Shown: positions 1 through 64,000 of the stretch, in pieces
Position numbering within the stretch: position 1 is the first letter of the stretch
How the letters are laid out: each line of letters starts with the position of its first letter
Source of the DNA: Streptomyces drozdowiczii
GTDB taxonomy: Bacteria; Actinomycetota; Actinomycetes; Streptomycetales; Streptomycetaceae
Length of the DNA: 64,000 nucleotides
Reading direction: 5' to 3'
Assembly (NCBI RefSeq): GCF_026167665.1
Contig: NZ_CP098740.1
Coordinates: 1,426,001 to 1,490,000, forward strand
Program-made: the position numbers and the translations under genes
The notes under the pieces: model-generated
Database searches by the model: none
Told to the model about the DNA's origin: nothing
Seen by the model: the letters and a program-made list of their open reading frames with translations, nothing else

Positions 1-1305
1 GCCGGGGGCCTCGGTCTCCAGCGGCTTCACCGGCTCGTACCAGACCCGCTCCGCCGGTACGTCGACGAGTTCGCGCTCCGGCCAGCGCAGCGCGGTCATC
101 TTGCCGCCGAAGACGGCACCGGTGTCCAGGCATATGGTGTTGTTGATCCACGAGGTGTTGGGCACGGGCGTGTGGCCGTAGACCACGGCGGCGCTGCCCC
201 GGTAGTCCTCGGCCCACGGGTAGCGCACGGGCAGCCCGAACTCGTCGGTCTCGCCGGTGGTCTCCCCGTACAGCGCGTGCGAGCGGACCCGGCCGGAGGT
301 GCGGCCGTGGTACTTCTCGGGCAGCCCGGCGTGGCAGACGACGAGCCGGCCGCCGTCCAGCACGTAGTGGCTGACGAGCCCGTCGATGAACTCCGCGACC
401 CGCTTGCGGAACTCGGGGTCCCTGGCGTCCTCCCGCTCCAGCTGCTCGACGGTCTCGGCGAGGCCGTGGGTGAGCTGGACCTTGCGGCCCTTGAGGTAGC
501 GGCCGAGCTTGTTCTCGTGGTTGCCGGGGACGCACAGCGCGTTCCCCTCGGCCACCATCGACATCACGCGGCGCAGGACGCCGGGGCTGTCGGGGCCGCG
601 GTCCACGAGGTCGCCGACGAAGACCGCGGTGCGGCCCTCGGGGTGGGCGCCGTCCACGTACCCCAGCTTGCCGAGGAGGGTGTCCAGCTCGGAGCGGCAG
701 CCGTGGATGTCGCCGATGATGTCGAACGGTCCGGTGAGGTGGCGCAGGTCGTTGAAGCGGCGCTCCAGGACGATTTCGGACCGGTCGACCTCGTCCTCGG
801 AGCGCAGGATGTGCACCTTGCGGAAGCCCTCGCGCTCCAGGCCGCGCAGGGAGCGGCGCAGCTCGCGGCGGTGGCGCTGGATGACGTGGCGGGGCATGTC
901 GGCGCGGTCCGGGCGGGCGGCGTTGCGGGCGAGGCAGACCTCTTCGGGCAGGTCGAGCACGATGGCGATGGGCAGCACGTCGTACTCCCGGGCCACGCGC
1001 ACGAGCTGGCGCCGGGCCTCCGGCTGCACGTTCGTGGCGTCCACGACGGTCAGCCGGCCGGCGGCGAGGCGCTTGCCCGCGATGTAGTGCAGGACGTCGA
1101 AGGCGTCCTTGCTGGCGCTCTGGGCGTTCTCGTCGTCGGCGACGAGGCCCCGGCAGAAGTCCGAGGAGATGACCTCGGTCGGCTTGAAGTGCCGCCGCGC
1201 GAAGGTGGACTTGCCGGAGCCGCTGGCGCCGATGAGCACGACGAGGGCGAGGTCGGTGACGGGGAGGGTGCGGTGCGGGGCGCGCCCCGTGTCTTCGGTG
1301 GTCAT
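1..1305 (-). CDS. pnkp: Polynucleotide kinase-phosphatase Pnkp (partial, C-terminus off the window)
   Basis: Bacterial Pnkp heals and seals broken RNA together with Hen1. About 435 residues are visible. A P-loop kinase domain (GASGSGKS near residues 26-33) is followed by a calcineurin-type phosphatase domain with GDIHGC (about 196), GDLVDRGPDS (about 230) and GNHENK (about 260). The C-terminal adenylyltransferase (ligase) domain expected in this family lies beyond base 1, so the reading frame is open at the edge. The ATG overlaps the Hen1 stop codon as ATGA, indicating translational coupling with Hen1 upstream. Identification rests on the kinase-phosphatase order and on the Hen1 partner. Confidence 0.93.
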   Translation of the reverse strand, partial: MTTEDTGRAPHRTLPVTDLALVVLIGASGSGKSTFARRHFKPTEVISSDFCRGLVADDENAQSASKDAFDVLHYIAGKRLAAGRLTVVDATNVQPEARRQLVRVAREYDVLPIAIVLDLPEEVCLARNAARPDRADMPRHVIQRHRRELRRSLRGLEREGFRKVHILRSEDEVDRSEIVLERRFNDLRHLTGPFDIIGDIHGCRSELDTLLGKLGYVDGAHPEGRTAVFVGDLVDRGPDSPGVLRRVMSMVAEGNALCVPGNHENKLGRYLKGRKVQLTHGLAETVEQLEREDARDPEFRKRVAEFIDGLVSHYVLDGGRLVVCHAGLPEKYHGRTSGRVRSHALYGETTGETDEFGLPVRYPWAEDYRGSAAVVYGHTPVPNTSWINNTICLDTGAVFGGKMTALRWPERELVDVPAERVWYEPVKPLETEAPG

Positions 1306-2780
1306 GCGGCTTTCGCCTCCTTCTGGGTCTCGTCGGTGGTGGTGCTGAGGGAGAACACGGCCATCTGGGTGGGCGGGCCGACCTCGGGGTCGTCCGGGCC
1401 GATGGGCACGTACGCCACGCCGTACCCGTGCCGTCCGGCCACCTCCTCGGCCCAGGCCCGGAATTCGGCCCGGGTCCACTCGAAGCGGTGGTCGCCGTGG
1501 CGGGTGTGGCCGGCCGGAAGGGTCTCCCAGCGGACGTTGTACTCGACGTTCGGCGTGGTCACGAGCACCGTGCGGGGGCGCGCGGAGCCGAACACGGCGA
1601 ACTCCAGGGCGGGCAGCCGCTCCGGGTCCAGGTGCTCGATGACCTCGCTGAGCACCGCGGCGTCATAGCCCTTGAGCCGCTTGTCCGTGTAGGTCAGGGA
1701 GCCCTGGCGCAGCGTCACACGGGACGCCTGCCGCTCCCCCATCCGGTCCAGCTTCAACCGGCGCGAGGCGATCGTCAGGGCGCGCATGGACACGTCGAGG
1801 CCGACGATCTCCGTGAAGCGCGGGTCCTTCAGCAGCGCCTGCACCAACTGCCCCTGTCCGCAGCCGAGGTCGAGCACCCGGCCGGCGCCCGCGGCGGTGA
1901 GCGCGGCCAGGATCGCGTCGCGGCGGTGCACGGCCAGCGGCACCGGCCGCTCCTCGGTGTCGGAGCGCTCGTCCACGGCGTTGTCGACGCTCTCGACGTC
2001 GAGGTCGTCCGCCTCCGCGAGCCGCACCAGCTCCAGCCGCTCCATCGCCTGCCGGGTCAGCCCCCAGCGCCGCGCCAGGTACCGGCTGGTGATCAGCTTG
2101 TGCTCGGGGTGCTCCGCCAGCCACCCCTCGCCCGCGCGCAGCAGCTTGTCGACCTCGTCGGGCGCCACCCAGTAATGCTTGGCGTCGTCCAGGACCGGCA
2201 GCAGCACGTACAGCTGGCGCAGCGCGTCGGCGAGCCGCAGCTCGCCTTCGAGCACCAGCCGTACGTACCGCGAGTCGCCCCACTCCGGGAACGTCTCGTC
2301 CAGCGGTACGGCCTCCGCCTCCACCCGCGTCCATCCGAGCGGACCGAAGAGCTTGCGCACCAGCTCGGCACCACCACGGGCCGGCAGGGCGGGCACTTCG
2401 ATCCGCAGCTCCATGGGGGCCGCAGCCCGCTCGGGCATCGCCTTGCAGGCACCGCTCAGCGCGGACTTGAAGACGGTGCTCATCGCGACGGACAGCAGCG
2501 AGGATGCCGCGTAGGGGCGGTCGTTGACGTACTGCGCGAGCGCCGCGTCGGGCGCACCGCCCCGGCCCTTGCCCTTCCCCTTCCGCACCAGGGCGACGGG
2601 ATCGACCTCCAGCAGCAGGGCCGCCGTGCACCGCTCCGCGGACGCCTCGGGATAGAAGACGTGCGCGGTGCCATGGGAGGTGGAGAACGCCTGCGCCCGC
2701 TCGGGATGCTTGTGCAGCAGAAACCCGAGGTCGGTGGCGGGACGTTCCGGGGAGCCGGTTGTACTGATCGTCAGGAACAC
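1302..2780 (-). CDS. hen1: 3' terminal RNA ribose 2'-O-methyltransferase Hen1
   Basis: Hen1 methylates the ribose 2'-OH at the 3' end of cleaved RNA before Pnkp ligates it, so that the repaired site resists the same ribotoxin. The protein is about 492 residues. The N-terminal half is the Pnkp-interacting domain. The C-terminal half is a Rossmann methyltransferase with SAM motif LDLGCGQGQL (about 302), the metal-binding EVIEH motif (about 378) and a downstream GDH histidine cluster. I place the start at GTG 2780, giving the family-typical N-terminus (V/M)FLTISTTGSPERP. A longer ATG start at 2807 adds nine residues without family support. It overlaps pnkp by four bases. Confidence 0.93.
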   Translation of the reverse strand: MFLTISTTGSPERPATDLGFLLHKHPERAQAFSTSHGTAHVFYPEASAERCTAALLLEVDPVALVRKGKGKGRGGAPDAALAQYVNDRPYAASSLLSVAMSTVFKSALSGACKAMPERAAAPMELRIEVPALPARGGAELVRKLFGPLGWTRVEAEAVPLDETFPEWGDSRYVRLVLEGELRLADALRQLYVLLPVLDDAKHYWVAPDEVDKLLRAGEGWLAEHPEHKLITSRYLARRWGLTRQAMERLELVRLAEADDLDVESVDNAVDERSDTEERPVPLAVHRRDAILAALTAAGAGRVLDLGCGQGQLVQALLKDPRFTEIVGLDVSMRALTIASRRLKLDRMGERQASRVTLRQGSLTYTDKRLKGYDAAVLSEVIEHLDPERLPALEFAVFGSARPRTVLVTTPNVEYNVRWETLPAGHTRHGDHRFEWTRAEFRAWAEEVAGRHGYGVAYVPIGPDDPEVGPPTQMAVFSLSTTTDETQKEAKAA

Positions 2781-2850
2781 ACGTTTGAGTATGATCCGCC
2801 CGCCCACCTCCCACCAGGCAATTTCCCGGGGGCACGCGCATGGCCCCGCG

Positions 2851-3774
2851 TCACCCGGCCTCCCGGCCGCGCCCCACCCCCGCCAGCCCCGCGATCGCCT
2901 CCGGCCCCACCCGGCAGCACCCGCCGATCAGCCGGGCGCCCGCCGCCTGCCAGGCCGCCGCTCGGTCCGGGGTGAACGCTGCCGCCGCCCCGGTCCACGC
3001 GCCCGACTCCGCGTCCCAGTCCTCACCGCTGTTGGGGTAGACCACGGCCGGCTTCCCGGTCGCCCGGACCGCCGTCCGCACGGCGGCCTCCGCCTCGGCG
3101 GGGTCGCAGCAGTTGACGCCGACCGCGATCACCTCGTCGTGGCCCCGGGCCAGGGCGAACGCCTCGTCCAACTGCTGCCCGGCCCTCGTCCGGCCCCCGG
3201 CGACGGTGTAGGAGAGCCACACCGGCAGGCCGTACTCCCCCGCCACCCGCAGCAGGGCCCGCGCCTCGTCCATGTCCGGCACCGTCTCCAGGGCCAGCGC
3301 GTCCGGCCCGGCGGCGGCCAGCGCCTCGACGCGGGGGCGGTGGAAGCGCTCCAGCTCCCGGACGGTGAGCCCGTAGCGGCCCCGGTACTCCGCGCCGTCC
3401 GCCGTCACCGCCCCGTACGGGCCGACCGAGGCCGCCACCCAGACGTCCCGCTCCACCGTGGAGGCCGCCCGGCGGGCCAGCTCCACGCTGCGGGCGAAGA
3501 GCGCGGCCGCCTCGTCCCGCCCGATTCCGCGCCGCTCGAACCCCTCGTAGCTCGCCTGGTAGCTGGCCGTGATGAGCACCTGGGCCCCCGCCCGCACGTA
3601 CGCCGTGTGGGCGGCCTCGATCTGCCCGGGTCCGTCGGCGAGCAGCCGGGCGGACCACAGCGCGTCGGACAGATCGCAGCCCTGGGCCTCCAACTGGTTG
3701 GAGAGCCCTCCGTCGAGCAGGACCGTGCCCTCGGCCAGTGCGGCGGCCAGCGGGCGGCCGGGCCCCGGTGTCAT
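2851..3774 (-). CDS. mmuM: Homocysteine S-methyltransferase (MmuM type)
   Basis: Cytoplasmic zinc enzyme that transfers a methyl group from S-methylmethionine or SAM to homocysteine, giving methionine. It has 307 residues, the normal family length. The zinc-binding cysteines are visible: NCCDP near residue 220 and the C-terminal GGCCRVGP near 283. The N-terminal LLDGGLSNQLEAQG matches the family's barrel entry motif. It lies 13 bases upstream of the LLM oxidoreductase stop on the same strand and may be cotranscribed with it. No regulatory site is obvious. Confidence 0.9.
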   Translation of the reverse strand: MTPGPGRPLAAALAEGTVLLDGGLSNQLEAQGCDLSDALWSARLLADGPGQIEAAHTAYVRAGAQVLITASYQASYEGFERRGIGRDEAAALFARSVELARRAASTVERDVWVAASVGPYGAVTADGAEYRGRYGLTVRELERFHRPRVEALAAAGPDALALETVPDMDEARALLRVAGEYGLPVWLSYTVAGGRTRAGQQLDEAFALARGHDEVIAVGVNCCDPAEAEAAVRTAVRATGKPAVVYPNSGEDWDAESGAWTGAAAAFTPDRAAAWQAAGARLIGGCCRVGPEAIAGLAGVGRGREAG

Positions 3775-3787
3775 CGCTGCCCCGCTC

Positions 3788-4711
3788 TCAGCCCAGCTGG
3801 GACTGGACCTGGGAGGCGATCAGGTCCAGGTGGTCCAGGTCGTCCAGGTCGAGGACCTGGAGGTAGATCCGCGACGCCCCGATCGCCGCGAACCGCCCGA
3901 TCTTGTCGACGACCTCGGCGGGCGAGCCCGCGAGCCCGTTGGCCTTCAGCTCGGCCACGTCCCGGCCGATGACGGCGGCCCGGCGCGCAACCTCCGCGTC
4001 GTCCCGGCCGACGCAGACGACCAGCGCGTTGGAGTACACCAGGTCGTCGGGGGTGCGGCCCGCCGCCTCGGCCGCCTCCCGGACCCGGCCGAACTGCTTC
4101 TCGCTGTCCTCCAGCGAGGCGAACGGGATGTTGAACTCGTCCGCGTACTGGGCGGCGAGGCGCGGGGTGCGCTTCGCGCCGTGCCCGCCGATGAGCACCG
4201 GGATCTTGGACTGGGCCGGCTTGGGCAGCGCCGGCGAGTCCGTCAGCTGGTAGTACGTGCCGTCATAGCTGAAGGTCTTGCCGACCTCGGTCGCCCACAG
4301 TCCCGTGACGATCGCGAGCTGCTCCTCCAGGCGGCCGAACTTCTCCTTCGGGAACGGGATGCCGTACGCCTTGTGCTCGTCCTCGAACCAGCCCGCTCCC
4401 AGGCCCAGTTCGACCCGGCCGCCGGACATCTGGTCGACCTGGGCGACCTGGATGGCGAGGACGCCGGGAAGCCGGAAGGTGCCTGCCGTCATCAGGGTGC
4501 CGAGGCGGATGCGCTTGGTCTCGCGGGCCAGTCCGGCCAGCGTGATCCAGGCGTCCGTGGGGCCGGGCAGGCCGTCGCCCTGCCCCATGCGCAGATAGTG
4601 GTCGGACCGGTAGAAGGCGTCGAAGCCGAGGTCCTCGGTGGCCTTGGCGACGGTGAGAAGGGTGTCGTAGCTCGCGCCCTGCTGGGGCTCGGTGAAGATG
4701 CGAAGATCCAT
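3788..4711 (-). CDS. LLM-class F420-dependent oxidoreductase
   Basis: Luciferase-like (LLM) TIM-barrel flavin/F420-dependent oxidoreductase of about 307 residues. The N-terminus MDLRIFTEPQQ, the RSDHYLRMG segment, and the ELGLGAGWFEDEHKAYGIPFP block are typical of the actinobacterial F420 subfamily. I chose ATG 4711 because it begins at the first barrel strand. An ATG five codons upstream (4726) is possible. The substrate cannot be told from sequence. The gene is followed by mmuM on the same strand. Assignment to F420 rather than FMN rests on subfamily resemblance only. Confidence 0.87.
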   Translation of the reverse strand: MDLRIFTEPQQGASYDTLLTVAKATEDLGFDAFYRSDHYLRMGQGDGLPGPTDAWITLAGLARETKRIRLGTLMTAGTFRLPGVLAIQVAQVDQMSGGRVELGLGAGWFEDEHKAYGIPFPKEKFGRLEEQLAIVTGLWATEVGKTFSYDGTYYQLTDSPALPKPAQSKIPVLIGGHGAKRTPRLAAQYADEFNIPFASLEDSEKQFGRVREAAEAAGRTPDDLVYSNALVVCVGRDDAEVARRAAVIGRDVAELKANGLAGSPAEVVDKIGRFAAIGASRIYLQVLDLDDLDHLDLIASQVQSQLG

Positions 4712-4754
4712 GCCTCCATCCTGCACCCGCGCGCGCCGCCCGCGCGCGCACCGC

Positions 4755-5291
4755 TCACTGAATGCCGGTCACCGGGCCCACCGGGCCGTGCAGCACCCCG
4801 TGCGGGCCGTCCCGCTCCCGGCCGCGCTCCAGCGCCTCCCGCCGCTCGCGCTCCCGCTCGTCCAGGAGCCGGAGCATGGAGCGGACCCGGTCGGTCGACT
4901 CGTCGGCGGCGTCGATCGCCTCCATGCACTGCCAGTACAGGCCCTGCTCATCGGTCTCGCAGGCCACCCCGACCAGGGCCATACCGACCTCCCCGAGCAG
5001 CGCGGCGAGGCCCGTCAGGGCCGCGCGGGGATCGGCGACCTCGGTCAGCCGCGCCGCGCGGGCCACCCCGGCGCGGGCCGCCGGGTGGTCGAGCGCGCCG
5101 CTGGTGCCGCCCCCGATCTCGCTGAGGGCGCCCGCCTCGGGCCGCAGCTCCTTCGGACCGTCCGCCGCCAGCCGACTGCCGACCGCCTGGGCCAGGGCCT
5201 GCGCCTGCCACGCCTCGGCGATGATGTCCGGTGTGCCCCGGCTCTGCGCCAGCGCCTGCCTGATGACCGCTACCAGCCGTTCCGCTTCCAT
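4755..5291 (-). CDS. Small conserved actinobacterial protein (resembles DUF6099)
   Basis: A 178-residue soluble protein with no signal peptide and no membrane segment. It is Ala/Glu/Arg-rich and looks helical. The stretches IIAEAWQAQALAQAVGSRL and EAIDAADESTDRVRSMLRLL are typical of an uncharacterised Streptomyces family that I associate with DUF6099 from memory. The C-terminal 40 residues are charged (RERERREALERGRERD). A good start at ATG 5291 is followed by coding-like codon use throughout. Function is unknown. It stands alone, 43 bases from the LLM gene and 146 bases from the MazG-like gene. Confidence 0.75.
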   Translation of the reverse strand: MEAERLVAVIRQALAQSRGTPDIIAEAWQAQALAQAVGSRLAADGPKELRPEAGALSEIGGGTSGALDHPAARAGVARAARLTEVADPRAALTGLAALLGEVGMALVGVACETDEQGLYWQCMEAIDAADESTDRVRSMLRLLDERERERREALERGRERDGPHGVLHGPVGPVTGIQ

Positions 5292-5437
5292 CGACTTCCC
5301 CCGTTCGATGCGAAAACCCGCTCGTCGCCGCGGAAAACCCGCTCACCACGTTCATTACCCACAGTGAGGGCGACCGCACCGAAACGCCAGAGGATTTCGG
5401 AAATCTGTGGACACTCAATCGAATGTGAACAAGTCGA

Positions 5438-5797
5438 TCACTCCGAAGAGTGACGATCTTCGTCGCCCGTTGATCCTGGGACCGGAAAGCGCGACTCATT
5501 CCGTTCGATCTTGGCCGCGAGCGCCGCGAGGGCGTCGATCCCCAACGCCTCGCAGAACTGGAGGAGATACGCGAGCACGTCCGCGACCTCGTCCGCCACG
5601 CGGGGCGCCGTCTCCGGGTCCGCCATGACCCGCGCCGACTGTTCGGGCGTCAGCCACTGGAAGATTTCGAGGAGTTCGGCGGCCTCCACGCTCAGCGCCG
5701 ATGCCAGGTTCTTCGGGGTGTGGTACTGCCCCCAGTCGCGCGCGTCCGCGAAGGCGGCCAGCCGCCGCTGGAGGGTTCGTACGTCGAGTTCGGTCAC
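5438..5797 (-). CDS. MazG-like nucleotide pyrophosphohydrolase
   Basis: A 119-residue all-alpha NTP pyrophosphohydrolase fold. The metal-binding pattern is present: EAAELLEIFQW near residues 38-48 and ADEVADVLAYL near 68-78, giving the ExxE and ExxD ligands of MazG/dUTPase-2 proteins. Such enzymes hydrolyse (d)NTPs to monophosphates and often act as house-cleaning enzymes. The substrate here is unknown. It lies nine bases downstream of the SepF-like gene on the same strand, so the two are likely cotranscribed. Confidence 0.9.
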   Translation of the reverse strand: MTELDVRTLQRRLAAFADARDWGQYHTPKNLASALSVEAAELLEIFQWLTPEQSARVMADPETAPRVADEVADVLAYLLQFCEALGIDALAALAAKIERNESRFPVPGSTGDEDRHSSE

Positions 5798-5806
5798 CTG
5801 CCGCTC

Positions 5807-6205
5807 CTACGCCCCCGGCACCCCGGCCGCCGTGACGCCCTCGACCTCCATACCGGCGGGCGACAGCAGGAAGACGTTGCGGTCCACCCGGTGCATACCG
5901 CTGCCGAGCCCGAAGACGACACCGCTGGCGAAGTCCAGGATGCGCTTGGCCACATCGGCCTCCGCGCTGGTCAGGTCGAGCAGCACGGGCACCTGGGCGA
6001 CCAGGTACTCCGCGACCTCGCGGGCGTCGGCGAACACCTGGACCCGCAGCACGACCATGCGCCGCTGCTCGGCGGGCTCCGGCTCGTCCTGGACGGTGCG
6101 GTGGTCCACCCGGGAGGGCCACTCGTTGCGGCTGCGCAGCGGTACGACCTGGGCCAGCCCCTCCCACTGCTCGTCCGTGACGTCGTACCTGTCGTACCTG
6201 CTCAC
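5807..6205 (-). CDS. SepF-like cell division protein
   Basis: About 132 residues with a SepF (YlmF) core in the C-terminal two thirds: VLRVQVFADAREVAEYLV, then DLTSAEADVAKRILDFASG and a GLGSGMHRVDRNVFLLSP end. SepF anchors and bundles FtsZ. Streptomyces carries extra SepF paralogues (SflA/SflB) outside the dcw cluster, and the position here, away from ftsZ, fits a paralogue. The start is chosen as GTG 6205 (VSRYDRYDVTDEQW). A longer ATG start at 6250 adds an arginine/proline-rich stretch that looks untranslated. It is followed closely by the MazG-like gene. Confidence 0.85.
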   Translation of the reverse strand: MSRYDRYDVTDEQWEGLAQVVPLRSRNEWPSRVDHRTVQDEPEPAEQRRMVVLRVQVFADAREVAEYLVAQVPVLLDLTSAEADVAKRILDFASGVVFGLGSGMHRVDRNVFLLSPAGMEVEGVTAAGVPGA

Positions 6206-6309
6206 CGGACCACTCCGTCCGCACATCGGTCGGCGTACTGCCGGCCGCACTCACTGTTCATCGGGCGATTGTCCCCTCCCTCACCCGTTCGGCCTACGAG
6301 CGACACGGC

Positions 6310-7584
6310 TCAGGAATCGATTGCAGCCGCCGGAATCACGTCCGAGGGGTCCGCGACCGTGATGGCTCCGCTGGGCGCCGCGGTGGTGTCCAGCGGGGTG
6401 AAGCGGATCGGGAGGTGGGCCAGCGCGCGGTGGAACGGGCCGGGGCGCCACAGCAGTTCGTCGGGCGGCACGGCGAGCCGCGCGTCGCACAGGAGGCTGG
6501 TGAGCTGTTCGATGGCGGTCATCGCGATGAGCAGGGCCGGCTGCTTGGCGGGGCAGCGGTGGGGCCCGGCCGACCAGGCGAGGTGCGCACTGGCCCCGGA
6601 CCGGAGCCCGTCGTCGGTGACGGGCGGCGGGGACTGGGAGTTGGCGGCGGCGTAGGAGACGAGGACGAGCTGTCCGGCGCGCAGCCGGACGCCGTGGAAC
6701 TCGGTGTCGTGACGCGGGTAGTGGGCCGCCAGGTTGGCGATCGGCGGGTCGCGCCACAGGACCTCGTTGATCGCCTCGTGGGCGGTCATCGCGCCGCCGT
6801 GCAGGGAGCCCGCGTAGCGTTCGTCGGTGAGCATATGGAGCGTGGCGTTGCCGATGAGGTTGGTCATCGGGTCGTTTCCGGCGCTCATGACCAGGGTGAT
6901 CTGACGGACCGTCTCGTCGTTGTCGAGCCCCGCCGGATGGGCGAGGAAGTACGAGGTCAGGTCGCGGCGCGGCCGGGCGCGCCGGTCGGCGACGAGGCGG
7001 GTGACGACGTCGACCAGGTCCGCGTAGGCCGTGGCGGCGTCGGCCGCCGAGTTCATCATCCCGGCCACCCCGTCCACGATGCGTTCGCCGTCCTTGGGGT
7101 CGGCGCCGAACCAGGTGACGAAGATGTGCATGGGGAGCCGGCGGGCGTACTGGGCGATGAGGTCGCCGCTGCCGGTGGCGGCGAACCGGCCGATGAGCTG
7201 CCGGGCGACCCGGGCCACCTCGGCGCGCAGGATGTGCGGTTCGATCAGCGCGAGGCTGTCGTTGATGGCTTCGCGGTAGCGGGCGTGCACCGCGCCGTCG
7301 CTGAACAGGGCGGTGGGGCGGTGGCCGAGCACGGGCAGCACCGGCGAGTCCGGCGGAATGGTCGCCTGCCAGGTCCGGGGGTCCTTGCTGAAGGTGTGGG
7401 TGTCGCGGAGCAGGTCGATGGCGGCCTGGTAGTCCGTGACGAGCAGCGCCTCGACGTCGGGGGCGATCCGCACCGGCGCGAGCGGCCCGTGCTCGCGCAG
7501 GGCGCGGTAGTGGCCCTGCGGGTCGGCCGCGAAGGCCGGGCCGAACAGCGCGAGCGGCTGCGGCGGCGGTGCGTACGTGGTCAT
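6310..7584 (-). CDS. Conservon-type cytochrome P450 (conservon 1)
   Basis: Cytochrome P450 of 424 residues belonging to the conservon-associated group. The haem ligand cysteine is in AGPHRCPAK near residue 343. The usual FGxG before the cysteine is replaced by WSAGPHRC, as in other conservon P450s. The I-helix is SAGNDPMTN, lacking the standard acid-threonine pair in canonical spacing, so oxygen activation may be unusual. The ATG overlaps the GTPase stop (ATGA), making it the last gene of the five-gene conservon. In S. coelicolor cvn9 the equivalent gene is rarE. Confidence 0.93.
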   Translation of the reverse strand: MTTYAPPPQPLALFGPAFAADPQGHYRALREHGPLAPVRIAPDVEALLVTDYQAAIDLLRDTHTFSKDPRTWQATIPPDSPVLPVLGHRPTALFSDGAVHARYREAINDSLALIEPHILRAEVARVARQLIGRFAATGSGDLIAQYARRLPMHIFVTWFGADPKDGERIVDGVAGMMNSAADAATAYADLVDVVTRLVADRRARPRRDLTSYFLAHPAGLDNDETVRQITLVMSAGNDPMTNLIGNATLHMLTDERYAGSLHGGAMTAHEAINEVLWRDPPIANLAAHYPRHDTEFHGVRLRAGQLVLVSYAAANSQSPPPVTDDGLRSGASAHLAWSAGPHRCPAKQPALLIAMTAIEQLTSLLCDARLAVPPDELLWRPGPFHRALAHLPIRFTPLDTTAAPSGAITVADPSDVIPAAAIDS

Positions 7585-8195
7585 GAGGCGTCCTCGGGCT
7601 GCGGCATGCGGGTCAGCGCGTGTTCGGCGAGTGCGATCAGGGCGTCGATGCTGCCGCGCCGCTCACGCGCGTCGCACTGGACGAGCGGGGTGGTGTCGTC
7701 CAGGTCGAGGTGCTTGCGCAGGACCTCGTCGCTGTGTGCGGGGGCGTCGGGGAAACGATTCACCGCGACGGCGTACGGCAGCCCCTGCTCCTCGACCATG
7801 TCCATCACGGCGAAGGAGTCGGCGAGCCGCCGGGTGTCCACGAGTACGAGTGCGCCGAGGGCGCCGCGCGCGATGTCCTCCCACAGGGGCAGGAAGCGTT
7901 CCTGGCCAGGGGTGCCGAACATGTAGAGCACGAGGTCGTCGGGGACGGTGAGGCGGCCGAAGTCGATGGCGACCGTGGTGGTGGTCTTGTCGGGGAGTCC
8001 GGCGGTGGAGTCGACGCGGGTGCTGGACTGGGTCATCGCCTCCTCGGTGTGGAGGGTGGCGATCTCCGAGAGGGTGCGGATCAGGGTGGTCTTGCCCACG
8101 CCGAAGGGACCCGTGACGACGAGTTTCATCAGGGTCCGGGCGGCGGCCGGCAGATAGCCGACGCCGGTCCGGTCAGGGGAGGGAGCGGAGTCCAT
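7581..8195 (-). CDS. cvnD: Conservon GTPase CvnD (conservon 1)
   Basis: Small Ras-like (MglA/Rab-type) GTPase of 204 residues. P-loop GPFGVGKTT lies near residues 29-37, switch region LPDKTTTTVAIDFGRL follows, and G3 is FGTPGQERF. The VNRFPDAP segment corresponds to the NKxD guanine-specificity loop in altered form, typical for this family. The start is ATG 8195, which overlaps the DUF742 gene by 23 bases. An upstream-extended start at 8354 would only cover out-of-frame DUF742 sequence. It is thought to switch a membrane-proximal complex with the sensor ATPase, roadblock and DUF742 proteins. Confidence 0.93.
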   Translation of the reverse strand: MDSAPSPDRTGVGYLPAAARTLMKLVVTGPFGVGKTTLIRTLSEIATLHTEEAMTQSSTRVDSTAGLPDKTTTTVAIDFGRLTVPDDLVLYMFGTPGQERFLPLWEDIARGALGALVLVDTRRLADSFAVMDMVEEQGLPYAVAVNRFPDAPAHSDEVLRKHLDLDDTTPLVQCDARERRGSIDALIALAEHALTRMPQPEDAS

Positions 8196-8526
8196 CGAGC
8201 AGCCTCTCGACAAGCGACCTGTCGATCTGCCCGGCACTGGGTATCGGCGGTCGGGTGAGCAGTAGTCCGGTGGCCGCGAGGTCCGTGGCCAGGAAGACGG
8301 TGGCGCTGACCGGCAGGTCCAGGTGGGCCGCGCACTCGACAACGGTGAGGGCACCCGGTTCCAGCAGGTCGCAGAGGTTGCGGGCCTGGGTTCCGGCGTC
8401 GTCGGGCACGGGCGCGTCGGTGCGTACGAGGACGGCGAGCCGGTCGAGGGCGGGGCCGGCGGGGCGGGACCGGCCGCCGGTGACCAGATAGGCGGGGATC
8501 AGACGGCGTGCTGGGCCGGGGGTCAT
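8173..8526 (-). CDS. cvnC: DUF742 protein CvnC (conservon 1)
   Basis: A 117-residue DUF742 protein. The N-terminal LIPAYLVTGGRSRP and the central helix-turn-helix-like segment CDLLEPGALTVVECAAHLDLP are family hallmarks, and the C-terminus ends in a short helix VERLLDGLRSLP. The family has winged-helix-like features but no proven DNA target. The gene starts ATGA-overlapped with the roadblock stop and overlaps the GTPase start, so the four genes are tightly coupled. Confidence 0.92.
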   Translation of the reverse strand: MTPGPARRLIPAYLVTGGRSRPAGPALDRLAVLVRTDAPVPDDAGTQARNLCDLLEPGALTVVECAAHLDLPVSATVFLATDLAATGLLLTRPPIPSAGQIDRSLVERLLDGLRSLP

Positions 8527-8948
8527 GGCCGGGCGGCGGTGTCCGGTTGGCGGGCGGGTGCGTGCATCGCCCGGGTGAGCGCGGTGACCTGGACCTGCAT
8601 CTGGTAGGCGATGTCGCCGAGTTTGGCGCCGGGTTCGGCGAACAGGGCGAGGGTGGTGTTGCGCCCGGCCGGTACGACGATGGCGAAGCCCAGGTCCGAT
8701 TCCACGACGGTCTGGGCCAGTTGCGGGGCCTCGGCGTCGGTGAAGGCGGTCGTGAAGGCGCGGGCGGCGGCGTGCAGGGTGGCCGTCATCGCGGCGACCC
8801 GTTCGCCGGAGGCGCGGTCGAGGCCGGGGGACGCGCCTTCGACCAGGCCGTCGCCGGTGGCGACCACCGCGTGCTGGACTCCGGGCAGCTCAAGCAGCGG
8901 GGTCAGCACCCATGCGAGGTCGCCTGAGGTGGGGCTGGGGGCGCTCAC
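8523..8948 (-). CDS. cvnB: Roadblock/LC7 protein CvnB (conservon 1)
   Basis: Roadblock/LC7 dimerisation protein of 141 residues. Recognisable features are LAWVLTPLLELPGVQHAVVATGDGL at the N-terminus (a strand-helix start) and FAIVVPAGRNTTLALFAEPGAKLGDIAYQM near the end. These proteins partner small GTPases and act as scaffolds or GTPase-activating components. The start is GTG 8948, overlapping the sensor ATPase stop (GTGA). Its stop overlaps the DUF742 ATG. No catalytic residues are expected. Confidence 0.92.
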   Translation of the reverse strand: MSAPSPTSGDLAWVLTPLLELPGVQHAVVATGDGLVEGASPGLDRASGERVAAMTATLHAAARAFTTAFTDAEAPQLAQTVVESDLGFAIVVPAGRNTTLALFAEPGAKLGDIAYQMQVQVTALTRAMHAPARQPDTAARP

Positions 8949-10294
8949 TTCTCGTCGTCTCCTTGGTCGTCCTGGTGGTCGGGGGCGCCGGTGTCCGGTG
9001 CGGGGGTCCGCCCGGTGACGCTCCTGCCGTTGAGGGTGCCCTGTTGGAGGGCCGCCCAGGAAGCCCCTGCCGCCTCCGGAGTACGGGAGGGCTGGGCGGC
9101 GGACGGCTCGGCGGCCCGGGCGGCGGTGGCCGTGGCGGGGGTGCGGCGCGGCGCCCGCCGACGCCGGCTGGGCAGTCCGGAGGGCTCGGCGGCGTCCGGT
9201 GCGGGGGTGTCCGTTCCGGCCGGGGCGGGCTGGGCGGGGGCGGCCGTCACGGGTGCGGGGGCGAGGGCGGAGAGGTTCCGGTCCTCGTCCAGCACGGTGA
9301 GCAGGTGGGCCGGGACGCGCAGGATGGTCCGCATGCCGCCGAACGGGGACGCCTCGATGTGGCACTCGAAGCCGTACTGCACGACGAGCCGGCCGACGAC
9401 CGCGAAGCCGGTCTGCGGCGGGTCGCCCAGCTCGGTGAGCAGGACCTCGGCGGGCCCGGCGAGCAGGGCGCGGGCCCGTTCGAGGGCGTCCTCGTCCATG
9501 CCGATACCGGCGTCGTCCACGACGAGGAAGGCGCCCCGGCCGCCGCTCTGCTGGACGGTGACCTGGACGTCGGTGTCCGGGTGGGAGTAGGCGGTGGCGT
9601 TGGCCAGGAGTTCGGCCAGGGCGATGGCGAGGGGTTCGGCGGCGCGGGCGGCGAGCGCGAGGCGTTCGTCGCGCAGGTGGTTGGAGACCTTGATCCGCTC
9701 GTAGCCGGCGACGCGGGACTGGGCGCCGAGGACGATCTCGACCAGGGGTGAGTTCTGGCGGGCGAGTCCGGGCCAGGCGTCGCACAGGACGGCGGTGGAC
9801 TGGGTGCGGCGCAGCGCGAGTTCGTTGCGGAAGTCGAGCTGGAGGATGCGCGGATCGTCGTACTCGTGCTGGAGTTCGTGCAGCAGCTGCTGGGACTGGT
9901 TCAGCAGGGACTGGATCTTGGCGGAGGTGCCGCGCATCGCGGCGCGGGCCGCCGCATCGACACGTCCGCGCTCCTCCAGGACGGCGGTCCGCGCGGCCTG
10001 GACGGCCTCGGTGAGCAGGAGGGCGGCGCCGCCGTCGACCTCGGCCGCCTCGCGCAGGCCGGGGACGGTGGCGCTGGGGTGGGAGAGGGCGAGGGCGGCG
10101 GCGGGTATCCGTCGGCGCGCGAGCTGCCGGATCTCGTCCAGGAGGGCCGCGGTGCGGGCCTCGGCGGCCTTGGCCTGGCGTTCGGCGAGTTCGGCGCGGG
10201 TGACGGCCTGCTGCTCCAGGAGGCCGGTCCGGTAGGCGCGCGTGAATCCCGCCACCGCGGCGGCGACGGCGATCAGTGCGACGATCCATGCCAT
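8945..10294 (-). CDS. cvnA: Conservon sensor histidine kinase-like ATPase CvnA (conservon 1)
   Basis: A 449-residue membrane-anchored ATPase. An N-terminal transmembrane helix (residues 3-18) leads into a coiled coil (to about 130). A helical region without a clear phospho-accepting His box follows, then a HATPase_c domain with N box LAELLANATAYS (about 231), G1 DDAGIGM and G2 GFAVVGRLV. The C-terminal 110 residues are a proline/alanine/arginine-rich tail. It is the first gene of conservon 1 and lies 62 bases after the metallo-hydrolase stop, so it may be read from that promoter or its own. In Streptomyces such modules modulate development and antibiotic output. Confidence 0.93.
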   Translation of the reverse strand: MAWIVALIAVAAAVAGFTRAYRTGLLEQQAVTRAELAERQAKAAEARTAALLDEIRQLARRRIPAAALALSHPSATVPGLREAAEVDGGAALLLTEAVQAARTAVLEERGRVDAAARAAMRGTSAKIQSLLNQSQQLLHELQHEYDDPRILQLDFRNELALRRTQSTAVLCDAWPGLARQNSPLVEIVLGAQSRVAGYERIKVSNHLRDERLALAARAAEPLAIALAELLANATAYSHPDTDVQVTVQQSGGRGAFLVVDDAGIGMDEDALERARALLAGPAEVLLTELGDPPQTGFAVVGRLVVQYGFECHIEASPFGGMRTILRVPAHLLTVLDEDRNLSALAPAPVTAAPAQPAPAGTDTPAPDAAEPSGLPSRRRRAPRRTPATATAARAAEPSAAQPSRTPEAAGASWAALQQGTLNGRSVTGRTPAPDTGAPDHQDDQGDDEK

Positions 10295-10356
10295 GCCGTT
10301 ACCGCGTTTCTCTCGTCGGGTCGGTCCGCCGGTGCGCGCGGGGCGGGGCCGCGCGG

Positions 10357-11355
10357 TCAGCCCGCGCTGCCTGCCGGCTCACCGACCTGCTCCACTTCGT
10401 GTGCGACCGTGGCGACGTCGGTCATGACCTGGACGACGCTGCGCCGCTCCGAGCCGTCGAGCTGCCGGTATTCGCTGCCGATGGTGACCACCAGCCGCTC
10501 GGGCAGGCCGAGTCCGGGGTAGCGGCCCTCGGCGATGACCTGGCGGGCGGCGTCGATGGAGGGGACACCGGCGGCGTGCAGGGCGTGGGCGCGCTCCTGG
10601 ATGTACTCGAGGTACGCGATGTGCTCGCGGACGCCGTTCCGGTCGAGGACGGGTCCGTGGCCGGGGACGATCGTTTCGGCGCCGGTGGCCAGCACCTGTT
10701 CGCAGGCGCCGATGATGTTGCTCAGCGGGCCCTCCCAGTGGATCGGGTGGTCGCCGGGCTGCTCGGCGGACGAGGAGAAGATGATGTCGCCGCTGAACAC
10801 GGTGGACTGGGCGGGGAGGTGGACCATCAGGTCGCCGGTGGTGTGCGCGGGGGCGAGCGAGGTGATCTGCACCGGGTAGTCGCCGAGGCTCAGTTCGAGC
10901 TCGCCGGTGAAGTAGGTGGTCGGCCGGACGGGCTCGGTCTGCGACCAGTCGAACGGGCCGAAGTGGCGGGCGAGGTAGGCCCCGAGCGGGGTGGCCGGGT
11001 CGCCGCCGGTGACGAGCGCGTGCTGCTGCTGCGGCGAGGGCTCGTAGTGGATGTGCTCCCTGGCCTCGCGGGTCACGATGATCTCGGCGTCCGGGAGCAC
11101 GCCCGCGCCCCAGAAGTGGTCGCCGTTGGCGTGCGTGACGATCACCCGGTCGACGGTGACGCCGTCGGGCAGCCGCTTGGTGGACTCGGCGAGGAACTGG
11201 CCGGCGAGCACGGGGTCGTACGGCGTGTCGATCCACAGCGCGCCGCGGGGCGAGACGAGCAGGCCGCAGTTGGCCAGCCCCCAGCCACGCTTGGGCGGGA
11301 GCCAGGCGTACAGGCCCCTGCCAAGGTCAACGACATCCCCACCCGTGATCGACAT
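10357..11355 (-). CDS. MBL-fold metallo-hydrolase
   Basis: Cytoplasmic metallo-beta-lactamase-fold hydrolase of 332 residues. The metal-binding signature THANGDHFWG (HxxxDH) is near residues 72-80. Later ligands are seen in APAHTTGD (about 165), VFSGDIIF, and PGHGPV. The start is set at ATG 11355 (MSITGGDVVDLG), since an upstream GTG/ATG at 11415 adds an arginine-rich stretch not seen in the fold. The substrate is unknown. Esterase/lactonase-like activity is typical of similar proteins. No signal peptide is seen. Confidence 0.87.
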   Translation of the reverse strand: MSITGGDVVDLGRGLYAWLPPKRGWGLANCGLLVSPRGALWIDTPYDPVLAGQFLAESTKRLPDGVTVDRVIVTHANGDHFWGAGVLPDAEIIVTREAREHIHYEPSPQQQHALVTGGDPATPLGAYLARHFGPFDWSQTEPVRPTTYFTGELELSLGDYPVQITSLAPAHTTGDLMVHLPAQSTVFSGDIIFSSSAEQPGDHPIHWEGPLSNIIGACEQVLATGAETIVPGHGPVLDRNGVREHIAYLEYIQERAHALHAAGVPSIDAARQVIAEGRYPGLGLPERLVVTIGSEYRQLDGSERRSVVQVMTDVATVAHEVEQVGEPAGSAG

Positions 11356-11573
11356 GGACGCGATTATGCCGACCGGTTTCCGGTCGCGCGTTCGAGCCCG
11401 GCCAGATGGGCACATGATTGGCTGGAAAGAGACCTTGCCCGGCCGCGCGGATGGCCGGGTGGTGACCGTGTGAGACCACTTCGGACCGGCTTCGTCACTA
11501 TTACGGGATACGGCGCCGTCAAACCGGAAGGGGCCGATTACCCACTGAGCATGGCCGAAAAGAGACGCCGAAA

Positions 11574-11613
11574 GGTCCCCGGCGCGACCGCGTGGAGCGG
11601 TGCGCCGGGGACC
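11574..11613. terminator. Hairpin between metallo-hydrolase promoter region and Gfo/Idh gene end
   Basis: A G/C-rich hairpin. The left arm at 11574-11591 pairs with the right arm at 11597-11613, with one bulged G and a GTGGA loop. It sits 14 bases beyond the stop of the Gfo/Idh oxidoreductase on the minus strand. No U-tract follows, as is usual for Streptomyces terminators. Confidence 0.6.
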
Positions 11614-11626
11614 ATTGGCTCAGCCG

Positions 11627-12802
11627 TCAGGAACGGACCTGGCCGCGTTCGAAGTACGCGATCAGCTCCGGGTCGAGGGGCGGCACCTCGAAGGGCGCAC
11701 CGCCCTCGCGCAGGGAGCGGGTCGCGAGGACACCGGCGGCGACGCTCATCCGGGCGGCGACCGGGGAGGTGTCGGTGAGTCCCCCTTCGCGGGCGAAGCG
11801 GACGAACTCCTGCATGATCCGGCTGTCGCCGCCGCCGTGGGAGCCCTTGGCCTCGGGCACCCGGTAGGTGATGTCGGCGTCGGCGCGGTAGCCGCTGGGG
11901 CCGGTGTTCCAGACCTTGACCTCGTCGCCGGGGCCGTCACCGAAGTTCTCCAGCCGGCCCTCGGTGCCGATGACCGTGTAGTTGCGCCAGTAGTCGGGGG
12001 TGAAGTGGCACTGCTGGTAGGCGGCCACGACGCCGTTGTCCAGCTGCATGTTCATCACCGAGACGTCCTCGACGTCCACGATGTGGTGCAGGTCCTTGCG
12101 GGCCGTCGGCGGCCAGTCGAACTCGCGCAGCCAGTTCTCGGGGCGCGGGGTGTCCGGCTCGCGGCGCGGCAGGTTCCCGTAGACGAGCAGGTCGCCGAGG
12201 GCGTTGACGCGCTGCGTGTAGCCGCCGGCCAGCCAGTGCAGCACGTCGATGTCGTGGGCGGCCTTCTGGAGGAGCAGACCGGTGGTGCGGGTGCGGTCGG
12301 CGTGCCAGTCCTTGAAGTAGTAGTCGCCGCCGTAGCCCACGAAGTGGCGCACCCAGACGGCCTTGGGCTCACCGATGTCGCCGCGCGCGATGATGTCGCG
12401 CATCAGCCGGACGACGCCCATGTGGCGCATGTTGTGGCCGACGTAGAGCCGGGTGCCGGTCTCGTACGCGGCGCGCAGGATGTTGTCGCAGCTCTCGACG
12501 GAGATGCCGAGCGGCTTCTCCACGAAGACCGCCTTGCCGGCCCTCAGGGCGTCGATGGCGATGGTCTCGTGGGTGTCGTCCGGGGTCGCGACGATGATCG
12601 CGTCCAGGTCGTCCCGGCCGAGGAGCAGCTTGTAGTCCTCGACCGCGATCTCGGCGCCGAAGCGCTCGGCCTCGCGGCTGCGCACCTCCGGGTCGAGGTC
12701 GCAGACGGCGGTGATCGCCGAGCCCTGGCCGGGGTGGTGGGCCGACATCGCGATGGACCGGCGCAGGCCGAGCCCGATGACGCCGAGTCGCAGGTCTGAC
12801 AC
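11627..12802 (-). CDS. Gfo/Idh/MocA family sugar oxidoreductase
   Basis: NAD(P)-dependent sugar or inositol-type oxidoreductase of 391 residues. A Rossmann start (LRLGVIGLGLRRS, residues 3-16), the signature VFVEKPLG (about 93-100), and the C-terminal GFO_IDH_C domain with KAAHDIDVLHW (catalytic-type DxxxH, about 187-195) are visible. It is the last gene of the sugar-transport cluster, 39 bases after the solute-binding protein. It probably oxidises the imported sugar or a derivative. The exact substrate cannot be read from the sequence. Confidence 0.9.
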   Translation of the reverse strand: MSDLRLGVIGLGLRRSIAMSAHHPGQGSAITAVCDLDPEVRSREAERFGAEIAVEDYKLLLGRDDLDAIIVATPDDTHETIAIDALRAGKAVFVEKPLGISVESCDNILRAAYETGTRLYVGHNMRHMGVVRLMRDIIARGDIGEPKAVWVRHFVGYGGDYYFKDWHADRTRTTGLLLQKAAHDIDVLHWLAGGYTQRVNALGDLLVYGNLPRREPDTPRPENWLREFDWPPTARKDLHHIVDVEDVSVMNMQLDNGVVAAYQQCHFTPDYWRNYTVIGTEGRLENFGDGPGDEVKVWNTGPSGYRADADITYRVPEAKGSHGGGDSRIMQEFVRFAREGGLTDTSPVAARMSVAAGVLATRSLREGGAPFEVPPLDPELIAYFERGQVRS

Positions 12803-12841
12803 GGGAGTCCCTTCGATTGGTGCGGGTCGTGCGGGCGGAGG

Positions 12842-14482
12842 TTACTTGCCGGCGAGCGACGCCTCGAACTCGGCGCGCATCTTGTCGCCGCCGCCGGAGC
12901 GCCACTTGCGCAGCTCGTCCTTGAAGGCGGAGATCGGCTTGCGGCCGGCGACGATGTCCAGCTGGATGTCGCTCATGGCGGTGGTGAGCGACGGGCTCTT
13001 GCTGGTGGACGTGTCCGAGAAGTGGCCGCTCGTCGGGTTGGTCTGGGCGATCTTGAGCAGGTCCTCCTGCCAGCCGTGGATCTTTCCGGCCAGCTCGCCC
13101 CGGCCCGGCAGGTAGATGTACTCGGGTCCGGCGGCGAGGAAGGCCAGCGGCATCGCCGTGGTGACGGCCTCGGAGTTGCCCTTGGCGGTGAGCTTGACGT
13201 CCCCGTCGGAGGTGCGGTTCCAGTGCTTGCCCTCGATGCCGTTGTCGAGGAAGAGGCGCTCCTCCGTACCGAAGGGGGCGGCCAGGTAGTCCAGGACGCG
13301 CAGCAGCATCTTGACGCGCTTGTCGTCGGCCTTCTTGTTGATGGCGGTGTAGCCGACGGAGCCGTAGCCCATGTTGTAGTGCGGCGTGGCGCCTTCCTTG
13401 GCGGCGAACGGCACGATGACGCCGAACGGGAAGTCGTACGTCTTGGCGTCGACCAGGAAGCTGGGGAAGGACTGGACGTAGGCGCCGAGGGAGCCCTGGG
13501 CCATCTTCTCCATGGTGGTGCTGAGGTTGGGGTCCGGCCAGAAGAGCTTGGCCTTGGCGCACCTGACGGCGAAGGCCAGGGCCTCCTGGTACTCCTCCGT
13601 CTCGTACTGGTGCGTCAGCTTGCCGCCCTCCAAACGCCAGGCGCTGGGGGCGCCGAACCACTGGGCGAACTGGGCGATGTGGTTCACGTACGCCGGTTCC
13701 AGGACGTACTTGTTGCGCTTGACGTCCAGCAGCTCCTTGCCCTTGGCGAGGAAGTCCTCGGCGCTGGTGAACTCGGCGCCGCCGACCGGCTTCCAGAAGT
13801 CCTGGTTGACGACGTAGACCTGGCCCATGGAGCCGTAGGCAACGGTGACGCCGCGGATCTTGCCGTTGACGACGGCGGTCTTCCAGGCGGTGGTCGGCAG
13901 GTTCGCGAGGTTGGGGTACGCCTTGACCGCGTCGCCCGAGAGGTAGGGGGTGAGGTCGTGGAACTTGGCGTCCAGGAGCTCGGGCACGCGCTGGATGCCC
14001 TGGTTCGGCGGGAACCACACGAGGTCGGGTATGTCGCCGCCGGCCATCATCGCGTTGAACTTGGTGAGGTACGCGTCGACGCCCTGGTCCACCACGATCG
14101 TCATGTCGAACCGGGCACCGAGCCGCTTGTTCAGCTCCTGCCAGTAGCCGTTCTTGGCCTGCGGCGGGGCGGGGGTGGTGAAGGTCTCGGTGAGGGCGGT
14201 GATGCGGCTGCCGTCACCGGGGGTCTTCGCAACGGACTTGGTGAGCTTCTTGGGGTAGCGCAGATAGGTCGCGTCGAGGCCCGCCGCGTTGCCGGCGAGG
14301 TCGGCGGGGGCGGTCTGGGCCGCCACGTACGTCGGGAGCTTGAGCTTGGCCGACGCCTTGGCGCCGCCCTTGCCGACCGTGGCGCCGCTGCCGCAGGCGC
14401 TCAGGGTCGTCAGACCCGCGACGGTGAGGCCGGCGATTCCCGCGGCGCCCATGAAACCGCGTCGGGACAGGTGGGTGGACAT
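12842..14482 (-). CDS. ABC sugar transporter solute-binding lipoprotein
   Basis: A 546-residue family 1 extracellular solute-binding protein of the LplA/YtcQ-like long subgroup. The N-terminus has a twin-arginine motif (SRRGFMG, residues 6-12), a hydrophobic core and a lipobox LSAC with Cys30, so a Tat-exported lipoprotein is likely. The large size and the GDIPDLVWFPP segment resemble binding proteins for oligosaccharides such as uronate or xylose oligomers. It sits 52 bases downstream of the two permease genes. The substrate is not determined. Confidence 0.9.
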   Translation of the reverse strand: MSTHLSRRGFMGAAGIAGLTVAGLTTLSACGSGATVGKGGAKASAKLKLPTYVAAQTAPADLAGNAAGLDATYLRYPKKLTKSVAKTPGDGSRITALTETFTTPAPPQAKNGYWQELNKRLGARFDMTIVVDQGVDAYLTKFNAMMAGGDIPDLVWFPPNQGIQRVPELLDAKFHDLTPYLSGDAVKAYPNLANLPTTAWKTAVVNGKIRGVTVAYGSMGQVYVVNQDFWKPVGGAEFTSAEDFLAKGKELLDVKRNKYVLEPAYVNHIAQFAQWFGAPSAWRLEGGKLTHQYETEEYQEALAFAVRCAKAKLFWPDPNLSTTMEKMAQGSLGAYVQSFPSFLVDAKTYDFPFGVIVPFAAKEGATPHYNMGYGSVGYTAINKKADDKRVKMLLRVLDYLAAPFGTEERLFLDNGIEGKHWNRTSDGDVKLTAKGNSEAVTTAMPLAFLAAGPEYIYLPGRGELAGKIHGWQEDLLKIAQTNPTSGHFSDTSTSKSPSLTTAMSDIQLDIVAGRKPISAFKDELRKWRSGGGDKMRAEFEASLAGK

Positions 14483-14534
14483 GGGGCTCCTTGAAGTGGG
14501 TGGCGTACGGGGCGGTGGTGCGGGGCGGGCGGGG

Positions 14535-15485
14535 TCAGCCCTTGATCGCCCCGGTGAGGACGCCCTTGACGAAGAACTTCTGCAGGAAGGGGTAGACGCA
14601 GAAGATGGGCACGATCGCGATGATCAGCACGGCCATCTGCAGCGAGGTCGCGGGCGGGATCGAGTGGACGCCCATCGCGGAGGCGTTGATGCTCTGCCCG
14701 TTGAGGACGTAGCTCCGCAGGATCACCTGGATCGGGAACTTGCTGGAGTCGTTGAGGTACAGCACCGCGTTGAAGAAGCTGTTCCAGTACCCGACGGCGT
14801 AGAACAGGCCGACCACCGCGAGGACCGCCTTCGACAGCGGGAGGACGATCCGGAAGAGGACCGTGACCTCGCCGGCGCCGTCGATGCGCGCCGCGTCGTA
14901 CAGCTCTTCCGGAATGGACTGGAAGAACGAGCGGACCACGACGATGTTGAAGGCGTTCAGCAGCACCGGAAGGATCAGTGACGCGTACGTATCCAGCATG
15001 TGGAACTGCTGGACGGCGAGGTACGTCGGGATGATGCCGGGCGCGAAGAGGAACGTGCCGAGCACGAGCAGCAGGATCGGCTTGGCGAGGACCGTGCCGG
15101 GGCGCGAGGTGCCGTACGCGATCATCACCGTGCAGGCCAGGCTGAGCGCGGTCCCGATCAGCGTGATGAAGATGGAGACCACGGCGGCCCGGGTGACCAC
15201 GCCGCCGGACAGGATGACGCGGTACGCCTCCAGCGTCGGGTGGTGCGGGATCAGTACGTAGCCGCCGTTGGCGTTCAGCTCCTCGCGGCCCGCGAGGCTG
15301 GTGCCGATGGCCAGGACGAACGGGTAGAGCACGATCACGGTGAGCACGATGAGCGCGAGGCCCTTGGCGCCCTGCCCGTACCAGTGCGGGCGCTCCATCC
15401 ACGGCGGGCGGCCGTTGGACTTGCGGGGGCGGGGCGTGGCCCCGGACCGGGCGGCGCGCAGCCGGGTCGCGACGGACTGACTCAT
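14535..15485 (-). CDS. Carbohydrate ABC transporter permease (YtcP/MalG type)
   Basis: Inner-membrane permease of 316 residues with about six transmembrane helices, starting at GLALIVLTVIVLYPFVLAIG. The cytoplasmic coupling (EAA) loop is ELYDAARIDGAGEV near residue 198. The start is ATG 15485 (MSQSVATRL), overlapping the stop of the partner permease as ATGA. The arginine-rich N-terminal 40 residues are cytoplasmic. No ATP-binding protein is encoded nearby. Streptomyces sugar importers usually share the MsiK ATPase, which fits. Confidence 0.92.
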   Translation of the reverse strand: MSQSVATRLRAARSGATPRPRKSNGRPPWMERPHWYGQGAKGLALIVLTVIVLYPFVLAIGTSLAGREELNANGGYVLIPHHPTLEAYRVILSGGVVTRAAVVSIFITLIGTALSLACTVMIAYGTSRPGTVLAKPILLLVLGTFLFAPGIIPTYLAVQQFHMLDTYASLILPVLLNAFNIVVVRSFFQSIPEELYDAARIDGAGEVTVLFRIVLPLSKAVLAVVGLFYAVGYWNSFFNAVLYLNDSSKFPIQVILRSYVLNGQSINASAMGVHSIPPATSLQMAVLIIAIVPIFCVYPFLQKFFVKGVLTGAIKG

Positions 15486-16492
15486 CGGTACACTCCCTGC
15501 TCGCCGAAGCGGTGGGCCAGCTTGTTGGCGGCGAGGATGAGGGCGAATCCGATGACGCCCTTCATCAGTCCGGCGGCGGTGCTCATGCCCCAGTCGCCGT
15601 CCACGACGCCGTGGAAGTAGACATAGGTGTCCATCACCTCGGCGGCGTCCGGGCCGACGGCGTCGCGCTGGAGCAGGATCTGCTCGAAGCCGACCGAGAG
15701 GATGTCGCCGAGCCGCAGGATGAGCAGCATCAGGATGACCGGCCGGATGCCGGGCAGGGTGATGTGCCAGATCCGGCGCATCCAGCCGGCGCCGTCCATG
15801 GCGGCGGACTCGTACTGGCCCATGTCGATCGAGGCGATGGACGCCAGGAAGATGATCGTGCCCCAGCCGCAGTCCTTCCAGATGGCCTGCGCGGTGATGA
15901 GGAACTTGAAGGTCCCCGGGTCGGTCATCACGTTGCCGATGCTGACCCCGTGCTCCATGAGGAGCGTGGTGACCGAACCGGCGCCGCCGAGCACCTGCTT
16001 GAACATCGCGACGACGACGACCCACGACAGGAAGTGCGGCAGGTAGACGACGGTCTGGATGAACCGCTTGATCTTCTCGCTGATGAGCGAGTTCAGCAGC
16101 AGGGCCAGGGCGATCGGCGCCGGGAAGTAGAGGAGGAGCTGGATCGCCGTGATCTGGAGGGTGTTGGACACCGCGCTCCAGAACTCGGGCTCGGCCAGCA
16201 GCGCGGTGAAGTTCGCCATCCCCACGAACGGGCTCTGCTTGAAGCCCAGGAACGGCTGGTAGTCCTGGAAGGCGATGACGTTGCCCGCGAGCGGCAGATA
16301 GAAGAAGAGGACGAAGTACAGCACGCCGGGCAGGCAGAAGAGCAGGAGTGCCTTGTCCCGCTTGAGGCGCTGCCGGAGCGGCTGCCGTATTCGGTTCTTC
16401 TTGCCCTTCCTCCCCGCGGGGCGTTCCGCGTCTTCCGGGTCGCGGGGCTGCGGCACGGGCGGCCGCGCAGCTGTGACCGGCGTGTTTGCCAT
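15482..16492 (-). CDS. ABC transporter permease (LplB type)
   Basis: Partner permease of 336 residues. After a basic cytoplasmic N-terminus it has a first helix LLLFCLPGVLYFVLFFYLPL. Its EAA coupling loop is YESAAMDGAGWMRRIWHITL. The start is ATG 16492 (MANTPVTAARPP). An extended ATG at 16603 would add 37 unsupported residues. It is the first gene of the transport operon (permease, permease, binding protein, oxidoreductase), preceded by a 432-base region with inverted repeats that could be operators. Confidence 0.92.
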   Translation of the reverse strand: MANTPVTAARPPVPQPRDPEDAERPAGRKGKKNRIRQPLRQRLKRDKALLLFCLPGVLYFVLFFYLPLAGNVIAFQDYQPFLGFKQSPFVGMANFTALLAEPEFWSAVSNTLQITAIQLLLYFPAPIALALLLNSLISEKIKRFIQTVVYLPHFLSWVVVVAMFKQVLGGAGSVTTLLMEHGVSIGNVMTDPGTFKFLITAQAIWKDCGWGTIIFLASIASIDMGQYESAAMDGAGWMRRIWHITLPGIRPVILMLLILRLGDILSVGFEQILLQRDAVGPDAAEVMDTYVYFHGVVDGDWGMSTAAGLMKGVIGFALILAANKLAHRFGEQGVYR

Positions 16493-16635
16493 CGTCACAG
16501 GCACCTCCAGGGCTGATGGAGCGAGAGAACGTCCCGCATACGTGAAGGGCGGCGCGCGCTTCGGGGAAGCGCGGCCGATGCTCCTTCGCGGCGACAGGCA
16601 CATAGTTCACGACCGTGCGGCCATATGGCAAGAGT

Positions 16636-16661
16636 TGTTCATTTCGCAGAGGTAACGAACA
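16636..16661. promoter_or_regulatory. Imperfect inverted repeat, candidate operator
   Basis: TGTTCATT (16636-16643) and AACGAACA (16654-16661) form an inverted repeat with one mismatch and a 10-base spacer. It lies close to the proposed promoter of the permease operon. It shares the GTTC/GAAC core with the perfect repeat at 16806-16832. Assigning it to the neighbouring DeoR protein is inference. Confidence 0.4.
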
Positions 16662-16805
16662 TCTATGGGCAGGCAAAAGTCGCACCATGGGGCACAACGA
16701 GGTGTCACAGATACGGCAATCGCCGCATAAGGGGCGCTTGGCGACGGCGAAATGGGACCGGAATGCACTGTTCCTCCGTCAAAACCAGCCCCCTGGTGCG
16801 TGGTT

Positions 16806-16832
16806 GTGCGTGAACATGCACAGTTCACGCAC
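16806..16832. promoter_or_regulatory. Perfect inverted repeat, candidate DeoR operator
   Basis: GTGCGTGAAC (16806-16815) and GTTCACGCAC (16823-16832) are perfect 10-bp arms separated by seven bases. A near-identical half-site, GTGCGTAAAC, occurs at 17871-17880 in front of the SIS-domain gene, which is divergent from the DeoR gene. This supports one regulator acting at both promoters. Which protein binds is not shown by sequence. Confidence 0.5.
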
Positions 16833-16871
16833 GGTCCGGCGCCTCGAACCGGTTTGGACGCGCACGGAGAA

Positions 16872-16906
16872 GCGGGCCGCCGCGCAGTGTGCGCGCGGCG
16901 GCCCGC
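16872..16906. terminator. Hairpin terminator after the DeoR gene
   Basis: A perfect 14-bp G/C stem (16872-16885 with 16893-16906) and a seven-base loop AGTGTGC. It begins 19 bases beyond the DeoR stop codon on the minus strand and separates that gene from the sugar-transport operon, which therefore needs its own promoter. Confidence 0.7.
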
Positions 16907-16924
16907 TGGGGGTACGGCGAGGGG

Positions 16925-17725
16925 TCAGACGGCGATGACCGTGACGCCGGCCTCGGTGAAGCGGGCGGACGCCTCGGGGGCGATTCCCCGGTCGGTGACC
17001 AGGAAGTCGACCAGGGAGAGGTCGCAGACCCGGGCGAAGGCCCGCTTGCCGATCTTCGAGGAGTCGGCGGCGACCACTACGCGCTGGGCCTGCTGGGCGA
17101 GCAGCCGGTTGATGCTGGCCTCGCCCTCGTGGTGCACGTACGCGCCGCGTTCGGTGTCGATGGCGTTGACGCCGAGCACGGCCACGTCCAGCGTTATCTC
17201 GCCGAGCACCCCGCTGGCCAGCGGGCCGGTCAGCTCGTACGACTGGGGCCTGGCGACTCCGCCGGTGACGACCATCTTGATCTGCGGGCGGATCACCAGC
17301 TCGTTGGCGATGTTGAGGGCGTTGGTCACCACCGTCAGCGTGGGCTGCCCCGACGCGCCGCCGGCCCCCTCGCCCACCAGGTCCGCGCGGACGGCGAGCG
17401 AGCGGGCCACCTCGGTGATGGTGGTGCCGCCGGTGAGGCCGACCACCTCGCCGACCGCGACGAGTTCGGCGACGGCGCGGCCGATGGCCCGCTTCTCCGG
17501 GGCGTTGCGCCCCGTTTTGTACCGGAGGGCCAGCTCGTAACTGACGCCATGGGCGATCGCGCCGCCCCTGGTACGGGTGAGAAGCTGCTGTTCGGCGAGC
17601 TGGTCCAGGTCGCGCCGGATGGTCGCGGCCGAGACGTCCAGCGTCTTCGCGGCGTCCTCGACGTCCACCCGGCCGTGCTTACCTACGAGTTCCAGCAGTG
17701 CGTTCCACCGGGCATCCCTGGACAA
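16925..17725 (-). CDS. DeoR/GlpR-family transcriptional regulator
   Basis: A 266-residue sugar-phosphate-responsive repressor. An N-terminal winged helix (RWNALLELV to TIRRDLDQLAEQQLLTRTRGGA) is followed by the DeoR C-terminal sensor domain with VVTNALNIANEL, GVNAIDTERGAY and ADSSKIGKRAF. I set the start at TTG 17725 because GAGGAG lies seven bases upstream and the product begins LSRDARW as in relatives. An in-frame GTG at 17740 and an ATG at 17806 are less likely. It is divergent from the SIS gene and probably controls both that gene and the transport operon. Confidence 0.9.
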   Translation of the reverse strand: MSRDARWNALLELVGKHGRVDVEDAAKTLDVSAATIRRDLDQLAEQQLLTRTRGGAIAHGVSYELALRYKTGRNAPEKRAIGRAVAELVAVGEVVGLTGGTTITEVARSLAVRADLVGEGAGGASGQPTLTVVTNALNIANELVIRPQIKMVVTGGVARPQSYELTGPLASGVLGEITLDVAVLGVNAIDTERGAYVHHEGEASINRLLAQQAQRVVVAADSSKIGKRAFARVCDLSLVDFLVTDRGIAPEASARFTEAGVTVIAV

Positions 17726-17911
17726 GACGGTTCTCCTCACAGGTCCGGGCTGCGGGCGCCCATCCCCTTGGGCGCGATCACCGGACAGGGCGCAAGCGTC
17801 GCACAAGGCTCCGGCGAGTCAAGCCCCGTGCACGCGGAATGCTTGATAATGCTCGCTCATCGCGGGTAGCGTGCGTAAACGAGCATCCCACCACCACAAC
17901 GGAGTGCAAAA

Positions 17912-18796
17912 GTGTCATTTGTCGAGATCGAGATCGCCAGTCAGCCGGAGTGCTGGCGCCGCGCAGCGGAGCTGGCACCGAGTCACGCGGCCGCGCTGCC
18001 CGCGGCCGGCGAGCGCGTCGCCGTCGTCGGCTGCGGCACCTCGTTCTACATGGCTCAGGCATACGCCTCGCTCCGTGAGGAGTCCGGGCAGGGCGAGACC
18101 GATGCCTTCGCCGCGTCCGAGTTCCCCACCCGCCGCCGCTACGACCGGGTCGTCGCGCTCACCCGCTCCGGCACCACGACCGAGGTCCTCGAACTCCTCG
18201 ACCGGCTGCGCGGCACCACGCCCACGGTGGCCATCACCGCCGACCCGGAGACCCCGGTGATGACGGCCGCCGACGCGGTCGTCGTCCTCGACTTCGCGGA
18301 CGAACAGTCCGTCGTCCAGACCCGGTTCGCCACCACCCTGCTCACGCTGCTGCGCGCGCACCTCGGTCTGCACACCGACGCCGTGGTCCGGGACGCGGAG
18401 CGGGCGCTCGCCAAGCCGCTGCCGGAGGGCCTGGTGGACTGCACGCAGTTCTCGTTCCTCGGGCGGGGCTGGACGGCGGGCCTCGCCAACGAGGCGGCGC
18501 TCAAGATGAAGGAGGCGTCGCTGTCCTGGACCGAGTCGTACGCCGCGATGGAGTACCGCCACGGCCCGATCTCCATCGCCACCGACACGACCGCCACCTG
18601 GATGTTCGGCGCCGCGCCCGAGGGGCTGCGCGAACAGCTCCTGGAGACCGGTGCCCGCTGGGTGCAGAGCGATCTGGACCCGCTGGCCGACCTGATCCGC
18701 GTCCAGCGCCTGGCCGTCGCCCGCGCCACCGCCCGCGGCCTCGACCCGGACGCTCCGCGCCACCTGACCCGCTCGGTGGTCCTGGCGGACGCCTGA
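17912..18796 (+). CDS. SIS-domain sugar isomerase/deaminase (AgaS/GlmS-C like)
   Basis: A 294-residue protein with two SIS (phosphosugar-binding) domains. The first has VAVVGCGTSFYMAQAYASL (about 36-55) and the Ser/Thr-rich phosphate loop TRSGTTTEVLEL. The second has FLGRGWTAGLANEAALKMKEASLSWTES. This arrangement resembles the isomerase half of GlmS and AgaS-type tagatose/galactosamine-6-phosphate enzymes, but no glutaminase domain is present. The start is GTG 17912 with GGAG eight bases before it. Its likely role is catabolism of an amino sugar or related sugar phosphate brought in by the neighbouring transporter. Confidence 0.88.
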   Translation: MSFVEIEIASQPECWRRAAELAPSHAAALPAAGERVAVVGCGTSFYMAQAYASLREESGQGETDAFAASEFPTRRRYDRVVALTRSGTTTEVLELLDRLRGTTPTVAITADPETPVMTAADAVVVLDFADEQSVVQTRFATTLLTLLRAHLGLHTDAVVRDAERALAKPLPEGLVDCTQFSFLGRGWTAGLANEAALKMKEASLSWTESYAAMEYRHGPISIATDTTATWMFGAAPEGLREQLLETGARWVQSDLDPLADLIRVQRLAVARATARGLDPDAPRHLTRSVVLADA

Positions 18797-18808
18797 TGCC
18801 GCACCGCG

Positions 18809-18855
18809 CCTCGAACGCCGGCCGGGCTGACATTCAGCCCGGCCGGCGTTCGAGG
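18809..18855. terminator. Very strong 22-bp hairpin, bidirectional terminator
   Basis: A perfect 22-bp inverted repeat (18809-18830 with 18834-18855) with only a three-base loop CAT. It lies between the convergent SIS gene and the small acidic-protein gene. It would terminate both transcripts and is the longest perfect hairpin noticed in the window. Confidence 0.85.
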
Positions 18856-18868
18856 CGGAGGGTCCCCG

Positions 18869-19378
18869 TCAGGACTCCTCGAAATGCGTGTCCAGGATCG
18901 CGTCGAAGTTCTCGGTCCACTCCTTGAGGCTGCCGCGCGACGGCGCCTCGACCTCGCCGTTGAACCAGCGCTGGGACGACAGGTGGACGGTCACGGTGAA
19001 CCGGCGGCCGAAGCGGGCCGGCTTCAGCTCGACCGCGCCGATCTCGTCCCAGCCGAAGTCCGCCTCCTGGTCGTCCAGCGTGAACCGGACGCCCCCGGGC
19101 CCGGCCGAGATCGAGCCGCGCCGGTCGCTCACCTCGAACGAGGGCCCCTCGGCGGCCTCTTCGTCGGTCTCCTCCTGCTCCTCCTCGTCCTCCTCCTGCG
19201 CCACCGGCACCTCGTCGGCCGGCTCGGGGACGGCGTCCGCGACGGCGGGCTCCTCGGTGTTCTCCGGCTCCTCCTCCACCGCTTGCGCGGGTCGGGGGGC
19301 CGTGAGACCGGGGATGTACGCCGGGTCGGTCCCTGCGGCGTACGCGGGCTGGGTCTTCGGGTCTATGCGCTGCTCCAC
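18869..19378 (-). CDS. Acidic hypothetical protein with C-terminal globular domain
   Basis: About 169 residues, not assigned to a named family. Residues 35-90 are very rich in Glu, Pro and Ala, including a Glu/Asp run, and are probably disordered. The C-terminal 80 residues (SFEVSDRRGSISAGPGG to the end) look like a compact beta domain with FGWDEIGAVELKPARFGRRF, resembling PH-like folds seen in Streptomyces proteins. The start is taken as GTG 19378 (VEQRIDPKTQPAYA). No signal peptide or membrane helix is seen. It is convergent with the SIS gene. Confidence 0.75.
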   Translation of the reverse strand: MEQRIDPKTQPAYAAGTDPAYIPGLTAPRPAQAVEEEPENTEEPAVADAVPEPADEVPVAQEEDEEEQEETDEEAAEGPSFEVSDRRGSISAGPGGVRFTLDDQEADFGWDEIGAVELKPARFGRRFTVTVHLSSQRWFNGEVEAPSRGSLKEWTENFDAILDTHFEES

Positions 19379-19484
19379 GGCGGGCAGTATGGCCGACGAA
19401 CCTGTACGGGGCCAGTAAGAGCGGGTCGGGGGACGGACCCGGCCGCCAGGTCCGTCCCCCACGCGCGGGGCCCCGCGCCCCGCG

Positions 19485-22214
19485 TCAGCCGGTGGCGCAG
19501 ACCTCGTCGCCCAGCGAGAAGGCGTCGGGGGCCGTGTTGCCGCCGGTCAGTGTGCCGGTGAAGCCGAAGCCCGCGGACGCGCCCGGCGCCACCCGGCCGT
19601 TCCAGGAGACGTTGGCGGCCGTCACCTTCGCCCCGTCCTGAGCGGCCGTCGCGTTCCACATCTGGCCGACCTTCTGACCGTCCGGGAAGGTCCAGGCGAG
19701 CTTCCAGCCGTTCAGCTCCGTGCTGCCCGTGTTGGTGAGGGTCACATCGGCCTGGAATCCGCCGGACCACTGGTTGGTGACCTTGTACGTCACCGAACAG
19801 GCGGCGTCACCCGGGTCGGTGCCGGGATCCGTACCCGGATCGGTGCCGGGATCCGTGCCCGGGTCGGTGCCGGGGTCGGTGCCGCCCCCGTCCGAGGAGT
19901 CGCCGTACATGATTCCGCGCCCGTTGGTGGACACGTACACCCGGCCGAAGACGCGCGGGTCGCCCGTGATCGCGGCGCCGGTCCAACCCCACTGGTGGGC
20001 ATCGTCGTTGATGCGGGTCCAGGAGGCCCCCGCGTCGGTGGAGCGGAAGATGCCGCGCACCCCGCCGATCTTCGCGGAGACGAACAGCGTCCGGTACGAG
20101 GCGCCCGCCGCCGCCTTGCCGAAGCCGACGGAGTCCGCCTCGCCGACGCCGCTCAGCCGGGTGAACGTCGCCCCCGAGTCGGTCGAGTGCCACAGGCCGT
20201 ACGCGCCCGTCGCGGCGCCGCCCGCCAGCCAGATGTCGCCCTCGGTGCCGGGGACCGCCTTGAAGCGGACGTTGCCCTCGGTGGGCAGGCCGCTCGACGC
20301 CTTCGCCGTGAAGGTCGCGCCGCCGTCCGTGGAGACGTAGAAGGTGCCGGCCTTGAACCCGTAGAACTTCTTCGGGTTCTTCCGGTCCGACTCGACCGTC
20401 GCGCCCTGCGGTATCCCGGTGGACGCCGACCACGAACTCCCGTACCCGGTCGTGTGATGCACCCCGGCGCCCTCGGGGCTCCAGACGAAGCCGCTCGCGT
20501 CGGCCGCCGCCGCGACCGTGCCGCCGCCGGTCACCCCGGACGGCTCGGAGCCCTGGAACCAGTTGGAGCCGTTGTCCGTCGAGAAGCCGATGTGCGGCGC
20601 GGCGTCGGCGCTGCCGACCCGGACCACCGTGTTCGGGCTGCTCTCGGCGAAGTCGATGCTCGTGGTGGAGGTGAGGTTGGGCGAGGTGAACATCATGTCC
20701 GGCACGGCGTCGAGATCGGTGTGCCGGAAGCCCCCGATGTCACCGAGCGCGCTGAGCAGCGGCGCCCCGGACGGCGGGCTGGCCAGGTCGTTGACGGCGG
20801 TCTCCTCCAGGCCCTTCACCATCGGCGTGATTGTGAACTGGCTGCCGGAATCCCAGTTGGTGAGGTTCTCGGTGCCGTAGATCGTCGCGCCGGTGCCGTA
20901 CATCATGCGGTTCGAGTCGAACGGGTCGATCTCCAGCGCCTCCGTCATCCAGCCCAGCTTGGGCGTGGTCTCCGGCGGCGTCGGGTTGGCGCCCCAGGTC
21001 AGCCACGGCACCGAGGAGACGTCCTGGGTGAAGCGGTTGGAGCGGTTGGGGTAGCTGGTGTAGTCCCACGCCTGGGTCCAGGTCGCGCCACTGTCCGTGG
21101 AGCGGAAGATCTGGGTGTCGGGCCACCAGGAGCTGTACGCGGTCGCCATCACCGTGCCGGGGTGCTGCCGGTCCACGGTGAGCCCGCTGAAGCCGTAGTA
21201 GGTGTCGGCCTCGGCGACCGGGCTGACGTCCTTCCACTCCCCCGTCGCGGTGGTGTACCGCCAGATCCGCCCCTTGCCGCCGTCGTACGGGCCGCCGGTG
21301 TCGCTCAGGGTCAGATAGAGGTAGCCGTTGTCGGAGTCCAGTACGCCCTTGTGCGCCAGGTATCCGGTCGGCTGCCCGGCGATCCGCGACCAGGTGGTCC
21401 CGCCGTCCGTGGAGCGGTAGACGGTGTTCGCCTTGTCGGCGACCCCGACGTAGATGTCCTGGGTGGCGCTGCCCCTGCTGCCGCTGCGCTCGTCGAACGT
21501 CACCCAGACGATGCCCTGGTTGTCGTTGCCGTAGCCGCTGGTGTCGGTCGGGTCCTGGGAGTAGTTCCCCGGATTGGGGAAGGCCGTCACCTCGGACCAG
21601 GTGGCGCCCGAATCGGTGGACCGCCAGAGGCCGTTGCCGCTCGGTGCGCCGAGGTAGAGCACGGAGTTCTTGTTCGGGTCGATCGCGAGGCGTTCGCCCA
21701 TGCCCCGGCCCGGCATGTTGCCGCCGAGCTTGAAGGGCAGGGTGCTCGCCTTCCAGGTCGCGCCCCGGTCCGACGAGCGCAGTACCGCGCCGTTGGTGGG
21801 GTCCCAGTCGTTGGTGTACGTGCCCACGGCGGCGTACACCTTGTCCGGGTCGACGGAGTCCGATGCCAGGCTCACCACCCCGGTCCAGCCCCAGTGGTCC
21901 CAGTCCACCCAGTCCAGCAGCGGCTTCCACTGCTTGCCGGCCTGGTCCCAGCGGTAGGCGCCGCCGATGTCCGTGCGGGCGTAGGCGAGGTTCTTCTCGG
22001 ACCGGTTGAAGACGATCCCGGGGACGAAACCGCCGCCGTCGATACGGACGTTCTTCCAGTCGTACGTGTCCGCCGCGAGGGACACATCGGATGCCTGGGC
22101 GGACGCGGTGGCGCCATGGTCTCGCGCCGACGCCGGCGCACCGGCGGCGAAGAGCCCGGCGGTGAGGGTGAGTGCCGCCACCAGGGCGGCGAAGGGTCTT
22201 GCGCTTGTGCGCAC
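19485..22214 (-). CDS. Secreted GH74 xyloglucanase with CBM2 cellulose-binding domain
   Basis: A 909-residue secreted glycoside hydrolase. A signal peptide (residues 1-30, ending PASA) precedes a twin seven-bladed propeller of BNR-like repeats (many RSTDSGATW motifs). The two catalytic-type segments are ARTDIGGAYRW (about 80) and LGDIGGFRH (about 500). A (TDPG)6 linker near residue 795 joins a C-terminal CBM2 (ACSVTYKVTNQWSGGFQ onwards, ending at CATG). The start is GTG 22214 with GGAGGAG eight bases upstream. A perfect CebR-type palindrome lies 59-72 bases upstream, indicating induction by cello-oligosaccharides. Confidence 0.94.
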   Translation of the reverse strand: MRTSARPFAALVAALTLTAGLFAAGAPASARDHGATASAQASDVSLAADTYDWKNVRIDGGGFVPGIVFNRSEKNLAYARTDIGGAYRWDQAGKQWKPLLDWVDWDHWGWTGVVSLASDSVDPDKVYAAVGTYTNDWDPTNGAVLRSSDRGATWKASTLPFKLGGNMPGRGMGERLAIDPNKNSVLYLGAPSGNGLWRSTDSGATWSEVTAFPNPGNYSQDPTDTSGYGNDNQGIVWVTFDERSGSRGSATQDIYVGVADKANTVYRSTDGGTTWSRIAGQPTGYLAHKGVLDSDNGYLYLTLSDTGGPYDGGKGRIWRYTTATGEWKDVSPVAEADTYYGFSGLTVDRQHPGTVMATAYSSWWPDTQIFRSTDSGATWTQAWDYTSYPNRSNRFTQDVSSVPWLTWGANPTPPETTPKLGWMTEALEIDPFDSNRMMYGTGATIYGTENLTNWDSGSQFTITPMVKGLEETAVNDLASPPSGAPLLSALGDIGGFRHTDLDAVPDMMFTSPNLTSTTSIDFAESSPNTVVRVGSADAAPHIGFSTDNGSNWFQGSEPSGVTGGGTVAAAADASGFVWSPEGAGVHHTTGYGSSWSASTGIPQGATVESDRKNPKKFYGFKAGTFYVSTDGGATFTAKASSGLPTEGNVRFKAVPGTEGDIWLAGGAATGAYGLWHSTDSGATFTRLSGVGEADSVGFGKAAAGASYRTLFVSAKIGGVRGIFRSTDAGASWTRINDDAHQWGWTGAAITGDPRVFGRVYVSTNGRGIMYGDSSDGGGTDPGTDPGTDPGTDPGTDPGTDPGDAACSVTYKVTNQWSGGFQADVTLTNTGSTELNGWKLAWTFPDGQKVGQMWNATAAQDGAKVTAANVSWNGRVAPGASAGFGFTGTLTGGNTAPDAFSLGDEVCATG
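19811..19880 (-). repeat. Tandem 12-bp repeat encoding the TDPG linker
   Basis: About six imperfect copies of a 12-bp unit (minus-strand sense ACCGACCCGGGC with variants) encode TDPG repeats joining the GH74 catalytic domain and the CBM2. Such Pro/Thr-rich linkers are normal in actinobacterial cellulases. Copy number could vary between strains or be mis-assembled. Confidence 0.8.
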
Positions 22215-22272
22215 GGGAACGTCTCCTCCGAACAGGACCGCCGACAACGGCGGTTAAGGGCGTGAACGGATG

Positions 22273-22286
22273 TGGGAGCGCTCCCA
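22273..22286. promoter_or_regulatory. CebR-type operator
   Basis: The perfect 14-bp palindrome TGGGAGCGCTCCCA matches the established binding site of CebR, the cellobiose/cellotriose-responsive LacI-family repressor of Streptomyces. It lies 59-72 bases before the xyloglucanase GTG start, a normal operator position. The DedA gene on the other strand starts 214 bases away and is less likely to be affected. Confidence 0.9.
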
Positions 22287-22500
22287 TTTCGCGTCCCGAT
22301 GGTAACGGCGCCGCCCCTCCGGGAGAAGAGAACGCGCAAGGTTCATCGGATGACTAGGGCGCGCCACCCTCGACGGGGGTGTTTGCGGTAAACCGCACCC
22401 CGGACGGCGGCGACCCTCATACCGGCGCGGCCCCCCGATTCCTAGCGTGGCCGGGAGCCGGGGCAGGGTGCCTCGGCTCCCGGCCGTCTGGAGCCCCTTC

Positions 22501-23175
22501 ATGCATCCCGTCCCACTCGCTCTGCCCCAGGAACCCGCCGGAGGTTTCGCCGGCTGGGCGGCCGACCTCATCGACACCCTCGGCGCTCCGGGGGCCGGTC
22601 TGGCCATCGCCCTGGAGAATCTCTTCCCGCCGCTACCGAGCGAGGTGATCCTGCCGCTGACCGGGTTCGCCGCCGGTCAGGGGGTGCTGTCGCTCGCCTC
22701 GGCGCTGTTCTGGACGACGCTCGGCTCGGTGGCGGGGGCGACGGTGCTGTACTGGATCGGGGCGTTGTTCGGGCGGGACCGGGTGCATGCGCTGTGGGCA
22801 CGGCTGCCCCTGGTGAGGGCCGCCGACCTGGAGCGCACCGAGGCGTGGTTCCTGCGGCACGGCACGAAGGCGGTGCTGCTGGGCCGGATGGTGCCGATCT
22901 TCCGGAGCCTGATCTCCGTACCGGCCGGCCTGGAACGCATGCCGCTTCCGACGTTCCTCGGGCTGACCGCGGTGGGCAGTCTGGCGTGGAACTCCGTCCT
23001 GGTGATGGCCGGTTACTGGCTCGGCGACCAGTGGGACACCGTCGGCGACTACGTCGGCGTGCTCTCCGAGACCGTGCTGCTGCTGGTCGCGGCGGCGCTG
23101 GTGCTGTACGTCGTCGTGCGCGTCCGGTCACGCGCGGCGGCGGGGCGGGCCAGGCACCGTCGGGGTGCCGGATGA
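22501..23175 (+). CDS. DedA-family membrane protein
   Basis: A 224-residue integral membrane protein of the DedA/SNARE-associated family. The motif NLFPPLPSEVILPLTGF lies near residues 38-55, followed by AVLLGRMVPIFRSLISVPAG (about 123-142) with the conserved arginines, and four to five hydrophobic helices including a long C-terminal one. DedA proteins act as lipid (undecaprenyl-phosphate or phospholipid) translocases. The start is ATG 22501. An in-frame GTG-type upstream start at 22447 is less likely. Its stop overlaps the histidine kinase start as ATGA, so the three genes form an operon. Confidence 0.9.
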   Translation: MHPVPLALPQEPAGGFAGWAADLIDTLGAPGAGLAIALENLFPPLPSEVILPLTGFAAGQGVLSLASALFWTTLGSVAGATVLYWIGALFGRDRVHALWARLPLVRAADLERTEAWFLRHGTKAVLLGRMVPIFRSLISVPAGLERMPLPTFLGLTAVGSLAWNSVLVMAGYWLGDQWDTVGDYVGVLSETVLLLVAAALVLYVVVRVRSRAAAGRARHRRGAG

Positions 23176-24422
23176 GCGGGACCGGCACTATGGTTCGCCA
23201 GGGCCCCGGCGAGAGAACCCCGGGCCGCGAGGCGGAGGGGCGGGGCGCGGTGCTGGAGGTCTCCCCCGGGGTGCCGGGCACGTCCGGTCACGGCCCGGCA
23301 GCCCGGCTGTCCCGGGTGACGGGGACGCTCCTCGGCTGCGCGTCGGCCCTCGCCGGGCTGGTGTACTTCGCGGTGGCCGGGACCCTCCTGGGGCCGCTCC
23401 TGCTGTGGCCCCGCACCAGGGTCGCCGCGCACCGCCTCCTGGTCGCCGGGGCCAGAAGGCTGGCCGAGGCGGAGCGGTGGCGCCGGTCCGCCTTCTTCAG
23501 CGACCTGTTCCCCGCGCACCGCGCCTCCGACGAGCAGGTCCTGCGCTATCTGGCCGGCCGCGTCTCCTCCGGGCTGCTGTGCGCGGTGGTGACCGCGCTG
23601 CTCGGGTTCGGCCTGGTGCTGGCCGGGCTGCTCGCGGTGGGCGTGGCCCGTGGCACGCTCGGCTGGGGCGAGTTGCCGGCCCAGGTGGCCCTGGGCTCCG
23701 TACTCCTCTTTCTCGACGTGCAGGGGCTGTTCTCGCTCGCCTCGCTGGACGCCCGGCTCGCCCGGGAGTGCTTCGGGCCCGACGACCGGGAGTTGCTGCG
23801 GCGGCGCATCGGTGAACTGGCCGCCAGCCGGGCCGCGGTGGTGCGGGCGGTGGACCGGGAGCGCCGGCGGGTCGAGCGGGACCTGCACGACGGGGTCCAG
23901 CAGCGTCTGGTCGCGCTGGCGATGCTGCTGGGCCGGGCCCGCCGCGCCCGGGACGCCGAGCGCGCCGACGCGCTGCTGGAGCAGGCGCACCGGGAGGCGG
24001 GCGAGGTGCTAGCCGAACTCCGCGAAGTCGCCTGGCGGGTGTATCCGACGGCGCTGGACAGCGTGGGTCTGCGGGAGGCGCTGGGCGGGGTCGCGGAGCG
24101 CTGCCCGATCCCGGTCCGGGTGGCGTACGAGGTCTCCGGGGAGCTGCCGGCGCCCGTGGAGACGGCCGCGTACTTCGTGGTGTCCGAGTCCGTGAACAAC
24201 GCCGCCAAGCACTCGGGCGCCGAGGGCATCGTGGTGAGCGTGGCGCGAAGGGAGGGCGTGCTGGCCGTGTGCGTCCAGGACGACGGGTGCGGCGGCGCGG
24301 ACCCGGAGGGCGGCGGGCTCGCCGGGCTGCGCGGCCGGGTCGCCGCGATCGACGGCATGCTGGACGTCCACAGCCCCGCCGGGGGCCCCACCACCGTGAC
24401 CGCGGAGCTGCCGTGCGTGTGA
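23172..24422 (+). CDS. NarL-type sensor histidine kinase
   Basis: A 416-residue membrane sensor kinase. The N-terminal half contains an Actinobacteria-type sensor region with two or three helices around residues 50-75 and 135-180. The HisKA_3 dimerisation box is ERRRVERDLHDGVQQR with phospho-acceptor His near residue 238. The HATPase domain has SESVNNAAKHSGA and DDGCGGADPEGGGLAGL. The start is ATG 23172, overlapping the DedA stop; MVRQGP at 23190 is an alternative. Its stop overlaps the response regulator start by ten bases. Confidence 0.92.
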   Translation: MSGTGTMVRQGPGERTPGREAEGRGAVLEVSPGVPGTSGHGPAARLSRVTGTLLGCASALAGLVYFAVAGTLLGPLLLWPRTRVAAHRLLVAGARRLAEAERWRRSAFFSDLFPAHRASDEQVLRYLAGRVSSGLLCAVVTALLGFGLVLAGLLAVGVARGTLGWGELPAQVALGSVLLFLDVQGLFSLASLDARLARECFGPDDRELLRRRIGELAASRAAVVRAVDRERRRVERDLHDGVQQRLVALAMLLGRARRARDAERADALLEQAHREAGEVLAELREVAWRVYPTALDSVGLREALGGVAERCPIPVRVAYEVSGELPAPVETAAYFVVSESVNNAAKHSGAEGIVVSVARREGVLAVCVQDDGCGGADPEGGGLAGLRGRVAAIDGMLDVHSPAGGPTTVTAELPCV

Positions 24423-25057
24423 TTCTCGCCGAGGACTCGATCCTGCTCAGGGAAGGCCTGGTCCGTCTGCTCACCGAGGAGGGCCATGAGGTCCTGGGCG
24501 CGGTGGGTGACGCGGAGTCGCTGCTGTCGCAGGTCGCGGCGCACGCGCCGGACGTCGTCGTCACCGACATCCGGATGCCGCCCACGCACAAGGACGAGGG
24601 GCTGCGCGCGGCGGTGGAGATCCGGGCGCGGCGGCCGGACGTCGGCGTGCTCGTGCTCTCCCAGTACGTGGAGCGGAACTACGCCGCCCGGCTGCTCGCC
24701 GAGAACGCGGAGCGGGTCGGGTATCTGCTCAAGGACCGGGTGGCGCAGGTGGAGGAGTTCCTGGACTCGCTGGAGCGCATCCACGCGGGCGGGGCCGTCT
24801 TCGACCCGGAGGTCGTACGGCAGTTGGTCATCCGCAGCACGCACGGTGATCCGCTCTCACGGCTGACCCCGCGCGAGCACACCGTCCTGGAGGCGCTGGC
24901 GCAGGGCCACACCAACGCGGCCATCGCGCGGAAGCTGCACATCTCGCTGAGTGCCGTCGAGAAGAATCTCAACGCCGTCTTCGACAAGCTGGGTCTCGCG
25001 CACACCACCGGCTACAACCGGCGCGTCCTCGCCGTGCTGCGCTATCTGGAGGCGTGA
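24413..25057 (+). CDS. LuxR/NarL-family response regulator
   Basis: A 214-residue two-component regulator paired with the upstream kinase. The receiver domain has acidic pocket EDS (about 7-9), phospho-acceptor Asp in VVVTDIRMPP (about 53) and Lys in YLLKDRV. The C-terminal LuxR helix-turn-helix is LTPREHTVLEALAQGHTN to AVEKNLNAVFDKLGL. The start is GTG 24413, overlapping the kinase gene. It ends four bases from the convergent zinc-ribbon gene. A role in envelope stress is suggested by the DedA partner, but that is inference. Confidence 0.93.
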   Translation: MRVILAEDSILLREGLVRLLTEEGHEVLGAVGDAESLLSQVAAHAPDVVVTDIRMPPTHKDEGLRAAVEIRARRPDVGVLVLSQYVERNYAARLLAENAERVGYLLKDRVAQVEEFLDSLERIHAGGAVFDPEVVRQLVIRSTHGDPLSRLTPREHTVLEALAQGHTNAAIARKLHISLSAVEKNLNAVFDKLGLAHTTGYNRRVLAVLRYLEA

Positions 25058-25061
25058 GCCC

Positions 25062-25469
25062 TCAGTACCAGCCGGCCGAGCCGGGCGGGTCGCAGACCTC
25101 GAGTACGACCTCGCCGGCCACGGAGGTGCGGCCGCCGAGCGGTCGTACCCGGTCGCCGACGTTCACGAGGTGCGGGGCCGCGCCCACGATCCGGCAGCGG
25201 TAGACGAAGCCTTCGGGGAAGCGGACCAGGGACTCGTTGCGCATGATGCGCGAGTAGCGGTTGACCACGTTGGAGCGGATGACCACGCCGTGGCCGTCGC
25301 TGTGCGCGGATTCGAGGTCGCTCGACGCGCAGACGGGGCACAGGAGTTTGCGGAAGGAGGCGGTGTGGCACCAGCGGCACACCTGATAGACGAGCCCTTC
25401 CTGGCTGGTGTGCGCCTCCGCCGCCTCGCGGGCCGGCCGCCCCATCACGTCGGTTCCGGTACTGAACAC
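25062..25469 (-). CDS. Zinc-ribbon/OB-fold (DUF35-like) protein
   Basis: A 135-residue protein with a zinc ribbon (VCRWCHTASFRKLLCPVCAS, two CxxC pairs near residues 31-48) followed by a beta-rich OB-type region with FPEGFVYRCRIVG and NVGDRVRPLGG. This resembles DUF35/Zn-ribbon acyl-CoA-associated proteins that partner thiolases and polyketide or fatty-acid enzymes. No such enzyme is adjacent here. The start is GTG 25469 with GGAGG upstream. A longer frame to 25559 lacks support. Two copies of a TetR-type palindrome lie 64-98 bases upstream. Confidence 0.8.
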   Translation of the reverse strand: MFSTGTDVMGRPAREAAEAHTSQEGLVYQVCRWCHTASFRKLLCPVCASSDLESAHSDGHGVVIRSNVVNRYSRIMRNESLVRFPEGFVYRCRIVGAAPHLVNVGDRVRPLGGRTSVAGEVVLEVCDPPGSAGWY

Positions 25470-25532
25470 GTTCCGCCTCCCGCGCTCGACTCGGTGCGCC
25501 GCAGCTTCGGCGACGGCACACCGGCACCGTAT

Positions 25533-25545
25533 GGCACTTAGTTCC
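25533..25545. promoter_or_regulatory. TetR-type operator, copy 1 (imperfect)
   Basis: GGCACTTAGTTCC is a one-mismatch version of the palindrome GGCACTnAGTGCC. Its centre is 22 bp from the perfect copy at 25555-25567, about two helical turns, upstream of the zinc-ribbon gene. Confidence 0.6.
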
Positions 25546-25554
25546 AGGAGTAAA

Positions 25555-25567
25555 GGCACTGAGTGCC
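25555..25567. promoter_or_regulatory. TetR-type operator, copy 2 (perfect palindrome)
   Basis: GGCACTGAGTGCC is a perfect 13-bp palindrome between the zinc-ribbon gene start and the TetR gene stop. Together with the copy beside it and the one at 26405-26417, it suggests control of the zinc-ribbon gene by the neighbouring TetR protein. Confidence 0.65.
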
Positions 25568-25598
25568 GCGAACTCGCGAAGGGGCCGCCCCGGGGCCC

Positions 25599-26351
25599 TT
25601 ACGCGGTGCCGAGCGCGGACTCGATGTGCTGCACCACGCGCCACATCGGGGCGCCCTTGCGCGCGACCATGACGATCACCTCTTCGTCGCTCACGGCGGA
25701 GGAGACGGCGGCGGTCTCCGGCTCAGGCGCGGGCGCGACGGGCCGCGCCTCCGCCCCGCCCCACACCGCGCGCACCAGCTCCAGGGCCCGGTCCACCTCG
25801 GCCCCCGCGTCACCCTTGCCGCCCGAACGCAGCCAGGACCGCAGCCCGTTGTTGTGCGCGGCGACGACCGAGGCGGCGATCACCTCGGCGCGCAGCGCGG
25901 CGTCGGGCCCGGCGTCCGGGTCGTCGGCCCAGCGGCGCTCCAGATAGCCGGCGAGGGTCCGCTCGTAACGGCGCACCACGGAGAGCTCGTACGTGCGAAG
26001 GCCGGGCACCTCGCGGGTGAGCCGGTAGCGCTGCACGGAGAACTCGGGCTTCTCCGCGTACATCCGCAGCACCAGCCTGGCCCCGTCGCACACCGTGGCG
26101 ACCGGGTCCGTGCCGTCGGCGTCCGCCAGGAAGGCGGTCATGTCCGCGAGGCAGCCCTCGTGGTCGGGGAAGACCGCGTCCTCCTTGGAGGGGAAGTAGC
26201 GGAAGAAGGACCGCCGCCCCACCCCGGCCCGGGCGACGATGTCGTCCACCGTGGTCCGCTCGAACCCGCGCTCCAGGAAGAGCGCGAAGGCCGCCTCGGC
26301 GAGCACGTCACGCATGGGGGGCTTCTTGGCCGGCCGGCGGTCTTCGGTCAT
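25599..26351 (-). CDS. TetR-family transcriptional regulator
   Basis: A 250-residue TetR regulator. The N-terminal helix-turn-helix is EAAFALFLERGFERTTVDDIVARAGVGRRSFFRYFPSKEDAVF, split here over residues about 19-60 with the usual YF-SKE end. The C-terminal ligand domain is alpha-helical, followed by a Glu/Pro-rich segment near residue 215 and a short conserved tail. The start is ATG 26351 (MTEDRRPAKK). Upstream in-frame ATG 26387 is less likely. It is divergent from etfB, and the palindrome at 26405-26417 sits between them, so autoregulation and control of etfBA are plausible. Confidence 0.9.
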   Translation of the reverse strand: MTEDRRPAKKPPMRDVLAEAAFALFLERGFERTTVDDIVARAGVGRRSFFRYFPSKEDAVFPDHEGCLADMTAFLADADGTDPVATVCDGARLVLRMYAEKPEFSVQRYRLTREVPGLRTYELSVVRRYERTLAGYLERRWADDPDAGPDAALRAEVIAASVVAAHNNGLRSWLRSGGKGDAGAEVDRALELVRAVWGGAEARPVAPAPEPETAAVSSAVSDEEVIVMVARKGAPMWRVVQHIESALGTA

Positions 26352-26404
26352 GCCGGAAACGTAACACCGAAACCGGCCGTCCGGCACCGGGTACCTTTAC
26401 GAAG

Positions 26405-26417
26405 GGTACTGAGTGCC
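26405..26417. promoter_or_regulatory. TetR-type operator, copy 3
   Basis: GGTACTGAGTGCC differs by one base from the perfect palindrome at 25555-25567. It sits between the divergent TetR and etfB starts, 54-66 bases before the TetR ATG and 44-56 bases before the etfB GTG, positioned to affect both promoters. Confidence 0.65.
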
Positions 26418-26460
26418 ATAGAATTCCCGCAGGACACCACCAGGTACAGGGAGAGCCGGC

Positions 26461-27246
26461 GTGAGCTTGAGGATCGTTGTCACTGTGAAGTACGTGCCCG
26501 ACGCGACCGGTGACCGGCATTTCGCCGATGACCTGACGTTGGACCGTGAGGACGTCGACGGTCTGCTGTCGGAGCTGGACGAGTATGCGGTCGAGCAGGC
26601 GTTGCAGATCGCGGAGGCGGCTGATGACGCGGAGGTCACCGTGTTGACGGTGGGTCCGGAGGATGCCAAGGACGCGTTGCGCAAGGCGTTGTCGATGGGT
26701 GCGGACAAGGCGGTGCACGTCGAGGACGACGATCTGCACGGTACGGACGCGCTGGGTACGTCGCTGGTGCTGGCGAAGGCGGTCGAGGAGACCGGGTACG
26801 ACCTGGTGATCTCGGGCATGGCGTCGACGGACGGCACGATGGGTGTGGTTCCGGCGCTGCTGGCGGAGCGGCTGGGTGTGCCGCAGGTGACGCTGCTGTC
26901 GCAGGTGTCGGTCGAGGGCGGTGTGGTGCGGGGCCGCCGGGACGGGGACAGTGCGTCGGAGGAGTTGGAGGCGTCGCTTCCGGCGGTGGTGTCGGTGACC
27001 GACCAGTCGGGTGAGGCGCGTTATCCGTCGTTCAAGGGGATCATGGCGGCGAAGAAGAAGCCGGTGAAGTCCCTGGACCTGGACGATCTGGGGATCGACG
27101 CGGACGAGGTGGGTCTGGCGGGTGCGTGGACCGCGGTCGACTCCGCGACCGAGCGTCCGGCCCGTACCGCGGGCACGATCGTGAAGGACGAGGGCGAGGG
27201 CGGCAAGCAGCTGGCCGAGTTCCTGGCCGGCCAGAAGTTCATCTGA
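26461..27246 (+). CDS. etfB: Electron transfer flavoprotein beta subunit
   Basis: Beta subunit (FixA/EtfB) of the electron-transfer flavoprotein, 261 residues, normal length. It binds AMP and together with EtfA carries electrons from acyl-CoA dehydrogenases to the quinone pool. The N-terminal VVTVKYVPDATGDRHF and the signature segment DLVISGMASTDGTMGVVPALLAERLG are clear. The start is GTG 26461 with GGGAGAG upstream. Codon use is richer in G/T-ending codons (for example TTG) than its neighbours. It is followed by etfA after 59 bases. Confidence 0.96.
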   Translation: MSLRIVVTVKYVPDATGDRHFADDLTLDREDVDGLLSELDEYAVEQALQIAEAADDAEVTVLTVGPEDAKDALRKALSMGADKAVHVEDDDLHGTDALGTSLVLAKAVEETGYDLVISGMASTDGTMGVVPALLAERLGVPQVTLLSQVSVEGGVVRGRRDGDSASEELEASLPAVVSVTDQSGEARYPSFKGIMAAKKKPVKSLDLDDLGIDADEVGLAGAWTAVDSATERPARTAGTIVKDEGEGGKQLAEFLAGQKFI

Positions 27247-27305
27247 GCCCCGGCATCCCGTTCGCCACCCCCGCCTACTTCGCACACGCAGGAGATTGAA
27301 GTCCC

Positions 27306-28268
27306 ATGGCTGAAGTTCTCGTCTATGTCGACCACCTGGACGGTGCCGTCCGCAAGCCCACCCTGGAGCTGCTGACGCTCGCCCGCCGCATCGGTGAGCC
27401 CGTGGCCGTCGCCCTGGGCAACGGTGCCGCCGACACCGCCGACGTGCTGGCCGAGCACGGAGCGGTCAAGGTGCTGACCGCCGACGCCCCCGAGTTCGCC
27501 GACTACCTCGTCGTACCGAAGGTGGACGCGCTCCAGGCCGCCTTCGACGCCGTGTCCCCGGCCGCCGTGCTGCTGTCCTCCTCCGCGGAGGCCAAGGAGA
27601 TCGCGGCCCGCCTCGCCGTCCGGATCGGCTCCGGCATCATCACCGACGCGGTCGACGTCGAGGCCGGTGCGGAGGGTGTGGTGGCGACGCAGTCGGTGTT
27701 CGCCGCGTCGTTCACCACGAAGTCCAGGATCACGCACGGCACCCCGGTCATCACGGTGAAGCCGAACTCCGCCCCGGTCGAGCCGGTCGCCGGTGCGGGT
27801 GCGGTGGAGGAGCTGGCGGTCACCTTCTCGGCGCAGGCCACCGGTACGAAGGTCCTCTCGCGTACCCCGCGTGAGTCCACGGGCCGTCCGGAGCTGACGG
27901 AGGCCGCGATCGTGGTCTCCGGTGGCCGCGGCGTCAACGGCGCGGAGAACTTCGCGGTCATCGAGGCCCTGGCGGACTCGCTGGGCGCGGCCGTGGGCGC
28001 GTCTCGCGCCGCGGTGGACGCGGGCTGGTACCCGCACACCAACCAGGTCGGCCAGACCGGCAAGTCCGTCTCCCCGCAGCTCTACATCGCCAACGGTATC
28101 TCCGGCGCGATCCAGCACCGGGCCGGGATGCAGACCTCGAAGACCATCGTCGCGGTCAACAAGGACGCCGAGGCCCCGATCTTCGACCTCGTGGACTACG
28201 GCGTCGTCGGCGACCTCTTCGCCGTCGTCCCCCAGCTCACCGAGGAGATCAACACCCGCAGGGGCTGA
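27306..28268 (+). CDS. etfA: Electron transfer flavoprotein alpha subunit
   Basis: FAD-binding alpha subunit (FixB/EtfA) of 320 residues. The C-terminal FAD signature is intact: [20 protein letters not shown] (about 200-219), [22 protein letters not shown], then [20 protein letters not shown] and [23 protein letters not shown]. Together with EtfB it forms the soluble electron carrier for beta-oxidation and related dehydrogenases. It is convergent with the glycosyltransferase and separated from it by a hairpin. Confidence 0.96.
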
Positions 28269-28290
28269 TACCTCGTCAACTGGGGCGCCC

Positions 28291-28333
28291 GGCCGGGGCG
28301 GTGAGCGCGGACAACCCGCCCACCGCCCCGGCC
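28291..28333. terminator. Hairpin terminator between etfA and the glycosyltransferase gene
   Basis: A perfect 13-bp stem (28291-28303 with 28321-28333) with a 17-base loop lies between the two convergent stop codons, so it can end both transcripts. Confidence 0.7.
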
Positions 28334-28342
28334 GGCCCCGTT

Positions 28343-29527
28343 TCAGCCGAGCAGTTCCTCCACCAGGTCGGCGGCGCGCGGGGTGCCGCCCTCCGCCCGG
28401 GCGTCCTCCCGCAGCCGCGCCGAACGCCGGGCGACCCCGGGGTCGTCGACCAGCGCGGTGAGCGCTTCGCGCAGGGCCTCGGGGGTGGCGTCGTCCGTGT
28501 CGATGCGGCGGGCGACGCCCAGCTCGACGAGCTTGTCGGCGTTCATGAACTGGTCGACGCCCTGCGGCACGGCGATCATGGGCACTCCGCTGTACAGCCC
28601 CTCGGAGCTGCCGCCCATCCCGGCGTGCGTGATGAAGGCGTCCGCCTGCTGGAGGATGGCCAGTTGGGGCACCCACCGGTGCACCTCGACATTGCCCGGT
28701 ACGGTGCCCAGCTCCGCCAGGTCCGTCTGCTTGCCGACCTGGAGCACGACGTGCCAGCCGGGCAGGTCGCCGTAGGCCGCCAGGCAATTGCGGTAGAACT
28801 CGGGGCGGTTGGTGTACGCGGAGCCCAGTGAGATCAGGAGCACCTTCTCCGCCCCGGCGGGCCGGGTCCAGCTCTGCTCCTCGCCGCGTCCGGCGAAGCA
28901 CGGCCCGACGAAGGTGACGGTGTCCATGTCCACGTCGTCCGCGTGCGGCTGCATCGCCCGGGGGATCAGGGCGAGGGTGTGGTCGGGGCGGCCGGTGAAG
29001 GCGTCCATGTCCAGCGTGGTGGCGCCGTTCCCGGCCAGCCACTCGGTGAACCGCGCGCGGTACGCGTCGGCCCCGGGCAGCGTCCACAACTGGGCGGCCA
29101 CGTCCTTCTCGTAACTCCGCCAGCCGACGAAGGTCGGGTAGAGCTGCATCAGGCGGCGGTTCTGGGACTCGGCGAGCACCCGGGCCGGGTACGCGCCGAT
29201 GTCGTACAGATACAGGTCGGCCGGGTCCTCGTCGTAGACGGCGCGCAGCTGCGGCAGGGCCTGGACGGCGTCGTCCAGGAAGAGGCCCATGGCGGCGATC
29301 GGGTCGTCGGGCCAGCTGCTGTCACCGACCGGGAGCACGGAGTCGTACGGCACGAAGGTGGCGCCGGTGGCCTCGATGCGCTCGGCCATCACGGGGTCGT
29401 TGGCGTAGGTGACGCGGTGGCCGCGGGCCACCAGTTCGCGGATGACCTCGATGCTCGGCAGGACGTGGCTCACGGCGGGGATGCCGATCATGGCGATGTG
29501 TGCGCGGCGAGGTGTCACAGATGTCAT
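28343..29527 (-). CDS. Macrolide-family (OleD/Mgt-like) glycosyltransferase
   Basis: GT1-family UDP-glycosyltransferase of 394 residues, close in layout to OleD/OleI and Mgt. These transfer glucose to macrolides and other acceptors and so inactivate them. The N-terminal acceptor domain has HIAMIGIPAVSHVLPSIEV, keeping the catalytic-type His in the SHVLPS segment. The C-terminal nucleotide-sugar motif is HRWVPQLAILQQADAFITHAG with GGSSEGLYSGVPMIAVPQ following. The start is ATG 29527 (MTSVTPRRAHIAM). A possible leader peptide and hairpins lie upstream, suggesting inducible expression. No antibiotic cluster is nearby, so a resistance or detoxification role is likely. Confidence 0.9.
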   Translation of the reverse strand: MTSVTPRRAHIAMIGIPAVSHVLPSIEVIRELVARGHRVTYANDPVMAERIEATGATFVPYDSVLPVGDSSWPDDPIAAMGLFLDDAVQALPQLRAVYDEDPADLYLYDIGAYPARVLAESQNRRLMQLYPTFVGWRSYEKDVAAQLWTLPGADAYRARFTEWLAGNGATTLDMDAFTGRPDHTLALIPRAMQPHADDVDMDTVTFVGPCFAGRGEEQSWTRPAGAEKVLLISLGSAYTNRPEFYRNCLAAYGDLPGWHVVLQVGKQTDLAELGTVPGNVEVHRWVPQLAILQQADAFITHAGMGGSSEGLYSGVPMIAVPQGVDQFMNADKLVELGVARRIDTDDATPEALREALTALVDDPGVARRSARLREDARAEGGTPRAADLVEELLG

Positions 29528-29632
29528 GGGGGAATCACTCGTTTCAGTTCTACGGCGGAAGCGGACACGGCAGACCGGCGCGTCGCCACCCCGGCGAGGG
29601 CCGGTCGGTGGGCGCGTGGACACGGTGTGCCG

Positions 29633-29663
29633 GACGGGGTCGGGGGCGAGCCCCGGCCCCGTC
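29633..29663. promoter_or_regulatory. Hairpin overlapping the end of the possible leader peptide
   Basis: GACGGGGTCGGGG (29633-29645) pairs with CCCCGGCCCCGTC (29651-29663) with one mismatch and a five-base loop. On the minus-strand transcript it begins inside the TGA of the 8-residue leader frame, so a ribosome at that stop would open its base. This is the geometry of attenuation, but no U-tract follows. Confidence 0.45.
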
Positions 29664-29688
29664 AGCCGTAGAGCTGGTGGAGGTTCAT
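29662..29688 (-). CDS. Possible leader peptide MNLHQLYG upstream of the glycosyltransferase
   Basis: A complete 8-codon frame (ATG 29688, TGA ending 29662) reads MNLHQLYG. It lies 134 bases before the glycosyltransferase start on the same strand. A TAGGGT hexamer (29700-29695) ends six bases before the ATG, which would place transcription start at or near the A of ATG, a leaderless arrangement common in Streptomyces. A hairpin overlaps the stop. Short leader frames before resistance genes often sense stalled ribosomes. This is inference from position and structure. A chance ORF of this size cannot be excluded. Confidence 0.4.
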   Translation of the reverse strand: MNLHQLYG

Positions 29689-29694
29689 GCGCCG

Positions 29695-29731
29695 ACCCTA
29701 ACCGCGGACCGGTCCGCGCGCACGGGGTTTT
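29695..29731 (-). promoter_or_regulatory. Candidate promoter for the leader/glycosyltransferase transcript
   Basis: On the minus strand: AAAA (29731-29728), four bases, GTGCGC as a weak -35 (29723-29718), a 17-base spacer, and TAGGGT as -10 (29700-29695). An A/T patch just upstream of a poor -35 recalls WblC/WhiB7-dependent promoters of antibiotic-resistance genes. The same bases also form the lipase terminator hairpin (29711-29746), and a 16-bp palindrome (29703-29718) fills the spacer, so the assignment is tentative. Confidence 0.35.
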
Positions 29732-29746
29732 CCGTGGGCGCGGACC
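29711..29746. terminator. Hairpin after the secreted lipase gene
   Basis: Two 15-base arms (29711-29725 and 29732-29746) pair with a single mismatch and a six-base loop GGTTTT. It starts 22 bases downstream of the lipase stop on the minus strand and likely terminates that transcript. Confidence 0.65.
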
Positions 29747-29768
29747 GGAGCGGGCGAGGGCGGTGCGG

Positions 29769-31142
29769 TCAGGGCTGGATCGGCATCGACCAGCAGTTGG
29801 AGGTGGTGCGCTTGCCCGCCAGGCGGTCGGTCAGCCAGGAGATGGCGTCGCCCTGGTCGGTGAGGAGCGGGACCATGTGGTTGGTGAGGATCTTGTCGCC
29901 GAGGTTGGGCAGGATGACGGCGTCGTACGTGACGTCGCCGCCCTTGCGGCACCAGTCGACGGCGAGCTGCCGCGCCTGGGCGTGCGGCACGATGTCGTCC
30001 TGGGTGCCGGTCGCCACCCGGACCGGGCCGGACGGCTTGAGGGTGCCGATGCGCTGCTTGTCGAGCGCGGCCCGCGCCTTGGGCTCGGCAGCGATGATCT
30101 CGCCGAGGGACTTGCCGGTCGTCGTCCACTTGGAGCTCTTCGCGAAGCCGTAGCCGAGGATCGCGTCGCCGACGCACATGGTCGAGGCGTTCTTCAGCGC
30201 GGCCCGCCCGGCGTCGTTGATATTGGCCTCCACGACGGCCCGCAGATCGGCGTCGGCCTGCGCGAAACCGTTGATCGACCAGGCGAGGGCCCCGGCCAGG
30301 GCGCTGCCGTCGATGCCCTTCATGGTCGCGGTCAGGTCGGCGGGCGGCGCCCCCGCATAAGTCCCGGCGAGCTGGATCTCGGGGGCGTACGAGGGCTGGA
30401 GTTCGGCGGCCGAGGCGCTGGCCCCGCCGCCCTGGCTGTAGCCGTACAGGCCCGTCCGGGACGCGGCCGTCAGCGAGGTGGCGGGCAGCTGGTGCGCGGC
30501 GCGGACCGCGTCGAGCAGCGCGTGGCCCTCGTCCACCCGGTTGACGTAGGTGTGGAGGCGGTCGGTCGTGCCGAGGCCCACGTAGTCGGTGACGACGACG
30601 GCGACACCGGCCGCCAGCAGCCGGTAGACGGACAGGGTCTCGTAGCCGATCGACACGGACTCGGGGGTGACGGCCAGCGGGTGCTGGAGGGCCAGCGAGG
30701 GCGCGCACTGGTCGCCCTGGCCCATGGTGCCGGAGGCCAGTGCGACCAGCGGGCGGGCGCCGCCGCCCTTCCAGGCGGCCGAGGGCTCGATGTAGGCGCC
30801 GGTCACCGCGGCCGGCTGCCCGTTGGAGTCGGTCGTGCGGTACATGAGGCGGGTGGCGGTGCCCGGCATCGGGCGGCCGTCCAGGCCCGGCAGGCTCAGG
30901 GCGAGCGGCAGGGGCTCGGTGCGGATCAGCGCCCCGTTGGCGGCGGGCAGTTGGGCGGGCGGGTCGTAGAACGCGGGGATGGTCACGCCCCGGGACACGA
31001 CGGGCTCGGTGCCGTCGGCGGCGGACGCGGGCGCGGCGTACGCGGCCACGCAGGCCGCCGCGGTCACGGCGACGGCCGCGGCGCGGAAGGGACGGACGCG
31101 GCGTGGGGGAAGGGTGGAACGCGAACGGTCCTTGCGGCTCAA
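29769..31142 (-). CDS. Secreted lipase (secretory lipase, LIP family)
   Basis: A 457-residue exported alpha/beta hydrolase of the LIP/secretory lipase family. The signal peptide has a basic N-region (KDRSRSTLPPRRVRPFR), a hydrophobic core and an ASA-type cleavage site near residue 42. The catalytic triad candidates are Ser in GYSQGGG (about 236), Asp in GTQDDIVPHA (about 378) and His in LTNHMVPLL (about 425). Cysteines near 155, 303, 396 and 450 could form disulfides. The start is TTG 31142 with GAGGAG six bases upstream. Upstream palindromes (31199-31239) may be regulatory. Confidence 0.88.
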   Translation of the reverse strand: MSRKDRSRSTLPPRRVRPFRAAAVAVTAAACVAAYAAPASAADGTEPVVSRGVTIPAFYDPPAQLPAANGALIRTEPLPLALSLPGLDGRPMPGTATRLMYRTTDSNGQPAAVTGAYIEPSAAWKGGGARPLVALASGTMGQGDQCAPSLALQHPLAVTPESVSIGYETLSVYRLLAAGVAVVVTDYVGLGTTDRLHTYVNRVDEGHALLDAVRAAHQLPATSLTAASRTGLYGYSQGGGASASAAELQPSYAPEIQLAGTYAGAPPADLTATMKGIDGSALAGALAWSINGFAQADADLRAVVEANINDAGRAALKNASTMCVGDAILGYGFAKSSKWTTTGKSLGEIIAAEPKARAALDKQRIGTLKPSGPVRVATGTQDDIVPHAQARQLAVDWCRKGGDVTYDAVILPNLGDKILTNHMVPLLTDQGDAISWLTDRLAGKRTTSNCWSMPIQP

Positions 31143-31198
31143 GGCTCACTCCTCGCTCTGCTCCGGAAGTACGGGTGAGCGCAAGCTAACAGCGGGCC

Positions 31199-31239
31199 TT
31201 ACCGGTGGTAACCCATGAGTAAGTTACGCATTGGTAACT
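31199..31239. promoter_or_regulatory. Two TTAC/GTAA palindromes in the divergent lipase promoter region
   Basis: TTACCGGTGGTAA (31199-31211) is an inverted repeat with five-base arms. AGTTAC (31222-31227) pairs with GTAACT (31234-31239) across six bases. Both share the TTAC/GTAA core and lie 57-97 bases upstream of the lipase TTG start, in otherwise G/C-rich DNA. The binding protein is unknown. Confidence 0.45.
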
Positions 31240-31336
31240 CTCATCGGCGGCCGAACTCTCCCTGCTCGGCGACGGAGTTGCTTAAGGTGGGCCCGAGCTG
31301 ATCATCCGCAGCACCTCCCGCACCCTGGAGTTGGCC

Positions 31337-32152
31337 ATGTCCCGACCGGAGAACGACCCCACCGCCCCGCTCATCGACACCAGCAAGCCGCATCCCGCGC
31401 GGATGTACGACTGGTTCCTGGGCGGCAAGGACAACTACCCGGTGGACGAGGCCATGGGCCGTCAGATGCTGGCCGTCGAGCCGAACGTCCCGGTCATGGC
31501 GAAGATCAACCGCGCCTTCATGCACCGCGCCACGCGCTGGCTGTCCACCCAGGGTGTCCGCCAGTTCCTCGACATCGGCACCGGTATACCCACCGAGCCC
31601 AACCTGCACCAGGTGGCCCAGGAGGCCGCCCCCGCCACCCGGGTCGTCTACTGCGACAACGACCCGATCGTGCTGGCGCACGCCGAGGCGCTGCTCAAGG
31701 GCACGCCCGAGGGCGTCATCGACTATGTGCAGGCGGACGCGCGGAACGTCGACACCATCCTCGAACACGCGGGCAAGACCCTGGACTTCAGCGAGCCGGT
31801 CGCGCTGTCGATGATCGCGCTGCTGCACTTCGTGAGCGACGAGGACGGCGCGTACGAGCTGGTGCGCCGGCTGACCGATGTGCTCGCCCCCGGCAGCTAC
31901 ATGGTCATCTCGCAGATCACCGCCGACTTCCACCCGGAGGAGGCGCGCGAGGTGGACAAGATGTACAAGGCCAACACCCTGACGCTGGCGCCGCGCACCC
32001 GCGACCAGTTCGCCTCGTTCTTCGACGGCCTGGAGATCGTGGAGCCCGGCATCGTCGCCGCCGAGGCATGGCACCCCGAGCTCGGTGAGCCGGTCCCCGG
32101 CACGGGCGAGATCGTCACCCCGGGTTACGTCGCGGTCGGCCGCAAGCCGTAA
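31337..32152 (+). CDS. DUF574-type SAM-dependent methyltransferase
   Basis: A 271-residue protein of the S-adenosyl methyltransferase family PF04672 (DUF574), abundant in Streptomyces. The N-terminal PHPARMYDWFLGGKDNYPVD (residues about 18-37) and the SAM motif FLDIGTGIPTEPNLHQVAQ (about 76-94) with YCDNDPIVL are diagnostic. The start is ATG 31337 with GGAG six bases upstream; TTG 31331 is also possible. Substrates of this family are mostly unknown. It is divergent from the lipase. Confidence 0.93.
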   Translation: MSRPENDPTAPLIDTSKPHPARMYDWFLGGKDNYPVDEAMGRQMLAVEPNVPVMAKINRAFMHRATRWLSTQGVRQFLDIGTGIPTEPNLHQVAQEAAPATRVVYCDNDPIVLAHAEALLKGTPEGVIDYVQADARNVDTILEHAGKTLDFSEPVALSMIALLHFVSDEDGAYELVRRLTDVLAPGSYMVISQITADFHPEEAREVDKMYKANTLTLAPRTRDQFASFFDGLEIVEPGIVAAEAWHPELGEPVPGTGEIVTPGYVAVGRKP

Positions 32153-32172
32153 CCCCCGGAGCCCAACCACGG

Positions 32173-32205
32173 CAGCCCGGTGCGCACTTCGGTGCCACCG
32201 GGCTG
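32173..32205. terminator. Hairpin terminator after the DUF574 methyltransferase
   Basis: CAGCCCGGTG (32173-32182) pairs with CACCGGGCTG (32196-32205), a perfect 10-bp stem with a 13-base loop that can pair internally. It lies 20 bases after the stop codon. Confidence 0.65.
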
Positions 32206-32242
32206 TGTGATGATACGGAAAACGGATCAGCGGGGGCACAGC

Positions 32243-33288
32243 GTGGACACGGACGGGTCATCCATACCGGACGAGGAGTGGGAGCGCTTCCTGCGGGAGG
32301 CGGAGGCCGGGACCCCCGGCGCCCCCGAGGAGCCGTCCGCCCGGGCCCGGATGGTGACCCAGCGGCTGCGCGAGGAGACCGGCCCGCCCCGGGGTGGCGC
32401 ACCCACCAGCCGCCCCGGCGGCGCGGCCGGGTCGGGTACGTGGTGGGCCTGGTGGTCGTCGTCGCGCTGCTCGTGGTGGCCCTGGTCCCGGGCCGGGCGG
32501 CGGGCTGGCTCGGCTTCCACGGCGGGGGCGGCGCCACGGCGGCGACGCCCGGGGCCGCCACGCCGGACGACCCGTTCAAGGGGTCACCGGCGGAGCACTG
32601 GGCCGCCGGGACGGCCGGGATCAGGATGCCCTCGGCGCGGGCGACCGGGTGGATGAGCGAGAAGCAGGTGTCCGACGCGCTCGACAGCAGCCTGGCCTTC
32701 CTCTCCGACGCCGGCCTCGATCCGGCGGTGCTGCGCGGGGAACGGCCAGCGAAGGCGATCGCGGCCCTCAACACGAAGCAGCCCGGCATCAGCGACTACC
32801 TGGCGAACGCCTTCGACTCCCCGACCCGGGAGGACGACCCGCTGCTGCTGTTCAGCCGCTTCGACCCGTCGTACGCGCGCCTGGCGGGTGACGTGGTCAA
32901 GACGCGCGGCGAGCTGAGGTACCGGGAGGGCGAGCGGGGCGCGGTCGAGATCACCGCCGATGTCACCTTCGTCTACGCCGTCGGGCGGGCCTCCGGGGAC
33001 AGCGACGCGGTCGCCCGTACGATCGCCCGCCGGGAGATCGTGATGAGCTGGGACGACCCCGACAAGGTGATCACGGCGCCGGGGACCTTCTCGCTGACGT
33101 CGTACCGGCTGGACGCCGCCAACGGGGGCTGCGAGAACACCACCGGCTACTTCCGCCCCGATTTCGAGAAGGAGCCCGGGCCCTCGGACGGCGCCGCGGA
33201 GGTCGACCCGTACGAGCGGGACACCTCCATGGACGAGCGCGTGAACGGCCGGGACGCCTCGGACTGCGACACGGCCACCCGCACCTGA
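32243..33288 (+). CDS. Membrane-anchored hypothetical protein (single frameshift near 32390)
   Basis: Two frames together give one protein of about 348 residues. From GTG 32243 (VDTDGSSIPDEEWERFL) the first frame is coding-like to about 32390. The second frame then continues with a transmembrane helix (GYVVGLVVVVALLVVALVPG, about residues 70-90) and an extracytoplasmic domain to TGA 33288. Adding one C to the CCCC run at 32387-32390 joins them as ...REETGPPPGWRTHQ. The family is not recognised. Its topology is a cytoplasmic acidic tail, one helix and a secreted domain. The break is more likely a sequencing error than a true lesion. Confidence 0.75.
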
Positions 33289-33341
33289 TCCGGGGGCGCG
33301 ATACCCGGGCGGGGCACTCCCCCACGACGTACGCTTCGAGC

Positions 33342-33791
33342 GTGACGAGCAAACCCGACGCGGCGCAGAACCTGCGCGACCTGGCGCGGCTGCGCCGGGT
33401 CCGCGACCGGATCGACCGCGACTACGCCCAGCCGCTGAACGTCGAGGCGCTGGCGCGCGGCGCGCACATGTCGGCGGGGCACCTCAGCCGCGAGTTCCGG
33501 AAGGCGTACGGGGAATCCCCGTACGGCTATCTCATGACCCGGCGCATCGAGCGCGCGATGACGCTGCTGCGCCGGGGGGACATGAGTGTCACCGAGGCGT
33601 GCTTCGCGGTCGGCTGCTCCTCGCTCGGCACCTTCAGCACGCGCTTCACTGAGCTGGTCGGGATGGCGCCGAGCGTCTACCGGCAGAAGGCGGCGCAGGC
33701 CACCGCGGGCATCCCGTCCTGCGTGGCGAAGCAGGTGACGCGGCCGGTCAGGAATCGAGAAGCCCCGCTGCCCGGGACGCCGCTAGCGTGA
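33342..33791 (+). CDS. AraC-family transcriptional regulator (DNA-binding domain only)
   Basis: A 149-residue AraC-type regulator made almost entirely of the two helix-turn-helix motifs. The first is LNVEALARGAHMSAGHLSREF and the second is MSVTEACFAVGCSSLGTFSTRF ending PSVYRQ. There is no separate ligand-binding domain. The C-terminal 40 residues are extended. The start is GTG 33342. It precedes the UvrA-like gene by 24 bases on the same strand, so the two are probably cotranscribed and the regulator may control the pair. Confidence 0.9.
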   Translation: MTSKPDAAQNLRDLARLRRVRDRIDRDYAQPLNVEALARGAHMSAGHLSREFRKAYGESPYGYLMTRRIERAMTLLRRGDMSVTEACFAVGCSSLGTFSTRFTELVGMAPSVYRQKAAQATAGIPSCVAKQVTRPVRNREAPLPGTPLA

Positions 33792-33815
33792 GGCCGTGAA
33801 CACCAGGGAGGCACG

Positions 33816-36197
<2,382 letters not shown>

Positions 36198-36687
36198 GCA
36201 ACTCCCCTCGCCCGCCCGGCCCGTGGTGGCCGGGCGGGCGCTGTCATGGCGCCGTCATGCGTCAGGTCAAGGCGGCGTGCCGTGGAGGTCATGTGCCGTT
36301 TCAGGATGGCCTGTTCACCTCGGTGCGGACGCGGTGACGAATCGTCGCCTTCGCTAATCGGACGCGACTTCTCCCGACGTGGCGCACCTGTGTGGAGGCC
36401 GTTGAGCCGCGCACACTGGGGCCAATCAGACGCCCGACAGCCACACTTGACCGAATCCGACCGCTTTCGCGCAGCGAACTGAACGCAAATTTTCGGCGCT
36501 GCACGCATCCGGCGTTGTGCACTAGGCATAGGATCAAGCCGCGCAATGCGAGCCCCATCCACCCCACCCGTCCCATCCGTAACTGTGCGCACGATGTACG
36601 AGCGTCCCTACCGACACCCCACAACCCGTTAACAGGTATCTGCGTGTCACCGATACTCAAGCCCGGTTCCGGCGACGGAGCCGCGCA
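36198..36687. other. 490-base intergenic region before the NIT-domain sensor gene
   Basis: A long non-coding stretch, AT-richer than flanking genes. It contains the UvrA-like gene's hairpin at its left end. A TAGGAT hexamer at 36529-36534 could be a -10 element, but I see no good -35. A short inverted repeat GTATC/GATAC lies near 36638-36658. A 99-codon plus-strand frame (36392-36691) lacks Streptomyces codon bias and is not considered real. The length suggests an extended promoter or 5' leader for the sensor gene. Confidence 0.5.
36209..36240. terminator. Hairpin terminator after the UvrA-like gene
   Basis: A perfect 13-bp G/C stem (36209-36221 with 36228-36240) and a CGTGGT loop, starting 12 bases after the stop codon. 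Confidence 0.75.
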
Positions 36688-39048
36688 GTGAAAATCAATC
36701 GCCGCCTCGTCCTGCTGGTCACCGCTCCCCTCACCGTCGCGGTCACGTTCTCGGCCCTGGCCCTCGCACCCGCCACCAACCAGGCACTCCAGGCGAACCG
36801 GCTGGCCGACATGGTCGACGTCGCCGCCGGCGCAGCCGATTTAACTCACCAGCTGCAACGTGAGCGCGCCGCGGCCACCGCACTGGTCTCCGATCAGGGG
36901 GACTCGTCCGCCTTCCAGGCGAGCTCCGACGCGACCGACAAGAGCATCGCCTCCTTCAAGAGCCGCACCGGCGGTCTCTCCGAGGTGCCCGGAAGCGCCC
37001 AGGAGGCGCTGGACCGCATCGACCGCTTCATCGACGAACTCCCCGCCCTGCGGGCCCAGGTGCGCTCGGGCAGCACCACCATCTCCGCGCTCGCCTTCGG
37101 CTACCGGATCGTGATCGCGGACCTCAACGGCTACCGCGACGGCATCGCGCAGGCCGACGGTGTCGACGCCGACATCGCCGACCGCATCCGCGCGGCCGCC
37201 GCGCTCTCCGAGGCCGCCGAGCACACCGCGCAGCAGCAGATCACCGTCATGAGGGCGCAGGCCGCCGGTGGTTTCACCGCGGCCTCCCAGCGCACCTTCG
37301 ACGCGAGCCGGCTCGGCTACACCGAGTCGACGGGCGTGATGTTCAGCCTCGGCCCGAGCGAGTGGCGGTCCTGGCTGGAGCGCACCCTGTCCGGCCCGAA
37401 GGCCCTGGAGTCCCGCAAGCTGGAGGACCGGATCGGCCGCACGGACACCAGCAAGCCGATCGGCGTCACCCCGAAGGAGTGGCAGAAGGCGTCCGACGAC
37501 CGGCAGACCCTGCTGCACCAGGTCGAGGGGCGGATCGACGACTCGGTCGCCGCCACCGTCGACGCGGAGCGCACCAGGCTGCTGTGGACCGCCGGCGCCG
37601 AGGTCGCCCTCGTGCTGCTGACCCTCGTCGGGGTCGTCCTCGTCGCCGTCCGCCTCGGCCGGGTCATGATCCGCCGGCTGCGCGACCTGCGCAACGCCGC
37701 GCACGAGGTGGCCCACACCCGGCTGCCCGCCGTCATGAGCGAGCTGTCCCAGCCCGGCGCGCTCAGCGGGTCCACGCCCGAGCAGGTCGCCGAACGCACC
37801 GGCAACCCCGTCGAGACCACGAGCGGGGACGAGATCGGTGAGGTCGGCGAGGCGTTCAACGCCGTCCACCACGAGGCCGTGCGCCTCGCGGCCGAACAGG
37901 CCCGGGTGCACGAGCAGTTCGCCGAGACCCTGGTCCGGGTCGCCCGCCGGGGCGCCCAGCTGACCAGCGTCATGGTGTCCGAGCTGGACACGGTGCAGCG
38001 CGACGAGGCCGACCCGGAGCGCATGAAGACGCTCTTCGCGCTGGACCACCTCGCGATCCGCATGGAGCGCAACACCAACAACCTCCTGGTGCTGGGCGGT
38101 TACGGCAACGCCCGGGTGCGCTCCGCCGACATCGGCTGCTCCACCGTCATCGTGGCGGCGGCCCAGCAGATCGAGCGCTTCGACCGGGTGTCCCTCGGCG
38201 CGATCGAGGCCGGCATCGGCATCGCCGCCCGCGCCGTGCACGACGTCGCGCACATCCTGGCGGAACTCCTCGACAACGCCACGCGCTTCTCCCCGCCCGA
38301 CGCCCAGGTCGGGGTCGCCGTCTGGCGGCTCTGGGACCGGGCCGTCGTCCAGATCGTGGACGAGGGCGTGGGCATCTCGGCGGACCGCCGCGCCGTGCTC
38401 AACGCCGGTCTGCGCGAGCCGAAGGCGGGCATCGGGGACGTGCGGTCCATGGGTCTGCACGTCGTGGCGCGCCTCGCCGCCCGGCACGGCATCGTTGTCG
38501 AGCTGCGCGACTCCTCGGGCCCCGGCACCATCGCCGAGGTCACCCTCCCCAAGGAGGTGCTGGCCGAGGTGTCCGAGGAACCGACCCCGCCCACGGAGAA
38601 CGGCTTCGAGTCGCCCCGTACGGTCGTCACCCGCCGGAAGCAGGACACCGTACGCGGACGGGTCGGCCGCCCGGTCGGCGCGGGCGTCGGCGCCCGCGCG
38701 GGCGCCCCGGGCACGCGCGAGGAGCACGAGGCCCCGGCCCGTACCGAGGCCGCCGACGCACCCGCCCCGCACCCCGTGCACGACGAGCCGGCCTCGCGCA
38801 TCGCGGGCGTCAGCGCCTCCGGGCTCCCGGTCCGCAAGCGCACCGCGCCCCAGCAGTGGCCCGCACGGGAGAAGCGGGCCGGTACCGAACAGCGGTCCGG
38901 CGCCGGTGCGCCGCGGCCGACCCCCCGCCGCCGGGACTCCCGGCAGGTATCCGACGTCCTGGCGGCCTACGCCCAGGGCATCAGCCGGAGCACGAACCCC
39001 CGCGGGCGTCCCGCCAACAATGACGACACCGAACGGACCAAGAAATGA
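36688..39048 (+). CDS. NIT-domain sensor histidine kinase-like ATPase (contains the only TTA codon)
   Basis: A 786-residue membrane sensor ATPase. It has an N-terminal helix (residues 6-28), then a nitrate/nitrite-sensing-type (NIT) extracellular domain (about 40-290) and a second helix (LLWTAGAEVALVLLTLVGVVLVAV, about 292-315). A HAMP-like region and a HATPase_c domain with LAELLDNATRFSPP (about 525) and DEGVGISADRRAVL follow, and the protein ends in a long Arg/Pro-rich tail. Architecture equals CvnA of conservons. The start is GTG 36688. Codon 52 is TTA (36841-36843), so translation should depend on bldA tRNA. Its stop overlaps the roadblock gene (ATGA). Confidence 0.92.
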   Translation: MKINRRLVLLVTAPLTVAVTFSALALAPATNQALQANRLADMVDVAAGAADLTHQLQRERAAATALVSDQGDSSAFQASSDATDKSIASFKSRTGGLSEVPGSAQEALDRIDRFIDELPALRAQVRSGSTTISALAFGYRIVIADLNGYRDGIAQADGVDADIADRIRAAAALSEAAEHTAQQQITVMRAQAAGGFTAASQRTFDASRLGYTESTGVMFSLGPSEWRSWLERTLSGPKALESRKLEDRIGRTDTSKPIGVTPKEWQKASDDRQTLLHQVEGRIDDSVAATVDAERTRLLWTAGAEVALVLLTLVGVVLVAVRLGRVMIRRLRDLRNAAHEVAHTRLPAVMSELSQPGALSGSTPEQVAERTGNPVETTSGDEIGEVGEAFNAVHHEAVRLAAEQARVHEQFAETLVRVARRGAQLTSVMVSELDTVQRDEADPERMKTLFALDHLAIRMERNTNNLLVLGGYGNARVRSADIGCSTVIVAAAQQIERFDRVSLGAIEAGIGIAARAVHDVAHILAELLDNATRFSPPDAQVGVAVWRLWDRAVVQIVDEGVGISADRRAVLNAGLREPKAGIGDVRSMGLHVVARLAARHGIVVELRDSSGPGTIAEVTLPKEVLAEVSEEPTPPTENGFESPRTVVTRRKQDTVRGRVGRPVGAGVGARAGAPGTREEHEAPARTEAADAPAPHPVHDEPASRIAGVSASGLPVRKRTAPQQWPAREKRAGTEQRSGAGAPRPTPRRRDSRQVSDVLAAYAQGISRSTNPRGRPANNDDTERTKK

Positions 39049-39448
39049 CCTCACCCACCGACCTGAGCTGGATCCTGAGCGACTTCGCCGGACGCATCCC
39101 GGAAGTCACCCAGGCGATAGCCGTGTCCGTGGACGGACTCGCGCTCGCGTACACCGGCGTGGAGCGCGACGACGCCGACCGGCTGGCCGCCATCGCCTCC
39201 GGCGTCGTGAACCTGCTGTCCGCGGCCGCGCAGCTCACCGAAACCGACCCGGTGGAGCACAGCCTCACCGCGATGGAGGGCGGCTACATGTTCTCCATGG
39301 CCGTCTCCAGCGGCGCCTCGCTCCTGGTCATGACCACCAGGGACGCGGACATCGGCGAGGTCAGCTACATGATGTCCGAGCTGATCAACCAGGTCGGCGA
39401 CTCGCTGTCCCCCAGGTCCGTTCCCCGCACACCTCCCCCACACGCTGA
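39045..39448 (+). CDS. Roadblock/LC7 protein (frameshift near its C-terminus)
   Basis: A roadblock/LC7 protein of about 134 residues, clear from TDLSWILSDFAGRIPEVTQA through SLTAMEGGYMFSMAVSSGASLLVM to MMSELINQVGDSLSP. In the given sequence the frame then runs on without a stop to 40565, overlapping the next gene out of frame. Adding one C to the C5 run at 39409-39413 yields SPQVRSPHTSPTR and a stop at 39446-39448, a normal family length. I therefore annotate the short form. It is coupled to the NIT sensor by an ATGA overlap. No DUF742 or GTPase gene follows, unlike a full conservon. Confidence 0.8.
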
Positions 39449-39531
39449 CCCGGCCGTCCCCCCGGTCGTACCGACCCGTCCGCGGAGCCGACTCCGCGGT
39501 CGGGTCACACCGTTGCCCAACCACTCCCCCG

Positions 39532-40752
39532 ATGAGAGCACTCATGTTCTTCGACATACCCCGCCGCGCCCGCCACCGCAGATTCGTCCGGCCGGTCGGC
39601 GCCGCCGCCCTCGCCCTCGGCCTGGCCGCCGTCACCGGATGCAGCAGCGACAGCGGCTCCGGCGACAAGACCGTCAAGGTGGGCCTGGTCGCCTCGCTCT
39701 CCGGCACCTACAAGCCGGTCGGCACCGACCTGCGCGACGGCTTCGACCTGTATCTGAAGACGCACGACAACAAGCTGGGCGGGTACAAGGTCGATCTCAT
39801 CGTGGCCGACGAGGGCGACGGTCCGCCGACCGCCGTCCCGGCCGCCACCAAGCTGGTCAAGAAGGACAAGGTCGACGTGCTGACCGGCCTGGTCAGCGGT
39901 GGCTCGGTCAACGCGGTGCTGCCGCTGGTCGGCCAGGCGAAGATCCCCTTCCTCGGCTCCAACGCCCGTCCCGAGGTCAAGGACCCCGAGTACGTGTGGA
40001 CGACGAGCTTCATGTCCGACGAGCCGGGCAAGGCCATCGCCCCGTACGTCAAGGAGAAGGTGGACGGCCCGGTCTACGCGATCGGACCGGACTACCAGGG
40101 CGGCTACGACGAACTGCGCGGTTTCACCGACGAGTTCAAGCGCATCGGCGGCAAGCTCGCCAACCCCGACGGCAAGACCAAGTGGACGCCGTTCCCGAAG
40201 ACGACCAACTTCATGCCGTACTTCGCGGAGATCGCCAAGACCGACGCCAAGGCGGTCTACTGCTTCTACGCCGGCAAGGCCGCGATCGACTTCGCCAAGC
40301 AGTACGCGCAGTCCGACGTCGCCGACCTGCCGCTCTACACCGCCTTCGTCACCGAGGGCAGCGTGCTCCAGGCCGAGGGCCAGGCCGCCAAGGGCATCTA
40401 CTCCGTCCTGAACTACGCGCCGGACCTCGACAACGCGGCCAACCGCAAGTTCGCCGCCGACTGGACCGCCGAGCACGACACCCAGCCGACCACGTACGCG
40501 ATGTCGTCCTACGACGCCGCGGCCGTGCTCGACAAGGCCATCGCGGACGCCGCGAAGAAGGGTGACGTGACGCCGCAGACGATCAACAAGGCGATCGCGA
40601 GCCTGGGCCAGATCGACAGCCCGCGCGGCAACTGGGAGTTCAGCGAGAAGGCGCACGCCCCGGTGCAGACGTGGTACCTGCGCCAGGTGCGCCCGGACGG
40701 CAACCAGCTGTCCAACGTCATGGTCCAGGACCTGGCGACCCTCGGCGGCTGA
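39532..40752 (+). CDS. Branched-chain-amino-acid-type ABC transporter binding lipoprotein
   Basis: A 406-residue periplasmic-binding (type 1, LivJ/Peripla_BP_6) lipoprotein. The signal region has RRARHRR, a hydrophobic core and lipobox VTGC with Cys near 30. The mature domain begins KVGLVASLSGTYKPVGTDLRDGFDLYL. It should deliver an amino acid, amide or related ligand to the downstream permease. The start is ATG 39532; ATG 39544 (MFFDIPRRARHRR) is equally possible. It lies one base before the permease and 83 bases after the roadblock gene. The ligand is not identifiable. Confidence 0.92.
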   Translation: MRALMFFDIPRRARHRRFVRPVGAAALALGLAAVTGCSSDSGSGDKTVKVGLVASLSGTYKPVGTDLRDGFDLYLKTHDNKLGGYKVDLIVADEGDGPPTAVPAATKLVKKDKVDVLTGLVSGGSVNAVLPLVGQAKIPFLGSNARPEVKDPEYVWTTSFMSDEPGKAIAPYVKEKVDGPVYAIGPDYQGGYDELRGFTDEFKRIGGKLANPDGKTKWTPFPKTTNFMPYFAEIAKTDAKAVYCFYAGKAAIDFAKQYAQSDVADLPLYTAFVTEGSVLQAEGQAAKGIYSVLNYAPDLDNAANRKFAADWTAEHDTQPTTYAMSSYDAAAVLDKAIADAAKKGDVTPQTINKAIASLGQIDSPRGNWEFSEKAHAPVQTWYLRQVRPDGNQLSNVMVQDLATLGG

Positions 40753-40753
40753 C

Positions 40754-42724
40754 ATGGATCTGCTCGATGCCCACCTCGTGCCGGCGGTGGACGGCGTGGC
40801 CTACGGGCTGCTGCTGTTCGTGGTCGCCGCCGGCCTGAGTCTCGCGTTCGGCACGGCCGGCGTACTGAACCTCTCGCACGGCATGCTGTACGCGATCGGC
40901 GCCTACACCGGCGCCGAGCTGAGCGACGGAACGTGGGGCGGCCTCGTCCTCGGGCTCGCGGCCGGAACGGCGGCCGCGGCCCTCGCCGGGGCGGGGCTCT
41001 CCGCCGCCACGGTTCCGCTCGCCCGGCGTGGGCATCTCGCGCAGGCCCTGCTGACGTTCGGGATCGCCCTCGTCGGCGGGGACCTGCTGATCCAGTTCTT
41101 CGGCGCCGACGAGCTGCCGGTGCGCGTCCCCGGCGCGCTCGACTCCTCGGTCCACCTGCTGGGCCACCGCTATCCCGCGTACCGGCTCTGCTTCATCGCC
41201 ATGGCCGTCGCCCTGGCGGCCTTCGGTACGTGGGTGCTCACCCGGACCCGGGTGGGCGCGGCGGTACGCGCGTCGGCGGACGACCCCCAGATGCTCGCCG
41301 CCACCGGCCACAACCCCCGCGCCGTGCACACCGGGGTGCTCGCCGCGGCGGGCGCGCTGGCCGGTGCGGCGGGCGTGCTCGGGGCGCCGATCATCGGCCC
41401 CGGACCCGGCACCTCCGAGAACGTGCTGATGCTGTCCCTCGTGGTCGTCGTCCTCGGCGGGCTCCGCTCGCTGTGGGCGACGTTCGCGGCGGCGGTCGCC
41501 GTGGGCGAGGTCCAGACCCTGGGCGTCTCGGTCCTGCCGGACCTGGCGCCGTACCTGCTGTTCGCCGCGATGGCGGCGGTCCTGGTGTTCCGCTCCCGCT
41601 TCACGGAGCCGGAGGCGCACGAGGAGCGCGGCCCGTCCTCCGACCCGGTCTCCCGGCTGCGCCGGCTCCTCGCCGCCCGCTGGGAGAACCGGCCGCGCGC
41701 GGCGGCGGCGCCCGCTCCGGCGGCCTCCGGGCGGCTCGGTTCCCGGCTGCACGGGGCCGGATGGCGTCAGGCCGTCCCGCTGCTCGTGCTGCTCGTCGTC
41801 CTCTTCGCGCTGCCGGGGGTGCTCGACTCGTACAGCCTCTCGCTCGCCGGGTCCGCCCTGGCGCTCGGGCTGCTCGCCGTCAGCGTCACCGTGCTGACCG
41901 GGTACGCCGGTCTGCCCACGCTCGGGCAGACCGCCCCGTTCGCCGTGGGCGCGTACGCCACCGCCAATCTGGCCGACGCCGGGTGGACGGTGGGCCCGGT
42001 CCAGATCGTCCTGTCGGCGCTCGCGGCGGCCGTGTTCTCGGCGGTGACCGGGCCCGCGGTCATCCGCGCCCGGGGCACGACCGTGCTGATGATCACCCTG
42101 GCGGTGGGCGAGCTGACCAGTGCGGTGATCAACCAGGTCAAGTCCGTCACCGGCGGCGCCGACGGGCTGGTCGGCTTCCCGGCCACCCGGGCGCTGTGGG
42201 GCGGCGAGGGCATGACCGAGGAGCGCGAGCTGTACGTGTACGCGGCGGTCGTCGCGGTCGTCGCCGTCGCCCTCACCCTGCTGGTGCTGCGCTCCCCGGC
42301 CGGCAAGCTGCTGACCGGGACCCGGGGCGCCGAGGCGCGGATGCGCGCGTCCGGACACCCGGTGGGGCGCTATCTCCTGGTGGCCCACGTCTGCGCGGGC
42401 GCGCTGGCCGGGGTGGGCGGCTCGCTGATGGTGACCGTGCAGCAGTACCTCTCCCCCGCCGACGTGGGCTTCGAGATCGCCGCGTTCGCGCTGCTCGCGG
42501 TCGTCATCGGCGGTACGACCTCGGTCATCGGCGCCCTGCTCGGCGCCGGGCTGATCGTGTTCACCCGGGACTGGGTCGCCGGCTCCTGGCCCGGCCACGG
42601 GCCGTTGCTGCTCGGGGCGTTGTTCATCGCCGCCGTGTATCTGCTGCCGCGCGGCCTGGCCGGGCTGCGCACCGTCGTCGGCCGCCCCGTGCCCGCCGCC
42701 CCCTCCGGGAAGGTCTCTCCATGA
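40754..42724 (+). CDS. Fused LivH-LivM branched-chain-type ABC permease
   Basis: A 656-residue membrane protein joining two BPD_transp_2 permeases. The LivH-like half is about residues 1-285 (GLSLAFGTAGVLNLSHGMLYAIGAY), followed by a charged linker of about 50 residues. The LivM-like half (about 340-640) has VTVLTGYAGLPTLGQTAPFAVGAY and the coupling loop KLLTGTRGAEARMRASG. In most bacteria these are separate genes. A fusion fixes the heterodimer in one chain. Its stop overlaps the ATPase start (ATGA). Confidence 0.92.
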   Translation: MDLLDAHLVPAVDGVAYGLLLFVVAAGLSLAFGTAGVLNLSHGMLYAIGAYTGAELSDGTWGGLVLGLAAGTAAAALAGAGLSAATVPLARRGHLAQALLTFGIALVGGDLLIQFFGADELPVRVPGALDSSVHLLGHRYPAYRLCFIAMAVALAAFGTWVLTRTRVGAAVRASADDPQMLAATGHNPRAVHTGVLAAAGALAGAAGVLGAPIIGPGPGTSENVLMLSLVVVVLGGLRSLWATFAAAVAVGEVQTLGVSVLPDLAPYLLFAAMAAVLVFRSRFTEPEAHEERGPSSDPVSRLRRLLAARWENRPRAAAAPAPAASGRLGSRLHGAGWRQAVPLLVLLVVLFALPGVLDSYSLSLAGSALALGLLAVSVTVLTGYAGLPTLGQTAPFAVGAYATANLADAGWTVGPVQIVLSALAAAVFSAVTGPAVIRARGTTVLMITLAVGELTSAVINQVKSVTGGADGLVGFPATRALWGGEGMTEERELYVYAAVVAVVAVALTLLVLRSPAGKLLTGTRGAEARMRASGHPVGRYLLVAHVCAGALAGVGGSLMVTVQQYLSPADVGFEIAAFALLAVVIGGTTSVIGALLGAGLIVFTRDWVAGSWPGHGPLLLGALFIAAVYLLPRGLAGLRTVVGRPVPAAPSGKVSP

Positions 42725-43526
42725 CACCCGCACCCGAAGCCGTGGAGCCGGTCCCCGTGCTGGACCTCGACCACCTCACCCGCAGGTACGGCAGCCTCAC
42801 CGCCGTGGACGACGTCGCGCTGCGGCTGCCCCGGGCGCCCGGCACGCCGTCATCGGGCCCAACGGCGCCGGCAAGACGACCCTGCTCAATCTCATCGCCG
42901 GCACCGACCGGCCCGACCGGGGCACGATCGCGCTGAACGGGGCGGACGTCACCCGGGCGTCCACCGCGAAGCGCAGCCGGCTGGGCATCGCGCGCAGCTT
43001 CCAGCAGCCGTCCGTCATCAGCGAGTTGACCGTCCTGGACAACATCGTGCTGGCCGGATGGGCGCACCACCCGAAGCGCCGGGGCGCCTGGCGCAGCCCG
43101 TCCCGCTACCGGCTGCACACCGAGTCGGCGGGGCGGCACCTGGAGACGGTCGGCCTCGCGCACCTGGCGCACCGCCCCGCCTCGGAGCTCTCGCACGGGC
43201 AGCGCCGCATGCTGGACCTGGCCGCGGCCCTGGCGGGCGACCCCCGGCTGCTGCTCCTGGACGAGCCGGCGGCCGGGCTGACCGACGGCGACATCGGCCG
43301 GCTGCTCGCCATCCTCGGGGCGCTGCCCGAGAGCGTGGCGGTCGTGCTGGTCGAGCACCACGTCGAGGTGGTCGCCCAGGTCGCCACGTCGGTGACCGTG
43401 CTGGCGGCCGGGCGGGTGCTGGTGACCGGGCCGACAGCGGAGGCGCTCGCCCACCCGGAGGTCCGCGACGCGTACCAGAACACGGTGCCGGAGCTCGTCA
43501 CCGGCAGCCCCGAAGCGAGAGGATGA
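42721..43526 (+). CDS. LivG-type ABC ATP-binding protein (single frameshift near 42834)
   Basis: Two frames combine into a LivG-like ATPase of about 268 residues. ATG 42721 encodes VLDLDHLTRRYGSLTAVDDVA in frame one. From about 42834 the second frame continues with Walker A GPNGAGKTT, Q-loop FQQP, signature LSHGQRRML and Walker B LLLLDEPAAGL to TGA 43526. Restoring one G in the GGG at 42833-42835 gives LPRGARHAVIGPNGAGKTT. The signature LSHGQ is a normal LivG variant. An alternative downstream start at 43026 would lack Walker A and be non-functional. Confidence 0.88.
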
Positions 43527-43536
43527 CCGACCCCCG

Positions 43537-44265
43537 ATGCTCGAACTCACGGGCCTGACCGCGGGCTACCACGGCGGCACGGTCCTCCACGGCCTCGACC
43601 TGGCGGTGCCCGCCGGCACGGTGCACGCCGTCGTCGGCCACAACGGCGCGGGCAAGACGACGCTCGTCCACACCGTCGCCGGTCTGATGCGCCCGGACGC
43701 GGGCACGGTACGGCTGGACGGCCGGGACGTCACGGGGCAGCCCGCGCACCGGATCGCCCGCGCCGGGGTCGGTCTCGTACCGCAGGGGCGCCGGGTGTTC
43801 GCCAACCTCAGCGTCGCCGAGCACCTGCGGCTCTCGTACCGTCCGCCGCGCCGGGGCGACGCCTCGCGGCCGAGTGTGTGGACGCCCGAGCGGGTCCTCG
43901 ATCTGCTGCCGAGGCTGGGCGAGCGCCGGGGGAACCGGGGCACGGACCTGTCGGGCGGGGAGCAGCAGATGCTGGCCCTGGCCCGGGCGCTGCTCGGTTC
44001 GCCGAGCGTGCTGCTCCTCGACGAGCCGACGGAGGGCCTGGCCCCGGCCCTGGTCCGCCAGGTGCACGACCTGGTGACGACGCTGGCCGCCGAGGGCATC
44101 GCCGTACTCCTGGTGTCGCCGAGCCCGGCGACGGCGGCCGGGTGCGCGGACACGCTGACGGTCCTGACGTCGGGCCGGGTGGCGCTGCGGCTGGACGGGG
44201 CGGAGGCCCGCAAGGACCCGACGGCCCTGCACGCGGCGCTGGAACTCGCGCCCGCGGCGTCCTGA
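43537..44265 (+). CDS. LivF-type ABC ATP-binding protein
   Basis: A 242-residue LivF-like ATPase. Walker A is GHNGAGKTT (about 37-45), Q-loop is LVPQGRRVF, signature is LSGGEQQML and Walker B is VLLLDEPTEGLAP with catalytic Glu. The D-loop and the SPSPATAAGCAD segment (replacing the usual VEQN) are somewhat divergent. It completes the importer (binding protein, fused permease, LivG, LivF) and lies ten bases after LivG. A hairpin follows its stop. Confidence 0.92.
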   Translation: MLELTGLTAGYHGGTVLHGLDLAVPAGTVHAVVGHNGAGKTTLVHTVAGLMRPDAGTVRLDGRDVTGQPAHRIARAGVGLVPQGRRVFANLSVAEHLRLSYRPPRRGDASRPSVWTPERVLDLLPRLGERRGNRGTDLSGGEQQMLALARALLGSPSVLLLDEPTEGLAPALVRQVHDLVTTLAAEGIAVLLVSPSPATAAGCADTLTVLTSGRVALRLDGAEARKDPTALHAALELAPAAS

Positions 44266-44268
44266 CGG

Positions 44269-44299
44269 GCGCGAGGGGGCGGTGACGGCCCCCTCGCGC
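44269..44299. terminator. Hairpin terminator between LivF and the flavin monooxygenase
   Basis: A perfect 12-bp stem (44269-44280 with 44288-44299) and a GGTGACG loop, located between convergent stop codons. Confidence 0.75.
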
Positions 44300-44307
44300 T
44301 CCCGGGG

Positions 44308-45525
44308 TTACCTCACCTTCAGGCTGTGGCCGCCGAAGCCGCTGCTGCGGTCGGAGCCGCTGTTCTGGTCCTGCCACCAGGCGTCGAACTCGGGCTGGTG
44401 CATGGCCGACCAGTCCGGGGTGTTCTCCACCTGGGTGCTGCCCATGCGGCGGGCGAGGGCGACCATGGCGGAGCCGACCGCGCCGCGCCCGGCGTCGTAA
44501 CGCTCCAGCACGTCCTTCCAGCTGTCCCCGGCGATCCAGGCGGCCTCCAGGGCGGTCGCGTCCTGGAGCGCCTTCACGCTGCCGGCGCCGACGTGCGGGC
44601 GGGCGACGCTGGCGGCGTCGCCGACGAGCGCCATCCGGCCCGACGTGTAGTGCGGGACGACCAGGTCGTAGATGGGCTGGATGAAGGTGGTCCCGGCGGG
44701 CGTGCCGAGCACCTTGTCCGCCCAGAACGGCGGGAAGTGGTCGGCGACCAGGGCGCGCAGCCAGTCGGTCAGCTCGGAGTTGAGGCGGCCGGGCGGGAGC
44801 GAGGTGGGGGTGCGCAGGTCCGGGTGGAGGCCGTCGGTCTGCGGGGGCGTGGTGTAGAGCACCCAGTTGAGGCGGTGGCCGCCGGTGCCGTCCGGGATGC
44901 GGTAGATCATGCAGTGGCCGCCGGGGAAGACGATGTTGTGGGCGTCGAGCCCGTCCGACGGCAGCCCCTCGACGTCCTCGGAGGCGCCGCGCCAGCCGAT
45001 GTAGCCGGCGTACTCGGGGCTGATGCCGGGGAACATGGCCTCGCGGACCACGGAGCGGTAGCCGTCGGCGCCGATGACCAGGTCGAACCGCTCCTGGTGG
45101 CCGTCGGCGAGCCGCAGCGCCACCCCGTCGTCGGCCGGCTCCACGGCGGTGACGACGGCGCCGGAGCGGTAGTCGACGCCCTCGGGGACCCGGCTGCGCA
45201 GCTCGCTCCAGAGCGAGCCCCAGTTGTAGGCGCGGAACGGGAACGGCTGCTGCCCGAAGCCCCGGCCGTGCGGCGCGTCTCCGTCCCGTACGCTCCACAC
45301 CCGCCGGGTCAGCGGCGCCCAGGGCATCTCGGGGGCCACGTATCCGGCCTCTCTCAGCTCCTCGTAGCGGTCGCTCTGGAGGGCGATTCCGACGCCCCGG
45401 TCCCGGAGTTCGGCGTCGGCGCGCTCGAAGACGGTGACGCGGTCCGCTCCGGCGCGCGACGCGGCCAGGGCCGTGGCACACCCCGCTATGCTCCCGCCGA
45501 CCACGGCGATGCTGCCTCCACGCAT
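44308..45525 (-). CDS. FAD-dependent monooxygenase (group A hydroxylase)
   Basis: A 405-residue flavin hydroxylase of the PHBH/dihydroxypyridine-hydroxylase class. The dinucleotide-binding start is IAVVGGSIAGCATALAASRAG (one Gly of GxGxxG replaced by Ser), the DG-type segment is DLVIGADGYRSVVREAMFPG (about 155), and the FAD ribityl motif is ALVGDAASVARPHVGAG (about 299). It probably hydroxylates a small aromatic or heterocycle with NAD(P)H and oxygen. The start is ATG 45525 with GGAGAG upstream. A longer frame to 45807 lacks support. It is divergent from conservon 2. Confidence 0.9.
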   Translation of the reverse strand: MRGGSIAVVGGSIAGCATALAASRAGADRVTVFERADAELRDRGVGIALQSDRYEELREAGYVAPEMPWAPLTRRVWSVRDGDAPHGRGFGQQPFPFRAYNWGSLWSELRSRVPEGVDYRSGAVVTAVEPADDGVALRLADGHQERFDLVIGADGYRSVVREAMFPGISPEYAGYIGWRGASEDVEGLPSDGLDAHNIVFPGGHCMIYRIPDGTGGHRLNWVLYTTPPQTDGLHPDLRTPTSLPPGRLNSELTDWLRALVADHFPPFWADKVLGTPAGTTFIQPIYDLVVPHYTSGRMALVGDAASVARPHVGAGSVKALQDATALEAAWIAGDSWKDVLERYDAGRGAVGSAMVALARRMGSTQVENTPDWSAMHQPEFDAWWQDQNSGSDRSSGFGGHSLKVR

Positions 45526-45920
45526 GACTGGCTCTCCACTCACTTGATGTCCCGGCCGTCCGCCCGGCGGCTCTCCCGCCGGGGCGCCGGGGCGGTATGA
45601 CGCTTGCTCGGGCGCTGGCCGGCCGCGCCTTCGCGGTCGCGGCCCGCACCGAATCCTAGCGAGGGGCGTGCGGCGCGTGAGCGGCCAGGTGCTTGTGGTT
45701 TTCAGCCACCGATACATCGTCAACAGTCGTCCGGTGTGCGGACCTTGGTCATTTCTGATTAGTGTTCTGTCATGTCCCCCTCGCCGGTGAACTGCTCGAC
45801 CCCCCACCCGGCGGCCGGCTTCGGCAGCGGGTTGACCGGCTGCGGCGGACCGTGGCCCGGCCTGCCCGCCGGTGCCCGCGCGGCCGGCGGAACCGTCCCC
45901 CTGATTTCCGCGAGGACCCC
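45526..45920. other. Divergent promoter region before conservon 2
   Basis: A 395-base region between the flavin monooxygenase and the conservon 2 sensor ATPase. The middle part (about 45690-45770) is AT-richer and contains TTGGTC with a TGTCAT at a 17-base distance (about 45745-45775), a possible plus-strand promoter. An in-frame upstream ATG at 45762 would extend the sensor by 53 arginine/proline-rich residues and is not preferred. No other gene is seen. Confidence 0.5.
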
Positions 45921-47105
45921 ATGACCGAACCGATATTGATCCTGCTCGCGCTGGCGGCGGGGGCCTGCGTCTCGCTGTGGTTCCTGCGCCGGGCCCGCGC
46001 CGAGAGAAGGCGGGCCGAAGAATTCCGTCAGCAGCGCGAGCAGTTGGCCCAGCAGATCCGGGCCGCCGAGCAGTACGTGGCGCATATCGCCCAGAGCGTC
46101 GTCCAGGCGGCCGCGTCCGAGGCGCAGACCGGCCGCCCCTACCAACTGGATTCGGCCATCCCGCCGCAGCTGGCCCACACCCAGCTCGCCAACGGGCTGA
46201 CCGCCCTGGCGAACCAGGTGCGCTCCGCGATCACCATGACGGGCCGCCTCGCGCAGAACGCCGCCGAGGAACAGCTCACCCAGGTATGGGCGGAGACGGA
46301 GCGTCAGGTCGCCCAGGCCCGCCAGGAGTCGGTGGACACGGCCCGGGCGGCGGTACGCGCCTTCGCGTCCAGCACCGTGCACCGCGCGGCGAAGCTGAGC
46401 AGCACGATCAGCGCCGGGGTGCGGCGCCATGTGTCGGACGACGCGTACGCCACCCTGGTCGAGATGGACCACCTGGCGCAGCAGATGCTGCTCACCGCGT
46501 CCGGCTACGGCGTCCTGGCCGGTGACAAGCTGTCGCGGCGCTGGCCCGCCACCACGCTGACCGATGTGGTCCGCACCGCCATGGGCCGGGTGGAGGGCTA
46601 CCAGCGCGTCCAGCACACCGACCTGGAGTCCTTCGCGGTGCGCAGCCGGTCCGTGGAGGCGGTCGTCCACACCCTGGCGGTGCTGCTGGACAACGCCCTG
46701 CGCTACTCGCCGCCCAACGCCCTGGTGCACGTCTCCCTGGAGCACGGGGCGAACGCCGCGTTCCTCGTCGTGGACGACGCCGGTCTGCGGATGGAGGACG
46801 AGCGGCTGACCTGGGCCCGCGAGGTGATGTCCGGCGAGCAGCGCGACGACATCACCCGGCTGGGCGCCTATCCGCAGACGGGTCTGCGGGTGGCCTCGGT
46901 CCTGGCCCACCAGTACGGCTTCCGCGTCGAGCTGACCGCGCCGAACCTCTACGGCGGCACCCGCGCGATCATCGTGCTGCCGCAGGAGCTGCTGACGACG
47001 CCGGGGCCGTCCCGGCCGGTGTCCGCGCAGTCGCTGCCCACGGCCCGGAAGGCCACCGCCCCGCCGGCCCCCGGCCGGCCCCGCTCCCGGAGGCCCCGCC
47101 CATGA
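45921..47105 (+). CDS. cvnA: Conservon sensor histidine kinase-like ATPase CvnA (conservon 2)
   Basis: A 394-residue reading of the conservon 2 sensor ATPase. The N-terminal helix (ILILLALAAGACVSLWFL) is followed by a long coiled coil and a HATPase domain with LAVLLDNALRYSPP (about 255), DDAGLRMEDERL and GLRVASVLAHQYGF. The DAGLRM motif lacks the second Gly of the usual G1 box. The start is ATG 45921, preceded by GAGGA. The frame ends at 47105, but the expected proline/arginine-rich CvnA tail lies in another frame immediately after it (47102-47404). A missing C in the CCCC run at 47079-47082 would join the two into about 494 residues. Confidence 0.9.
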   Translation: MTEPILILLALAAGACVSLWFLRRARAERRRAEEFRQQREQLAQQIRAAEQYVAHIAQSVVQAAASEAQTGRPYQLDSAIPPQLAHTQLANGLTALANQVRSAITMTGRLAQNAAEEQLTQVWAETERQVAQARQESVDTARAAVRAFASSTVHRAAKLSSTISAGVRRHVSDDAYATLVEMDHLAQQMLLTASGYGVLAGDKLSRRWPATTLTDVVRTAMGRVEGYQRVQHTDLESFAVRSRSVEAVVHTLAVLLDNALRYSPPNALVHVSLEHGANAAFLVVDDAGLRMEDERLTWAREVMSGEQRDDITRLGAYPQTGLRVASVLAHQYGFRVELTAPNLYGGTRAIIVLPQELLTTPGPSRPVSAQSLPTARKATAPPAPGRPRSRRPRP

Positions 47106-47404
47106 CCGGGACCGCACCCGAGCCCGCCGCACCCGCACCCGCCACGCCCGCGCCTGCCGCGGCCCCCGCCGCAGCCGCCCCGCCCGCCCCGCCCGCCGAG
47201 GAGCCCGCGTCCGGTCCGGCGCCCGCGACCACGGCCAGCGGGCTCACCGTCCGCCGGCGCGGGACGCGGCCCGCCACCGGGGCGCGGCCCGGGCCGGAAC
47301 CGGAGGTCGAGCCGGGCAGGCCCGCGGTGGCCGCCGCGTGGATGGCGGGCAGCCGCCGCAGCCGGGACAACCAGAACACCGCTCGTACGGACGAAGGACG
47401 TTGA
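47102..47404 (+). CDS. Pro/Ala-rich frame, probably the C-terminal tail of CvnA
   Basis: A 100-codon frame, rich in Ala and Pro, ending with GLTVRRRGTRPATG and AVAAAWMAGSRRSRDNQNTA. CvnA of conservon 1 has a comparable tail (GLPSRRRRAP, then WAALQQGTLNGR). The order proline-rich stretch, GLxxRRR, WxA..GxxxxR is thus shared. It overlaps the CvnA stop as ATGA and is two bases from the roadblock start. I favour a frameshifted CvnA tail. A separate small protein cannot be excluded. Confidence 0.6.
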   Translation: MTGTAPEPAAPAPATPAPAAAPAAAAPPAPPAEEPASGPAPATTASGLTVRRRGTRPATGARPGPEPEVEPGRPAVAAAWMAGSRRSRDNQNTARTDEGR

Positions 47405-47406
47405 TC

Positions 47407-47835
47407 ATGTCGGACACGCACGCGAACACCCTGGGCTGGCTGCTGGACGAGCAGCTCGGATCGGTGGAGGGCGTCCGGTACGCCGTGCTGATGAGCGGCG
47501 ACGGACTGCTGAAGGCGCGGACGCGCACCATCAGCCAGGAGGACGGCGAGAAGCTGGCCGCCCTCACCGCGTCGCTGCGCGCCTCGGGCCGCGCCTGGGA
47601 CGAGTTCACCGGCGGACAGGGCGTGCGCCAGCAGCTGATCGAGTCCGTGTCCACGATCGGGCTGACCACCGCGGCCGGGCACCACACCATGCTGTCCGTC
47701 GTCACCACGGGCCCGCACGCCGACGTCGGCCTGATCAGCCACCACATGGCCCTGCTCGTCGTCCGCCTGGGCGAGCAGCTGGGCACCAGGGAGCGCACCC
47801 CGGTGCTCCAGCCGGACGGCGGCCCCGCCGCATGA
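47407..47835 (+). CDS. cvnB: Roadblock/LC7 protein CvnB (conservon 2)
   Basis: A 142-residue roadblock/LC7 protein. LGWLLDEQLGSVEGVRYAVLMSGDGL opens the fold (split here across residues 9-34), and TMLSVVTTGPHADVGLISHHMALLVVRLGEQLG is the closing strand-helix. The start is ATG 47407; the stop overlaps the DUF742 start (ATGA). It partners the GTPase of the same conservon. Confidence 0.92.
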   Translation: MSDTHANTLGWLLDEQLGSVEGVRYAVLMSGDGLLKARTRTISQEDGEKLAALTASLRASGRAWDEFTGGQGVRQQLIESVSTIGLTTAAGHHTMLSVVTTGPHADVGLISHHMALLVVRLGEQLGTRERTPVLQPDGGPAA

Positions 47836-48185
47836 GCGGCCCACGGCACGATCCGGACATGGTCAGGCCCTACGTCCGTACGGGCGGGCGGGTCCGCCCG
47901 GACCGGGATGTGCGCCTGGAGAGCGTGGTCGTCGCCGCGCCGGGACCGGCCGGTGAGCTGGGGCCCGACGCGCGGCGGGTGATGAGCCTGTTCGCGGTGG
48001 GCCGGGGCGGTCTGGCCGTCGCCGACATCGCGGCCGCGCTCCAGCTGCCGCCCTCCACCGTCCGGATCATCGTGTCCTCCCTGATGGACAGCGGCCATCT
48101 GGCCAGCCCGGCCCCGGCCGCCGGGGACCAGCCCCGAAACGACCTCCTCCAGAAGGTGCTCGATGGACTCCGAGAACTGGTCTGA
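47832..48185 (+). CDS. cvnC: DUF742 protein CvnC (conservon 2)
   Basis: A 117-residue DUF742 protein. VRPYVRTGGRVRPDRDV near residues 11-27 corresponds to the family's opening motif, and AVADIAAALQLPPSTVRIIV is the helix-turn-helix-like core, ending in LLQKVLDGLREL. It overlaps the GTPase start by 23 bases, the same overlap length as in conservon 1. Confidence 0.92.
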   Translation: MSGPRHDPDMVRPYVRTGGRVRPDRDVRLESVVVAAPGPAGELGPDARRVMSLFAVGRGGLAVADIAAALQLPPSTVRIIVSSLMDSGHLASPAPAAGDQPRNDLLQKVLDGLRELV

Positions 48186-48789
48186 CGCCGCGAACGGCGT
48201 CTCGTACGTACCGGCGACGGTGACCCAGTCCGCCAAGATCGTGATCGCCGGTGGCTTCGGCGTCGGCAAGACGACCTTCATCGGCAGCGTCTCGGAGGTC
48301 CGGCCGCTGCGGATGGAGGAGCCGATCACCGAGGACAGCGTCGGCGTGGACGACCTGCGCGGGGTGCCGGACAAGACCACGACGACCGTGGGCATGGACT
48401 TCGGCCGCATCCACCTGGCCGGCGGCGCCCTCGCCCTCTATCTGTTCGGCCTGCCGGGACAGGTGCGGTTCCAGCCGGTCTGGGAGGACCTGGCCCACGG
48501 CGCGCTCGGCTGCCTGGTGCTGGCCGACACGCGCGACCTGGACGCCAGCCACGAGGCGCTGGGGCTCCTGGAGGACCAGGGCATTCCGTACGCGGTCGCG
48601 ATCAACGTGTTCCCGGACGCGCCCGGCTACGGCCTCGCCGAGATCCGCGAGGCCCTGGCCCTGGACCCGGAGACGCCCCTGACCACCTGTGACGCCCGGG
48701 ACCGCACCTCCTGCGTGTACGCCCTGATCACGCTCACGGAATACCTCGCCGCACAACGATCGGCCCTCTCCCTGGAGCCCACGCCATGA
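48163..48789 (+). CDS. cvnD: Conservon GTPase CvnD (conservon 2)
   Basis: A 208-residue small GTPase. P-loop GGFGVGKTT lies near residues 30-38, the switch is VPDKTTTTVGMDFGRIHL, and G3 is FGLPGQVRFQPVW, in which the usual Glu after GQ is Val. An INVFPDAPG segment replaces NKxD. The start is ATG 48163. The stop overlaps the P450 ATG (ATGA). Confidence 0.93.
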   Translation: MDSENWSDAANGVSYVPATVTQSAKIVIAGGFGVGKTTFIGSVSEVRPLRMEEPITEDSVGVDDLRGVPDKTTTTVGMDFGRIHLAGGALALYLFGLPGQVRFQPVWEDLAHGALGCLVLADTRDLDASHEALGLLEDQGIPYAVAINVFPDAPGYGLAEIREALALDPETPLTTCDARDRTSCVYALITLTEYLAAQRSALSLEPTP

Positions 48790-49996
48790 CGTCCCCCAGC
48801 ACCGCCCTGCCGTCGGCCCCTCGGGCCGGGTCGCGCTCTACGACCCGGAGTACGCCGCCGACCCGCATGCCGCGTACGAGCGGATGCGGGCGGTGTACGG
48901 GCCGCTGGTGCCCGTCGAGCTGTCCCCGGGCATCCCGGCCACCCTGGTGATCGGCTACTTCCAGGCCCGGCGCATCCTCAACGACCCCCTGTACTTCCCG
49001 CACGACCCGCGCGTCTGGCAGGAGCAGGTGCCGGCCTCCTGCCCGGTGCGGCCGATGATGGAGTGGCGGCCCAACGCCCTGCGCAGCAGCGGCACCGCGC
49101 ACGCCCGCTACCGGTCCGCCAACACCACCGCGATCGACGCCGTGGACCAGCACGAGCTGCGGGCCCGGGTGGAGAAGCTGGCCGAGGCCGCCATCGGGGA
49201 CTTCATCACGGCGGGCCGGGCCGACGTACTCACCCAGTACGCCTGGCCGATCGCCTTCCGCGTGCTCAGCTCCCTGCTCGGCTGCCCCGACGAGATCGGG
49301 GCGCGCATCGCCGACGGGATGTCCCGGATCTTCGAGGCGACGGACGCCCAGCGGGGCAACGAGATCCTGGGCCAGGCGGTCGCCGACCTGGTCGAACTGC
49401 GCCGGCGCCACCCCGCCGACGACATCACCTCCCGGCTGCTCGGCCACGCGGCGCAGCTGACCGACGAGGAGATGGGCCACCAGCTGGTCACGCTGTACGG
49501 GGCGGGCATCGAGCCGCTGACCAATCTCATCGCCAACACCCAGCTGAAGATCCTCACCGACGAGGAGTTCTCCGCCGGGCTGCACGCCGGGCACTCCACC
49601 GTGCGGGACGCGCTCGACACCGTCCTCTACACCGACCCGCCGATGGCGAACTACTGCATCACCTACCCGCCCTATCCGGCGGACATCGACGGGGTGCTGC
49701 TCCCCGCCCACCAGCCGGTCCTGATCTCGATGGCCGGCTGCAACAACGACCCGGCGATCAGTGAGGCGTCCGGCGGCATCGCGGGCAACCGGGCCCATCT
49801 GGCGTGGAGCATCGGCCCGCACACCTGCCCGGCGCGCTCGCACGCGTACCTGATCGCGGAGACCGCGGTCACCTATCTGCTCGACGCCCTGCCCGAGATG
49901 GACCTCGCGGTCCCGGCCGCCGAACTGCGCTGGCGCCCGGGCCCGTTCCACCGCGCGCTGGAATCCCTCCCCATCGTCTTCCACGCCTCCCACTGA
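48786..49996 (+). CDS. Conservon-type cytochrome P450 (single frameshift near 48816)
   Basis: A P450 of about 403 residues. The ATG at 48786 overlaps the GTPase stop as expected, but the frame is broken after about ten codons. From there the second frame reads GRVALYDPEYAADPHAAYERM through to TGA 49996. Adding one G at GG 48815-48816 gives MTSPSTALPSGPSGRVALYD. The haem cysteine is in WSIGPHTCPARS (about 348). The I-helix YGAGIEPLTN lacks the acid-Thr pair, as in conservon 1. If not a sequencing error, translation would start inside at about 48884. Confidence 0.88.
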
Positions 49997-50006
49997 AGGA
50001 GACCCC

Positions 50007-51239
50007 ATGTCCGAGCAGCCGATCATCGTCCTCGACCCCGCGGGCACCGACCGCCACGCGGAGTACCGGGCGCTGCGCGAGCGCGGTCCCGCCACCCGCG
50101 TCGACGTCCTCGGGGTCACCGCCTGGTCCGTCAGCGACCCGGTCCTGCTGAAGGAGCTGCTGACCAGCTCGCAGGTCTCGAAGGACGCCCGGGCGCACTG
50201 GCCGGCGTTCGCCGAGACGGTGGCCACCTGGCCGCTCGCGCTGTGGGTGGCGGTGAACAACATGTTCACCGCGTACGGCGGCGACCACCGGCGGCTGCGC
50301 CGGATGATCGCCCCCGCGTTCAGCGCCCGCCGCATCCAGGACCTGCGCGTCTCGGTGGAGAAGGTCGTCGCCGAACTCCTCGACGGCATCGCCGCCCGGC
50401 CCGCCGGCGAACCGGTCGACCTGCGCACCGAGCTGGCCTACCCGCTCCCGATCGCGGTGATCGGCCGGCTCATGGGCGTCCCCGACGACCAGCTCGACGG
50501 CTTCCGCTCCAAGGTCGACGGCGTCTTCGACACCACGCTCACCGTGGAGGAGGCCACCGCCAACACGGCCGCCCTGTACGGGGCGCTCGACCAGCTCATC
50601 GCCGCCAAGCGGGCGCGGCCGGGCGACGACATGACCTCGCTGCTGCTCGCCACCCGCGACGAGGAGGGCGACGGCGGCCGCCTCAGCGACGAGGAGCTGC
50701 GCGACACGCTGCTCCTGATGATCTCCGCCGGTTACGACACCACGGTCAACGTGATCGACCAGGCGATCACCGCCCTGCTGACCCACCCGGAACAGCTCGC
50801 CCACCTCCGCGAGGGCCGCGCCGACTGGAACGACGTGGTCGAGGAGACCCTGCGCCACGAGCCGGCGGTCAAGCACATCCCGATGCGCTACGCCCTCTCG
50901 GACATCCCCCTGCCCGACGGTCAGAAGATCGCCCGGGGCGAGGCGATCCTGGTCTCCTTCGCCCCCGCCAACCGCCACCCCGACTGGCACGGCGAGACGG
51001 CCGACGACTTCGATGTGACCCGTACCGCCAAGGACCACCTGGCCTTCGGCCACGGTGTGCACTTCTGCCTCGGCGCCCCGCTCGCCCGGCTGGAGATCGC
51101 GACGGCCCTGCGTCAGCTCTTCGAGCGCTTCCCGGACATCAGCCTCGCGGTCCCCGCCGAGGACCTGCTCCCGCTCCCGTCCCTGATCAGCAACGGCCAC
51201 CAGGCCCTTCCGGTCCGCCTTCACCCGACGGCGGGCTGA
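50007..51239 (+). CDS. Cytochrome P450 (canonical class I bacterial type)
   Basis: A 410-residue P450 with full canonical motifs: I-helix SAGYDTT (about 240), K-helix EETLRHEP (about 279) and haem loop FGHGVHFCLGAPLAR with ligand Cys near 354. It lies ten bases after the conservon P450 with GAAGGAG before its ATG, so it belongs to the same operon. It resembles CYP105/107-type hydroxylases. No ferredoxin gene is adjacent. Its 3' end overlaps the convergent CDGSH gene by 53 bases. Confidence 0.93.
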   Translation: MSEQPIIVLDPAGTDRHAEYRALRERGPATRVDVLGVTAWSVSDPVLLKELLTSSQVSKDARAHWPAFAETVATWPLALWVAVNNMFTAYGGDHRRLRRMIAPAFSARRIQDLRVSVEKVVAELLDGIAARPAGEPVDLRTELAYPLPIAVIGRLMGVPDDQLDGFRSKVDGVFDTTLTVEEATANTAALYGALDQLIAAKRARPGDDMTSLLLATRDEEGDGGRLSDEELRDTLLLMISAGYDTTVNVIDQAITALLTHPEQLAHLREGRADWNDVVEETLRHEPAVKHIPMRYALSDIPLPDGQKIARGEAILVSFAPANRHPDWHGETADDFDVTRTAKDHLAFGHGVHFCLGAPLARLEIATALRQLFERFPDISLAVPAEDLLPLPSLISNGHQALPVRLHPTAG

Positions 51240-51435
51240 CGGGCCGCCGGTGACGGCGGTGGCTGGTGTCGCACCAGGGGTACATCCGGCTGCGGCGGCA
51301 GGTGCAGACCGCGACGACGAAGCGGTCGGAGGTGACGGTCGAGCCGTCCTCCCGGACGATCTCGACCGGTCCCTCGATCAGTACCGGGCCGCCCGGCTCG
51401 ACGGTCAGGCGGCGGGGTTCACGGGCGTTCGGCAC
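51187..51435 (-). CDS. CDGSH iron-sulfur domain protein
   Basis: An 82-residue protein with one CDGSH-type 2Fe-2S site: CTCRRSRMYPWCDTSH gives ligands Cys44, Cys46, Cys55 and His59. The usual Gly after CD is Thr. Such small proteins act in redox or iron-sulfur handling. The start is GTG 51435, overlapping the end of the methyltransferase gene by 17 bases. The C-terminus overlaps the P450 gene on the other strand. The C-terminal 20 residues are Gly/Pro-rich. Confidence 0.87.
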   Translation of the reverse strand: MPNAREPRRLTVEPGGPVLIEGPVEIVREDGSTVTSDRFVVAVCTCRRSRMYPWCDTSHRRHRRPVSPPSGEGGPEGPGGRC

Positions 51436-52105
51436 GGATGACCACCAGTTCCTCGGTGTCGTCGCGGGGGCCGAGCAGGCCCCGCGCCCGGAGCCACGGC
51501 AGGCGCGCGGTCATGACCGGCCCGAAGGGTACGGAGGACCGGCTCGTCACCGCCGCGCGCAGGCCGCTCGCGGTCAGCCGGGCCAGGGTCTCCTCCGCCC
51601 CGCACAGCCCGGAGTGGACGAGGAGCAGCACGCCATTCGGGTGCAGGGCGTCGTGGGCGTGCGCGCAGATGCGGTCCAGGGCCTGCCGGCCGCAGAGCCC
51701 GGCGTCCCAGGCGACCTCCGGGCCGTGGGCGCGGACGCGGCGGACCTGCGGGGCCGGGACGTACGGGGGGTTGCTCACGATCAGGTGGAAGCGCCGGCCG
51801 AGTACGGGGCCGGTGAGGTCGCCGCGCAGCACCCGGACCCGGTGGCCGGCGCGGGCGGCGTTCAGGCGGGTGGTCAGGACGGCCCGCCGCGAGATGTCGA
51901 TCGCGGAGACCCGGGCCCCGCTGCGCGCCGCCAGCAGGGCCAGGGCGCCGCTGCCCGTGCAGACGTCCAGGACGTCCATGCCGGCGGCCGGGCCCTCGGC
52001 CTGGAGCGCCCGCGCCAGCAGGTGGGTGTCGGCCTGCGGGGCGTAGACGCCGGGCAGGGTCCAGAGCCGGCCCAGGTCGACGGGCGGTGCGGCGGTAGTC
52101 GTCAT
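51419..52105 (-). CDS. HemK2/MTQ2-like protein methyltransferase
   Basis: A 228-residue class I SAM methyltransferase of the HemK2/MTQ2 type. SAM motif MDVLDVCTGSGALALLAA is near residues 43-60 and the substrate-glutamine motif SNPPYVP near 109-115. HemK-family enzymes methylate Gln in release factors; the target of this paralogue is not known. The start is ATG 52105. It precedes the CDGSH gene on the same strand and is divergent from the SDR gene. Confidence 0.9.
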   Translation of the reverse strand: MTTTAAPPVDLGRLWTLPGVYAPQADTHLLARALQAEGPAAGMDVLDVCTGSGALALLAARSGARVSAIDISRRAVLTTRLNAARAGHRVRVLRGDLTGPVLGRRFHLIVSNPPYVPAPQVRRVRAHGPEVAWDAGLCGRQALDRICAHAHDALHPNGVLLLVHSGLCGAEETLARLTASGLRAAVTSRSSVPFGPVMTARLPWLRARGLLGPRDDTEELVVIRAERP

Positions 52106-52306
52106 CCGAATCCTCCATGAGGGGGAAGGCGGTCCCCGCTCTCACCGGCGCGTCCTCATCCAGTCCAGCGTGGCCGGACCCGCCGCCCACCGCGACCCGG
52201 GAGGCCGTCTGCCGGGCCTCCCGCCGCGCACATCCGGCACCTCCGGGCGACCATGGCCGGACAGGCCCTGGGCACCCCGGCCCTCCCGTCACCGCGAAGG
52301 AGTCCC

Positions 52307-53167
52307 GTGACTGACCGGAAGCACCTGCTGAGCGGCCGCACGGCCGTGGTGACGGGCGGGGCGCGCGGCCTCGGGAAGGCCGTGGCCCGGGAGCTGGCAG
52401 CCCGGGGCGCCCGGGTGGCCCTGCTCGGCCTGGAGGAGGAAGCGCTCGCCGGGGTGGCCGCCACGCTCCCCGCGCCCTCCGGGCACTGGCATGTGGACGT
52501 CACCGACGACGCGGCGATGGCCCGCGTCGCCGACGAGGTGCGCCGACGGCTGGGCCCCGCTTCGGTGGTCGTCGCCAACGCGGGCGTGGCGGAGGGCGGG
52601 CCGTTCGCGGACTCCGACCCGGTGAGCTGGCGGCGCGTGATCGAGGTCAATCTGATCGGCAGCGCGGTCACCGCCCGGGTGTTCCTGCCGCAGCTCCTGG
52701 ACACCCGGGGGCACTACCTCCAGGTCGCCTCGCTGGCGTCCATCGGGGCCGCGCCGATGATGAGCGCGTACTGCGCCTCCAAAGCGGGCGTGGAGGCCCT
52801 GTGCCACTCGCTGCGCGCGGAGCTGGCGCCGAACGGTGTCGGGGTGGGCATCGCGTATCTGAACTGGATCGACACCGACATGGTCCGGGATGCCGACCAG
52901 TACCCCGTGCTGCGCGAGCTGCGCGCCCACATGCCCCCGCCGGCCCGCAGGACCTACCCGGCTCCTTACGTGGCCCGGCGCCTGGTGGCCGCGATCGAGC
53001 GGCGGTCGCCGTCGGTGTACGTCCCCGGCTGGCTGCGGGGCGTCCAGGCCGTGCGGGCGGCACTCCCGGGGGTGGTCTCCCTCGCGACCCGCAAGGAGCT
53101 GACCCGCTCCGAGTTCACGGCCACGGGTCTGCTGGGGGCCGGGGGACGCGCGGCGGAGGACGCGTAG
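52307..53167 (+). CDS. Short-chain dehydrogenase/reductase (SDR)
   Basis: A 286-residue classical SDR. The cofactor motif TGGARGLG is at about 16-23, NAGVAEGG follows near 86, and the catalytic Tyr and Lys are in YCASK (about 154-158) after the Ser in VASLASIG. The C-terminal region VPGWLRGVQAVRAALPG is longer than average and hydrophobic, as in membrane-associated lipid or sterol SDRs. The start is GTG 52307 with AAGGAG five bases upstream. It is convergent with the phytoene-desaturase-like gene. Confidence 0.92.
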   Translation: MTDRKHLLSGRTAVVTGGARGLGKAVARELAARGARVALLGLEEEALAGVAATLPAPSGHWHVDVTDDAAMARVADEVRRRLGPASVVVANAGVAEGGPFADSDPVSWRRVIEVNLIGSAVTARVFLPQLLDTRGHYLQVASLASIGAAPMMSAYCASKAGVEALCHSLRAELAPNGVGVGIAYLNWIDTDMVRDADQYPVLRELRAHMPPPARRTYPAPYVARRLVAAIERRSPSVYVPGWLRGVQAVRAALPGVVSLATRKELTRSEFTATGLLGAGGRAAEDA

Positions 53168-53175
53168 GGCGCACG

Positions 53176-54738
53176 TCAGCGCCGCAGTCGCTTCCGCAGC
53201 GCCGCGCGTGCCGCGTTCGCGCCCGGGGCACCGTGCACCCCGCCGCCCGGGTGCGCCGAGGCCGAGGCCAGGTACAGCCCCCTGACCGGGGTCTCGGGGC
53301 GGCCGGTGCCCGGGGTCGGGCGGAACACCAGTTGCTGGTGCGCCGCCGTCGTACCGCCGTTGATGGCGCCGCCGCGCAGGTTGGCGTCCATGGATTCGAT
53401 GGTCGGGGGCGCCAGCAGGCGGCGGGCCACGATGCGGGAGCGGAAGCCGGGGGCCCAGCGCTCCACCTCGTGCTCCATGCGGTCGGCCATGGCTTCCTGC
53501 TCGCCCCGGTCCCACCGCCCGGTCAGCCCGTCCTCGCCCGCGTCGCCCTTGATGCGGTGCGGGACGTGGGTGTAGGCCCAGGCGGCCTCGGTGCCGGCCG
53601 GTGAGCGGGTGGCGTCGGCGGTGCTCATCTGGCCGAAGAGGAGGAACGGCCGGTCCGGCACCTGCCCCGTGGCGATCTGCGCCGCGAACCGGGTGAGGCC
53701 GTCGACCCCGTCCGCCAGGTGCACGGTGCCCGCCGTGGCCGCCGGGGCGGCGGTCCAGGGCACCGGGCCGTTCAGCGCCCAGTCCACCTTGAACGTCGCG
53801 AAGTCCCACTGGAAGCGGCGCAGGTCGTCCAGGAGCCGGCCGGGCAGGTGGTGGGCGTCGACCAGTCCGCCGTAGAGCGCCGGGGCGGACACGTCGGCGA
53901 GCACGGCACGGGACGCGGGCACGGCCTCGCCCTTCTCGGTGCGTACGCCGACGGCGCGTCCGCCGCGTACGACGACCTCCGTGACCCGCTCACCGCAGCG
54001 GAGCACGCCGCCGTGCCGTTCGAGGCGCCGCACCAGGGCCGCCGTGAGGGCGCCCGCGCCCCCGAGCGGCACCGGGAAGCCGTAGGTCTGCCCGAGCATG
54101 GACATCAGCCAGCCGAAGCCGCCGCTCCCGGCCGCCTCGGGGCCGAGGTCGGCGTGGAGCGCGGTGCCCGCCAGCAGGACCCTGGCCGCCTCGCCGCCGA
54201 ACCGCTCCTCGCCCAGGCGGCGTACGGGCAGCAGCAGGGTCCGCGCCAGGCGGAGCCCCCCGGCGGCCCGGAGCCGGGCGGCGAGGCGGACGCCCGAGCG
54301 CACCGGCGGGAAGGGGGTGAAGAGGGCGCCCAGCACATCGCGGCGCACCCGGTCCCAGGTGTCGCACAGCTCCAGCCACGCCGCCCCGTCGCCCTCCGCG
54401 AAGGCGTCGAGCCCCGCGGCGGTGTCCCGCGCGTCGCTCTCCAGCACCGCGCACCGCCCGTCCGGCAGCGGGTGCGCCAGGACCCGGGGCGCGCGCGACC
54501 AGCGCAGCCCCTCCTCCTGGAGGTCGAGCCCGTCGATGACCGGGGAGGCCGCGGCCAGCGGATAGAACGCGCTGAACAGGTCGGAGACGTAATCGGGATG
54601 CACACCTCGGTCGCTGCGCACGGCCCCGCCGGGCTCGGGCTGGGCCTCCAGGACCTCGACGCTCCACCCCGCGGCGGCGAGCAGGTTCGCCGCGACGAGC
54701 CCGTTGGGGCCCGCGCCGATGACCACGGCGTCCGGCAT
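53176..54738 (-). CDS. Phytoene-desaturase-like FAD oxidoreductase (CrtI superfamily)
   Basis: A 520-residue amine-oxidase/CrtI-type flavoprotein. The FAD-binding start is AVVIGAGPNGLVAANLLAAAG (first and second Gly of GxGxxG present; split across residues 4-24), the GG-doublet region is LEAQPEPGGAVRSD, and the C-terminal FAD motif is RGLYLASASAHPGGGVHGAPG. It is of the carotenoid-desaturase/PDO group, but no crt genes are nearby, so a carotenoid role is not implied. It is 31 bases downstream of the SRPBCC gene. Confidence 0.88.
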   Translation of the reverse strand: MPDAVVIGAGPNGLVAANLLAAAGWSVEVLEAQPEPGGAVRSDRGVHPDYVSDLFSAFYPLAAASPVIDGLDLQEEGLRWSRAPRVLAHPLPDGRCAVLESDARDTAAGLDAFAEGDGAAWLELCDTWDRVRRDVLGALFTPFPPVRSGVRLAARLRAAGGLRLARTLLLPVRRLGEERFGGEAARVLLAGTALHADLGPEAAGSGGFGWLMSMLGQTYGFPVPLGGAGALTAALVRRLERHGGVLRCGERVTEVVVRGGRAVGVRTEKGEAVPASRAVLADVSAPALYGGLVDAHHLPGRLLDDLRRFQWDFATFKVDWALNGPVPWTAAPAATAGTVHLADGVDGLTRFAAQIATGQVPDRPFLLFGQMSTADATRSPAGTEAAWAYTHVPHRIKGDAGEDGLTGRWDRGEQEAMADRMEHEVERWAPGFRSRIVARRLLAPPTIESMDANLRGGAINGGTTAAHQQLVFRPTPGTGRPETPVRGLYLASASAHPGGGVHGAPGANAARAALRKRLRR

Positions 54739-54769
54739 CGATGCCTCCAGGTGGGTCGTGGGAAGGGCT

Positions 54770-55225
54770 TCAGACCGCTTCGCGGGTGCCCTTCGGGGCC
54801 GCCTCGACGGTCTGCGCGAGACGGGCGAGGACGCTGCGGTGGCGGAGCTGGATCACGGCGTCGACGGCCGTGTTGTGGAGCTTGCCCGCCGGTCCGCGCA
54901 GGGGGTGCTCATCCAGGGTGACCAGGGCGTTGTCGCCCCACTGCCGCACCTCCAGGGCGATCCGGGCGGTGCCGATCCGCCCGCTGTCGGCCTCCAGCTC
55001 CAGGATGTGCGGGGCCTCGCACCGCCGGACGATCGTCCGGCCCTGCACGGACCACCGGCCGATGCCCAGGGTGTACGTGAGGCTGGCGCCGACCTCCGGC
55101 CAGTTGCCCCGGCGGGGGCGTGAGCCGGAGGTCCCGACCACCCAGTCGCTGTAGCGCGCGGGGTCGGCGAGGACGCGCCAGACGTCCGCCACCGCGGCCT
55201 CGATCAGGCGATGCCGTACTGCCAT
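54770..55225 (-). CDS. SRPBCC-family protein
   Basis: A 151-residue START/Bet v1-like (polyketide cyclase_2) protein. The opening RLIEAAVADVWRVLADPARYSDWVVGTS (split here) and the beta-strands TYTLGIGRWSVQGRTIVRR are family-typical. It may bind a hydrophobic ligand. The start is ATG 55225 (MAVRHRLIEAA). It lies between the alkylsulfatase and the phytoene-desaturase-like gene on the same strand, probably one operon. Confidence 0.85.
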   Translation of the reverse strand: MAVRHRLIEAAVADVWRVLADPARYSDWVVGTSGSRPRRGNWPEVGASLTYTLGIGRWSVQGRTIVRRCEAPHILELEADSGRIGTARIALEVRQWGDNALVTLDEHPLRGPAGKLHNTAVDAVIQLRHRSVLARLAQTVEAAPKGTREAV

Positions 55226-55260
55226 CGGTCCTCCAGGTTCTCGTGGGTCGCGCCGGACGC

Positions 55261-57161
55261 TCAGGGGGTGACGATCGCGAAGTCCGGGTCCGGGGCGTCG
55301 AGGTACCCGAGCAGTTCGGCCAGCCGGCCGGCGTCCCCGGTGACCTCGACGCCGGGGCGGGCCGCCAGGTCGCCGGGCCGCACCGCGCCCACCAGGACGT
55401 CCCGCAGGTCCGCCTCGGTCAGGGCGAAGGCGATGTCGGGTTCGCCCGCGGCAGGACCGGTGCCCACGACATGGGTGAGGACACCGTTGCGCAGCCGCAT
55501 CGTGAGGGGTTCGGCGCCGGCGATGTCCCACCGGACGGTGATGTCCGCGTCCCAGGCGCGGGGGCCGTTGACCCGGATGGCGACCGAGTCCACCAGCTGG
55601 CCCAGGGTGAGGGCGGCCAGGACGTCCGGTGACGCCGTGTCCGTGGGGGTGCCGAGGCTGCCGTGGCGCAGTTCGTGGGCGCCCATCAGGTAGACGCTGC
55701 GCCAGGTCCCGTTCTCGCTGCCATAGCCCAGCTGCTCCAGTGCGTCGGCCTGGAGCGCGCGCGCCTCCGCGTTGTCCGGGTCCGCGAACACCACATGGTT
55801 GACGACTTCCACCACCCAGCGGTAGTCGCCGTCCGCGAAGGACTGCCGGGCCCTGCGCAGCACTTCGCCGGCGCCGCCCATGAACTCGACGTAACGCCGG
55901 GCCGCCGGGACCGGGGGTGCTGCCACAGGTGCGCCGGGTTCCCGTCGTACCAGCCCAGGTAACGCTGGTAAATCGCCTTGGTGTTGTGGCTGACGGAGCC
56001 GTAGTAGCCGTGTGTGTGCCAGGCCCGCTCCAGGGCCGGCGGCATCACGATCTCCTCGGCGATCTCCGGCCCGGTGAGCCCTTGGTTGAGCATCCGCAGG
56101 ACCTGGTCGTGGAGGTACGCGTACAGGTCGCGCTGCTCCAGGAGGAAGGAGATCACCCGCTCCCGGTCCCAGACCGGCCAGTGGTGCGAGGCGAAGGCGA
56201 CGTCCGACACGTCGCCGAAGAGGCTGACCGACTCCGTGAGGTAGCGGGACCACACATGCGGGTCGCGGACCTCGGCGCCGCGCAGCGTCAGCAGGTTGTG
56301 CAGGTTGTGCGTGGCGTTCTCCGCCATGCACAGGGCGGAGAAGCCGGGGAAGTGGATGTTCAGCTCGGCCGGGGCCTCGGTGCCGGGGGTGAGCTGGAAG
56401 ACCATGCGGATGCCGTCGACGGTCTCCGTCTGGCCGGTGCGGGTGATGTCGAGCGTGGGCGGGATCAGCCCGGGGGCGCCCGTCGAGACGGTCTGCCCGA
56501 GGCCCGCGCCGATCTGGCCCCGGGGCCCCTTCCGGAGGGCGGCGCCGTACATGTACGCGGCGCGCCGGCTCATCGCCGCACCCGCGTAGACGTTCTCGCT
56601 GACGGCGTGCTCCAGGAAGCCGTGCGGGGCGAGGACCGGGACTCCGGCCGCGACGTCCTCGTCGGTCAGCACGCCGCGTACGCCGCCGAAGTGGTCGACG
56701 TGGCTGTGCGTGTAGAGGACGCCGGTCACGGGCCGCTCGCCCCGGTGGGCGCGGTACAGCGCGAGGCCGGCGGCGGCCGTGGGGGCGCAGACCAGGGGGT
56801 CGATGACGAGGACCCCTCGGTCGCCCTCGACGATCGTCATGTTGGACAGGTCGAAGCCGCGCACCTGGTAGATGCCCTCGGTGACCTCGAAGAGCCCGTG
56901 CTCGGAGCAGAGCCGGCTCTGCCGCCACAGGCTGGGGTTGGCGGTGTCCGGGCACTCCTGGTCGAGGAATCCGTAGGCTTCCAGGTCCCATACGGCGGTG
57001 CCCGTGGCGTCGCGGATCAGGGGGTCCTGAGCGGTGCCCATGAACCCGCGTCGGGCGTCCTCCAGGTCCTGGGTGTCGTCGAAGGGGTAGTCGCGCCGTA
57101 CGGCCTGGTTCGCCCGGGCCACCGTCCGCTCGGCGGGCTTGGCGTCGGTGTCCTGCGTCAT
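55261..57161 (-). CDS. SdsA-type alkylsulfatase (MBL fold; single frameshift near 55915)
   Basis: A class III (zinc) alkylsulfatase of about 633 residues once one frameshift is corrected. Zinc motif YTHSHVDHFGG is near residue 150, and AENATHNLHNLLTLRGAEVRDP is a family signature. The alkylsulfatase dimerisation domain follows, and a C-terminal SCP2-like domain begins at about ADPDNAEARALQADALEQLGY and ends DFAIVTP. The first frame fails after HLWQHP. Adding one base to the G5 run at 55913-55917 (plus strand) gives HLWQHPPVPAARRYVEF. It cleaves alkyl sulfate esters such as SDS to alcohol and sulfate. The start is ATG 57161 with GGGAGA upstream. Confidence 0.9.
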
Positions 57162-57280
57162 GTCGGTCTCCCTCGCGGCGACGGCCCGGCTCCGCGCTGC
57201 GCGGGCACCGCCACCCTCACCCGGCGTACCGGGCCCCACAAGCGGGTGTACGCCGTACGGGGAGGTCAACGCGGTAGGAT

Positions 57281-57296
57281 ATACCCCTAGGGGTAT
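57281..57296. promoter_or_regulatory. CsoR-family operator, perfect palindrome
   Basis: ATACCCCTAGGGGTAT is a perfect 16-bp palindrome of the form used by CsoR-family repressors (AT ends around a C-run/G-run). It sits between the divergent alkylsulfatase (start 57161) and CsoR-like (start 57344) genes, 48-63 bases before the latter, so autoregulation is expected and control of the sulfatase is possible. Confidence 0.8.
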
Positions 57297-57298
57297 GA

Positions 57299-57622
<324 letters not shown>

Positions 57623-57638
57623 GGGGCGTCTCCCCGCG

Positions 57639-58280
57639 TCACGCCTTGCGGGCGAGCAGGTGGACTTCCTGGAACCGGCGCCGGTCGTCCGGCCGGGGCT
57701 CGCGGACCATCCGGGCCGTCTCGGTCAGCCCGTGATCGCGCAGCAGGCCGGAGAGGTGGTCGGGCGACCACCGGTAGGCCGTCGTGACGGCGTGGTCGAA
57801 GGACTGCGTGGGGTGGTCGGGTCCGTCGGTGGCGGAGAAGCCGATGAGGAGGTGGCCCCCGGGTGCGAGTACGCGGCCGAACTCGGCGAGGACGGGCGGG
57901 AGTTCCGTCGGCGGGGTGTGGATGACGGACCACCGCGAGAGGACACCGTCCAGCGTGCCGCCGGGGAGGCCGAGCGCGGCCATCTCCCCGACCTCGAACC
58001 GCAGTCCTGGGCAGGCCCGGCGGGCGAGCTCGACCATCGCGGGTGAGGCGTCGACCCCGAACGCGTCGAGTCCCAGGCCCGCGAGATGACCGGTGACATA
58101 CCCGGGCCCGCACCCGAGGTCCGCCACCCGTCCGCCCGCGCCGACGGACTCCGCGAAGACGTCCAGCATGGCCCGGTCCAGCGGGCTGTCGCGCAACGAG
58201 TCGCTGAACAACCGCGCGTACAGCTCCGCGGCGTCGTCGTAGGCGGCACGGGTGACGGAGAGGACTTCGTGTTCGGCCAT
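57639..58280 (-). CDS. Class I SAM-dependent methyltransferase (UbiE/Methyltransf_11 type)
   Basis: A 213-residue methyltransferase. The SAM motif is VADLGCGPGYVTGHLAGLG (about 51-69), the acidic post-II residue is in FGVDASPAM, and WSVIHTPP and APGGHLLIGFSA are post-motifs. The substrate is unknown. The start is ATG 58280 (MAEHEVLSVTRAAYDD). It is convergent with the CsoR-like gene, leaving 16 bases between the stops. Confidence 0.9.
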   Translation of the reverse strand: MAEHEVLSVTRAAYDDAAELYARLFSDSLRDSPLDRAMLDVFAESVGAGGRVADLGCGPGYVTGHLAGLGLDAFGVDASPAMVELARRACPGLRFEVGEMAALGLPGGTLDGVLSRWSVIHTPPTELPPVLAEFGRVLAPGGHLLIGFSATDGPDHPTQSFDHAVTTAYRWSPDHLSGLLRDHGLTETARMVREPRPDDRRRFQEVHLLARKA

Positions 58281-58299
58281 GGCGGCGAGGGTAGCGCCC

Positions 58300-58398
58300 T
58301 CAGGGGGCCGGGTCCGTCGCAAGCCTGGCGTGGGTCTCGACGTCGTAGCGGACGACGAAGCACCAGTCGGCGAGCGCCTGGCAGTTATATGCGGTCAC
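58300..58398 (-). CDS. Possible very small protein of 32 residues
   Basis: A short minus-strand frame (GTG 58398, TGA ending 58300) reads VTAYNCQALADWCFVVRYD and continues VETHARLATDPAP. Its composition (two Cys, two Trp/Tyr-rich patches) differs from shadow frames and third positions look coding-like. It lies 19 bases upstream of the methyltransferase on the same strand. No clear ribosome-binding site is seen and the family is not recognised. Confidence 0.25.
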   Translation of the reverse strand: MTAYNCQALADWCFVVRYDVETHARLATDPAP

Positions 58399-58509
58399 TC
58401 ATGCCGGGGATTATCCGGGGTACCGCCCGAGTCGCCGGCCACCCTCCTCCCCCGGCTCGGAGGGCCCCGGGCATGATCGTCGGAAGCAGCCGAACGCCTG
58501 GGGGGCGCC

Positions 58510-59391
58510 ATGTCGTGGACCGAGCACACCGTCGTACGTGGAGGGGTCCGGCTCGTCTGCCGGGACGGGGGCGGGCCCGGTCGGCCCGTCGTCCTGCTGC
58601 ACGGCCTCGCCGGACACGCGGGCGAGTGGGACGCGCTCGCGGAGCGGCTGGCGCCCCGGCACCGGGTCGTCGCGGTCGACCAGCGCGGACACGGCGCGAG
58701 CGAGCGCCGGCCGGACGACGTCTCCCGCGCCGCGTACGTGGCGGACGTCGTCGCCGTCGTACGGCAGCTGGGGCTTGAGCGGCCCGTCCTGGTGGGGCAG
58801 TCGCTGGGCGGCCACACCGCGATGCTGACGGCCGCCGCCCATCCGGAGCTGCCGGGCGCGCTCGTGCTGGTGGAGGCGGCGGCCGGTGGGCCGAACCCGG
58901 GTGTGGACGAGCACATCGGCCGGTGGCTCGACTCGTGGCCGGTGCCGTTCCCCTCCCGGGAGGCGGCGGCCGCGTTCTTCGGCGGCGGCCCGGGCGGTGA
59001 CGGCTGGGCGGCGGGGCTCGTGGAGCGCGACGGCGGCTGGTGGCCGCGGTTCGACCGGGATGTGATGACCGGTTCCCTCGCGGAGAACGCCCGGCGCTCC
59101 TTCCGCGAGGAGTGGGACCGGGTCGCGTGCCCCACACTGCTCGTCGTCGCCGAGCAGAGCTTCATCCCGGCCGATGAGGTGGACGAGATGCTGCGCCGGC
59201 GCCCGGACACGCACGCGGTGAGCGTCCCCGGCACGGGCCACGACCTGCACCTGGAGCGGCCGGACGCGCTGTTCGGGGCGGTTTCGGCGTTCCTGGACGG
59301 GCCCTCCCGAGGCGCCGGGTCCGCCGTTTCCGGCCGTGGTTACGATCTCCCGGTGCCTCGGTTCCCCGACGAAGAAGGCAACGATGAGTGA
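58510..59391 (+). CDS. Alpha/beta hydrolase
   Basis: A 293-residue alpha/beta hydrolase. The oxyanion-type motif [12 protein letters not shown] is near residues 29-40, the nucleophile elbow GQSLGG places Ser near 98, a catalytic acid lies in the [19 protein letters not shown] region (about 218-232), and the catalytic His is in [13 protein letters not shown] (about 246). The substrate is unknown. The start is ATG 58510. Its stop overlaps the start of the formylglycine-generating enzyme by eight bases, so the two are coupled. Confidence 0.9.
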
Positions 59392-60304
59392 CCGCCCCGA
59401 CGCCCCGCAGAGCTGCTGCACCCCGTCCCGGGGCGAGGCCGCCGACGCCGATCCGGTCCTGAGCATCGGGCCGGTCGCGCCGCGTGCGCCGGAGGCGGCG
59501 TACGCGGACCGGGTCGAGCTGCCCGGGGGCACGTTCCGGATGGGCAGCGAGGACCGCGATGTGAACGCGGGCGACGCGGAGGGGCCGGTGCGCGAGGTGA
59601 GCGTCGCGGGCTTCGCCATCGACGCGTACGCCGTGACGAATGACCGGTTCGCCGCGTTCGTCGAGGCCACCGGCTACCGCACGGAGGCGGAGGAGTTCGG
59701 CTGGAGCTACGTCTTCGCGAAGTTCCTGCCCGGCCATTTGCGCAAGGTCTCGCCGCGCCCGCAGCAGACCCCCTGGTGGTGCGGCGTGAGCGGCGCCCGC
59801 TGGGACGTCCCCGAAGGGCCGGGCAGCGACCTGCGCGACCGGGGCGACCACCCCGTCGTCCACGTCACCTGGCGGGACGCGCTCGCCTACTGCCAGTGGG
59901 CCGGTGGCCGGCTCCCCACGGAGGCCGAGTGGGAGTACGCCGCCCGGGGCGGGCTCGACCGGGCCCGCTATCCGTGGGGCGACGAGCTCACCCCGGGCGG
60001 CGAGCACCGCTGCAACATCTGGCAGGGCTCCTTCCCCACCCGCAACACGGAGGAGGACGGCTACGCGGGCACGGCGCCCGTCCACACGTACGCGCCCAAC
60101 GGGTTCGGGCTGTACAACACGGCCGGCAATGTGTGGGAGTGGTCCGCCGACACCTGGCAGCCCGGCACCGACGACCGCCGGACCATGCGCGGCGGCTCGT
60201 ACCTGTGCCACGACTCGTACTGCAACCGCTACCGCGTCGCGGCCCGCACCTCGAACACGGTGGACAGCTCGGCGGGCAACATCGGCTTCCGGGTGGTGTG
60301 GTGA
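59384..60304 (+). CDS. Formylglycine-generating enzyme (SUMF1/FGE)
   Basis: A 306-residue copper-dependent oxidase that converts a Cys in CxPxR motifs of type I sulfatases to formylglycine. The family end [19 protein letters not shown] keeps both catalytic cysteines (about 275 and 280, equivalent to the S. coelicolor pair), and [16 protein letters not shown] and [10 protein letters not shown] are hallmark blocks. The N-terminus has QSCC. The start is ATG 59384. No type I sulfatase is encoded in this window; the nearby alkylsulfatase is a zinc enzyme that does not need formylglycine. Confidence 0.95.
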
Positions 60305-60314
60305 CACATGCCGA

Positions 60315-60346
60315 GGGCCCCGGGACGAGGATCGTCCCAGGGGCCC
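60315..60346. terminator. Hairpin terminator between FGE and the FG-GAP protein gene
   Basis: Arms 60315-60328 and 60332-60346 form a 14-bp stem with one bulged A and a three-base loop, between convergent stop codons. Confidence 0.7.
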
Positions 60347-60364
60347 GGTGGAAGGCTCTCCGGG

Positions 60365-63280
60365 TCAGGAGAGCTTGTACGTCGTGACCTGATGGATGCC
60401 GTTGTCGGTGACGAAGTAGCCGCCGCCGAACTCACCGGCCGCGCGGTCCCGGCCGGCGTCGTCGCCGTTGAGGGTCATCGCCTCGTCCACACCGTCCCCG
60501 TCGAGGTCGCCCGCGAAGTAGTTGCGGGCACCGTTGAGCGCGCCGATGCTGCCGACGGCGTTGGCCCAGGTGTCCTCGGTTTCGAGGATGCTCGGGTCGA
60601 AGAGGTACATGCCGCCCTCGGCACCGGAGATCAGCAGCTCACGGCCTCCCGGGCCGGTGACGAATCCGCCGTTGTACGTCTGCGGAGTGAGGAACTGCGT
60701 CGTGTCGTCGCCGTTCGCCCCGAACCGCCGGAACGACGCCGTGCCGGCTTCGTACAGCGCCCCGTCCTTGGCGAAGAAGCTGTTGTGCGTCCACAGGCCG
60801 CCCGACATCAGGGAGTGCAGCACCTCGCCGGTGCGGCCGTCGCGGATCTCGAAGTAGTTCTGCGGGCTGAGCGCGTCCTGGCCGTCGAAGTTGATGGGCG
60901 CGACGACCGTCCACACGTAGACCACCGCATGGCCGTTCGCGTACGGGATCTCCTTGGACGCGAAGACGCCCTGGTTCGGGTCCAGACCGCGCACGCCGCC
61001 GCTAGCGGTCGCCGGGGCCTTGGGCGCGGCGGACCAGCGGGCCTTGCCGTTCTTGGCGTTGAGCGCGACCGCGCTCGTCACCGGCGTGGGCTGCTGGTAC
61101 GCGTTGAGCGTCGCGTACGCGGCGTACACCCGGCCGTCGTTGACCGACGTGTCGCCGAAGCGCACGTCGCCCGCCTCCTTGGGCGCGTTGTACGTCCAGA
61201 GGGCGTGGCCGTCGCCGTAGTAGGCGCGTACCGCGTCGGTCGGGACGACGATGTCCTGCTCGCCGTCGCCGTTGAGGTCGGCCAGCTGGACCGAGCGGAC
61301 GAACTGGCCCTCGCCGGCCTCGATGGTGGCGAGCGTCCTGCCGGTCTTCCCGTTGAGGACGACCGTCGCGGTGTCGGCCGCGACGACGATCTCGGGCTTG
61401 CCGTCGCCGTTGACGTCACCGGTCTCGATGTCGTGGACCGCGCCGGGGACCGTGGCCTGCCACAGCTTCTCCGGCTTCGGGCCGTTGACCAGCGACGGGC
61501 CGGAGTAGGCCCAGACACCGTTGGACGAGCCGCCCATGACGACGTCCGTCCTGCCGTCCTTGTTCAGGTCGGCGCCCTTGGCGTACGCGATGTCGCCCTG
61601 GAGCGGCGTGATCTTCTCCGCCTTGCCGTTGCCCAGCCTGAACGTGCGGATGTTCTGGCCCTGGTCGATGACCCGGACGTGGGAGCCCGCGGCGTCGGTG
61701 TAGAGGTCCTGGAACATCGGGGAGGCCGCGACGCCCTTGGACTGCCAGGCGACCGTGCCCTTGCCGGAGAAGACCGTCAGCGAGGCGTAGCGCAGGCTGC
61801 CCCGGTTCTCCGGGTCGTTCATCTTCCGGTCGTCCTGGGCGGAGGCCACCAGCTTGCCGTCGATCACCCCGAGCCCCCAGGTGCTGGGCGCGTCGTGGCC
61901 GTTCTCGGGGTCCCGCTTGGTCGTGCTCGACCAGAGGACCTTGTCCGCGCTGTCACCGTTGACGACGCGGAGGGTGGCGGCGTTGATGACCATGTTCTCG
62001 TCGAACGAGGACTCCGAGACCGCGTACTCGTCGCCCGCCTTGGCGTTGAGGTCACCGACCGCCAGCGCGGTGGGCACCACGTTGTCGCGGCCGCTCAGGG
62101 TGGCGCGGTGGCCGGTCTTCAGGTCGTACGCGGCGATCTCGTAGTGCACCGCGTCGTTGACGTCCGCCTGCTCGACGGCCACGATCCGCTTGCGGCCGGT
62201 GTCCAGGCGCATGATGCGGCTGTACAGCACGCTGTCGGTGCGCCAGGTGACCGAGCCGTCGGTGGTGTCGAGCACGGCGGTGTGGCCGCGTGCGTCGACG
62301 CCCTGGGCCTTGGCGAGGTTCCAGGAGACGGCGGCCTTGCCCTTGCCGAGGTCCTGGATGTCGCCCCAGTTGGTGTACCGGGCTTCCTTGGTGTCGAAGG
62401 TCCAGGTCTTGGCCGGGGTCGGCTTCCCGTCCGCGCCCGCCGTGAAGCGGATGCCGGTCAGGGTGGCGGTCGCGGCGGCCGGGACCTTCGCGTCCCCGCT
62501 CATCCGGGGCGCGTCGGCGACCAGCAGGGTGCCGTTCACGATCTTGACCATGGAGGCGTAGTTGTACAGCTTCGACCAGACCGTGGCCCCGGTCCTGCCG
62601 TCGAGGACCGTCACGAAGGTGCCGGTGCTCAGGTCGGAGCCCGGGGACGTGAAGGGGCGGGGGTACGGGCTGCTGCCGACCTTGGCCGAGAACACCAGGT
62701 CCGGGACGCCGTCGCCGGTCAGGTCACCGGCGGAGTAGCCGGAGTCCGAGTTCGGCGAGAAGGGCGAGACCGCGTTGTAGCCCATGAGGATCTGGGGCGG
62801 GTACGGCTCGACGCGCCACACCTGGAGCGGCTTGACCTGCCAGTCCGTGTAGAACGAGCTGCTGGTCCGGGCCCAGGTCTCGCTGCCGTCGGCGGCGTGG
62901 AGCTGGACGCTGCCCATCGCATTGACGGAGAAGTAGTCGCCCTTCTTGCCGACCGGCACCGTGGCGCCCAGACCGCGCACGCCTTCGAGCGTGGACTTCG
63001 CGGTCATGGTGACCTTGGTTGCCGGGTCGACAGCGGTGGCCGCCGGGCCCGCCGCGTCCGAAGTGGCCTTGCCCTGCGCGCCGGTGGTGTCCTCGGCCTT
63101 GACGTACGGGTCGAGCGTGACGTTGGCGGCGAGCTTCGTCGCTTCGGCGCTGGTCAGCTTCATCGGCGTGCCGCTGCCGCTGTCGGCGGCCAGGGCCTGC
63201 GGGGCGGCGGTCAGGCAGAGGCCCGCCGCGACGAGGCCGGCGGCGAGCTGGAGCGCCCGCCGGGAGTGCTGGGCTCTCAT
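60365..63280 (-). CDS. Secreted FG-GAP/VCBS repeat protein
   Basis: A 971-residue exported protein. A signal peptide (RAQHSRRALQLAAGLVAAG to QALAA, residues 2-32) is followed by a beta-propeller-like body with many calcium-type repeats of the form DxNxDGxxD (for example DLNKDGRTD, DVNGDGKPE, DLNGDGEQD, DLDGDGVDE near the C-terminus). No enzymatic motif was recognised. Such proteins bind ligands or scaffold others at the cell surface. The ATG overlaps the stop of the upstream gene by one base (TAATG), so it is translationally coupled to the partner at the right edge. Confidence 0.88.
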   Translation of the reverse strand: MRAQHSRRALQLAAGLVAAGLCLTAAPQALAADSGSGTPMKLTSAEATKLAANVTLDPYVKAEDTTGAQGKATSDAAGPAATAVDPATKVTMTAKSTLEGVRGLGATVPVGKKGDYFSVNAMGSVQLHAADGSETWARTSSSFYTDWQVKPLQVWRVEPYPPQILMGYNAVSPFSPNSDSGYSAGDLTGDGVPDLVFSAKVGSSPYPRPFTSPGSDLSTGTFVTVLDGRTGATVWSKLYNYASMVKIVNGTLLVADAPRMSGDAKVPAAATATLTGIRFTAGADGKPTPAKTWTFDTKEARYTNWGDIQDLGKGKAAVSWNLAKAQGVDARGHTAVLDTTDGSVTWRTDSVLYSRIMRLDTGRKRIVAVEQADVNDAVHYEIAAYDLKTGHRATLSGRDNVVPTALAVGDLNAKAGDEYAVSESSFDENMVINAATLRVVNGDSADKVLWSSTTKRDPENGHDAPSTWGLGVIDGKLVASAQDDRKMNDPENRGSLRYASLTVFSGKGTVAWQSKGVAASPMFQDLYTDAAGSHVRVIDQGQNIRTFRLGNGKAEKITPLQGDIAYAKGADLNKDGRTDVVMGGSSNGVWAYSGPSLVNGPKPEKLWQATVPGAVHDIETGDVNGDGKPEIVVAADTATVVLNGKTGRTLATIEAGEGQFVRSVQLADLNGDGEQDIVVPTDAVRAYYGDGHALWTYNAPKEAGDVRFGDTSVNDGRVYAAYATLNAYQQPTPVTSAVALNAKNGKARWSAAPKAPATASGGVRGLDPNQGVFASKEIPYANGHAVVYVWTVVAPINFDGQDALSPQNYFEIRDGRTGEVLHSLMSGGLWTHNSFFAKDGALYEAGTASFRRFGANGDDTTQFLTPQTYNGGFVTGPGGRELLISGAEGGMYLFDPSILETEDTWANAVGSIGALNGARNYFAGDLDGDGVDEAMTLNGDDAGRDRAAGEFGGGYFVTDNGIHQVTTYKLS

Positions 63281-64000
63281 TACTTCGCTCCCTGGGTGAA
63301 GCTGACAGCGGTGCCGTCGGCGATCACGGACTGGTTGAAGGAGTACTGGAAGGCGTCGGTGCCGGACTGGTCGGCGATGCCGATGGTGGCGCCGGCGCCC
63401 CGGTCCGCGACGGACTGGTACTGGAGGGTCACGGCGCCGGTGGCCTCGTCGAAGACGGCCTCGAAGGTGGCGCGGCCCGAAGTGCCGTCGGCGTAAGCCG
63501 CGTTGTTCCACACGATGGCGAACTTGCGGCTGCCCTTGGTGCCGGTGGTGGCGGTCTGCACGGAGGACTTCCTGTCGAGCGTTAGGTCGTCCCACAGCGG
63601 GGCGACGACGCCCTTCACACCGTTCACGCCGGCGGTCGGGAGCGCGGTGTTGTTGTAGTCACCGACGCGCGGGGACAGGAAGTTGACCAGGCCGTCGGTG
63701 GTGACCGAGGCGGTGGAGTACGAGACGCCGTAGTGCTGCACCGAGAAGGGCAGCGAGACGGTGGCGGAGTCCTCGTCACCCGACAGGGCGACCTTCTTGG
63801 AGCCCGCGATCCAGGAGTAGGCGGCCGGGGTGCAGACGTTGCCGGAGTTGTCCGCCCGGTTGGGGACCTGCACGTTCTTCGTCAGGTCGGCGGCGCCGAC
63901 GGTGGCGGGGCCGGTGTGGACGCCGTTGCACAGGACCGGCGCGGCGGGCTTCACGGCGAGGCCGTAGGAGCCCTCGGCGACCTTCTTGAAGGTGTACTTG
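63280..64000 (-). CDS. Large secreted protein, C-terminal part (partial, starts off the window)
   Basis: About 240 residues of the C-terminus are visible and the frame is open to base 64000. The first visible residues (KYTFKKVAEGSYGLAVKPAA) look like the end of a carboxypeptidase-regulatory or Cna-B-like beta sandwich. They are followed by a beta-rich domain with VSYSTASVTTDGLVNFLSP, KFAIVWNNAAYADGTSGRA and TIGIADQSGTDAFQYSFNQ, a module often found at the end of secreted subtilisin-like proteases of actinobacteria. The catalytic part is not visible, so the function is not assigned. Confidence 0.75.
   Translation of the reverse strand, partial: KYTFKKVAEGSYGLAVKPAAPVLCNGVHTGPATVGAADLTKNVQVPNRADNSGNVCTPAAYSWIAGSKKVALSGDEDSATVSLPFSVQHYGVSYSTASVTTDGLVNFLSPRVGDYNNTALPTAGVNGVKGVVAPLWDDLTLDRKSSVQTATTGTKGSRKFAIVWNNAAYADGTSGRATFEAVFDEATGAVTLQYQSVADRGAGATIGIADQSGTDAFQYSFNQSVIADGTAVSFTQGAK

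Follow-up and report, generated by a model that had tools for sequence, protein, structure and literature searches.

The window analysed here is a stretch of 64,000 nucleotides from Streptomyces drozdowiczii (contig NZ_CP098740.1, positions 1,426,001 to 1,490,000). On its minus strand lies mgt, a glycosyltransferase gene preceded by a promoter-like region and a very short upstream open reading frame (uORF), with coordinates as collected in Table 1. The mgt protein matches the family profile TIGR01426 with 383 bits against a cut-off of 260, and stays below the cut-off of the narrower model NF033129 (526, cut-off 700). Its PDB matches include 2iyf and 2iya, the best solved matches, which are annotated as oleandomycin glycosyltransferases. 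From the profile match and these structures, we infer by homology that the mgt product acts on macrolides. The title of a 1991 paper by Jenkins and Cundliffe on mgt of S. lividans reportedly calls the resistance inducible.

A gap of 241 nucleotides separates the mgt ATG from the upstream ORF on the same strand, a putative lipase gene. The preliminary description of this region had spoken of a 240-base leader; that length belongs to the intergenic gap, and the presumed transcript leader would measure 161 nucleotides if transcription starts at the leader ATG. The complete frame MNLHQLYG reported in the same description is present in the gap.

Table 1. Features of the mgt locus in the window.
Feature	Positions	Strand	Basis
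mgt, macrolide-family glycosyltransferase, 394 aa	28343..29527	(-)	TIGR01426 profile
GAAAAC, perfect fit to WblC box GAAAWY, 3 bp upstream of -35	29727..29732	(-)	
GTGCGC, -35-like, matches TKGMNN at 3 of 4 specified bases	29718..29723	(-)	
TAGGGT, -10 element (TANNNT), 17-bp spacer, 6 nt before leader ATG	29695..29700	(-)	
uORF MNLHQLYG-stop, ATGAACCTCCACCAGCTCTACGGCTGA, putative leaderless; also 5' strand of long-range helix P1	29662..29688	(-)	
GC-rich hairpin beginning in uORF stop codon; differs among lineages	29633..29663	(-)	predicted fold
Anti-uORF element GCCGTAGAACTG, pairs with uORF CAGCTCTACGGC, one mismatch	29545..29556	(-)	predicted
GAGTGATTC, Shine-Dalgarno-like segment of mgt; paired with uORF GAACCTC	29532..29540	(-)	predicted fold

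The candidate promoter and WblC

The consensus for WblC-dependent promoters given in PMC7157823 is GAAAWY, 3 bp, TKGMNN, 16-19 bp and TANNNT, with most start sites located 7-8 bp after the -10 element. The minus strand of the window reads GAAAAC, 3 bp, GTGCGC, 17 bp, TAGGGT, 6 nt and ATG, followed directly by the MNLHQLYG-stop frame, so that the predicted promoter (GAAAAC-3-GTGCGC-17-TAGGGT) fits this consensus, with three of the four specified bases matched in the -35 element, and the base 7 bp after the -10 element is the A of the leader ATG. The preliminary description had placed an A-rich patch four bases before a weak -35; the patch is there, as GAAAAC, at a spacing of 3 bp. Its placement of the TAGGGT hexamer, ending six bases before the leader ATG, is exact, and its suggestion of a WblC-type promoter agrees with the published consensus and with the presence, in the same genome, of a WhiB protein with an AT-hook-like tail. 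Twelve WhiB-family matches occur in the genome, and one (L232) carries such a tail among the loci inspected, which comprised all but the last few. An AT-hook-like tail is expected of WblC, and by that criterion we take L232 to be WblC-like.

The WblC box recurs well beyond the window. Among 67 distinct leaders with a canonical ORF, identified as described below, 43 match the box at five or more of six positions and 20 at all six, compared with means of 1.1 and 0.05 over 500 runs of a control with shuffled upstream sequence. Its spacing is not sharp: a gap of 4 performs as well as a gap of 3 (45 leaders at five or more positions, 18 at all six), gaps of 1, 2, 5 and 6 give 22-29 leaders at 5/6, and gaps of 0 and 7 give 11 and 10. 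A generic sigma-70 scan reported no promoter at the TAGGGT of the window, since that scan looks for another consensus.

An inverted repeat, GGTCCGCGC ... GCGCGGACC at 29711-29746, encloses the WblC-like box in the window and its near relatives. It is probably what the preliminary description took for the terminator of the lipase gene, and more distant leaders show no such repeat.

Distribution and reading frame of the leader peptide

By its predicted translation, the leader frame is a member of a conserved family of short peptides whose C-terminal end is mostly Q-[I/L]-Y-[G/E]-stop. The eight-codon form, searched as ATG-N9-CAGNTSTACGGSTGA, occurs in 30 of 392 Streptomyces genomes, and its reversed control in none of the 392; judged by position, 29 of the 30 matches precede, by about 100-260 nt, an mgt gene that shares at least 67% identity with that of the window. 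The 15-mer CAGMTCTACGGCTGA is found at 60 places in 58 of the 392 genomes, its reversed control being present in at least three (G283, G363 and G384), and five of the 60 places have no adjoining mgt gene of at least 67% identity. All six matches away from mgt, five to CAGMTCTACGGCTGA and one to ATG-N9-CAGNTSTACGGSTGA, are the ends of longer ORFs with no promoter-linked start; among exact-pattern matches, therefore, a promoter-linked leader occurs only at mgt. The preliminary description had proposed to look for conservation of MNLHQLYG. The frame is indeed conserved, in its C-terminal end rather than as MNLHQLYG as such.

We also scanned loci without regard to peptide sequence, accepting any ORF of 2-19 codons that begins with ATG or GTG 6-7 nt after a TANNNT hexamer and lies no more than 300 nt from mgt. 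Three locus sets, overlapping in part, were used: a named-relatives set of 39 loci, 35 of them read and four (L036-L039) left out as partial matches; a genus set made up of the best 76 places, with at least 67% identity, and 14 more distant ones; and a class-wide set contributing 19 close loci that were new and a further 7 distant ones, its remaining genomes either belonging to the genus sample or having no locus. The closest named relatives are Streptomyces, and several loci of the genus set match named Streptomyces loci exactly near mgt, as in the pairs L018/L115 and L019/L143. A leader ORF was found at 59 of the best 76 Streptomyces matches, at 16 of the 19 close loci of the class-wide sample and at 13 of the 35 readable named-relatives loci, with L138 and the masked locus L145 yielding no ORF and counted as misses. 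It was found at none of 21 more distant mgt paralogues and, within the 300 nt scanned, at none of 15 mgt copies in operons with vat-like or ABC-F genes. At no scanned locus did the search return an ORF outside the Q-[I/L]-Y-[G/E]-type family, as sorted by a family pattern that was written after the variants had been seen. The 63 distinct peptides are 7-10 codons long and end in QIYG (40), QLYG (12) or QIYE (3), with one each of QMYG, QFYG, QLYE, EIYG, PIYG, LIYG, LFYQ and REIY.

Beyond the genus, a class-wide search gave an mgt match at E <= 1e-130 in 32 of 394 genomes, 17 of them outside Streptomyces. Fourteen of these 17, in two further families, have the leader by blind scan, and three (L194, L196 and L202) have no leaderless ORF by the same scan. 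The leader is likewise present in Streptomonospora alba (L022) and Nocardiopsis sp. TSRI0078 (L023). Runs of masked N in or near three mgt leaders (L001, L081 and L145) hide part of the region; L001 carries the frame too, pushed beyond the 300-nt limit of the scan by its masked stretch.

Searching instead from the 3' end of the frame (CAG.T[CG]TACG..T-stop) retrieved 80 distinct leaders. A TANNNT-linked start, 6-7 nt away, is present in 79 of the 80, the exception being L001, cut by the 300-nt limit, so the leaderless geometry pointed out in the preliminary description recurs across the family. Each of the 79 starts shares its reading frame with the QxY end, and the distance from start to CAG is only ever 9, 12, 15 or 18 nt. 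Starts are ATG (75) or GTG (4), and stops are TGA (73) or TAG (6). Four loci from another family (L203, L204, L206 and L208) keep Q-[I/M]-Y-[G/E] with either TGA or TAG as the stop, and no GCCGTAGA-like element is visible in the last 65 nt before their mgt genes. Retention of the peptide end where this element is not visible points to selection acting on both peptide and RNA.

Predicted pairing between the leader frame and the mgt ribosome-binding region

In predicted folds, the frame is itself complementary to the ribosome-binding region of mgt. Of the 67 distinct leaders with a canonical ORF, 64 were folded; L001 was dropped for its masked bases, and L055 and L057 because no mgt start was assigned. 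Consensus folds of 35 long and 16 short leaders, chosen by length with 13 left out, pair the uORF end CAG.UCU.CGGC with the bases immediately 5' of the mgt Shine-Dalgarno region. When leaders are folded singly, the mean pairing probability exceeds 0.5 in 64 of 64, a level reached by 9 of 64 when the ribosome-binding region is shuffled. In the window, uORF GAACCUC is predicted to lie on mgt GAGUGAUUC, with an energy z-score of -3.0 for the leader fold and one of 200 shuffles as low.

The duplex between uORF and target averages -22.2 kcal/mol at the leader's own locus and -20.6 kcal/mol when targets are swapped between loci, with none of 5000 permutations as low, a comparison whose p value, like all the permutation p values here, is optimistic, as permutations ignore the relatedness of loci; shuffled targets and mgt codons 2-16, used as controls, give -12.5 and -12.7 kcal/mol. 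The first codons alone show the same behaviour against the Shine-Dalgarno region (own -8.2, swapped -7.1; 0/5000 permutations), as does, more faintly, the inner helix just after the stop (own -11.7 vs swapped -11.2, p 0.008). In some lineages (L110, L136, L022 and L023), the extension covers the Shine-Dalgarno sequence directly, and differing Shine-Dalgarno sequences are matched by differing first codons. In 28 of 64 leaders, the codon preceding CAG has T as its last base, compared with 212 of 1216 among mgt codons 2-20, and a T at this position lengthens the pairing to UCAG/CUGA.

An anti-uORF element was recognised at 43 of 56 loci with the uORF and at one of 15 operon loci without it (Fisher 1e-6, uncorrected for relatedness), leaving 13 uORF loci without the simple pattern. 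A covariation test on 52 of the 64 leaders gave, over all positions, a paired fraction of 0.704 for own pairs and 0.690 for permuted ones (p 0.007). Most leaders have a mismatch at position -2, which is paired in 0.25 of own combinations vs 0.15 of permuted ones (p 0.003). The ungapped 5' extension shows no advantage of own over permuted combinations in these 52 leaders (p 0.24). Compensatory changes in the helix core, although expected, were mostly not found in the 52 leaders, since the core is almost invariant.

That near-invariance, seen in the nucleotides CAG[AC]TCTACGGC, together with predicted pairing in all 64 leaders, could be taken to mean that base pairing is what preserves the segment and that the peptide is incidental. 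We regard this as highly improbable: conservation of RNA alone does not account for 79 of 79 starts in frame, for length changes by whole codons, for the exchange of TGA and TAG, or for QIYE, QMYG and QIYG ends in leaders with no visible anti element.

A different structure had been put forward as the switch in the preliminary description, namely a 13-bp hairpin starting inside the uORF stop codon. Such a hairpin is present in the predicted fold of the window and does begin at the G of the stop codon, with 12 pairs and one mismatch rather than 13 bp. As a conserved switch it is not favoured, being variable between leaders and lineages, and pairing of the frame with the mgt ribosome-binding region, that is, control of translation initiation, is predicted to be the more likely switch. 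Hairpins in this position nevertheless bear on a second possibility, in which the uORF chooses between terminator and antiterminator by ribosome-mediated transcription attenuation, as for wblC and are5sc. This has precedent in Streptomyces, according to passages in PMC12421871 and PMC11550727, and GC-rich hairpins do follow the stop, with the inner helix predicted at a probability above 0.5 in 40 of 64 leaders. A generic scan, however, finds no terminator-like site in the leader of the window, TTTT occurs between -60 and -25 in only 3 of 64 leaders, and the helix can form only once the mgt ribosome-binding site, where its conserved 3' strand is located, has been transcribed. We consider transcription attenuation unlikely here: with the mgt ribosome-binding region itself serving as 3' strand, the arrangement suits regulation of translation initiation better than it suits termination. 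As for a known RNA family, Rfam returned two chance-level hits in 29300-29900, both below the gathering score.

Proposed attenuation and related systems

The reading we favour, and hold to be probably correct, is that the mgt leader acts as a translational attenuator, built on a leaderless uORF and transcribed from a WblC-type promoter, in which a ribosome stalled by a macrolide frees the mgt Shine-Dalgarno region. Judging from the promoter match, translation stress would lead WblC and the housekeeping sigma factor to initiate a transcript whose first base is the A of the leader ATG or the base preceding it. A ribosome would initiate on the 5'-terminal AUG and make a peptide of 7-10 residues, ending mostly in Q-[I/L]-Y-[G/E]. 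If no drug is present, the ribosome would leave, and uORF CAG.UCUACGGC would pair with GCCGUAGA.CUG of the ribosome-binding region, the first codons extending the pairing onto the Shine-Dalgarno segment, so that translation of mgt would presumably be kept low. When a macrolide occupies the exit tunnel, the ribosome would stall near Q-I-Y-G, covering the 5' strand of the helix and freeing the ribosome-binding site. The enzyme, if homology is a guide, would then glycosylate the macrolide and the switch would reset. Drug-dependent stalling, drug specificity, the leaderless start and the dependence of the leader on WblC are thus putative parts of the scheme.

In a model in which the uORF is masked as if by a stalled ribosome, mean predicted openness of the Shine-Dalgarno sequence over 64 leaders rises only from 0.37 to about 0.45. 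With the P site on Y, this openness increases by more than 0.1 in 27 of 64 leaders and decreases by more than 0.1 in 6 of 64, whereas a control block produces 3 rises. Openness of the segment from -36 to -17 rises by more than 0.2 in 28 of 64 leaders on blocking the uORF and falls in none, and the control block gives 1 of 64. The window's own leader shows small rises in this model, from 0.50 to 0.55 in the Shine-Dalgarno window and from 0.44 to 0.49 at -36 to -17.

A simpler arrangement would have the leaderless frame translated constitutively as a passive brake that lowers mgt translation and has no specific drug sensing, with induction coming only from the promoter. A WblC-type promoter alone would indeed give induction, yet such a brake needs neither a conserved Q-[I/L]-Y-[G/E] end, which is kept even where no RNA pairing element is visible, nor complementarity to the target site, and we think a passive brake quite improbable.

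On a broader claim that builds on the drug-responsive attenuator, our judgement is evenly balanced: that these leaders may form a new family of leaderless drug-sensing peptides spread over several actinobacterial families, in which one stretch of 24-30 nt serves as both sensor and switch, the stall falls at or next to termination, the codons held by the ribosome are the anti-Shine-Dalgarno strand, and the WblC promoter makes the whole a two-input gate responding to stress AND drug. If true, initiation at a 5'-terminal AUG would be usable for drug sensing across several actinobacterial families, a new arrest-peptide motif would be at hand, and it would be explained how the response of a general stress regulator, WblC, can be narrowed at one gene to the appropriate drug.

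Well-studied drug-sensing leader peptides are mostly encoded by leader ORFs with their own Shine-Dalgarno sequences. In cat/cmlA attenuation, the ribosome-binding site is concealed by a stem made of leader codons; the uORFs there carry Shine-Dalgarno sequences of their own and respond to chloramphenicol. The mgt leader resembles these in that the leader codons themselves would form the hiding stem, and differs in its unrelated peptide and in the Shine-Dalgarno sequences that the cat/cmlA uORFs possess. In the ermC scheme, as outlined in a passage of PMC10219788, a macrolide stall on the leader opens a downstream Shine-Dalgarno sequence. Like ermC with its ErmCL peptide, mgt is a putative macrolide-resistance gene with a short leader peptide, a presumed macrolide stall and a presumed opening of the Shine-Dalgarno sequence. 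Unlike that of ermC, its uORF is apparently leaderless, encodes a peptide of another family and is itself the predicted pairing partner of the ribosome-binding site; the product of mgt is a glycosyltransferase. The leader looks built like the erm and cat attenuators.

A further comparison is with wblC and the ABC-F genes are5sc and tiaA of Streptomyces, for which passages in PMC12421871 and PMC11550727 describe uORF attenuation through terminators and antiterminators. Parts of PMC12421871 also report that a transcriptional reporter of tiaA is constitutive and that the are5sc and tiaA uORFs have ribosome-binding sites. The mgt system shares with these genes a very short uORF before an actinobacterial antibiotic-response gene; those are described as terminator/antiterminator switches, and the uORFs of are5sc and tiaA differ from that of mgt in having ribosome-binding sites. 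From published WblC promoters that of mgt would differ in placing the start site at or next to the uORF ATG. The main text of PMC7157823 contains no instance of glycosyl, macrolide or leaderless. No report of this mgt leader was found in the open-access literature, and since the search covered open-access papers only, with subscription papers outside it, novelty is provisional. The program uORF4u includes a search for Shine-Dalgarno sequences upstream of prokaryotic uORFs, as a passage of PMC10219788 states, which suggests that leaderless leaders may be under-annotated.

Copies of mgt without the leader occur in other settings. By short DNA signatures, the genus sample holds 12 mgt genes after what we take, by recognition, to be a vat-like acetyltransferase gene and three after a presumed ABC-F gene; the order ABC-F - vat - mgt is seen in Nocardia colli (L014). 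An inverted repeat of type GCAACAGTTGTCGC lies near the promoters of six of nine operon heads (L014, L016, L018, L019, L096 and L099), and no repeat of this type is present at the other three (L013, L083 and L087). It is as if, in operon copies without the leader, one control had replaced the other. A search for the uORF further upstream, over 1.5-3 kb at 17 loci comprising operon copies and distant relatives, found only a variant, in L081.

More distant paralogues show sequence elements of their own. Seven (L150-L153 and L156-L158) have a conserved GTAGACCTCTA..CCAAGG just upstream of mgt with no uORF detected, and the occurrence of GTAGACCTCTA in these seven means that part of the element may have another role. 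A further group of paralogues, L211-L217, 54-59% identical over the N-terminal part, has no leader peptide, and a palindrome resembling ACGAGACGTCTCGTCTCGT precedes the mgt start, which suggests repressor control.
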